A DNA stretch of 35,043 nt from Bacillota bacterium (lineage in GTDB: Bacteria; Bacillota; DTU065), in contig JAHDNZ010000080.1 of assembly GCA_018435125.1 (NCBI GenBank), positions 1-35,043 on the forward strand, in the 5' to 3' direction. Each line of letters begins with the position of its first letter. Within the stretch, counting starts at the first letter, position 1. The notes under the pieces were generated by a model. The model saw only the letters and a program-made list of their open reading frames with translations. It ran no database searches and was not told the origin of the DNA. The translations under genes and the position numbers were made by a program. This document shows, in pieces, positions 1-35,043 of the stretch.

Positions 1-127
1 CATCTAGTAAAAAGTACTTAGATTTCGATCCTGCTCAAATTTGATCTGTCTTGATCTATGCTTATTTCTTATTCAAGAGATTATTGGTACTCTTTAAAAC
101 ATTGTACTTACCATTTTACACAGCGTT

Positions 128-220
128 ATGGACTTGACTGAACAACGTATATTAAAAGAACAAAAAAAGGATTTTCCTGACTCGCAAAAGATCCTGGAAC
201 TGGAAGACCAGTTGGAATAA
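128..220 (+). CDS. possible 30-aa ORF or gene-end remnant
   Basis: A short frame from ATG 128 to TAA 218-220 encodes a charged, helix-prone 30-residue peptide beginning MDLTEQRILKEQ. The frame is open further upstream to a stop at 95-97. There is no convincing ribosome binding site, so it may be the end of a decayed gene rather than a real small gene. Its stop codon overlaps an ATG at 220 (TAATG), which could couple it to the next gene, although the better start there is 247. I do not recognise it. Confidence 0.2.
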   Translation: MDLTEQRILKEQKKDFPDSQKILELEDQLE

Positions 221-246
221 TGAGGGGCAAGAGGGGGATTTGGCTT

Positions 247-1638
247 ATGAAAAAATTAGTAACATTTTTTCTCCTTGTAAGTATTGCCATTATAGCTCAA
301 GCTGAGATTATTGTAGATAATCACGGTTATTTACCGTTTGCCAAAAAGGAAGCGTTAACAACAATAAAGGCTGAAAGCTTTGAGTTAAGAGATAAAGATT
401 CAGGCCGAGAAAAATATAAAGGTGCTCTGGAAGGACCTCTATTAGACCCAGATACTGGTGAAGGTGTTTATCGTTTGAACTTTACCGAAAAGGTAAGAGG
501 CGGACAGTATTTCCTTACTGTAGGGACCAATAAATCATCGGCTTTTAAGGTGGATAGTAGAGCCTTTAATCCAGTCTTTGTTGAAGCGATGAGGACTGTA
601 ACCGCAAGAAGAAGTACCTATGGGTGGCTTGATGATTTAGGAGAAGAAAATATTTTACTTACAACCTATATGTCAGCCAGAGGATTATCTTTCTTTGAAA
701 CCTTTAGCGACCGATTTGCCGATAACGAATTACAATTACCTCCAAACGAGCAAAATAATAAGGTCCCCGATTTCCTGGACGAAATGATCTATGGTGTCAA
801 GGGCCTTATAAAGTGGTATGAAGAAGGTAATTTAGCTTCTAAAGATATTAATTCTCTTTCTGGTGTAGCTTCGGTATTGGCAATAGCCGGTCGTGTTTTA
901 CCCAAAGCCGATCCAGCTCTTGCAAAGCAGTGTGCCGACAAGGCCGAGGAAGCTTACAACTACTTAAAAGCAAACCGACAAAACGAAATCAGAGCCGATC
1001 TCCGGCTTTTACTCCTTAGCGAGCTAAATCTTCTTACCGATAACAAGCTTTATGAAAAAGAGTTTAGAGACTTGCTAAAACCGGTTTTGGACCAGGGCTG
1101 GGGACCGATAACTCCAAATGACCTAACCGGGTTTAGCTTAGGGGAGATGATGAAAAAATCTCTCCCCAAAGAAGATGAGATCTATGATCTTTATATGAGC
1201 CGAGGTATCGGTCTTTTAATCGCTCATGAAAGAGATCCCTATTATAGGACAGTGGCTTATAAACCTGTGGAGACTGAGTTTAAGGCTATTTATTTAACCA
1301 CAACCTTGCCGGAGGGAGTTGCCTCTGAAGGGCTCTATTTAATAGATGTCAACGAGTACTATCGTACCAACACCTGGGTTAGAGTAGCCCAGGATCAGAT
1401 GCATTACCTTTTGGGAAGAAACAGAGCTCACAGAGACTACCTTCAACAAGGGTCTTTGGAAACTGTTTTTAATCTGGCTTTGCTAACGGCCTATTTTAAG
1501 GACAGCTCAACCATAACAAGAAGCGGGCAGATAGTCGGTGGAGCCTTAAAAATTACCTTTTATTTTGTTTTAATCTTTGCTGGTATTACGCTGTGGCAGA
1601 AATATAGCAGTAAAAAAATCGAAAAAGATGATAACTAA
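247..1638 (+). CDS. secreted, membrane-anchored GH9-like protein, probably non-catalytic
   Basis: The 463-aa protein has a signal peptide (about 1-19), then a cellulase N-terminal Ig-like domain (about 20-105, opening with the typical VDNHGYLP motif). A helical region resembles glycoside hydrolase family 9: NNKVPDFLDEMIYGV near 171-185 matches the GIPDLLDE helix, and MHYLLGRNRAHRDY near 385-398 matches the LGRNP motif. The GH9 DAGD catalytic-base motif is not visible and the end that should carry the catalytic acid is short, so I infer loss of hydrolase activity. A hydrophobic segment (about 428-446) and a Lys-rich tail suggest C-terminal membrane anchoring with most of the protein outside. 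ATG 247 is preferred over ATG 220 because GAGGGGG lies about 10 bases before it and the signal peptide starts there. A terminator follows at once. A glycan-binding or structural role is possible. Confidence 0.6.
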   Translation: MKKLVTFFLLVSIAIIAQAEIIVDNHGYLPFAKKEALTTIKAESFELRDKDSGREKYKGALEGPLLDPDTGEGVYRLNFTEKVRGGQYFLTVGTNKSSAFKVDSRAFNPVFVEAMRTVTARRSTYGWLDDLGEENILLTTYMSARGLSFFETFSDRFADNELQLPPNEQNNKVPDFLDEMIYGVKGLIKWYEEGNLASKDINSLSGVASVLAIAGRVLPKADPALAKQCADKAEEAYNYLKANRQNEIRADLRLLLLSELNLLTDNKLYEKEFRDLLKPVLDQGWGPITPNDLTGFSLGEMMKKSLPKEDEIYDLYMSRGIGLLIAHERDPYYRTVAYKPVETEFKAIYLTTTLPEGVASEGLYLIDVNEYYRTNTWVRVAQDQMHYLLGRNRAHRDYLQQGSLETVFNLALLTAYFKDSSTITRSGQIVGGALKITFYFVLIFAGITLWQKYSSKKIEKDDN

Positions 1639-1642
1639 AGCT

Positions 1643-1672
1643 AGGCGACCCCTAAAAGAGGTCGCCTTTTAT
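1643..1672 (+). terminator. intrinsic terminator after the GH9-like gene
   Basis: Perfect 8-bp stem AGGCGACC (1643-1650) with GGTCGCCT (1660-1667), then a T-rich run. It separates the GH9-like gene from the SOS-box gene. Confidence 0.85.
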
Positions 1673-1684
1673 TATTAAAAACAC

Positions 1685-1713
1685 TTGCCAAGCGAACATA
1701 TGTTCTATACACT
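1685..1713 (+). promoter_or_regulatory. promoter TTGCCA-17-TACACT of the GyrI-like gene
   Basis: A sigma-A-like promoter has -35 TTGCCA at 1685-1690 and -10 TACACT at 1708-1713 with a 17-bp spacer. The spacer contains the LexA-type palindrome, the usual place for repression by steric block. A TATACA at 1706-1711 could be an alternative -10. Confidence 0.5.
1693..1706. promoter_or_regulatory. LexA (SOS) box
   Basis: CGAACATATGTTCT contains the perfect palindrome GAAC-N4-GTTC and matches the Bacillus-type LexA/DinR consensus CGAACRNRYGTTYC at 13 of 14 positions. It lies between the -35 and -10 of the only promoter-like sequence before the GyrI-like gene. Confidence 0.7.
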
Positions 1714-1753
1714 GGTAAGTAGCCAGTGAATATTAGAGAAAAGAGGCTTCAAA

Positions 1754-2257
1754 ATGGTTAAAGTTATAAACTTCCAGGTAAAAGAATTACCTAGGCTGTG
1801 GGTGGTGGGTAAAGCCCTAAAAGTAGATATGACAATACCAAACCCTATTCCCGAGTTTTGGGGACAATGTTTTAAAGAAGAGGTTTTTAACACTCTGGAA
1901 ACTCTCTCTCAATATCACCTTGATAATTCTTATGTGGGCTGGATGGGTGATTGGCAAAATGAAGACGGTACCTTTACTTATCTATGTGGGATGCTGATGA
2001 AGGTAAATACACCACTTTCAGAGGGATTTACCTATCGGGAAATTGCTAAGAGCAAAGTTGCTATTTCTTGGATTCAGGGGCTAGAAGCTGAGGTCTATCC
2101 CAAGGCCCACGAGTTAAGTGTAAAAGAGCTGGAGGCAAACGGTTATCAAGCAAAATGCTTTGACTGGAGTATGGAACTATATAATTGTCCGCGCTATACT
2201 CAACAAAATGACAAGGGAGAGATTATACTGGATTATTATCTCCCTCTAAAAGCCTAG
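1754..2257 (+). CDS. GyrI-like small-molecule-binding domain protein
   Basis: The 167-aa protein looks like a stand-alone GyrI-like/AraC effector-binding domain (Pfam GyrI-like family). Signs are the aromatic core VGWMGDW at 61-67, LCGMLMKV near 78-84, and a charged C-terminal ILDYYLPLK strand. It has no DNA-binding domain, signal peptide or membrane segment, so it is likely a cytoplasmic ligand-binding protein. In E. coli the related SbmC/GyrI is SOS-induced and inhibits DNA gyrase; many other family members bind drugs or act on xenobiotics. The LexA-type box in its promoter supports a damage-response role here. The start ATG 1754 has AGAGG about 8 bases upstream. It stands alone between a terminator and a convergent gene. 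Confidence 0.75.
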   Translation: MVKVINFQVKELPRLWVVGKALKVDMTIPNPIPEFWGQCFKEEVFNTLETLSQYHLDNSYVGWMGDWQNEDGTFTYLCGMLMKVNTPLSEGFTYREIAKSKVAISWIQGLEAEVYPKAHELSVKELEANGYQAKCFDWSMELYNCPRYTQQNDKGEIILDYYLPLKA

Positions 2258-2316
2258 AACAAGGATAAATAACGATAATTAGCTTAACGTCTAATTTTGG
2301 CTAAGGTCTAGGGCCA

Positions 2317-3003
2317 TTATTCTTTAGGTTCTTTGCTCTGAATATGGAGCTTACCCTGAGTATTAAGGCTGGCATAGAAAACATCGTTAATATCGTTTAA
2401 TCCGTGTTCTTTAATACTTTGAGCCAACCAGCTGTAACTTAAACCACAGAGTTCTAAGTTTTCGTATTTAATTGCTCCATCTAAGACCAAAGGAACACTT
2501 AAACCTTCATAGGGAGTAGGGATATTAAGATCTTTTGGGGCTATGGGCCGAGACTGTGAGCATGGGAAAACACTGATTTGTCCGGAGGTTTCAAGGACAG
2601 CAAACTCTACATCAGTTACATCACTATAACCGGAATTTCTAAGTTGCCCCATTAATTCATCAAGATTGTATCTTAGTTTGCGCAAGACATTTTCGCGTAT
2701 ATGGCCATTTTCAATTACAATAGTAGGACGTCCACTGATAAGAGTACGTACTTTTTCGCTTTTTAAGGACAGAGTGGAGATTAAAATTTCTAATCCGGCT
2801 AAGATTAAAATAGGATAGATAGAGTGAGTTAAAGGAGCGTGAATATTTTCAATTGGCAGTACGGCTAGTTCAGCTATCATAATAGCAATGACAAATTCAT
2901 ATGGCTGCAACTGCACCATCTGACGCTTACCCATAAGTCGCATAGCGATTAAGACAACAGCATATAAGATGACACTGCGATAAGAAATAATCACGTGGTG
3001 CAA
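2317..3003 (-). CDS. DUF421 family membrane protein (YetF/YkjA-like)
   Basis: This is a DUF421 protein of about 228 aa. It has three N-terminal hydrophobic segments including the family motif RLMGKRQMVQLQPYEFVIA, then a cytoplasmic domain (ISGRPTIVIENG, LRNSGYSDVTDVEFAVLE). The frame is open upstream to 3174, but that would run across the divergent dehydrogenase gene. I chose TTG at 3001-3003, which has GGGAGG 8 bases upstream and gives the usual family length; the adjacent TTG at 3004-3006 is an alternative. Family members in Bacillus are membrane proteins, some linked to spores or stress; the biochemical role is not settled. It is divergent from the Gfo/Idh/MocA gene with 117 bases between. 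Confidence 0.85.
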   Translation of the reverse strand: MHHVIISYRSVILYAVVLIAMRLMGKRQMVQLQPYEFVIAIMIAELAVLPIENIHAPLTHSIYPILILAGLEILISTLSLKSEKVRTLISGRPTIVIENGHIRENVLRKLRYNLDELMGQLRNSGYSDVTDVEFAVLETSGQISVFPCSQSRPIAPKDLNIPTPYEGLSVPLVLDGAIKYENLELCGLSYSWLAQSIKEHGLNDINDVFYASLNTQGKLHIQSKEPKE

Positions 3004-3120
3004 CAAAATTACCTCCCACAACCTATTTTCCCCACATTCTAGCAGGTTATTTTCGCAGGGTGGAGAAAGTAATTTTTGGAACCAGGTTAAACGTTGTGTT
3101 TTTATGAGGAGTGATATTAA

Positions 3121-4155
3121 ATGAAGGTTAGAATTGGAGTTATTGGTACTGGTGCCATTGCCAAATATCGGCATCTGCCCGAATATGCCTCCAGGAAAGA
3201 TGTAGAGATTGTTGCAGTTTGTGATATTGATAAAGCCAAAGCCGACAAAGTTGCCTTAAGGTTTGATGTGGGTCAGGTATACACAGATTACAAAGAGATG
3301 CTTGAAAAAGAAAAACTGGATGCTGTAAGTGTTTGTCTGCCAAACTACCTCCATGCTGAGGTTACGATCTATGCACTTAACCGTGGTCTTCATGTTCTGG
3401 TGGAAAAACCTATGGCCACCAGCTTAAAAGAAGCCGATGCCATGATTGATACAGCTAAGAAAAACAATCTTGTGCTCATGGTAGGGCAAAACCAACGCTT
3501 GGCACCTTTGCATGTCCTAGCTAAGAAGGTTATCGACAGCGGCATGTTAGGTAAGGTCAATACCTTTAGAACGGTTTTCGGTCATCAAGGTCCAGAGCAC
3601 TGGAGCCCGTCGGCCAAATGGTTTTTTGATAAGGAAAAAGCTTTTGCCGGATCTTTAGCAGATCTAGGCGTTCACAAAGTTGATCTCATTCAGTATCTTT
3701 TAGCAGATATTGATGAAGTAGCCTGTTTTTCAGCGATTATGGAGAAGAAAAATTGTACCGTTGATGACAATTCCGTAGCAATTGTGCATATGAAAAATGG
3801 TGTGATAGGCACCGTAGAGACTAGCTGGACTTACAAACCCAAAGAGGAAAACGGCACAGTTTTCTTCTGTGAAAAAGGGACTCTAAAAATGGCAGTAGAA
3901 CCGGATGCTCCACTGGTAGCTTACTTTAATGAACCCGGTAAGGGACGCCTTGTTTTTGAAGTACCTAAAATTCAAACTAACGAAGAAGGCGGGCAATTCT
4001 CTTCAGGAGTTATCGATAGCTTTATCGATACTATTAACGGCAAAATTCAAAACCCGATTCCCGGAAGCGAAGGCAGAAAAGCTCTCAGAGCAATTTTAGC
4101 TTGTATTGAATCTAATACCTCTAAAAGTAAGGTTCGGGTAGAGGAGGTTAAATAA
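3121..4155 (+). CDS. Gfo/Idh/MocA family NAD(P)-dependent sugar dehydrogenase
   Basis: The 344-aa oxidoreductase has an N-terminal Rossmann fold with the nucleotide-binding GTGAIA at 9-14, the conserved EKP at 95-97 whose Lys assists catalysis, and the D181/H185 pair in GSLADLGVHKVDL. It probably oxidises or reduces a hydroxyl of a sugar, inositol or sugar acid in the cytoplasm; the substrate cannot be read from sequence. GAGGAGTG lies upstream of ATG 3121. The next gene, a TIM-barrel isomerase, starts 2 bases after the stop with its ribosome site inside this gene, so the two are surely an operon and likely act in sequence. Such pairs are typical of inositol or unusual-sugar catabolism. Confidence 0.9.
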   Translation: MKVRIGVIGTGAIAKYRHLPEYASRKDVEIVAVCDIDKAKADKVALRFDVGQVYTDYKEMLEKEKLDAVSVCLPNYLHAEVTIYALNRGLHVLVEKPMATSLKEADAMIDTAKKNNLVLMVGQNQRLAPLHVLAKKVIDSGMLGKVNTFRTVFGHQGPEHWSPSAKWFFDKEKAFAGSLADLGVHKVDLIQYLLADIDEVACFSAIMEKKNCTVDDNSVAIVHMKNGVIGTVETSWTYKPKEENGTVFFCEKGTLKMAVEPDAPLVAYFNEPGKGRLVFEVPKIQTNEEGGQFSSGVIDSFIDTINGKIQNPIPGSEGRKALRAILACIESNTSKSKVRVEEVK

Positions 4156-4156
4156 G

Positions 4157-5119
4157 ATGAAGGTTGGTCTTTTTACCGTCTTATTTCAACAGCTCCCTTT
4201 TGAAGAAGCATTGGATAAAGTTAAAGAATATGGGCTTGAGGCGGTTGAGATTGGGACCGGCAACTATCCGGGTAGTGCTCACTGTAATCCGGATGAATTA
4301 CTGCAGGATAAGACCAAAAGAGATAAGTTTCTGCGGGCAGTAGAGGATCGAGGTCTTACTATCAGTGCTTTAAGTTGCCAGGGCAATCCGCTTCACCCCA
4401 ACAAAGAGTTTGCCAGAAGAAACCACGAGACTTGGCAAAAGACAGTGGAGCTTGCAAGTGAGCTGGAAATTCCGGTGGTATGTCACTTTTCGGGGTGCCC
4501 CGGGGATTCTCTAAAGGCAGAAAACCCCAACTGGGTCACTTGTGCCTGGCCAAACGAATATGGTGAAGTTCTCAAATGGCAGTGGGAGGAAGTGGCTATT
4601 CCCTACTGGCAAAAAGAAGCTGAGTTTGCGAGACAGAAAGGTATTAAGATCGCTCTTGAGATGCATCCGGGTTTTTTAGTTTATAATCCCAGTACTCTTT
4701 TAAAACTAAGAGAAGCTGCCGGAGATAATATTGGTGCGAACTTCGATCCCTCACATCTTATCTGGCAAGGCATTGATCCGGCAGAAGCTATTCGCTATCT
4801 GGGCCAGACTATCTATCATTTCCATGCCAAAGATACCTATCTGGATCAGACAAACATCGCTAAAAAAGGCGTCCTGGATACAGCTTCCTATGCTAAACTT
4901 TCAGAACGTTCCTGGACCTTCCGTTCGGTAGGTTATGGTCTCGATGAAAAAGCCTGGCGCAATATAATTACAGCCCTAAGACTTGTAGGTTATGATTATG
5001 TTCTTAGTATCGAGCATGAAGATCCACTTGCATCTGTAGAAGAAGGTCTTAAAAAAGCAGCTGATTTCCTCCAAAATATTACCTTAAAAGAATCTCCGGC
5101 AGCTGCTTGGTGGATCTAA
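4157..5119 (+). CDS. sugar phosphate isomerase/epimerase-type TIM barrel (AP endonuclease 2 superfamily)
   Basis: The 320-aa protein shows the fold's conserved metal and acid residues: E168 in ALEMHPGF, D197 and H200 in FDPSH, H221/H223 in HFHAKD, and E286 in SIEHEDP. These match metal-dependent sugar isomerases/epimerases and inosose dehydratase-like enzymes. It directly follows the Gfo/Idh/MocA dehydrogenase and is translationally close to it (GAGGAGG overlaps the upstream gene end), so it probably interconverts the same keto-sugar. A strong hairpin terminator follows, so the operon has two genes. The substrate is not known. Confidence 0.88.
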   Translation: MKVGLFTVLFQQLPFEEALDKVKEYGLEAVEIGTGNYPGSAHCNPDELLQDKTKRDKFLRAVEDRGLTISALSCQGNPLHPNKEFARRNHETWQKTVELASELEIPVVCHFSGCPGDSLKAENPNWVTCAWPNEYGEVLKWQWEEVAIPYWQKEAEFARQKGIKIALEMHPGFLVYNPSTLLKLREAAGDNIGANFDPSHLIWQGIDPAEAIRYLGQTIYHFHAKDTYLDQTNIAKKGVLDTASYAKLSERSWTFRSVGYGLDEKAWRNIITALRLVGYDYVLSIEHEDPLASVEEGLKKAADFLQNITLKESPAAAWWI

Positions 5120-5124
5120 ATAAG

Positions 5125-5158
5125 AGTAGGACACTGTAAAATCAGTGTCCTACTTTAT
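5125..5158 (+). terminator. intrinsic terminator of the dehydrogenase-isomerase operon
   Basis: A 12-bp perfect stem (5125-5136 with 5143-5154) and a 6-base loop, followed by a short weak T tract. Confidence 0.8.
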
Positions 5159-5271
5159 CTCATTTTGAATTAAGATAATAGGTGGTTTGGCCAAAGAACA
5201 ATTTCTGCTAAAAAAAAAGTAACATTTAATAGATAAATATCAAGTTAGAAAATGAACTCCTAAGAAATAAA

Positions 5272-5337
5272 GGGAAAAAAGCTAAGGCAGGAGAACCTTT
5301 CCAATAGGTAGTAACTTTGGGGAAAGCTTTTTTACCC
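5272..5337 (+). promoter_or_regulatory. candidate leader attenuator with alternative hairpins
   Basis: CTTTCC at 5297-5302 can pair with GGAAAG at 5321-5326, followed by C and six T, which looks like an intrinsic terminator. The distal arm AGCTTTTTTACCC (5325-5337) can instead pair with GGGAAAAAAGCT (5272-5283), with one bulge. The pairings share bases 5325-5326, so they are mutually exclusive in part. I recognise no known riboswitch class. It lies 160 bases before the metallophosphoesterase gene; the rest of 5160-5440 shows nothing else clear. Confidence 0.3.
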
Positions 5338-5444
5338 AGCTTACTAAAGGCCACAGATTTAAAATAGTTTTAGCATTTTATATACGATTTATCTATGCTG
5401 AGCTAATTAAACAAAGGCAAGAAATTGCTTTATTATCTTTAAGA

Positions 5445-5458
5445 CGAAAACGATTTCT
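5445..5458. promoter_or_regulatory. cre-like palindrome (CcpA/LacI-family operator candidate)
   Basis: CGAAAACGATTTCT fits the catabolite-response element TGWAANCGNTNWCA except for its first and last bases, and it has the central CG. It lies 40 bases upstream of the metallophosphoesterase start. It could be read by CcpA or by a local LacI-family repressor. Confidence 0.4.
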
Positions 5459-5497
5459 ATCAGTGGCAAACGGTATAAAGGGAGGGAGTGGGTTTTT

Positions 5498-6895
5498 ATG
5501 AGTAAGAGCATGCGTTTATACCTTGGACTTTTAGTAGTGTTTTTGATTTTACCACTTACAGTTTGGGCGACAAGCAACTTGCAATTTGATGAACAAAATG
5601 TAGTCCTCAGGTTTGGAGCCATATCGGATACCCATCTTACCGGTGGAGTAGATAAATTGGAAGAAGCCTTAAAGTTGCTTTATAAAAAAGCAGGAAAAAA
5701 CAAACTAGATGTGCTTCTAATTGCAGGGGATCTGACAGATAGTGGCTCAGCAACGGAAATTACGGCATTTAAAAAAACCCTGGATAAAGTGGAGTTTGAT
5801 AAAAAAGGCACTAAACTTATCTTTGCCCTAGGCAATCATGACACTGATTTTGATAAGCTGCCTTATAATGGTCTGGCGTTCAAAAAGGGTCTTGGTGCCT
5901 ATGCTTATGAAGGAGCTCTAGATGACGAGATAAAAAACGGCAATCATCATCTAGTAGTGAATGGTTATCATTTCATAGCTGTTAATACTAAAAAATATAA
6001 TGGTGGCTGTGAACATGCACCAGAAGATCTAGCCTGGCTTAAAAACGCACTTGATGAAGCCGTTAAAGATGATCCCCATAGACCAATCTTTGTAGCTACT
6101 CATCCTTTGGTCTATGATACGGTTTATGGCAGTTTAGAAGGAAGTTATTGGACTTCAAAAAACCTGGGTGAAGTGTTAAACGATTACCCTCAGGTGATAA
6201 GCTTTGGGGGCCACCTCCATTCACCACTCAATGATGAAAGAACAATTTTCCAGAGAGATTTTACTTCTCTTAATACTGCGTCTGTCAAATATGTAGCTTT
6301 AGACAGTGTTATTGATGGTCTTGCTCCCATTGATTTAGATGGTGGCTCTACTCCAAGAAATTGCAATTTTTTCTCTCAGGGGCTTTACCTGGAAGTTGAT
6401 AAAAACCACAATGTACGGATTACTAGAATGGACTTTTTCCATGAGGCCGAAATTAAATCTCCCTGGCTGGTACCGGCACCTAAAGCTGATAAATCACATC
6501 TACAGTACTATACCACCGAGGCACGCAAAAGTGCCAACCAAGCACCTTATTTTGAAGACGATGCCTATCTAACAATTAGGCGTTTAGCTAAGAAAAAACT
6601 CGATATTGAGTTTAGTGCCGCCAAAGACGATGATTTAGTCTACGCCTATGAAATTCATCTCCTGGATAAAGCAACTCTTCTTCCGGTAGGAGCATCTTAT
6701 GCTATCACTTACTCCGACTTTTATTTGACACCAAAACCAAAAGGGATGGCGACAAAGATATTTAAGGCCTTTAGTACAGATGCTTTTAAGCTTTCTGCAA
6801 AGGAGTTTGATCTTAGCAAAGAGTACCTTATAAAGATCGTGGCCATGGATTCCTTTGGTCTAAAAAGCGAACCACTTTATTCAGAGTCTAATTAA
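5498..6895 (+). CDS. exported calcineurin-like metallophosphoesterase
   Basis: The 465-aa protein has a signal peptide or N-terminal anchor (about 6-25) and a complete calcineurin-like dimetal site: D44/H46 in SDTHL, D78 in GDLTD, N113/H114 in GNHD, H202 in THP, and H239/H241 in GGHLHS. Residues about 330-465 form a beta-rich C-terminal domain of unknown role. It should hydrolyse a phosphomonoester or diester outside the membrane; the substrate is unknown. GGGAGGGAG precedes ATG 5498. The gene has a long leader with a cre-like site and sits before two other secreted-protein genes, suggesting use of an extracellular phosphorylated or glycan substrate. Confidence 0.88.
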   Translation: MSKSMRLYLGLLVVFLILPLTVWATSNLQFDEQNVVLRFGAISDTHLTGGVDKLEEALKLLYKKAGKNKLDVLLIAGDLTDSGSATEITAFKKTLDKVEFDKKGTKLIFALGNHDTDFDKLPYNGLAFKKGLGAYAYEGALDDEIKNGNHHLVVNGYHFIAVNTKKYNGGCEHAPEDLAWLKNALDEAVKDDPHRPIFVATHPLVYDTVYGSLEGSYWTSKNLGEVLNDYPQVISFGGHLHSPLNDERTIFQRDFTSLNTASVKYVALDSVIDGLAPIDLDGGSTPRNCNFFSQGLYLEVDKNHNVRITRMDFFHEAEIKSPWLVPAPKADKSHLQYYTTEARKSANQAPYFEDDAYLTIRRLAKKKLDIEFSAAKDDDLVYAYEIHLLDKATLLPVGASYAITYSDFYLTPKPKGMATKIFKAFSTDAFKLSAKEFDLSKEYLIKIVAMDSFGLKSEPLYSESN

Positions 6896-6942
6896 GAGGT
6901 AGAATTAATATGGATTTTTATTTCAAGGGGGTTTAAGTAAAA

Positions 6943-7716
6943 ATGAAAAAAGGATTTATGATTACAGGGCTTGTTTTACTACTTACATTTGCCGGGTCGT
7001 TATTGGTAACAGCAGCTACAGTTGAAGGAGATCCTTTCAAAGGCTTGGAGCTTTGTATTGCTTATGATTTTGACTTCTGGCCGGAAGATGACGATTCTTT
7101 GGGGACCAAAGACGATAAGGATATCTTCTTTTCGGATTCAGCCCAGGCTGGTATTAGCCTGCGTTTTCTAGCGACTAAAGAAGGTGCATTTAAAGACCGA
7201 GGTAAGCTTGAAGGTTTAGCTTTCAAACACGAGTCGATCTGGGAGACAGGTCAAGCTAAAAACTATGTATCCTTTACTCTCTCACAGCGCCACGATATGA
7301 ATCTTTATGCCTTCGATGAATTCCCGGAGCCAAAATACTTTAGCTTTTATATCGATACAACCAACTACAAAAGAAATCTAGATTTCTATCCCATTATCTA
7401 TGAACAGGATTATGATGAAAACGAAGAAGAAGCGGGAGTCTCCTGTATGGCGATTAAAGCCGGTTCAACCTTCTACCTTAAAAATAAAGAGGGTGTAATT
7501 ACCTCGGCCAAGTCTTATGACCAGCATATTGCTATTCCGAAAAACTTTGTGGGCAGAGTCTATTTGCCACTAAAAGACTATGTGCCTATCTGGGGTACAC
7601 AGGATGTAAATGGCAAATTTGATGGTCTCAAGGTTATCTCCTATAAATTCTCTTTTGTTGATATAGGCAATAAGGGCGAGTATATCATCTTTGATGAGTT
7701 TGCCTTTCTTATCTAA
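6943..7716 (+). CDS. secreted protein of unknown function, beta-sandwich-like
   Basis: The 257-aa protein has a clear signal peptide (1-23, ending VTAA). The mature part is acidic and rich in aromatic beta-strand segments, e.g. YFSFYIDTTNYKRN and RVYLPLKDYVPIWG. The C-terminal IIFDEFAFLI strand and the overall texture resemble carbohydrate-binding or galactose-binding beta-sandwiches, but I cannot assign a family. It starts 47 bases after the metallophosphoesterase stop with AAGGGGG upstream of ATG 6943, and a terminator follows, so the two are probably co-transcribed. Confidence 0.7.
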   Translation: MKKGFMITGLVLLLTFAGSLLVTAATVEGDPFKGLELCIAYDFDFWPEDDDSLGTKDDKDIFFSDSAQAGISLRFLATKEGAFKDRGKLEGLAFKHESIWETGQAKNYVSFTLSQRHDMNLYAFDEFPEPKYFSFYIDTTNYKRNLDFYPIIYEQDYDENEEEAGVSCMAIKAGSTFYLKNKEGVITSAKSYDQHIAIPKNFVGRVYLPLKDYVPIWGTQDVNGKFDGLKVISYKFSFVDIGNKGEYIIFDEFAFLI

Positions 7717-7728
7717 AAAATAACTCCA

Positions 7729-7764
7729 AAAGGTCCCCTGGTTTTTTCTCAGGGGATCTTTTAC
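7729..7764 (+). terminator. intrinsic terminator after the secreted unknown protein
   Basis: A 12-bp stem with one G-U pair (7729-7740 with 7750-7761), whose far arm ends in TTTT. Confidence 0.8.
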
Positions 7765-7844
7765 ATAGTGGGATAATTGGTTGTCTAAAGCTGATTTAAC
7801 TTTTTAACTACCAAAGATACTAAAAGCTAAATGGAGGGAAGCAT

Positions 7845-9122
7845 ATGAAAAGAAGAATGCTAATAATCCTTATTTTCCTAACAAGCCTTGTGAGTCAGGC
7901 CCTAGGTACTAAGCCTTTTATTACAGGAGCATTCTGGCAGCTGCATGCCGGTTTTCTAGACGAGGAGGAAAGCTTTTGGGAAGAACAGATCGAATTTATG
8001 GAAAAGGCAGGTATTAAGACGATTATCATTCAGTCTACAGCTGATGACACTTCAAAGCTCTACACTAGTTCTAAATTGATTAAAGTAAGATTTCCAGGCC
8101 CTCTAAAAAGAGGCTTTCATGAACTTATGATAACTACTTTACCGGTGACAGTTACGGAAATAGCTACCCTTATTCCTTTTACCTATCAAGTTATCTCTCC
8201 TGAGCCGGCTCCACTTTTAACTGATGATGGCACCAAACTAAAAGACGGTGATTTTGGCAGTATCTTTAGTGCTGTAGGCTGGACAAAGGAGGCTAAAGGC
8301 CCGATAAAAATACAAATAGATCTAGCGACAGAGGCCGACTATATCGAGGCCTATTTTATGGTTACCGGTACTATCCCGGAGCTGGATACAATTACTCTGG
8401 ACCAAAAAACAGGCCAATTGTTCTTGGTTAACGATATACTTACCACTCTTCTAACTAATGCTAAAAAACACCAGATCGATGTCTGGCTGGGTTTAAAATT
8501 CAGTGATACCTGGTGGGGTAATGACTTTAAGGCTGAAAAAGAGATTGCTGATAACCTACTAACTGTAAAAGCCTTGGAAAAGTATTACGGACAGTTTGAT
8601 AATCTTAAAGGTTATTACCTTCCCCATGAATTTAGACCGGATTGGCGAGCCAAAGAAAATACAGTCTTTTTTAAAAAGCTATGTGAAGAGTTAAGACAAT
8701 TTAACAGACCTCTGGCTATAGCTCCCTTTTTCCGGGTTGAAATGCCGTTGAAAAAACATCAAAGTTTCTGGGAAGAGTTTTTAAGTGAGGTCGACTTTGA
8801 TATTCTAATGCTTCAAGATGGAATCGGCTCTGACTATTCACGTTTGGAAAAGATCCTCCCTCATTATCAAATGGTCTATTCTCTCTGTCAGAGAAAAGGG
8901 ATTGATTTTTGGTCTGATGTAGAAGTCTTTCATACCGACTCACCTAATGGAGTAGGGTATCCCGCTTCTTTTACCAAGGTAAAACAACAGTTAGAAAAGC
9001 AAGCACCATTTTGTGACAGGCTGGTTATCTTTGATTGGTTGCATTATATGAGCCCTCTTTCTAACTCAAAAGCGAAAGACCTCTACAGCGATTATTTAGC
9101 CTATCTTGGGAATATTGATTAG
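7845..9122 (+). CDS. secreted DUF4434 TIM-barrel (glycosidase-like) protein with inserted discoidin-like domain
   Basis: The 425-aa protein has a signal peptide (about 1-21) and then the DUF4434 signature FITGAFWQLH, FMEKAGIKTIIIQST and later VWLGLKFSDTWWGND and YYLPHEFRPDW, typical of TIM-barrel glycosidase-like proteins. Between about residues 85 and 180 there is an insert (LLTDDGTKLKDGDFGS, VGWTKE, IKIQIDLA) that reads like an F5/8-type or galactose-binding jelly roll. It probably acts on an extracellular polysaccharide; no activity is established for the family to my knowledge. GGAGGG precedes ATG 7845. It follows a terminator, so it likely has its own promoter. Confidence 0.8.
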   Translation: MKRRMLIILIFLTSLVSQALGTKPFITGAFWQLHAGFLDEEESFWEEQIEFMEKAGIKTIIIQSTADDTSKLYTSSKLIKVRFPGPLKRGFHELMITTLPVTVTEIATLIPFTYQVISPEPAPLLTDDGTKLKDGDFGSIFSAVGWTKEAKGPIKIQIDLATEADYIEAYFMVTGTIPELDTITLDQKTGQLFLVNDILTTLLTNAKKHQIDVWLGLKFSDTWWGNDFKAEKEIADNLLTVKALEKYYGQFDNLKGYYLPHEFRPDWRAKENTVFFKKLCEELRQFNRPLAIAPFFRVEMPLKKHQSFWEEFLSEVDFDILMLQDGIGSDYSRLEKILPHYQMVYSLCQRKGIDFWSDVEVFHTDSPNGVGYPASFTKVKQQLEKQAPFCDRLVIFDWLHYMSPLSNSKAKDLYSDYLAYLGNID

Positions 9123-9274
9123 TAGCTACTAAAATTTACAGGAATAGGCTATCTTTTTCTCGAAATTTAACCGAAAATAAAAGACAGGAGTAAACTTAAA
9201 CTGGGACGAAACTTGTCAGTAGCTTAAAATCTTTAGTGTTTGGAATAGATAACCAAGAGAGGATGGTGCTTGGC

Positions 9275-10930
9275 GTGAAGTCGGATATAGAAATAGCTCA
9301 AGAAGCTAAACTTTTGCCTATCGAGGCGATAGCGGAAAAACTTAATATTTCTGAAACCAAACTGGAGAAATATGGTCCCCATAAAGCCAAACTCCCACTC
9401 GATATAAAAGGGAGTAAACAAGGAAAATTGATTTTAGTTACGGCAATTACACCCACACCGGCAGGCGAAGGCAAAACCTGTACGGCAATTGGGTTAACTC
9501 AAGCCTTGGGCAAGCTTGGTAAACAGAGCATGGTCTGTTTAAGAGAACCGGCTCTTGGACCTACCTTTGGAATTAAAGGCGGCGCAGCAGGAGGAGGTTA
9601 TGCCCAGGTTGTTCCGATGGAAGACATTAATCTGCATTTTACGGGTGATATCCATGCGATTACCGCCGCCCACAACCTACTTTCGGCGCTAATTGATAAC
9701 CATCTTTACTTTGGCAATAAACTCGGTCTTGATCCTAGTGAAGTGACCTGGCCTTTGGTTATGGATATCAACTATAGACAGCTAAGAAGTATTGTTTTGG
9801 GTCTGGGAGGCAAAGTAGATGGCAGGCCCAGGCAGACCAGTTTTGATATTACCGTAGCCTCTGAGATTATGGCTATCCTATGTCTTTCTAAAGATCTCGA
9901 CGATCTGAAGCTAAGGTTAAGTCAGATGATCATAGGTTACACCTATCAAGGTGAGCCGGTAAAGGCTGGGGATATAGGTGGCATAGGAGCTATGGCTATT
10001 TTATTAAAAGATGCCATTAAACCGAATCTTGTCCAAACCTTAGAAGGACAGCCCGCTTTTATTCACGGTGGACCATTTGCCAATATCGCCCATGGCAATA
10101 ATAGCATTATAGCAACGAAAATGGCCTTAAGCCTTTCCGACTATGTAGTAACTGAAGGCGGTTTTGGTTCGGATCTCGGAGCAGAAAAGTTTATGGATAT
10201 TGTAGCCGGCTATAGTGGTCTAAAACCTAATGCCGTAGTTGTGGTAGCTACAGCAAGAGCGCTTAAGATGCATGGTGGAGTGGCAAAAGACAAGGTAAGT
10301 CAGGAAAATATCACAGCCCTTAAATTAGGTCTGGCTAACTTAGACAAGCATGTTACCAATATGCAAGGCTATGGAATTCCTGTGATAGTAGCTATCAATA
10401 GATTCCCAAGTGATACCAAAGCTGAGCTTGAACTAATCCAAAGCCACTGCCAAGCAAGAAATGTCGCAGTTGCTCTTTCCGAAGTAGTGGCTAAAGGCGG
10501 CGAAGGCGGAAAAGATCTAGCCAAACTGGTAGCAGAAGCAGTTAAAGAGCCTGCTAGTTTCAAACCGCTTTATGATTGGAACTTAAGTATCAAAGAGAAG
10601 TTAGAGATTATTGCTACCCGAATCTACGGAGCAGGACAAGTCTCCTACAGTAAAAAAGCGGAAGAACAGATCGCTCGTTATACCAAGCTTGGTTTTGATA
10701 AATTGCCTCTTTGTATAGCCAAGACCCAGTCTTCTTTGACTGACGATCCGGCTATAAAAGGTGCTCCCACAGGTTGGACTTTAGAAGTAAGAGAGATCCG
10801 TATTTCCAAAGGAGCAGGCTTTTTGGTTCCACTCACAGGTTCTATGATGACTATGCCAGGACTTCCTGAAATTCCGGCAGCACTCAATATGCAGATCGAC
10901 AAAGACGGCACCATTACAGGTCTATTTTAA
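9275..10930 (+). CDS. fhs: formate-tetrahydrofolate ligase
   Basis: This 551-aa cytoplasmic enzyme joins formate to tetrahydrofolate using ATP, giving 10-formyl-THF for purine synthesis or the methyl branch of the acetyl-CoA pathway. The ATP-binding loop TPTPAGEGKT is at 59-68, and ALGPTFGIKGGAAGGGYAQV and LTGSMMTMPGLPEIPAA are near-invariant family blocks. The frame extends upstream to 9236, but known Fhs proteins begin at (M)KSDIEIAQE, matching GTG 9275; GAGAGG lies 12 bases before it, a rather long spacing. folD follows after 12 bases, the usual pairing, so the two make a C1-folate operon. I see no THF riboswitch upstream. Confidence 0.97.
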   Translation: MKSDIEIAQEAKLLPIEAIAEKLNISETKLEKYGPHKAKLPLDIKGSKQGKLILVTAITPTPAGEGKTCTAIGLTQALGKLGKQSMVCLREPALGPTFGIKGGAAGGGYAQVVPMEDINLHFTGDIHAITAAHNLLSALIDNHLYFGNKLGLDPSEVTWPLVMDINYRQLRSIVLGLGGKVDGRPRQTSFDITVASEIMAILCLSKDLDDLKLRLSQMIIGYTYQGEPVKAGDIGGIGAMAILLKDAIKPNLVQTLEGQPAFIHGGPFANIAHGNNSIIATKMALSLSDYVVTEGGFGSDLGAEKFMDIVAGYSGLKPNAVVVVATARALKMHGGVAKDKVSQENITALKLGLANLDKHVTNMQGYGIPVIVAINRFPSDTKAELELIQSHCQARNVAVALSEVVAKGGEGGKDLAKLVAEAVKEPASFKPLYDWNLSIKEKLEIIATRIYGAGQVSYSKKAEEQIARYTKLGFDKLPLCIAKTQSSLTDDPAIKGAPTGWTLEVREIRISKGAGFLVPLTGSMMTMPGLPEIPAALNMQIDKDGTITGLF

Positions 10931-10942
10931 GGGGGGATACAG

Positions 10943-11782
10943 GTGATAATAGACGGAAAGGCTTTAGCCAAACAAAAAAGGGCAGAGATGGCCCAAATTG
11001 TACAAGAACTAAAAGCTATGGGGGTTACCCCTGGGCTTGCGGTAGTACTAGTAGGAGAAGATCCAGCCTCCGAGATCTATGTAAGAAATAAACATAAGGC
11101 TTGTGAGGAAGTAGGTATCTATTCGCGAGTTATTAAGCTTCCTGAAGATACCAAAGAAGAAGATCTGCTAAAGCTTATTGATGAGCTAAATCAAGACAGT
11201 GCTCTAGATGGTATTTTAGTTCAACTTCCACTTCCTAAACAGATTGACTCGGATAAAGTGATTGAAAGAATTCTGCCAAGCAAAGATGTAGATGGCTTTC
11301 ATCCGGTAAATGCCGGAAAGCTCCTTACAGGTCAAACAGGTTTTGTCTCTTGTACACCTCTAGGTATTTTAGAGCTTATAAAAAGCACCGGGATTGATAT
11401 TTCTGGCAAAGAAGCTGTAGTTATTGGCAGGAGCAATATTGTAGGAAAGCCGGTAGCTCACCTTTTGCTCCAAGAAAATGCCACTGTAACCATCTGTCAC
11501 TCCAAAACAAAAAACCTCAAAGAAGTTTGCCAAAGAGCTGATATTTTAGTAGCTGCCATTGGCAAACCTCAGCTGATTACAGCAGATTATGTTAAAGGAG
11601 GAGCTGTAGTGATTGATGTAGGTATCAATCGCCTTCCAGATGGCAAATTAGTAGGAGATGTAGCCTTTGAAACGGTAAAGGAGAAAGCATCCTATATTAC
11701 ACCTGTTCCCGGGGGAGTAGGACCAATGACAATCACAATGCTTTTAGCCAACACACTTCTAAGTGCAAAAAATAGAGTATAA
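10943..11782 (+). CDS. folD: bifunctional methylenetetrahydrofolate dehydrogenase/methenyl-THF cyclohydrolase
   Basis: This 279-aa enzyme interconverts 5,10-methylene-, methenyl- and 10-formyl-THF with NAD(P). Diagnostic residues are Y46 and K50 in [12 protein letters not shown]117 in [10 protein letters not shown], the nucleotide-binding GRSNIVGKP at 162-170, and the C-terminal [12 protein letters not shown] block. It begins with GTG 10943 behind AAGGGGGG and lies 12 bases after fhs. Together they link formate to the folate C1 pool. Confidence 0.97.
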
Positions 11783-12181
11783 AACATTTTTAATTTCTTA
11801 GGCCACATTTAAATAGCTGGAGAATCGAAACTCAGTTTGCCCTCATTTAATTGACTCTAATTTCATGTAGTCAACAAGGTTTGCTTTATTTTAGACACTA
11901 GCAAATAACCCATAATCAGGTAATTAAAGAGAAATGGGCTATTTATAGAGGAAAAAGGAAATTAACTGATTTAAGTGCGGATTTTTGCCTATAAACCAGA
12001 AATATAGACTTCGAATCTAAACATAGAGCAACGATTAAATAAATAGGCGGAAGAAGTTAATTTCAACAGTTTGAGCTTTTTATCAAGAGATTTAAGTACA
12101 AAACTTCTTGCCTATGTAAAAATAGGCTAAGCCGAAAAGATGAATGTAATGAAAGTATTAAATTATAGGGAGGGCAATTAA
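11783..12181 (+). promoter_or_regulatory. 399-base flagellin leader with GCCTAT/ATAGGC repeats
   Basis: No gene is visible here. An imperfect 11-bp hairpin (11903-11913 with 11934-11944) may end the folD transcript but lacks a T run. GCCTAT or its complement ATAGGC occurs at 11987, 12043, 12110 and 12122; the last two form a 6-bp hairpin. GCCTATAA (11987-11994) and GCCGAAAA (12131-12138) resemble the sigma-D/sigma-28 -10 element GCCGATAA, but neither has a TAAA box at the right distance, so the flagellar promoter is not settled. AGGGAGGG precedes the flagellin ATG. Confidence 0.35.
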
Positions 12182-13645
12182 ATGAGAATTAATAACAACA
12201 TTATGGCACTTAATGCTCATCGCCAGTTAGCTGCTAATCAAGCTGCTGGTGCAAAATCAATGGAGAGACTATCTTCAGGACTTCGTATTAACCGTGCTGG
12301 TGACGACGCTGCAGGTCTTGCTATCTCTGAGAAGATGAGAGGGCAAATTAGGGGTCTAAAGCAAGCAGCAAGAAATGCACAAGATGGTATTTCCTTGATT
12401 CAAACTGCTGAAGGTGCATTAAATGAAACTCACTCTATTCTCCAAAGAATGAGAGAACTAGCTGTACAGTCCGCAACCGACACTAATACACCTGAGGATA
12501 GGCAGAAAATCCAAGGCGAAATAGATGAATTAGCTAAAGAACTTACCAGAATTTCAAACACGACAGAATTTAATACTCAAAACTTAATGGCCGGTGGTTT
12601 AAATAGTGTATTCCATATCGGTGCAAACAAAGATCAGAATGTTAATTTATCGATTAGTGCAATGGATGCCTCCAGCTTAGGGGTTGCAGGGCAGCTCGTT
12701 AGTCAAGGGGCAACAACTGCAGTTGGTGGTGTTACAGGAGTAACACGAGTAGGAACAGGTTTGACTGCACAGACATATAAGCTGGCGACAACCAAAACAG
12801 CTGCAACATCAGCAGGAGCTGCAACAGCTGCTGCTGGAAGTACTGGTGGAGCCAATACAAAGGGTACAATCGGTGGGGCATATACTGGAGCAGCAGATGC
12901 TCAGCTAAGAATCAAAGTTGATTCAATTGACGGCTCAAATGTTCCAACTGCAGTAAGCGTATCTTTTGATGGTGGAAATACATGGGGCTCATCTGTATCA
13001 TATAGCGCAGGTATGGATATTGGTAACGGCCTTACTTGGACAGCAGGTGCTGGATCTTACGCAGCAGGTGATACAATTTCAACTACATTTGATGCTGAAG
13101 AATTTACTATCCAACTACAGACTGCTGGTGGAGTGAATGTTGGTGATGCTGTTACTGTAAACAATGCTCAGACTAGTGCAACCATCGGTGATGCAACAAT
13201 TGATGCAACTATGGATGTTTCTTTTGCAGCTGGCGGAATAACTACAGCAGCAGCAGCAGATTTTCAGGTTGTTACAACTCAAAGTTCAAAGGTTGCAGTG
13301 ATTACTAACGGAGTTGTTACTCAATATGCAGAAACATTAGCAGGAATAAGTGTATCTTCTCAAGGAGCAGCTAATAATGCAATTGAAGTAATTGATAATG
13401 CGATTGTAAAAGTATCTTCAGAACGCTCTAAATTAGGTGCAATGCAAAATCGTCTAGACCATACTATTAGTAACCTAGGTACTTCAGCGGAGAACTTACA
13501 AGCTGCTGAATCTCGTATTCGTGATGTAGACATGGCTGCAGAGATGATGGAGTTCACAAAGAACAACATCCTACAACAAGCTTCTACAGCAATGTTGGCT
13601 CAAGCTAACGCAGCTCCTCAACTGGTACTACAACTACTCGGTTAA
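12182..13645 (+). CDS. hag: flagellin
   Basis: The 487-aa filament protein has the conserved N-terminal D0/D1 region (MRINNNIMALNAHRQL through LNETHSILQRMRELAVQSAT, about 1-145) and C-terminal D1/D0 region (LGAMQNRLDHTISNL to the end, about 418-487). These coiled-coil parts pack the filament core. The middle (about 165-380) is a variable Ala/Thr/Gly-rich surface domain with repeated VSFDGGNTWG-like strands. It ends in QLVLQLLG rather than the more common Arg-ending tail. A strong Shine-Dalgarno and single-gene layout with its own terminator fit high expression. Codon use is more even in the middle domain, as expected for a fast-changing segment. Confidence 0.95.
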   Translation: MRINNNIMALNAHRQLAANQAAGAKSMERLSSGLRINRAGDDAAGLAISEKMRGQIRGLKQAARNAQDGISLIQTAEGALNETHSILQRMRELAVQSATDTNTPEDRQKIQGEIDELAKELTRISNTTEFNTQNLMAGGLNSVFHIGANKDQNVNLSISAMDASSLGVAGQLVSQGATTAVGGVTGVTRVGTGLTAQTYKLATTKTAATSAGAATAAAGSTGGANTKGTIGGAYTGAADAQLRIKVDSIDGSNVPTAVSVSFDGGNTWGSSVSYSAGMDIGNGLTWTAGAGSYAAGDTISTTFDAEEFTIQLQTAGGVNVGDAVTVNNAQTSATIGDATIDATMDVSFAAGGITTAAAADFQVVTTQSSKVAVITNGVVTQYAETLAGISVSSQGAANNAIEVIDNAIVKVSSERSKLGAMQNRLDHTISNLGTSAENLQAAESRIRDVDMAAEMMEFTKNNILQQASTAMLAQANAAPQLVLQLLG

Positions 13646-13660
13646 TATCTTAGTAATAAC

Positions 13661-13692
13661 AAGCGACTCTGGATTTCCGGGGTCGCTTTCTT
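13661..13692 (+). terminator. intrinsic terminator of the flagellin gene, target of the intron
   Basis: A 12-bp stem with G-U pairs (13661-13672 with 13677-13688) and an ATTT loop, then TCTTAATA. The group II intron relic begins 8 bases after the stem. Confidence 0.85.
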
Positions 13693-13696
13693 AATA

Positions 13697-14200
13697 GTGT
13701 GCCACGCATGGCGATTAACTAGACGATGAAAGTCCGTTATGGGGGTATGCGCGACCAACCATTAGCCAAAGGTAAGGGCGTCTGCCGCGAGGTGGAATTT
13801 GGAGAAAGTTGGAGTCACAGCCCTGAACAGACGGACAGAAATCACAAATAAGGCTGACTTAGGGTGGATGAGCTTGCAACACAAAGCAAAGTCCAATACT
13901 ACCCGAACCCTATGTAGTAAATGCAGCGGTTACATGAGATGAAGGTTATTGCACCATCCTTGGAGAAACTGAGTGGTATGCTACTTAAAAGATTGTTTTT
14001 GTATAATGGTAACTCTCATCGATAGATGAGTTTGAACGCGTAGTAGTCAGTTTGTTCCGTAGTAGCGGAGAAGTCAGCAAAACCGGCGGAGGAAAGGGAT
14101 AGCCAAGATATTGAGTACTTGAATCACTTTCGAGAACATAAAACCTCGAAGAAGGGCTGGGTGTCAAAGAATAGGTTGGAAACCGAAGGTATTATTACTT
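13697..14200 (+). mobile_element. 5' fragment of a group II intron (IIC-like), lacking RT and domains V-VI
   Basis: The block begins GTGTG followed by the GCCA..TGGC hairpin, the usual group II 5' end. It continues with features I recall from IIC introns such as the Oceanobacillus one: GATGAAAGTCC, AAGGTAAGGGCGTCTGCC, CCCTGAACAGACGGACAG, a GGCTGACTTAGG stretch, GGATGAGCTTGCAACACAAAG with CAAAGTCC, GTAGTAAATGCAGCGG, and GAGAAGTCAGCA near 14070. No reverse transcriptase frame and no domain V hairpin follow, so only the 5' ribozyme part remains and it cannot splice. The right edge is uncertain (about 14140-14215). Insertion just behind an intrinsic terminator is typical of IIC introns. Confidence 0.75.
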
Positions 14201-14601
14201 GAGCTTATTCTAGAATACTTAAAAAAAGAGACTCTAGGAGAAATGTTTGTTTACCAGATAACAATATGTTAGATAATGGCTGTATGCTCTTTATCTTTTT
14301 TTTATTGTGAAGATAAATAAAATCCAAAAAGACGTTACAACATTCGTTAAAAAGCAAGAAATAAGGTTAGAACGTGGTAGGCATTTAATGAACTACTTAG
14401 CTTCAATCTAGAAGAACTTGGAGGCCTAGGTTGTGGGAAATATAATTTTAGAAGATTATGGGTTTATTGTCATATAACGATGTAAGAAAAAATTGAAGTG
14501 AAGTTGATTTATATCCATGTGATTTTGACTTCTTGGGAGTAATCCATTTAGATAACAAAGAGCACTACTGCTTTATTGTAGTTTGGATTTTGCTTTAGGA
14601 G
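14201..14601. other. decayed intergenic DNA with short gene remnants
   Basis: No intact gene. A plus frame around 14266-14307 reads MLDNGCMLFIFFLL and nearly repeats a fragment at 16817. Another broken plus frame around 14500-14600 contains GVIHLDNKEHYCFIVVWILL, which has a similar texture. Both look like gene debris. Nothing else is recognisable. Confidence 0.35.
14266..14295 (+). repeat. 30-base near-repeat, copy 1 (partner 16817-16846)
   Basis: Starts ATGTTAGATAATGGC and ends CTGTATGCTCTTTATC. It differs from the copy at 16817-16846 at 3 of 30 positions; two of these are synonymous in the MLDN(G/D)CMLFI frame. Confidence 0.7.
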
Positions 14602-14672
14602 TGTCAATGACCACTTAGAAAGTAGCATTTTTGGACATTAATTTTCAGCATTCTACATAGATAGAAAGAGAG

Positions 14673-14713
14673 ATGATGAGGGGGCTGAGCGGAGAGCGAA
14701 GCCCCCTCATCAT
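14673..14713 (-). terminator. 14-bp perfect hairpin after istB
   Basis: Arms 14673-14686 and 14700-14713 pair perfectly around a 13-base loop. It lies 6 bases beyond the istB stop and is followed on the minus strand by a pyrimidine-rich CTCTCTTTC. It may end IS transcription or block read-through. Confidence 0.55.
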
Positions 14714-14718
14714 TTGCA

Positions 14719-15486
14719 TCATTTGGTAAGTGGTATCATTCGAGATCGTATTCGATAACTTTCGCCTTTTAATGGGAAAACATGTGCATGGTGTAAAAGT
14801 CTATCCAAGACAGCTGCTGCTATACTTGATGAAGCAAAAAGTGTTCCCCATTCTGCAAAATCTAGATTACTAGTTATAATTAAAGAACGGGTTTCATACG
14901 CATTTGAAATAAGCTGAAAAAAATGGTCCGATGCTATTTGATTCATAGCTTGGTATCCAACTTCGTCGATTATTATTAAGTCATGTCTCAATATAGTCCG
15001 TACTTTCTTTCTAACTGTCCCGTCGACTAACGATGAGTATAAATCGTCGATTAGGTCTCCAAAGCTGTAAAAACGCACTTTATAGCCGGCTTTAATGGCC
15101 TCAAAGCCTAGGCCTATAGCTAGATGGCTCTTACCAACGCCTGGTGGACCTAGAAAGATAATATTTTCATGGTTGTTAATGAAATCGAGACGTGATAAAT
15201 CATGGATAACTTGTTGGCTTACAGAGTTTTGAAAGTTGAAATCAAAACTGTTTATGGTTTTAATATTAGGGAATTTGGCTAACTGCAGATTTTTATTCTC
15301 TAAAGTCTGATCCCTTCCGTTTACCTCATAGTTAACCAAATAGCCTAAAAAATCGAGGTAACCTGCTTCTTCTGCCATTGCAATTTCGTTAACATCATTT
15401 GGTATTCCACGTATGTGTTTTAATTTAAGTCTTTTCAAACCAGCGATCAACTGTTCTTTGTCGATTGGGGGTATTTGTCGAATCAT
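14719..15486 (-). CDS. istB: IS21-family transposition helper ATPase IstB
   Basis: The 255-aa AAA+ ATPase has Walker A GPPGVGKS at 113-120, Walker B LIIIDEVGY and the typical ending that reads like IstB/DnaC-type loaders. It works with the IstA transposase to select targets and drive strand transfer. Its ATG at 15484-15486 overlaps the TGA stop of the istA remnant (ATGA), the usual coupled arrangement. The reading frame looks full length, in contrast to istA. Confidence 0.92.
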   Translation of the reverse strand: MIRQIPPIDKEQLIAGLKRLKLKHIRGIPNDVNEIAMAEEAGYLDFLGYLVNYEVNGRDQTLENKNLQLAKFPNIKTINSFDFNFQNSVSQQVIHDLSRLDFINNHENIIFLGPPGVGKSHLAIGLGFEAIKAGYKVRFYSFGDLIDDLYSSLVDGTVRKKVRTILRHDLIIIDEVGYQAMNQIASDHFFQLISNAYETRSLIITSNLDFAEWGTLFASSSIAAAVLDRLLHHAHVFPLKGESYRIRSRMIPLTK

Positions 15487-16623
15487 TTGCCTACATCCCC
15501 ATAATAGCTAAGATCTCGTTTTTGCACCCCAATGTTATAATTTGAATCCTCTAAAATTTTACTTGGCTGGTCGGTTTCTAGGACTTCCGGACACAAGGTT
15601 ATCTTTCGTAATATATTTTTAAGTGAACTGTATCCTATTGCTTTATAATCCAAAGCTCGTCTCATTCCAGCACTTATTTGTTCTGGAGTAAATGTTTTTT
15701 TCAGTTCTATAATTTTTTCCATTTGTTCCCGCAGACTACTACATTTACCAGGTAAGTGAGCTAAATAATCCTTTGCTTCTGGTGCTAACTCTTCAAACTC
15801 GATTTCTAACTTGCTTTTTTTAGTTTTTGAAATTAAATGTGCCGGATAATGCTCATCTAATATAACTCTTTGGTTTACACCATCAACAAAAGTGTGTGAT
15901 GCTTCTAATTGGTTGTTATTATAGACTTAACGCAATTTTCAACTTTACCCTTACACTCTGGATCCTCAACCCAACATGCTCTCGGCATAAAACCATAAGT
16001 TAGTGCTACTTTTAATAAGTTCCTGTTAAATTGGATAGTACTGCCAACTCTTTCGGAGACAATGGTTTTAGCATTATCAAAAAGTAATGTCTGGGGAATA
16101 CCACCGATATAATCAAAAGCACGATGTAGAGAAGCAAAGAAAGTAGCTAAACCTAAATCTGTCACTATTTCAGCATACCTAACCCTTGACCAAGAAAGTG
16201 TAAACGCAAATGCGTATGCTTTTACCTTTTTATCACCATGGGGAATATATCCTAAATAACCCCAGTCAACCTGAGCTTGTTCACCTTCTAATGTTTCATA
16301 AGGTTTATACTCTCTTTTTTCTTTTGGGGGTCTTTTTGCTGCGACAAATCTTCTAACTGTTCTAGCGCTACCTTTGTATCCTTTTTTCTTAATCTTTCTA
16401 CACAAGCGTTCAGCCGTTAATTCTGGATATTTTTCCAAACGACTTATGATATAATTATTAAAAGGTTCTATTTTGGAAGTGCGTTCTTTGAGCTGTATGT
16501 CTTGAATATCGCTTTCGTTGTTCCAGTATTTCTATGAATTCCTAAACGTTCTGCTACTGCTATTTGGGTTAGGCCCTTATCCCGATATTTATGAATTTCC
16601 AACAATTTAGTCACCTCAATCAT
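15483..16623 (-). pseudogene. istA: IS21 transposase istA, frameshifted and internally deleted
   Basis: ATG 16623 behind AAAGGAG starts MIEVTKLLEIHKYRDKGL and continues to IHRNT, the helix-turn-helix end. Near 16524 the frame breaks; the protein resumes in another frame at YWNNESDIQDIQLKER and runs through the integrase core (QVDWGYLGYIPH, LLFDNAKTIV, CKGKVENCVK, covering the D-D-E residues) to a false stop at 15905. A third frame then carries the C-terminus (SHTFVDGVNQRVILDEHYPAHL to SYYGDVGK, stop at 15483). The part after the catalytic Glu appears shortened by roughly 100 residues, so a deletion near 15920 is likely. The first break could be a short deletion between two AATAC repeats. The transposase must be inactive. 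Confidence 0.85.
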
Positions 16624-16775
16624 TTTGCCTACTCCTTTGTCTAATTTTTTGTCACAATAGACACTTAAAGGGGTAGGCTTTTTTTACCTTTTTTTATGAC
16701 TAAAATGCTGAATTTCTTGTCCGTTTTTGCACATTTTTAATGGCCATTTATGCACATTATAACTTGTCCATTAAC

Positions 16776-17207
16776 AAGTGAATCTGGGAGAGATGCATAT
16801 TTACAAGGTAGCGTTTATGTTAGACAACGACTGTATGCTCTTTATCCTGTGTAAAGGTGGGATGTTTGATCCATTGGCTGATGAATGGCTAGATGAGTAA
16901 TTGAATTAGCACTTACTTACATGCAATTGCAGGGTTTTGTTAATTAAGATACGAGCTAATTAATGAATGATTATGTAGTAGTTAAAGTAAATTTCATAAA
17001 TTTCTAATTTTGAATGAAACTGGGAAGGACATTCTTACCTAGTAACTAAATGTAAATTAGTGAAGATGCGGCTAAATAGCAAAAGATATAGCTTAATTAT
17101 AATTGAAAGTAATAGCGAGTGGGAAACGAGTGCTGAAAACAAGAGCAAAAGAAAAAATTAATTGAGGTAAAGGTAATAAATGGAGAAAAAAAGGAGGACT
17201 GAGCAAT
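16776..17207. other. spacer with a gene-end remnant before the M48 gene
   Basis: A plus frame from about 16793 to TAG/TAA near 16900 reads MHIYKVAFMLDNDCMLFILC and then GGMFDPLADEWLDE, stop. It looks like the end of an unknown gene or a small immunity-type protein. The remainder to 17190 is very A+T-rich with no recognised element. AAGGAGG at 17191-17197 serves the next gene. Confidence 0.3.
16817..16846 (+). repeat. 30-base near-repeat, copy 2 (partner 14266-14295)
   Basis: ATGTTAGACAACGAC...CTGTATGCTCTTTATC matches 27 of 30 bases of the copy at 14266. The two copies flank the IS21 element, at different distances from its ends. Confidence 0.7.
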
Positions 17208-18921
17208 GTGTTGACATCTAATGAAGTTTTAAACACTTGTCGAACATACTCAGGTAAAGACTATTATGTAGGACAAGCTATTCTACCTAAGCATTTAAAA
17301 AATGCTCGCAGTATTTTTCCAATCCCAAGTGATGAAGAAATCCATGCTTTTATTAACTCTACTGTTTTTAATAGCGGTAAAGAAGGATTAGCAATTGGCG
17401 CTCATGGAATATACTGGAGAAGTATAAGTAGCTCTAAACAAAATAAATTAACATGGGAAGAATTTATAAATGTTGAAGTAAGAATAGAAAAAAACGACTT
17501 AATTCTTGGGGCAAGTAATGCGTTCAATATGTCTGGTAGTTTCTTTTCGAAAGACATTTTGCTCACTTTACTATTGGAATTACAAAGTAAAACGAAAGAG
17601 CAATTTATTAGGCAAAAACGATGGATGCTTGCAATTGATGGAAGTCAAAGTGGTCCTTATACGACAGACGATATTAATCAACTAATTATTGAAAGTAAAA
17701 TTGATCCATATTTATCTTATGTATGGAGTGAAGGCATGTCGGAATGGGTTTTAGCTCACCAGAAACAAGAGTTTTCATCTTTTTTGAAAGGTAAAAGTGT
17801 TCCACCACCATTACCTCCTAGAATTCAAGCAGATGGAACTGTTAAACCACCAATATTACATAATATAGAGCCAACTAAATCGAAAGAAGAAGTTGAAAAG
17901 CCTTTTAGCCAAATAGCTATAACTGTTAATAAAGCTGAATTACAAACAAGTAACTTGAGAGATAATTTATCTGCCAAAAAAAATGATAGCGAAGTAAAGA
18001 ACTTTATCAATCTTACATCTTATATTCAAGAAAAAGGTTTGCTGGGAATAAAACCAAAAGCGATTAAGACTTTTAGTTGGTTTCTACTAGTTAATGCCGC
18101 AGTTGCGATTTCTATAATAATAATTTCGGGTGGGGAATTGCTAAGAGTAATACCGTATTTTTTAATATGTGGAAGTGTCTTTCCTCTTATAAACTTAATG
18201 TTTTCTACGACGTTTGCTAAAAAAGTCCATAGAATGACAGTGATTCGAGAAGGTAACTTTTTAAACTCATCCGAAGAAGGTCTATACAGTTTAGTCCAAA
18301 CGTTATCGAAAAGGGCTGGCTTAGAGAGAACTCCACAAGTAGCTATCTATGAAAGTGAAGATTATAATGCTTTTGCAACTGGAATGAATAAAAAACGATC
18401 GTTAATTGCGTTTAGCACTAGCCTGTTGAGTAATGTGAATGAACGAAGTATAGCTGCAGTGGCTGCCCATGAAATATCCCATATTGCAAATGGTGATATG
18501 TTGACAATGACACTTACCCAGAGTGTTATTAATGCAATTGTTCTTATGGTAACAATTCCATTTTCACTTTTAAAAAGTGCTAGCCTTTTTTTCAGAAGAT
18601 GTAGGTAGGGTTCAATATAAGATAATTTGCTTTGTTAAAGTAGTAGTATCCTCGATTTGTCTATTTTTAGGTAATTTAGTTGTAAAAGCATTTTCTAGGA
18701 AAAGAGAATTTGAAGCTGATGCACTTGCGGCAGTATTGATTGACAAAGAATCGATGGTAGAAGCATTAAATTCATTAAGTAGATCACCAGTTTCCTTTCC
18801 TAAGGAGCAAGGTGATTATGCTGCTTTTAAAATTAATGGAACACCAGCTTGGCTTGACATTTTTTCAACACACCCCTCAATTGAGCGACGTATTGCTAGA
18901 CTAGAAAAACTTTCTCAATAA
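17208..18921 (+). pseudogene. HtpX-like M48 protease with N-terminal PH-like and GYF_2 domains, split by a frameshift
   Basis: GTG 17208 (AAGGAGG 10 bases upstream) opens a 466-aa frame. About 33-130 is a PH-like beta domain (GLAIGAHGIYWRS, LTWEEFINVEV). About 139-190 is a GYF_2/DUF4339 domain (GPYTTDDINQLI, SYVWSEGMSEWVLA). A Pro-rich linker and two membrane segments (about 288-334) follow. The M48B core has NAFATGMNKKRSLIAFST and the zinc motif HEISH (421-425). The frame ends in RRC after a T7 tract (18586-18592). The next frame carries the rest: a membrane segment, the third zinc ligand in FEADALAA, and the HtpX-type ending FSTHPSIERRIARLEKL, stop at 18921. One extra T explains the break. 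It is a pseudogene, a sequencing error, or a slippage-expressed gene. Base composition is poorer in G+C than in flanking core genes. Confidence 0.8.
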
Positions 18922-19188
18922 TGATCTTGCTACAAAACAGGTAAGAAAATCCTCTAAGCAAGCGCTTTTAGTTTGCTAATCATGATTATGCCAGCATGAT
19001 GTTTCATAGTTTTTAATCTGTTATGTCACTTCTTTACTATAACTGGGCTGGTCGAGGTAAGTGTTTAAAGTGATAAAAACTAGTAACTAGTTCAAAGTTT
19101 ATTGCTTTAGCATCAGTTTCCTTTCTTAGGCTAAAATTATTACTAGGTAATTAGAGAAATTTTAATAAAGTAGATTTTATTTGAGAAA

Positions 19189-19221
19189 CACCCTGGTAGA
19201 TGCTACCAGGGTGCTGTTTTT
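19189..19221 (+). terminator. intrinsic terminator in the M48-lipoprotein spacer
   Basis: Perfect 11-bp stem CACCCTGGTAG (19189-19199) with CTACCAGGGTG (19203-19213), then CTGTTTTT. Confidence 0.85.
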
Positions 19222-19397
19222 AATTGATTAGCACTTGTTATAGTAGTATCAAGAGTCTTGTGTAAACTCATATCTATACAAAAATCTGAGCAAAGGCGTT
19301 AAATTTTAGAAAAAGAAGGAATTCTGCCATAACAGAGTGAATATTCGAAAAAAGTGGAGTAAATAAAGCGTTGTTAGATTATAATAAGCGAAAAGAA

Positions 19398-19432
19398 CTG
19401 ATCTGGATCGAAAGATCAGCTTTGTTTTTTTT
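19398..19432 (+). terminator. terminator-like hairpin in the lipoprotein leader
   Basis: CTGATCT (19398-19404) pairs with AGATCAG (19413-19419), followed by C, TTTG and nine T. It lies only about 40 bases before the lipoprotein start, so it may act as an attenuator. A similar CGTTGAAAGATCAG string recurs near 20391. Confidence 0.5.
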
Positions 19433-19469
19433 TACTGAGAAGGAAAAATATTACTGAAGGAGTGATTTT

Positions 19470-20270
19470 GTGATTCGAGCTAGAAATTTAGTAACTATTA
19501 GTCTTTTATTAATTGCCTTACTGTTTACAGGCTGTGGTAAAGAAAAAAATATCCCCCCCATAATTACAGACAAGAGTGCAACTATTGGGGGATTAGTTGG
19601 ACCTCAAGCTGTTGTTCCTTTGTATGTAAAAGCAGAAGATCCTAACAAAGATTCCTTAATCTACAGTTGGACCTGTACAGCGGGACAGTTGAATGTAGCT
19701 ACAGGCTCATCTGTAGAATGGACGGCACCTCTTTCCGGTACTTCTCTGATTAAGGTTGTTGTTTCTGACCAAAAAGGCGGTCAAGTTAGTACAAAATGGT
19801 CTATTCAGATAGGTACATCGTTGCAAGGTACCTGGTATGGAGAATATATTAGTGATACAACCACTGAGAACTGTAAAATTGTGATTGGTGATGTTGTTCA
19901 TAAAGAAAAAGTAGTATCGAGTATAAACCATAACCATACCTACACATTTTATAAAGGAACTTTCGAAGCATCAATTCTCCCTGACAAAGTTTTCGAAATC
20001 TTGGTTAGTGATATCCCTTACGAAGAATTAGGTACCGGCAGCGAGATTAATCCAGGCTGGATTAATGTGATGTATACGGGGATTCCAAAAACTCTATTTT
20101 CAGTTCTTGTCGGCACTCGCGTCAAAGGCGAGCATGTAGCTTCATACCACGCTTCTAGTTTTGAAAATAACGGACTAACAATGAAAGGGTGGTTTTGTGT
20201 TTCAAAGTATAATTGTGGAACACTTGCCTATGGCCAAATGACACTTAATAAAGTTATGAATGAAAACTAA
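19470..20270 (+). CDS. lipoprotein with PKD/Ig-like domain, function unknown
   Basis: The 266-aa protein has a lipoprotein signal with lipobox LFTGC (Cys22), so it is probably anchored outside the membrane. Residues about 29-115 look like a PKD or Ig-like fold (DPNKDSLIYSWTCTAG, SSVEWTAPLSGTSLIKVVVSDQKGG). The C-terminal half (LQGTWYGEYISD onward) is beta-rich with a possible Cys pair and is not recognised. GTG 19470 is supported by GAAGGAGTG 6 bases upstream. It is monocistronic, followed by a hairpin terminator. Confidence 0.8.
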   Translation: MIRARNLVTISLLLIALLFTGCGKEKNIPPIITDKSATIGGLVGPQAVVPLYVKAEDPNKDSLIYSWTCTAGQLNVATGSSVEWTAPLSGTSLIKVVVSDQKGGQVSTKWSIQIGTSLQGTWYGEYISDTTTENCKIVIGDVVHKEKVVSSINHNHTYTFYKGTFEASILPDKVFEILVSDIPYEELGTGSEINPGWINVMYTGIPKTLFSVLVGTRVKGEHVASYHASSFENNGLTMKGWFCVSKYNCGTLAYGQMTLNKVMNEN

Positions 20271-20300
20271 AGAATACCATTTACTTAAGTGCCAAAAATC

Positions 20301-20336
20301 ACCTTAGTGGAAAACAAATTCTACTAGGGTTTTTTA
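20301..20336 (+). terminator. intrinsic terminator after the lipoprotein
   Basis: Ten-bp stem with G-U pairs (20301-20310 with 20321-20330), then six T. Confidence 0.7.
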
Positions 20337-20419
20337 ACTTAATATTTTCCGCTCGCAAACGTTAAAGGGTTATAAATAAATAGCAGCTTCGTTGAAAGAT
20401 CAGACCTATTATTTTTTAC

Positions 20420-20448
20420 TTGATTTTTTGTGATGGTAGATTTATACT
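20420..20448 (+). promoter_or_regulatory. promoter TTGATT-17-TATACT of the MarR operon
   Basis: -35 TTGATT (20420-20425), 17-bp spacer, -10 TATACT (20443-20448), about 65 bases before the MarR start. Confidence 0.6.
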
Positions 20449-20455
20449 AAAAAAT

Positions 20456-20487
20456 AGTTAGCACACTAAATATTAGTACACCAACTA
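20456..20487. promoter_or_regulatory. MarR operator candidate (TTAG/CTAA repeats)
   Basis: A run of alternating half-sites follows the -10: TTAG...CTAA, then the palindrome ACTAA-ATA-TTAGT (20465-20477), then ACTAA again at 20483. A site here would block transcription by the MarR protein encoded just downstream, the common autoregulation pattern. Confidence 0.45.
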
Positions 20488-20512
20488 AGTTGAATCTGGG
20501 GGGGAGATAAAT

Positions 20513-20950
20513 ATGGAGAATGTAAACGGCATCCAGATTGCTTTACTGATCCGTGATATCAATAACAAGATAACCAATGATATCAACCGTGAATTTGTAA
20601 GTACGGGTTTTACCCTTCCCCAACTTAATGTCATTAAAGAATTGGCTCTAAAAAATCAGCTTATGGTAAGTGAATTAGGGCAACGAATGGGACTTACAAA
20701 CAGTACGGTCTCAGGCATTTTAGATCGCTTGGAAAAACAAAACATGATAGAAAGAGTCCGTAGCCACGAAGACAGACGTGTAGTCTATGTCAAACTCACC
20801 CCAGAAGGTTTTAGCCAGGTTAGTAGGCTCCGAGATATTATTGATAACTACTTTAATCATCTGTTTTTTGGGGTCTCAGAAGAAAAGTTAAAAGAGATTC
20901 AAAACGGTCTGACAACTCTAAATAAAATTGTCAGCCAAAAAATCAAGTAA
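20513..20950 (+). CDS. MarR family transcriptional regulator
   Basis: The 145-aa protein has the family layout: N-terminal dimer helix, winged helix from about 35 to 100 (LPQLNVIKELAL, MVSELGQRMGLTNSTVSGILDRLEKQNMIERV), wing DRRVVYVKLTPEG, and C-terminal dimerisation helices. It should bind the palindromic repeats upstream and probably controls itself and the membrane protein 17 bases downstream. The ligand is unknown. A GGGGGGGAG ribosome site precedes ATG 20513. Confidence 0.92.
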   Translation: MENVNGIQIALLIRDINNKITNDINREFVSTGFTLPQLNVIKELALKNQLMVSELGQRMGLTNSTVSGILDRLEKQNMIERVRSHEDRRVVYVKLTPEGFSQVSRLRDIIDNYFNHLFFGVSEEKLKEIQNGLTTLNKIVSQKIK

Positions 20951-20967
20951 ACTAGAGGTGCAAATAA

Positions 20968-21636
20968 ATGATTCAGGTTATGGAAATTATCTTTGATCTT
21001 AGCTACTTAGCAATTATCTGGTATCTGGTCTTTAAGATGAGAAAGCTAACTAATCAAGAGAAGAACTCTTTAGCTATCATTTTAATTTGGGCTTTTACTC
21101 TTCTTGCCCTTGGGGATACCGCCCATGTAGGTTTTAGAGTTTTAGCTTACCTTAAAGGTGGTACAGCAGTTAATTCTGTGCTTCTGGGTTGGGGTAAGTT
21201 AGCTACCGCTATTACGGTTACAGGTTTTTATGCTTTGCTGGTTGAAGCTTGGAAAGAGCGTTTTAAGAAAAGACACACTGCCTTTTCTTACTGGCTACTA
21301 TTCCTGGCTTTAATTAGACTGATAATCATTTTTCTTCCCGGAAACAACTGGACAAGTGCGGAGGTACCTTTTAACTGGAGTATCTATAGAAACCTCCCCC
21401 TATTGTTACTGGGTCTAGGGGTAGCCTATCTCTTTTTAACAAGCGGTATAAATAAAAATGATCCTTACGCCAAAGGAATAGGAGTTGCCATCCTCGTTTC
21501 TTATGCTTTCTATACACCGGTAATATTATGGGCTAAAGATCTGCCCTTACTTGGTCTTTTAATGATTCCTAAAACCATAGCCTATATCTGGGCAGCCTTT
21601 ATTACCTATAGGGCTTTCAGGGAAAACGCTTTTTAA
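20968..21636 (+). CDS. multi-pass membrane protein of unknown function
   Basis: The 222-aa protein is mostly hydrophobic with about seven predicted membrane helices. Features that look conserved are LGDTAHVGFRV near 48-58 (His and charged residues inside a helix region) and the ending LMIPKTIAYIWAAFITYRAF. I do not recognise the family. GAGGTG precedes ATG 20968, and the 17-base gap from the MarR gene makes co-transcription and MarR control likely. A bidirectional terminator follows. Confidence 0.75.
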   Translation: MIQVMEIIFDLSYLAIIWYLVFKMRKLTNQEKNSLAIILIWAFTLLALGDTAHVGFRVLAYLKGGTAVNSVLLGWGKLATAITVTGFYALLVEAWKERFKKRHTAFSYWLLFLALIRLIIIFLPGNNWTSAEVPFNWSIYRNLPLLLLGLGVAYLFLTSGINKNDPYAKGIGVAILVSYAFYTPVILWAKDLPLLGLLMIPKTIAYIWAAFITYRAFRENAF

Positions 21637-21653
21637 AAATAAATTAATATAAT

Positions 21654-21683
21654 AAAACCCTGGCCTTAGGCCAGGGTTTTATT
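21654..21683. terminator. bidirectional intrinsic terminator
   Basis: Perfect 12-bp stem (21654-21665 with 21669-21680) with T runs on both strands, serving the membrane protein gene and the convergent minus-strand gene. Confidence 0.9.
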
Positions 21684-21688
21684 TAAGT

Positions 21689-22198
21689 TTATTTTGCGAG
21701 GTAGAGGATATTAATTTCAAAGTTAGCTTCTTTATCAAAATTGGTTAAAAAGGTAATATTGGTTCTTTCTAAAATCCAGAGGGTTGCTTCATTAAAGTCT
21801 TTGTTTTTGAAAGCTAGTTCCTTATTATTTTCATACTCTTTATTTACAACCTTAAAGGTATCGGCTTGGGGTTTTCCGTACTTTTTAAGCAGATCATTTT
21901 TCAAAAGCGAATAGTTAAACCAAGTTATTTCGTTTTCTCCCGGAGCTGTTATTAGATAAAGAACCGAGGTAAGCTTACCTTCTGTAAATTTATAAACACG
22001 GCTGGCATTAAAGCCATATAAAGAAACATTATAAATTAACATATTTTCTAAATCGGTAATCGCTTTAACTGATTCGGTCTTATCTACCTCAGCCATGCTA
22101 GCCCCCCAGTTAAGACCCCTAAAGTCAGTAGAAAGAGCCATAACAGCTAAAGAGGAAATTATAAAAACAGGTAGCAATGTTTTAATAATCTTTTTCAT
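21689..22198 (-). CDS. secreted protein of unknown function, paralogue A
   Basis: The 169-aa protein has a signal peptide (about 1-23) and then FRGLNWGASMAEV. It is clearly related to the next gene upstream on the same strand: both have F..(L/F).WG after the signal, a (L/I)(L/I)(V/I)Y(N/D) strand, (I/V)YxFxxxKL(T/K)(S/T)VLY, and a similar C-terminal strand order. The family is not recognised. AAGGGG precedes the ATG. It is 45 bases after its paralogue, so they are probably co-transcribed. Confidence 0.7.
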   Translation of the reverse strand: MKKIIKTLLPVFIISSLAVMALSTDFRGLNWGASMAEVDKTESVKAITDLENMLIYNVSLYGFNASRVYKFTEGKLTSVLYLITAPGENEITWFNYSLLKNDLLKKYGKPQADTFKVVNKEYENNKELAFKNKDFNEATLWILERTNITFLTNFDKEANFEINILYLAK

Positions 22199-22243
22199 GC
22201 TAAAAACCCCTTCTAAATAAATTGCCAGGCTAGATTAACCAAG

Positions 22244-22798
22244 CTAAATATCTTCATAATCAGGGTGAACTTCCTCATTTAGTCCATAATCTTTAAGAAT
22301 AGATTCGAAAGAGTTAATATAGATGATATGAGTAATATTTAGATCTTTAGAGTAGAGGGCATGGGTGATTAGACTATTGGCAATCCAAATAGAGCTATAA
22401 GTTACATCGCCAAGAGCCATGGCTAGCTCAGGTAGGTTTTTAAAACGATCGTTACCCCATCTCTCGGTTTTGCTTAGCGGTTCTTGGAGCAGTTTGGCAA
22501 TTTCTTCGTCTATAAACTCGTAACCTGTAAGATAAGCTTTAAGCTCACATGGAACTTCGGTAAAGGTATAAAGAACGGTCTTTAACTTATTGTTTTCAAA
22601 GCTATAGATCTTTTGCACTTTTTGTTCAAAGAGGAAAGCATCATAGACTAATAACTTATCAGTTTCAAAAAAAGGTTGTTGGACTTCTTTTTGTTTAATT
22701 AGTTCTTTAGTTGTACCCCAGGTAAAATTATAAAAAGCACTGCTTGAAAGGGTAAAAAAGACAAAAAAAAGTAAAATAGCTAAAAGACGTCTTTGCAA
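22244..22798 (-). CDS. secreted protein of unknown function, paralogue B
   Basis: The 184-aa protein has a signal peptide (about 1-21) and the same FTWG and IYSFENNKLKTVLY segments as the downstream paralogue, indicating an old tandem duplication. It ends in an acidic tail (NEEVHPDYEDI). The start is TTG 22798 with GGGGGG 8 bases upstream; no better start exists. Function unknown. Confidence 0.7.
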   Translation of the reverse strand: MQRRLLAILLFFVFFTLSSSAFYNFTWGTTKELIKQKEVQQPFFETDKLLVYDAFLFEQKVQKIYSFENNKLKTVLYTFTEVPCELKAYLTGYEFIDEEIAKLLQEPLSKTERWGNDRFKNLPELAMALGDVTYSSIWIANSLITHALYSKDLNITHIIYINSFESILKDYGLNEEVHPDYEDI

Positions 22799-22900
22799 AT
22801 TAAACGCCCCCCTAAGTTATGGTTGGTTTATAAAGAAAAGCCAGTCTACCTTAATTATAGGCAAAAAAGCTAGTTTTGCAAATATAGCCAAAATCTAATC

Positions 22901-22931
22901 AAAGGAGCGCCACTAAAGGCGGCGCTCCTTT
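22901..22931 (-). terminator. intrinsic terminator overlapping the stop of the PrcB-like gene
   Basis: Perfect 11-bp stem (22901-22911 with 22921-22931). On the minus strand the stop codon TAG (22913-22915) lies in the loop. The T run is short. Confidence 0.75.
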
Positions 22932-23269
22932 AATAGTAATTCACCATTGACTATAAGAGAGAATGTTTTAGCTTGATATGTTCTTACATATACAAAGGGG
23001 TAGGTCAGCATCAAAATATTAACCGAACCAGGCTTGGGATCGCTTGATATTAGCTCAATCATAAGGTGATCAGATCTAATTTCAGTGCCAATTAATTCAA
23101 AACCATAGCCACCGCCAGGCTTTTCACCTCTTGAGATAATAAGCAGCGGTTCGTGATGCAATAGAGATATCACTTCGGGATTGGCAGCAAAAAAGGGCAG
23201 CTCGTCGGGTGTTCTTACATAAAAATACTCTAAATCTTTGACCACGCTTCTAACCAGATCGTGATTCAT
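22913..23269 (-). CDS. PrcB C-terminal-like (protease inhibitor-type) domain protein
   Basis: The 118-aa protein has the motif LLIISRGEKPGGGYGFELIG followed by a PGS...TYPFVYV strand pair, which matches the PrcB_C/protease complex-inhibitor family (PF14343). In that family the domain is usually exported; here there is no signal peptide, so it may be cytoplasmic. ATG 23269 is preferred to GTG 23275 because GGAGG is then 7 bases upstream. It is divergent from the phosphoribosyltransferase gene. Its partner is unknown. Confidence 0.75.
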   Translation of the reverse strand: MNHDLVRSVVKDLEYFYVRTPDELPFFAANPEVISLLHHEPLLIISRGEKPGGGYGFELIGTEIRSDHLMIELISSDPKPGSVNILMLTYPFVYVRTYQAKTFSLIVNGELLLKERRL

Positions 23270-23419
23270 TAACACACCTCCAAGAAGCAGTGGAAGGATA
23301 GACTAACCTTTAACTAACTCCTGCTTATTGTATTTAGTTGTCATTACTTAGTTTAGGCCTACAAAAGAATTATAAAGGGAAGGCTTATTTGTTATAAAAT
23401 TAACCATTGCTAATAAAAG

Positions 23420-23448
23420 ATGACTTAGACTATGCTCAGTGATATAAT
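23420..23448 (+). promoter_or_regulatory. promoter for the phosphoribosyltransferase gene
   Basis: A perfect -10 TATAAT (23443-23448) with a weak -35 ATGACT (23420-23425) at 17 bp spacing. Confidence 0.5.
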
Positions 23449-23519
23449 ATTAGAAACTGTGGCTAAAAGTATCTTAAATTGGCAATAAAAAACTGGCTAA
23501 GTTTTTGGAGGGGTTTAGA

Positions 23520-24866
23520 GTGAGCTTTTTTGATCATAAAAGATTGCCAGCCTCACTTTTTCAAATAGATGAAGAGCGTATCAAAAAGGGCTGGTACTCA
23601 GATGTCTACTTTCTTAACCAAATAAAGATTTTACAGCGTTTAGCAGAAGAAGGCTATCGTTTTAACGGCCAGAGTGATCTAAAAGATATAGACTGCAGTA
23701 ATGTTGATACCGGAAACATTGAAGTTGAGATGCAGATCTTTACTCGCAGACAGCCCGGATCACTTATAGCGGGGGTAGATGAATCACTTAGAGTTCTTGA
23801 GTCCTGTACAGGCTATTATGATAATGGTAAATGGATTGACACCTATGATCACCTCGAAGTCTGGGCCGTAGAAGACGGTGTTTGGCTTCCCTATGATGGC
23901 AACCCCCTCGATGTTAAACCGGTAATGCGCATTAGAGGTCGTTACCGTGAGATTGGCCATTTGGAGACAGTGATTTTGGGAGCTTTAGCTGAGCCTACCC
24001 GGATTGCCACCAACGTTTTAAACGTACTTGAAGCCTGTAACGGGAAAGATGTACTCTTTTTCCCGGCTCGTTTTATGCATTATAAGATGCAAGCCGTCGG
24101 CGGTTATGCTTTTTCTCTGGCTGTACAAGCTTACAACTACCGGCATGGCAGAAAAAGTTCTCAGATCTTTGTATCTACAGACGCTCAAGGTGAGTTTTGG
24201 GGTGGCAGAGGTGGCGGGACCATTTCGCATGCTTCGATTTGTTGCTTTTTGGGCGATTCGGTAGAAACCATGCTACAGTTTGCACGGATTTTGCCACTAG
24301 AATACCCTCGTATCGCTTTGGTAGATTTTCACAATGATGTAATTAACGAGAGTTTAGCGGTCTTAAAGGCTATGTTCTACCAATACCTGGAACTTAAAAA
24401 ACAAGGCGATCATAACGAGGCAGAAAAATATAGACTCATGGCTGTAAGGCCCGATACCTCCGGTAATATGAGAGATAAATCTATCTCACCTCTGGGAGCC
24501 AAAGAACTTGATTTGGGAGTTAACCCCAGAATGGTCTACCAGTTAAGAGAAGCACTGGATGCAGCCTATTTAACCTGGGATTTACCTGCTAAAGATCTAG
24601 AAGAGGCCAAAAGGTACTGCCGGAGTGTCAAGATTTCAGTTACCGGAGGCTTTGATGTTGAAAAGATTAGACTCTTTGAAGAATTAAAAGTACCTGTCGA
24701 TATCTATGGTGTTGGTTCTTCACTTTTAAATAACTGCACTAAATGCGGCATGAATAATGACTATACCGCCGATATTGTAAAGGTTAAAATTGATAATCAG
24801 TGGTACCCCCTGGCCAAAGCCGGACGCAGATCGTCTGAAAATCCACTCATGGAAAGAATCAGGTAA
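23520..24866 (+). CDS. nicotinate phosphoribosyltransferase family protein
   Basis: The 448-aa enzyme should join nicotinate to PRPP for NAD salvage. Family blocks seen: RQPGSLIAGVDE, EPTRIATNVLNV, ARFMHYKMQAVGGYAF, the long VSTDAQGEFWGG loop, RIALVDFHNDVINESLAVL, AVRPDTSGN and ISVTGGFDVEKI...VPVDIYGVGSSL (phosphate-binding end). NNCTKCGMNNDYTAD near the C-terminus has two Cys, perhaps a structural feature. GTG 23520 is chosen over TTG 23505 because GGAGGGG lies 6 bases before it. It resembles a clostridial-type variant rather than classic PncB. It stands alone between a promoter and a terminator. Confidence 0.88.
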   Translation: MSFFDHKRLPASLFQIDEERIKKGWYSDVYFLNQIKILQRLAEEGYRFNGQSDLKDIDCSNVDTGNIEVEMQIFTRRQPGSLIAGVDESLRVLESCTGYYDNGKWIDTYDHLEVWAVEDGVWLPYDGNPLDVKPVMRIRGRYREIGHLETVILGALAEPTRIATNVLNVLEACNGKDVLFFPARFMHYKMQAVGGYAFSLAVQAYNYRHGRKSSQIFVSTDAQGEFWGGRGGGTISHASICCFLGDSVETMLQFARILPLEYPRIALVDFHNDVINESLAVLKAMFYQYLELKKQGDHNEAEKYRLMAVRPDTSGNMRDKSISPLGAKELDLGVNPRMVYQLREALDAAYLTWDLPAKDLEEAKRYCRSVKISVTGGFDVEKIRLFEELKVPVDIYGVGSSLLNNCTKCGMNNDYTADIVKVKIDNQWYPLAKAGRRSSENPLMERIR

Positions 24867-24894
24867 AGAAACAATATATTCACCTACAAAGATT

Positions 24895-24925
24895 AAACTG
24901 GTGGGGTTAACCTACCAGTTTTTTA
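24895..24925 (+). terminator. intrinsic terminator after the phosphoribosyltransferase
   Basis: Eleven-bp stem with one G-U pair (24895-24905 with 24911-24921), GTTAA loop, then a T run. Confidence 0.85.
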
Positions 24926-24997
24926 TTAGGTATTAATTAGGTTCACCAAAAGGTAAAAGCCTCCCTTTTAACGAAAATAACTATTGGAGGGATGGGT

Positions 24998-26065
24998 ATG
25001 CCCAGGCGAAGAAGGTGGGTTTTTTTCTGCTTGTTGTTTTTAGTATTAGGCTTAGGTCGAGGAGCTATTGCCAATCAATTTGAGGAAGTAGTTGAACGCA
25101 TAGCCGATAAATGGTCTTTAGAGCCCGAATTTTTTTTGAACTCTCCAGCCTATAAACCCTACTGTATCGACAATTTACTTATCTATGGTTTTGGCAGTTC
25201 ACCCTATCTGCAAATTGGTATAAATGATCTGCTTTATTATAGCTACAGTAATCCTACCGTATTCTTTTTGCCTGCCAATCATCAAGGGGGACGCTTTTTC
25301 TTATATGTCTTTTATCATGGTCTAGAACCTGTTACTGAAATCAAGCTCTCTTTAGATAATAAGAGTTATACTCTTATTCCTCAAGAGCCTACCGCAGAAT
25401 ATATTTACAACGCTTACCTAGAAAAGAGACCTGTTTGGAATTCAGGTCTTGTTTTAACTATCAATGTTGAACCCGGGAAAAGATATCTTATATTAGAAGC
25501 TGATAATGACGATCTGTTATTGGCCAAAGTTAATTTTGAGGAAAAAAATAAGCCATCTTTGGATAGCAAGGCAATTGCGGACAAACCTACTCCCACAACT
25601 ACCGAGATTAATAAACCAGAGGGAGGTTTGGTATTAATTACTCCCAAAACCGCTGAAGCCTGGCTACGCTATACCAATACCAAACTGGGTTTTTCGCTCA
25701 CCTACCCTAAAGACTGGAGTTATAAAGAGGGTGTGGAACAATCTCTTTTAGACCTCTGGCCTCCTAAAGGAGAAAAAAAGGTCATTGTCTCTAGAGACCA
25801 ACTCTTATCAAAAAGTCTTTTGGAATTTGTCCAACAGATGGAAAATATTGTAGGTATGAAAACAATTACTCGCAATGTACTCCCAGGTGGTCGCATCCTG
25901 CAAAGTGCAGAAGTTACCATAGGGGAGATGGTTTTTTGTTTAGATATTCTTTATGCGGAAGCTAACAATTATGCTTATACGGTAACAGCGATAGCTCCCA
26001 AACAGTATAAAAATGATTATCAAAGCGAAATAAATGATATCTTGTTATCGTTTAGTGCGTTTTAA
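24998..26065 (+). CDS. secreted or membrane-anchored protein with PsbP/DUF1795-like C-terminal domain
   Basis: The 355-aa protein has a signal peptide after an Arg-rich start (about 1-25). A beta-rich N-terminal part of unknown type follows, then a Pro/Thr linker (about 195-205), then a C-terminal domain from about 225 (GFSLTYPKDWSYKEG, plus a RDQ...FVQQMENIV helix) that reads like PsbP-like/DUF1795 domains. ATG 24998 has GGAGGG 6 bases upstream; ATG 24992 is too close to it. The dnaD gene begins 20 bases after its stop, so it may share a transcript with replication genes, an odd combination. Confidence 0.75.
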   Translation: MPRRRRWVFFCLLFLVLGLGRGAIANQFEEVVERIADKWSLEPEFFLNSPAYKPYCIDNLLIYGFGSSPYLQIGINDLLYYSYSNPTVFFLPANHQGGRFFLYVFYHGLEPVTEIKLSLDNKSYTLIPQEPTAEYIYNAYLEKRPVWNSGLVLTINVEPGKRYLILEADNDDLLLAKVNFEEKNKPSLDSKAIADKPTPTTTEINKPEGGLVLITPKTAEAWLRYTNTKLGFSLTYPKDWSYKEGVEQSLLDLWPPKGEKKVIVSRDQLLSKSLLEFVQQMENIVGMKTITRNVLPGGRILQSAEVTIGEMVFCLDILYAEANNYAYTVTAIAPKQYKNDYQSEINDILLSFSAF

Positions 26066-26084
26066 AACTCAAGGAGGAGCCTGT

Positions 26085-26777
26085 ATGATAAAATATTTTG
26101 GATCAAGACAACTTGCACTACCTGTGCTTTTAATAGAAGACTACCAGCCGGTACTAGGGTCACTGGCTACTATGATCTGGATCGATCTTCTATTCTTGGC
26201 TAATGAAGGAGTTAGCGACTGGGAAGAACCCCTCATGGCTCTTACAGGCTTAAGTGAGGACGAATTACAACCCCAGCTTGAAATCTTAGAAGCTGCTGAA
26301 TTAATTGTCCTAGATGCAGATGAATTGACCATTAAAGAACCAAAACTTAGTCCAAAGACTGAGCCGGAGGTAGCTGTTACCTCTTTAGACCAAACCCTAG
26401 ACGGAGCACAAAAGAAAAAAGAGGCAGTTTTTGATTACTATCATGAAAAAATCGGTCTTATGGCGGCTAAAGACTGGGCTTTATTAAACGAATGGATCGA
26501 AATCAGAGGTATGAGTCCGGAGCTAGTGGCTAAAGCCATCGATGTTACGGCTGAAAATGCCCAGTTTCCTTCCATGAAATACTTAGACGGAGTGCTAAAA
26601 AATTGGTTTAATGCCAAGATCAAAGATTTAGAAGATTTAGAGCAACCCAAAAAAAGTACGCCTAACTTCAAGGCCAACACTCCCAAAGCTAAAGACGCAA
26701 ACCCTGCTTACAAAAGTGTGGATTTAGAAAAAGTAAGAAAGTGGAAGGAGCTGTTTAAGGATGATTACCAAGACTGA
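26085..26777 (+). CDS. dnaD: DnaD-domain replication initiation/primosome protein
   Basis: The 230-aa protein has an N-terminal winged-helix part (MIWIDLLFLANEGVSDWEEPLMALTGLSEDEL) and a DnaD/DnaB_2 domain (about 115-185: YYHEKIGLMAAKDW, VAKAIDVTAENAQFPSMKYLDGVLKNWF, carrying the YxxxVLxxW signature), then a charged tail ending KWKELFKDDYQD. It helps load the replicative helicase. ATG 26085 with AAGGAGGAG 6 bases upstream is the start; the longer frame to 26034 overlaps the previous gene. It overlaps dnaB by 17 bases, so the loader and helicase are translated together. Confidence 0.9.
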   Translation: MIKYFGSRQLALPVLLIEDYQPVLGSLATMIWIDLLFLANEGVSDWEEPLMALTGLSEDELQPQLEILEAAELIVLDADELTIKEPKLSPKTEPEVAVTSLDQTLDGAQKKKEAVFDYYHEKIGLMAAKDWALLNEWIEIRGMSPELVAKAIDVTAENAQFPSMKYLDGVLKNWFNAKIKDLEDLEQPKKSTPNFKANTPKAKDANPAYKSVDLEKVRKWKELFKDDYQD

Positions 26778-28137
26778 TCTAACAAGCTCCATTCCTTTTG
26801 ATTTAGCTTCAGAGAGACGGATTTTGGGAATTCTGATTAAATACCCCGATCTTTTGGACAAGGTTATGGTCTCTCTCAAAGAAGGGCATTTTTATGCCCC
26901 TGAAAACAAGCTGATCTATAAGAGGGTTGTGGAGATATATCGAGAAAGCGGCAAGCTTTCTTATTCCCTTTTAGCTAAAAAGCTCATGCAAAATGCAGAT
27001 CTTGATGAACCGTCAGAGTTTTTAATTGGACTTACCGAATCCTTCATCAGCCGCTCCGAACTAGAACCTTCTATTGCCTCAGTAAGAGAGGAATATGCCA
27101 AGCGTAAAATAATAGAAGCTACAGATGAAATAGCCCAGCTAGTTCTCGGGAAAAAAGATCTGCCTTTGCAGGAGATTCAGGCCAAAGCACAAGAGCTAAT
27201 CTTTGAAGCTACTAGTATTGAAGCCGATGCGTCCAATGAGGTTAAAGATCTGCTAGAAATATTGCAAAGATGCTATACTAATCTTATAGCCCGTTCTGAA
27301 GGAACCAAACCCTCGGGGCTTACGGTTATGTTTCCCTCTATTGATGCTATAACCACAGGCTTTAAGAATAAAGACCTTGTTATCCTCGCAGGACGTCCAT
27401 CAATGGGTAAGACTGCTTTGGCCCTAAATTGGTCGGTTAATATAGCCAAAAGAGGTAATCCTGTGCTAATATTCAGCTTAGAGATGGATGATGAACAGAT
27501 TGGTGATCGTCTAGTTATAAACGAGCTGTATGCTCGCCGTGAAGATGATGGTTCTCCTTTGGTAACCTCTTTTGAATATCAGACCAAACTAAATAAAGAT
27601 AAAATGAAAATAACCACCTCTGTCTTTAATGATCTCTACCGTTTACCAGTCAAGATAGTCGATAAACGTGGCCTTACCGTAGATGAGATCAAAGCCAAAG
27701 CCAGGCAGGTAAAGGCTGAAGAACCCAGCCTCTCCTTGATTGTCATAGACTACCTCCAGCTTATTAAACCCAGTGAGGGTGGCAATCGCAACTGGGCCTT
27801 GCAGGTAGGTGAAATTGTCCGTGAACTCAGAGATCTCGCCGGTGAACTGTCTTTGCCTTTGATGTTGCTTTCACAGCTTAATCGTGGTGTCGAACTCAGA
27901 GAGAATAAAAGGCCACTGATGAGTGATTTGCGTGATTCAGGAAACATTGAGGAGTTTGCCGACGTAGTTTGTTTTGTCTACCGCGATGAATACTACTATC
28001 CGGAACAAGCCGAGGATAGAGGTACTAAGGGTTTGGCAGAAGTTATCTTCGCCAAGCAAAGAAAAGGTGAAACTGGTACTGCTTATTTGCGCTGGTATCC
28101 AGAGTATGCTCGCTTTATAGACGAAGCAATCCGCTAG
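26761..28137 (+). CDS. dnaB: replicative DNA helicase DnaB
   Basis: The 458-aa protein has the N-terminal DnaB domain (about 14-120), linker helix, and RecA-type ATPase: Walker A GRPSMGKT at 211-218, FSLEM at 238-242, Walker B VIDYLQLI at 328-335, SQLNRGVE at 371-378, the conserved RPLMSDLRDSGNIEEFAD, and C-terminal FAKQRKGETG. No intein is seen. It forms the hexamer that unwinds the fork. It is called dnaC in Bacillus, where it lies near rplI; here it sits behind dnaD. A loop at about 258-285 looks longer than in E. coli DnaB. Whether it is the only copy cannot be seen. Confidence 0.95.
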   Translation: MITKTDLTSSIPFDLASERRILGILIKYPDLLDKVMVSLKEGHFYAPENKLIYKRVVEIYRESGKLSYSLLAKKLMQNADLDEPSEFLIGLTESFISRSELEPSIASVREEYAKRKIIEATDEIAQLVLGKKDLPLQEIQAKAQELIFEATSIEADASNEVKDLLEILQRCYTNLIARSEGTKPSGLTVMFPSIDAITTGFKNKDLVILAGRPSMGKTALALNWSVNIAKRGNPVLIFSLEMDDEQIGDRLVINELYARREDDGSPLVTSFEYQTKLNKDKMKITTSVFNDLYRLPVKIVDKRGLTVDEIKAKARQVKAEEPSLSLIVIDYLQLIKPSEGGNRNWALQVGEIVRELRDLAGELSLPLMLLSQLNRGVELRENKRPLMSDLRDSGNIEEFADVVCFVYRDEYYYPEQAEDRGTKGLAEVIFAKQRKGETGTAYLRWYPEYARFIDEAIR

Positions 28138-28148
28138 GGGGAAGGTAA

Positions 28149-28349
28149 ATGGATCTATCTTTAGAACTCGAAAAAGCCAAACTTAAGATACAGGCGGCTT
28201 TTGAACGATTAGCCAAAGAAGGCCAGATTTCAGAGGCTGATTTAAATCTTATCTATGAATTAGTAGACGAAATGGAAAATATGTCTGAAACAGAGTTTAA
28301 TACTAAGCTAAGTGATCTTAAAGAGAAATTTGGAGTAACAGATTTCTAA
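28149..28349 (+). CDS. small helical protein, unknown
   Basis: A 66-aa acidic, almost entirely helical protein (ELEKAKLKIQAAFERLAKEG, ELVDEMENMSETEF), perhaps a two-helix coiled coil. AGGGGGAAGG precedes ATG 28149, 12 bases after dnaB, and the next gene's ribosome site overlaps its stop, so it is translated within the dnaD-dnaB operon. No family recognised. Confidence 0.7.
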   Translation: MDLSLELEKAKLKIQAAFERLAKEGQISEADLNLIYELVDEMENMSETEFNTKLSDLKEKFGVTDF

Positions 28350-28359
28350 GGAGGACTAA

Positions 28360-28950
28360 ATGGAAAGAGTATTTACTTATCAGTTAGATGACGTATTATA
28401 TATTAATTTGACTAACAGATGCACAAATGCCTGTACATTTTGCATCCGCAACGAATACGACGGCCTTAATGGTCAAAAGCTGTGGCTAGAGGAAGAACCA
28501 AACGCTAAGGAAATTATCGCCGAGATTAAAGACCCTAAAGCCTATCCTGAGATTGTCTTTTGTGGTTATGGTGAACCGACAGAAAGATTAGAGGTATTAA
28601 AAGAAGTAGCACGCTATATCAAGGAAAAAGACGGCATTACTAGATTAAACACCAATGGGCATGGTAGTATTATCAATAACAGAGACATTGTACCTGAGCT
28701 TAAAGATTTGATTGATGTAGTTTCCGTCTCATTAAACGCAGGTACCAAAGAAGAATATGATCGACTCTCAAGACCTGTATTTCCCAATGCGTTTTTTGCG
28801 GTACAGGATTTTATCAAAGAATCGGCCAAGACTTTCAAAAAGACAATCGCCACGGTAGTTGAAATTCCGGGAGAAGCTCAGGATATTGACTCTGCAAGAA
28901 GGCTGGCTGAAAGCTTGGGAGCTGAATTTCGAGTAAGAATATACGAATAA
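28360..28950 (+). CDS. TatD-linked radical SAM protein
   Basis: The 196-aa minimal radical SAM protein has the [4Fe-4S]/SAM motif C21xxxC25xxC28 (NRCTNACTFC), the GYGEPTER motif and a LNTNG strand. Length and motifs match the family named for its usual neighbour tatD. Its reaction is unknown. AAGGAGGA overlaps the previous stop, ATG 28360. No tatD is in this window; the gene occupies roughly the place tatD takes in other Bacillota, next to yabE and ksgA. Confidence 0.88.
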   Translation: MERVFTYQLDDVLYINLTNRCTNACTFCIRNEYDGLNGQKLWLEEEPNAKEIIAEIKDPKAYPEIVFCGYGEPTERLEVLKEVARYIKEKDGITRLNTNGHGSIINNRDIVPELKDLIDVVSVSLNAGTKEEYDRLSRPVFPNAFFAVQDFIKESAKTFKKTIATVVEIPGEAQDIDSARRLAESLGAEFRVRIYE

Positions 28951-29024
28951 AGACATTTAGATAAACATTTTATTCTATAAAACCAACTCAGTTTAAGGGG
29001 TTACTATTTACAAGGAGGGGTTAT

Positions 29025-30032
29025 GTGAGGAGCTCAATCCGGATGGTATGGGGGCTTTTCTTGATGTTATCCAGCCTTTTTACGCTCACGGCAGGGATAG
29101 AAAATAGCCGTTTTAAACCTGTTACTATTACTGTCGGAGATAATGAAATAAGATGGAAGACCACCATGAATACCGTCTCGGCCTGTCTTTATGAGCTGGG
29201 AATATTGGTAGCGGACAAAGATGAGGTTATACCATCACTTAAAGCCCCTATAGTTAACGGGATGCATATTACAGTTAAACGCATGTTTGATATAGAACTC
29301 ATAGATTCCAACAGTAAAAAAACTTATTCTGTTGCGGCAAGGTCAGTAGCTTTAGCCTTAGAGGAATTAGGAATTGAAATCAATCAGGAAGATGCTATAC
29401 AACCAGGGCTTGATGAAGCTATTGGTCCGGGTTCTAAAATTAAGATCGTTAGAAGAGAGACTAGGATAAAAAAAGAAATCGAAAAGATCCCATATGCTAC
29501 CTGGGAATTTCTCGATAACCGTATCGATGAGGGCAAAACCAAAATTTGGAGACAGGGAGTAAGTGGCAGTAAAGAGGTAAGCTACCTGATTTGTATTGAA
29601 AATGGAAAGACCGTTAAAAAAACTGTTCTGGAAGAAACACTGCTTACTCAACCCAAGATGCATGTGGTAGCCAGAGGTACAAAACCGCTTTTTTACACCT
29701 TCAAAACACCTGCTGGTTTAATAACTTATACTAAAAAGATGCGCATTGAAGCTACAGCCTATTATCCCGGTCCAGAAAGTACGGGAACGTTTGCCGATGG
29801 TTTTACGGCTATTGGCTTAAAGGCTGGCCATGGTATAATAGCTGTAGATCCTAAGGTCATTCCTCTGCGCACCAGAGTCTACATTCCTAATTATGGTTTT
29901 GCTATAGCCGGTGATGTAGGAGGAGCTATTAAAGGACATTTAATTGATCTTTGCTTTGAAACCTATCGTGAAGCAATTCAATTTGGCAGACGTTATGTAG
30001 ATCTATATATTCTGGCTGATCAGGGTCGCTAA
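29025..30032 (+). CDS. YabE/RpfB-like cell-wall protein: DUF348 repeats, G5-like region and 3D domain
   Basis: The 335-aa protein has a signal peptide (about 1-25), two DUF348 repeats (about 30-85 and 90-145, each with a LYELGI or LEELGI motif), a G5-like segment (about 150-220) and a 3D domain (about 238-333: IEATAYYPGPES, GIIAVDPKVIPLRTRVYIPNYG, GDVGGAIKGHLIDLCF). The 3D domain is the lytic transglycosylase-like part with its Asp residues. It likely remodels peptidoglycan. GTG 29025 follows AAGGAGGGG by 4 bases. Its stop TAA is in the loop of its own terminator. Location next to rsmA matches Bacillus yabE. Confidence 0.9.
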   Translation: MRSSIRMVWGLFLMLSSLFTLTAGIENSRFKPVTITVGDNEIRWKTTMNTVSACLYELGILVADKDEVIPSLKAPIVNGMHITVKRMFDIELIDSNSKKTYSVAARSVALALEELGIEINQEDAIQPGLDEAIGPGSKIKIVRRETRIKKEIEKIPYATWEFLDNRIDEGKTKIWRQGVSGSKEVSYLICIENGKTVKKTVLEETLLTQPKMHVVARGTKPLFYTFKTPAGLITYTKKMRIEATAYYPGPESTGTFADGFTAIGLKAGHGIIAVDPKVIPLRTRVYIPNYGFAIAGDVGGAIKGHLIDLCFETYREAIQFGRRYVDLYILADQGR

Positions 30033-30046
30033 AGCGACCCTTTTTT
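30023..30046 (+). terminator. intrinsic terminator containing the YabE-like stop codon
   Basis: Seven-bp G+C-rich stem GGGTCGC/GCGACCC (30023-30029 with 30034-30040), loop TAAA holding the stop codon, then six T. Confidence 0.85.
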
Positions 30047-30058
30047 GAGGTGGTACTG

Positions 30059-30871
30059 ATGGAAAAAATCGCTTCTATAGAAATAGTTAAAGATCTTCTC
30101 TTGGAATATGGCTTAACTGCCAAAAAGAGCTTTGGCCAAAACTTTTTGATTGATTTTTCAACAGTAGAGAAGATAATGGCCGTTCTAAATCCACAAAAAG
30201 ACGAGCAGATTATGGAAATAGGACCAGGATTAGGGGCTTTAACTCAAGCACTTTTAGAGCAGGATAGTAAGGTAGTAGCCATTGAACTAGATCGCGATCT
30301 AGTCAAGGTTCTTACAGATAAGCTAAAACCACAATATAAGAAGCTAACCATTATAAGTTCGGATTTTTTAAAAACTGATTGGGAAAATTATCAGCCGGCA
30401 AAAATTGTCGGAAACCTCCCCTACTACATTACAACCCCAATTATTACAGAGATCCTCAAAAAGAGTTCTGGCACTAAAACCTTACTTTTTACTATACAGT
30501 GGGAAGTAGCCCAAAAATTAACAGCAAGGCCCGCTTCAAAAAACTATGGGTTTTTAAGTGCAGCCCTGCAATGTTTTGGAGAGCCAAAGATTATTGCCAA
30601 ACTCCCTCCTAATTATTTTTGGCCCCAACCGAAAGTAGAAAGTGCCATAGTCTTAATAGAAGAAAGAAATCCTCAGCTCAATTTGGAGACTAAAGCCAAA
30701 CTCTTTAGAGTTTTGCAGTTGGCCTTTAGTAAAAGACGCAAGACCTTGCAAAACAACTTAGCGCCCCTTTTGGGTCAAGGTCAGTCAAGTTCCATAGATC
30801 TTAAAAGAAGGGCAGAATCCCTGAATTACCAAGAATTCCTGACTCTAGCTGAAGAATTAACCAAAAAATGA
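30059..30871 (+). CDS. rsmA: 16S rRNA (adenine1518/1519-N6) dimethyltransferase
   Basis: This 270-aa KsgA-type enzyme dimethylates two adjacent adenosines in helix 45 of 16S rRNA. Motifs: KSFGQNFL at 23-30, SAM-binding EIGPGLGALT at 53-62, IELD near 75, and catalytic NLPYYITTPI at 119-128; the C-terminal FSKRRKTLQNNL is also typical. ATG 30059 has GAGGTGG 5 bases upstream; the GTG at 30050 is less likely. It begins 12 bases after the upstream terminator. Confidence 0.96.
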   Translation: MEKIASIEIVKDLLLEYGLTAKKSFGQNFLIDFSTVEKIMAVLNPQKDEQIMEIGPGLGALTQALLEQDSKVVAIELDRDLVKVLTDKLKPQYKKLTIISSDFLKTDWENYQPAKIVGNLPYYITTPIITEILKKSSGTKTLLFTIQWEVAQKLTARPASKNYGFLSAALQCFGEPKIIAKLPPNYFWPQPKVESAIVLIEERNPQLNLETKAKLFRVLQLAFSKRRKTLQNNLAPLLGQGQSSSIDLKRRAESLNYQEFLTLAEELTKK

Positions 30872-30938
30872 TACTTTTAAGGCAGGTTTGTACTCTGAAG
30901 TGGCGAACTTTTAAGATATAACGAAACAGGGTGATTTT

Positions 30939-31427
30939 ATGAGAAACTATATCAGCCCCACTAAAGGTCGCATGACATTAGAAGAACTTTTTGAAGATAC
31001 AATTGCTTTTATTGAAGCTGATAAAAAATCTTCATATAGCTTAATTATCGGGACTGACTCTCAGCCCAAAAGCGATGCTGCCTGTTTTGTTACAGCAATT
31101 GTTGTGCATCGTCTGGGTAAGGGAGCACGCTATTTCTACTCTAAAACCTGGGAAAGGGCTTCTAAAAGTATTAGACAAAGAATTTACTATGAAACAGCTC
31201 TTTCATTAGAGGTGGCCAGTGAAATTTCCAGGATGCTTTCCCAAAATGGACATTCGGAGTTAAATGTTGAGATCCACTGTGATGTAGGTGAAAATGGTCC
31301 GACCAAAGACCTAATTAAAGAGGTTGTAGGTATGGTCGTTGGCAGTGGCTTTTCGGCACGCATTAAACCTGAATCCTATGGTGCTAGCACAGTTGCAGAT
31401 CGTTATACTAAAGGTAATTACAAATAG
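30939..31427 (+). CDS. YkuK/DUF458 family RNase H-like protein
   Basis: The 162-aa protein belongs to the DUF458 (YkuK) family: N-terminal YISPTKGRMTLEELFEDTIAFIE, then SLIIGTDSQPKSDA and later EIHCDVGENGPTKDLIKEVVGMV, with Asp residues arranged as in RNase H-like folds. Family members are conserved in spore formers; the substrate is not established. AGGGTGA precedes ATG 30939. Confidence 0.85.
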   Translation: MRNYISPTKGRMTLEELFEDTIAFIEADKKSSYSLIIGTDSQPKSDAACFVTAIVVHRLGKGARYFYSKTWERASKSIRQRIYYETALSLEVASEISRMLSQNGHSELNVEIHCDVGENGPTKDLIKEVVGMVVGSGFSARIKPESYGASTVADRYTKGNYK

Positions 31428-31456
31428 TTAAAGTTTGATTTTCGACCTAGTAACCA

Positions 31457-31503
31457 ATTTTTTGCTTTTAAACAGGACATCAGTCCTAAAAAAGCGCAAA
31501 AAT
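31457..31503. other. long hairpin between the YkuK-like gene and the veg promoters
   Basis: AGGAC-ATCA-GTCCT forms a central hairpin, extended by T-rich and A-rich arms (TTTTTTGCTTTT with AAAAAGCGCAAAAA). It may end the YkuK-like transcript, but there is no T run after it on the plus strand. Confidence 0.35.
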
Positions 31504-31508
31504 ACTTG

Positions 31509-31537
31509 TTGACAGGCATCAAACAGACTGGTATAAT
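31509..31537 (+). promoter_or_regulatory. veg promoter P1, perfect consensus
   Basis: -35 TTGACA (31509-31514), 17-bp spacer, -10 TATAAT (31532-31537): both hexamers match sigma-A consensus exactly. Confidence 0.85.
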
Positions 31538-31550
31538 TTTATATTTTATC

Positions 31551-31579
31551 TTGACATTCCAAAACAATTATGTTAAGAT
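31551..31579 (+). promoter_or_regulatory. veg promoter P2
   Basis: -35 TTGACA (31551-31556), 17-bp spacer, -10 TAAGAT (31574-31579). It lies 42 bases downstream of P1, giving the tandem arrangement also known for Bacillus veg. Confidence 0.75.
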
Positions 31580-31675
31580 AAAAAAGGTATAAGGACAAGT
31601 AAGTTTTGCCTTTGTTCTGCTTATAATAGCATTTTAATTGAGCTTGGCAGGCTCACTGTTTTTATGCCTACTTCG

Positions 31676-31718
31676 ACTTAGGTTATTGGCTGAGGCTACA
31701 AGCCTAAGTTGCTTTTTT
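31676..31718 (+). terminator. terminator-like hairpin in the veg leader (attenuator candidate)
   Basis: ACTTAGG (31676-31682) pairs with CCTAAGT (31703-31709), followed by TGC and seven T (31713-31719). It lies between the tandem promoters and the veg start at 31769, so premature termination is possible. Upstream in the leader GGCAG...CTG...TGCC (about 31645-31668) could form another hairpin. Confidence 0.55.
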
Positions 31719-31768
31719 TGGGTTTAATTGTCTCTTTAAGTGCCCAATATTGGAAGGGGGCGTCTCTA

Positions 31769-32029
31769 TTGAATGGAACTAATACCCTGGATCGCATAAG
31801 AGAAGATCTGACCGAGCTTATCGGTCGGAAAGTGCAGATTCGAGCTAATAAAGGAAGACGCCAGGTTATGGAGGCTGAAGGAGTCATAGAAGGGATTTAT
31901 CCTAATATTTTTGTAATTAAACTTAGCGAAGATCATGCACTATCTAGATTAACTTATAGTTATGCCGATGTTTTAACAGAAACAGTTGAACTGAGAGTAG
32001 ATGACAAGAGAGTCGGCATAGGAGCATAG
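31769..32029 (+). CDS. veg: Veg protein
   Basis: The 86-aa protein matches Veg: LDRIREDLTELIGRKVQIRA, NKGRRQVMEAEGVIEGIYP, FVIKLSEDH, and TYSYADVLTETVEL, a family hallmark. Veg in B. subtilis affects biofilm formation and possibly spore outgrowth; its biochemical role is unclear. TTG 31769 is the start: AAGGGGG is 8 bases upstream and it gives the family length, whereas the frame open to 31709 begins inside the leader terminator's T run. Tandem strong promoters drive it, and a terminator directly follows its stop. Confidence 0.93.
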   Translation: MNGTNTLDRIREDLTELIGRKVQIRANKGRRQVMEAEGVIEGIYPNIFVIKLSEDHALSRLTYSYADVLTETVELRVDDKRVGIGA

Positions 32030-32061
32030 AGAGAGGACAAAATTAAGTCCTCTCTTTTTTT
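32030..32061 (+). terminator. intrinsic terminator of veg
   Basis: Perfect 9-bp stem (32030-32038 with 32047-32055), then a T run; it starts at the base after the veg stop codon. Confidence 0.9.
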
Positions 32062-32111
32062 GTTTCTATCCCTGCGCTATCTGGCATAAGATTTAGCGGA
32101 GGGATTTTTGC

Positions 32112-33083
32112 ATGTGTGCTCTTAAATTTGGCAGCCGGGGTAAAAAAGTGAAAAATCTACAAGAAAAGCTAAATAATTGCGGTTATGATCCTGGAGATTG
32201 TGATGGTTACTTTGGCTATAAAACCCTAGAGGCAGTTGCCAATCTAAGACAAGACCTCCACCTACCTCCTACAGGACAAATTGACAGACAGTTTCTCTGG
32301 TACTTGAAAAATCGCAGTTACTTTGGCGGAACCTATCAAAGAGGCCCAAACGGCATTTTAGTACGTACCTTTAAGCCCCGCATAGGTAGTCTGGGGTTTT
32401 TAAATGGTGCAGACTTTGAAATTTCATTACTGGATAATGAGCGTTCCAATGAGAAAGTCTTAGTTTTAGAGGAGTCATTCTTTTTAGCGACCCAGCTTTT
32501 AAAAATAAGAAAATATCCCTTCTATTTAGCTTTTCATACCCTAAGCAATCAAAAAAAAGCGCAAATCTTGACTTTGGGTAGAAAAGCCAAGGGTTTAATT
32601 TATCTGCCCTGGGAAAAATCACCTCCCATTAATCAGCCTCTTATTACTCCAAACCTGGCAGAAGAATTGAAGATCCTGCTTAAAGAGTTCTCCTTTAAAG
32701 ATCTTTACCTAGCAATCCCGCTGATAGCTTTTGAATGGGTTTTAAAACTAGAAAAAAATTTAGCTGAACCTAGCAGGCATTCAGGAAAGAAGCTTGTCTC
32801 TTCTAAGGGAGAGCTTCTTTTGGGCTACCCCATAGAAAGACCTTATGAACAAACAATAGAATTTTTGCGAAAACAAGGGCATAAGGGAAGAAAGGTTCAA
32901 GGAGATATATTTTTTCAATATCAAAAAAGTGAGCTAAAAACAGTGATTAAAATTTTAAGTTCGGAAGAGATAGCTAGACTATTAAATATCTGTGACGATT
33001 TCCGCTTAAGTGGGGTAATATTTTGGGGAGCAACCTTGGGTGAAGATCGACTTTGGCAGCTGAATATACCCAAGCAGTTATGA
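32112..33083 (+). CDS. peptidoglycan-binding domain protein with GH18-like region, spore-associated
   Basis: The 323-aa protein begins with a PG_binding_1 domain (about 4-60: LKFGSRGKKVKNLQEKLNNCGY, DGYFGYKTLEAVANLRQ). The rest (about 85-323) resembles a TIM barrel related to GH18-type spore germination/cortex proteins, best seen at the end (FRLSGVIFWGATLGEDRLWQL, like GGVGYWxLGxExPRxW). The GH18 DxxDxE motif is not obvious, so activity is doubtful. There is no signal peptide, as is common for spore coat or cortex proteins made in the mother cell. GCGGAGGG precedes ATG 32112. Next gene 57 bases on. Confidence 0.7.
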   Translation: MCALKFGSRGKKVKNLQEKLNNCGYDPGDCDGYFGYKTLEAVANLRQDLHLPPTGQIDRQFLWYLKNRSYFGGTYQRGPNGILVRTFKPRIGSLGFLNGADFEISLLDNERSNEKVLVLEESFFLATQLLKIRKYPFYLAFHTLSNQKKAQILTLGRKAKGLIYLPWEKSPPINQPLITPNLAEELKILLKEFSFKDLYLAIPLIAFEWVLKLEKNLAEPSRHSGKKLVSSKGELLLGYPIERPYEQTIEFLRKQGHKGRKVQGDIFFQYQKSELKTVIKILSSEEIARLLNICDDFRLSGVIFWGATLGEDRLWQLNIPKQL

Positions 33084-33140
33084 GATGAGATGTTGTGGCA
33101 TATATTCCTAGAGAAGAAGTGCAAAAGGGGGGAGAGAACC

Positions 33141-34703
33141 TTGGGTATACAGGTGTCGGAGAACACTTTAAGAATAAGAGATATAGCAGGACGAGGTGAA
33201 TCGGTATCTTTCCTTAAGTTCAGTGCCGATCTACCAGCTGCTAAACCCAATATTGCTCGAGTTTTAAGTGTTCGAGGCCGTCCCAAAGTTACCGATGTCA
33301 AAGTTGAAGCTGGCAAGGTTTTGTTTAAGGGCTATGTAAACCTGGAACTCTTATACGTACCAGTAAATACCGGCGAGTTAGCCTATGATCTTCTGGAAAA
33401 GGCAGAGTTTAAAGAGATAGCGGATTTTGAGTACTTTGTCGATATCAAAGAGGCTAACTCCAGTGATGAACCAATTGTGCGTAGTTTCTTGGTCAATGTC
33501 GATTACGAAGTTGAGAAGGAGCGGCATCTAGTTGTAGATGCTAGCTTGCGTCATGAGGTTTTAGTGTTTTGCACTAAAAAAATCAAGTTTTTAGGAGACA
33601 TACTGGTTACACCACCAGAGAAGATTAAAATTGAGAAAAGAGAGCTTCTGTTGGAGGAATATGCCGGCAAACTGCAAAAAAGCACCACGATTAGTGGAAG
33701 TGTTTCCTTGCCGCTTGGAGTTTTGCGCCTAGTGGATGTTGTTATCAAACCTCAAATTAAAAGAGAGTTAGCAGATGCCTCTGGCATTACCCTATTGGGA
33801 GCTTTAGATGTAACTTTACTGGTAGTAAGAGAGCTAGGAGATACAGCGGTAGTCCAGTCCCTTAGTCTGCCTAATGCTCTTGCCTTTGAAGAACGGCTGG
33901 ATATAACAATGGGAGATAACATTTTAAGCCGCAGCCAAACAACACTGGATTATGTAAGTTATGCCCGCATTGAAGATGAACTAAAGTTTGATATTGGTCT
34001 TTCCATCAAATCGGAGCTTGTCTTACCCAAAAGAGTAAGCTTGATTGCAGAGGCAGAAAGCGTGGCGGGGCGGAAAATTCTCACCAGAAGCGGACCTTTA
34101 AGTATTAAGCGTAAAGTAGTTTCAGCACCTGCCAAGACTAATGCCGAGTCACTGTTAAGGCTTCCGGAAGGTTTAGTCGATATAGCTGAAATGTTAATGG
34201 CTTCTGTTACACCTCAGGTAGAAAAAACAGAGTGGGCTGGAGAGACTCTCTATGCCAAGGGCAGTTGTGGGCTAGAGCTTATTTATACCGGTGTAGATGC
34301 TGAACTGCATAGTGTTTTGTGGGATCATGTGCTTGATTTTAGTATACCTTTGGATTTTACCGGTTTGGAAGTAGATGCTCAGATAATCGGAGTCGAGGTT
34401 AATACAGAATCATTCAGGCATCAGCTTACAGAAAATGGCCTTGAGGTGGTAGCATCTCTGGTTATATTGGCTGAAGTAGCTGCACCTGAGGGGGTAGTCT
34501 GTGTTTTAGAGGCGATGACCTTAGATGAGGTAGTTGCAAAACCTGCCTATATAACTTTTGTAACCGTAGAAGATGATGATTCCCTTTGGAAGCTTTCGAT
34601 GAGATACCAGATTCCGCTGGCAAATATTATGGAAGACAATGCCTTAACTGAAGAAGGAATAGTCCCTGGGCAAAGACTGTGTTTAAGAAGAGCCAAAGGT
34701 TAA
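33141..34703 (+). CDS. DUF3794 (SPOCS) domain protein with C-terminal LysM, spore-associated
   Basis: The 520-aa protein has three SPOCS/DUF3794 repeats (roughly 20-125, 185-270 and 345-440; motifs such as VLSVRGRPKVTDVKVEAGKV, FKGYVNLELLYV and LYAKGSCGLELIYT) and a LysM at about 468-515 (FVTVEDDDSLWKLSMRYQIP ... PGQRLCL). This layout occurs in spore coat/morphogenesis proteins such as the clostridial SipL-type. LysM binds peptidoglycan. TTG 33141 with GGGGGGAG about 6 bases before it is the likely start; the frame extends to 33090 without a better ribosome site. A terminator follows. Confidence 0.88.
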   Translation: MGIQVSENTLRIRDIAGRGESVSFLKFSADLPAAKPNIARVLSVRGRPKVTDVKVEAGKVLFKGYVNLELLYVPVNTGELAYDLLEKAEFKEIADFEYFVDIKEANSSDEPIVRSFLVNVDYEVEKERHLVVDASLRHEVLVFCTKKIKFLGDILVTPPEKIKIEKRELLLEEYAGKLQKSTTISGSVSLPLGVLRLVDVVIKPQIKRELADASGITLLGALDVTLLVVRELGDTAVVQSLSLPNALAFEERLDITMGDNILSRSQTTLDYVSYARIEDELKFDIGLSIKSELVLPKRVSLIAEAESVAGRKILTRSGPLSIKRKVVSAPAKTNAESLLRLPEGLVDIAEMLMASVTPQVEKTEWAGETLYAKGSCGLELIYTGVDAELHSVLWDHVLDFSIPLDFTGLEVDAQIIGVEVNTESFRHQLTENGLEVVASLVILAEVAAPEGVVCVLEAMTLDEVVAKPAYITFVTVEDDDSLWKLSMRYQIPLANIMEDNALTEEGIVPGQRLCLRRAKG

Positions 34704-34722
34704 AAATTTATTCTGTTAAAGT

Positions 34723-34755
34723 AAAAAAGCTACCTCAAAAAAGGTAGCTTTTTTG
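34723..34755 (+). terminator. intrinsic terminator after the SPOCS-LysM gene
   Basis: Thirteen-bp stem (34723-34735 with 34742-34754) with A-run before and T-run after, so it could work in both directions. Confidence 0.9.
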
Positions 34756-34822
34756 TTTATCATGGTTAAGCATGTCGATTAACTTGAAAGTAAAAGTCTA
34801 TTATGAGGGTTAGCTAAATAAT

Positions 34823-35002
34823 TTATCTATTTAACGCAAAGCCCTGGCGAGGAACACGAACAGTTGTTATAACGTTATCGATATTGGGTAATAGAATATT
34901 GTAAAAAAGTAGATCAAGACCTATTATAATCTTCTGGTTTATTAGAAAAGAGATGGCTTGAATGTTATTAAGGCCAACATTTAATAGGTTTCCTGCTGCT
35001 AA
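34823..35002 (-). other. doubtful minus-strand reading frame at the window edge
   Basis: An open frame of 59 codons ends at TAA (34823-34825). Its end reads GLDLLFYNILLPNIDNVITT then VRVPRQGFALNR, which has protein-like character, but a TGA lies just upstream, at about 35003. It could be the end of a frameshifted gene or chance. Nothing else is recognisable from 34757 to the window end. Confidence 0.2.
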
Positions 35003-35043
35003 TCACAGTGATTTTCAATTTGCCTATAGCTGTGCCGCTGATC

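Follow-up and report, generated by a model that had tools for sequence, protein, structure and literature searches.

The gene considered here lies on the plus strand of the window, the whole 35,043-nucleotide stretch of DNA that was analysed, and belongs to a draft genome of 2.55 Mb that is 96% complete and consists of 91 contigs. Matches to flagellin and SipL make it probable that the source organism is a spore former of the Bacillota; in the genome collection its class holds five genomes, all from a single family. The gene is made up of two open reading frames (ORFs) in different reading frames. The first, of 466 amino acids, extends from a GTG start at 17208 to a stop at 18606-18608, and a Shine-Dalgarno-like GGAGG (17193-17197) can be read 10 nt 5' of the start codon. 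Its translation and Pfam matches place an N-terminal domain first and the GYF_2 domain next; a linker and hydrophobic stretches lead on to the first half of an M48 protease of the HtpX type, at the end of which lies the stop.

The N-terminal domain (17220-17597) is probably PH-like, with distant relatives, weak fold support and no profile support. The GYF_2 domain (17622-17771; Pfam PF14237) covers residues 139-188 of the first ORF and scores 37.9 bits, where 25.8 are required (E 1.5e-9); 3' of it lies the proline-rich linker VPPPLPP (17799-17819). The first half of the protease occupies 18078-18605 and contains the HEISH motif (18468-18482). The reading frame changes at a tract of seven Ts (T7, 18586-18592), after which the original frame continues for 13 nt before it reaches the stop. 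The second ORF (18577-18921, listed as 114 amino acids) holds the second half of HtpX and has no internal stop. Pfam Peptidase_M48 matches residues 357-449 of the first ORF over profile positions 5-99, and the second ORF over positions 122-185, scoring 66.7 and 42.6 bits respectively against a cut-off of 20.3. The initial annotation had described a broken fusion of GYF_2 and HtpX, and the two ORFs in two frames, with Pfam domains on both sides of the break, confirm this.

The HtpX part and its closest relative

Bacterial HtpX is described as a Zn-dependent membrane protease implicated in the degradation of misfolded envelope proteins (PMC9263693). The window gene resembles HtpX (M48B) in its HEXXH, the Glu of RExxAD, the THP motif and its best NCBIfam model, and differs from it in a front extension of about 280 residues with GYF_2, in being split by a frame change, and in that each half falls under the family cut-off. 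The top model for both halves is HtpX NF003965 (PRK05457), which from its family name we take to be HtpX M48B of the E. coli type. On this equivalog, with a cut-off of 245 bits, the separately scored halves reach 137.4 and 76.7 bits, and the open HtpX of the closest relative reaches 237.3. All zinc ligands had been said to be present once one T is taken out of the tract, and the motifs are indeed there: HEISH is 5' of the break, and the Glu of REFEAD (18706-18708), the third zinc ligand in this family, lies with the THP motif in the 3' frame.

The closest relative found is an HtpX locus, L023, in a Natronincola sp. MAG (DUPA01000029). Its HtpX is open across the site of the break and has no T tract there. 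The first half of the window protease aligns with it free of gaps as far as residue 461, and from that point the alignment goes on in the second half. In nucleotide sequence, window positions 18078-18896 (819 nt) match L023 positions 872-1689 (818 nt), so that the net difference is one base. Because the alignment passes continuously from the first half to the second, a single frame change can be placed at T7, and in the present assembly HtpX is not read in one uninterrupted frame. Protein identity to L023 is 57% (110/193) before the break and 72% (80/111) after it, or 102/173 and 77/108 when counted by alignment columns; this sole close comparator is one MAG contig, itself damaged in its front part.

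A broader set was formed from the 14 of 38 loci that passed a length and motif filter, L023 included. The window gene keeps 41 of the 48 HtpX columns that are conserved at 85% or more in this set, the catalytic ones among them, and 34 of 37 when the gene that was present twice, as L018 and L074, is counted once, which leaves 13 distinct genes. Seven columns are changed. L023 shares the window residue at 173, 191 and 289 and has another non-consensus residue at 186; at 56, 171 and 176 it has the consensus and the window differs, all three positions lying before the break and one being an invariant Gly replaced by Ser. Conservation of both halves, as initially claimed, holds for the HtpX part; the relatives found for the N-terminal part are all distant.

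Further inactivating changes were looked for in both halves and none was found, the comparison being with one close relative. In the 3' part, neither a stop nor a second frame change was seen against L023. In a relative-rate count, with 12 distinct but mutually related outgroups, changes unique to the window and to L023 numbered 123 and 118 in the 5' part and 45 and 32 in the 3' part; there is no clear relaxation of the 3' part, and the tilt of 45 against 32 is possibly a hint of slight relaxation. The break appears young because identity to L023 is 72% after it and no further lesion has accumulated. In a neutral simulation of the stop-free 342-nt frame, the probability of finding no stop was 0.87, 0.53, 0.28 and 0.11 at 1, 5, 10 and 20% divergence. 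Since a stop-free 342 nt remains plausible at 5-10% neutral divergence, the age of the break is bounded only loosely.

The GYF_2 domain and the rarity of the fusion

The layout had been called uncommon, and within our searches this was borne out, with one relative, L023, showing a trace of the same fusion. GYF_2 gave 22 matches in 14 of the 398 genomes of the phylum, and among these 22 an HExxH was read in the same stretch only in the window gene and at a locus denoted L061; one long GYF_2 ORF (L055) ran off the end of its locus. The window gene is like bacterial GYF_2 (DUF4339) membrane proteins in its general plan, several of those read having GYF_2 near the N terminus, a linker and hydrophobic segments, and unlike them in carrying HExxH beside GYF_2, a feature shared, in the stretches read, with L061 alone.

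The fusion was also searched for more widely. Two loci were confirmed among genome contigs: L023 and L024, the latter a GYF_2-like ORF of 241 amino acids in which no HExxH was seen by eye. At 1e-10, 20 of 101 genomes of relatives matched, including that of the window, and the other 19 matched over the HtpX part only; at 1e-6, matches were found in 11 of 60 relatives of the L023 genome, with L023's own genome included. No record in a search of 1268 plasmid records covered 80% of the query, and the best 20 of the 1268 match the HtpX part only. In the five genomes of the class, the single match was the window itself. When the N-terminal 207 amino acids were used against the phylum, 6 of 398 genomes matched, the window's included, and of the six other match rows five fell within GYF_2 and the remaining one spanned residues 58-201. 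Viral contigs searched for the fusion gave no match, nor did phages searched with the N-terminal part. Judged by title, no paper was found on GYF_2/DUF4339 fused to HtpX/M48.

In L023, at 727-900, a 55-nt remnant 5' of HtpX is 75% identical to the GYF_2 of the window gene and lies in a different frame from HtpX. Little else is left of GYF_2, the linker is gone, and the N-terminal domain was not seen. A deletion of the missing GYF_2 and linker sequence could have damaged the front of this locus, or the damage could be an assembly fault. Because L023 keeps a remnant of the same GYF_2 upstream of HtpX, the GYF_2-HtpX junction is probably older than the split between the two copies. In the present assemblies neither carrier has the fusion in one open frame.

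The stretch at L061 (871-1641, minus strand) encodes 256 amino acids with a GYF_2 match and a membrane-like part containing HEAGH. This may be a second fusion of GYF_2 to a metalloprotease, although not an obvious M48. Binding of GYF_2 to its own proline-rich linker was considered for the window protein and set aside: a PPP run 3' of GYF_2 occurs in just 3 of 13 GYF_2-like ORFs, the window's included.

The N-terminal domain

The description of the N-terminal domain as PH-like found weak support, in a structure model of low confidence (pLDDT 50.6) whose neighbours mostly have the PH superfold, and none in profile comparisons. The domain had no match in Pfam, in PDB sequences or with the bPH_3 profile, and hhalign against small bPH_3 sets gave a probability of at most 2.4%; four loci (L103, L104, L106 and L107) were left out before the profile comparison. 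Column shuffles reached the PH-set score in 1 of 100 cases with a set of eight sequences and in 93 of 100 with a set of five, and because the two sets disagreed no conclusion was drawn from this test. The structure predicted for residues 1-200 had a pLDDT of 40.4, too low for it to be of use. Among the 50 VIA-align neighbours listed for the domain model, nearly all have the PH superfold, judged by title, with Z scores of 3.5-4.5; they include the bacterial PH structures 3hsa and 3dcx over 83-86 residues and FERM domains, in which the aligned ranges correspond to the last lobe. Foldseek returned nothing at E of 0.001 or below, and the matches listed point in the direction of PH. On these structural neighbours the domain is probably PH-like.

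Distant relatives of the domain were found in six plasmid records of Priestia megaterium. Both Priestia proteins that were read carry two copies in tandem, with 22-30% aligned identity to that of the window (e.g. WP_318619309), and the one that was scanned has no Pfam match, hence neither GYF_2 nor a protease part. At two Priestia plasmid loci (L037 and L132, both 2091-3891) the tandem-domain gene is divergent from a gene for a site-2 protease, with a Pfam M50 match in the one scanned; three other loci lack the arrangement. One such locus had suggested a link between the N-terminal domain and M50 proteases, and this idea was dropped, as an M50 gene adjoins the tandem-domain gene in just two of the five loci read.

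Origin and dispensability of the gene

The gene has a GC content of 32-35% and a GC3 of 18-26%, against 38-45% and 29-40% for 13 chosen other ORFs of the window, and at 1e-10 its protein has no match in four genomes of the family. This low GC and the absence from family members suggest that the gene was gained laterally and is accessory, and it sits beside mobile DNA that appears to be decaying. The only M48 matches in the organism's own genome are the two halves of this gene. No M48 match was found in three of the four family genomes (completeness 93, 85 and 92%), and on this gene content an M48 protease is dispensable in the lineage.

Explanations for the frame change

Three causes had been put forward for the frame change: a recent break, a homopolymer sequencing error and expression by slippage. 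The first fits best. We judge it likely on balance that a laterally acquired gene for a PH-like/GYF_2/HtpX protease was recently frameshifted by one base at T7. The gene, probably of lateral origin, would specify, or would until recently have specified, a zinc membrane protease of the HtpX type (M48B). Its front extension would combine a domain that is probably PH-like with the GYF_2 adaptor, and these front domains may recruit substrates or regulate them. A change of one base in the length of the T tract, presumably present in the DNA of the cell, would then have shifted the frame 3' of the active-site helix and the hydrophobic stretch that follows it. The main product would now be a protein of 466 residues that has the adaptor domains and HEXXH but neither the Glu ligand nor the C-terminal region. 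It should have no protease activity, since a product ending at 18605 lacks the Glu that is the third zinc ligand in this family. Frame loss is also seen next door, where istA lies in three frames, and we count this for recent gene loss.

The same neighbourhood could be read as a sign of old, ordinary pseudogene decay, given that the adjoining mobile DNA shows decay of its own, with istA spread over three frames and a fragment of a group II intron. This is very improbable for the protease gene, as neither half has a stop or a second frame change and identity to L023 after the break is 72%. Those well-conserved halves, with their lack of a second lesion, are equally what would be expected if the cell's own gene were intact and the Ts of the tract had been miscounted, or if the consensus mixed strains. 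A lone error at T7 would give an identical picture, and no other M48 gene was found in this genome, a 91-contig draft. An error of this sort is possible, though we think it unlikely. Together with 20 stretches sampled from its genome, the window contains 222 homopolymers of at least 7 nt inside ORFs of at least 150 amino acids. Of these tracts, 162 are 40 codons or more away from either end of the ORF, and 13 have a stop within 60 nt, where 12.7 would be expected. There were no frameshift-like joins among the 37 of 236 ORF probes from one family member that matched at 40% identity or more (13,070 amino acids), and none in the reverse test among 28 of 241 matched ORFs (10,615 amino acids); the target of the survey included the window, and the known break at T7 was invisible to it because no probe from the family genome G003 matched the GYF_2-HtpX gene. 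With stop-proximal tracts not enriched and no such joins, a general homopolymer problem is unlikely in the sampled assembly. In addition, the same gene carries A7 and A8 tracts in frame.

Slippage by RNA polymerase or the ribosome would yield mainly the truncated adaptor, accompanied by some full-length protease. The usual ribosomal slip on such a heptamer is -1, and the frame change required here is in the opposite direction. For transcription, a reporter study with E. coli RNA polymerase gives no detectable slippage below seven Ts, an insertion rescue of about 5% at T7, and 10% insertion and 10% deletion rescue at T8; T7 is thus the shortest T run with measurable rescue (PMC6260861). By mRNA sequencing in the same study, insertions amounted to 0.82% at a T6 tract and 0.75% at a T7 tract (PMC6260861). 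Rescue of an interrupted gene also has a precedent in Citrobacter tssM, where an A11 tract acts by slippage (PMC4256274), and the 3' part of the window gene is preserved. However, the expected efficiency at T7 is low, homopolymer deletions are described as rare in E. coli transcripts in a further study (PMC5574713), and a recent break accounts for the conservation equally well. Nor is the slippery tract conserved, being missing from this site in L023, the only close relative found. Slippage is therefore without support from conservation and we regard it as improbable. More doubtful still is a reading in which T7 acts as a switch between mostly a truncated membrane adaptor (PH-like, GYF_2 and anchor, with an incomplete zinc site) and a minor full-length protease. 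The full-length form would then arise by slippage or by reversible changes of tract length in the population, and the truncated adaptor might compete with it or sense for it.

What was found is a rare variant of a known protease with a real frame change in this assembly, most likely a fresh loss of the gene. As such a loss would fall where M48 proteases are dispensable, the gene matters mainly for annotation. Should an intact form exist in other strains, it would be an HtpX protease coupled to a GYF_2 adaptor and, probably, to a PH-like domain; recruitment of substrates would be an inbuilt, testable feature of a membrane quality-control protease.

Adjoining mobile DNA

Directly after a flagellin gene, at 13781-13953 on the plus strand, the window has a match to group II intron domains D1-D4 (Rfam RF02001, 102 bits). 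This is probably a fragment without a reverse transcriptase, since no plus-strand ORF of at least 90 amino acids lies between the match and 17208. An IS21-type element occupies 14700-16680 on the minus strand, with istB intact (255 amino acids) and istA (15486-16659) split over three frames; the changes in istA are not at tracts of 7 nt or more. Matches to the element, of 123 nt (90%) and 37 nt (95%), occur on two other contigs. It is flanked by a 31-nt direct repeat (90%) at 14265-14295 and 16816-16846, and these two alone were found when the organism's genome was searched with the copy at 16816-16846.
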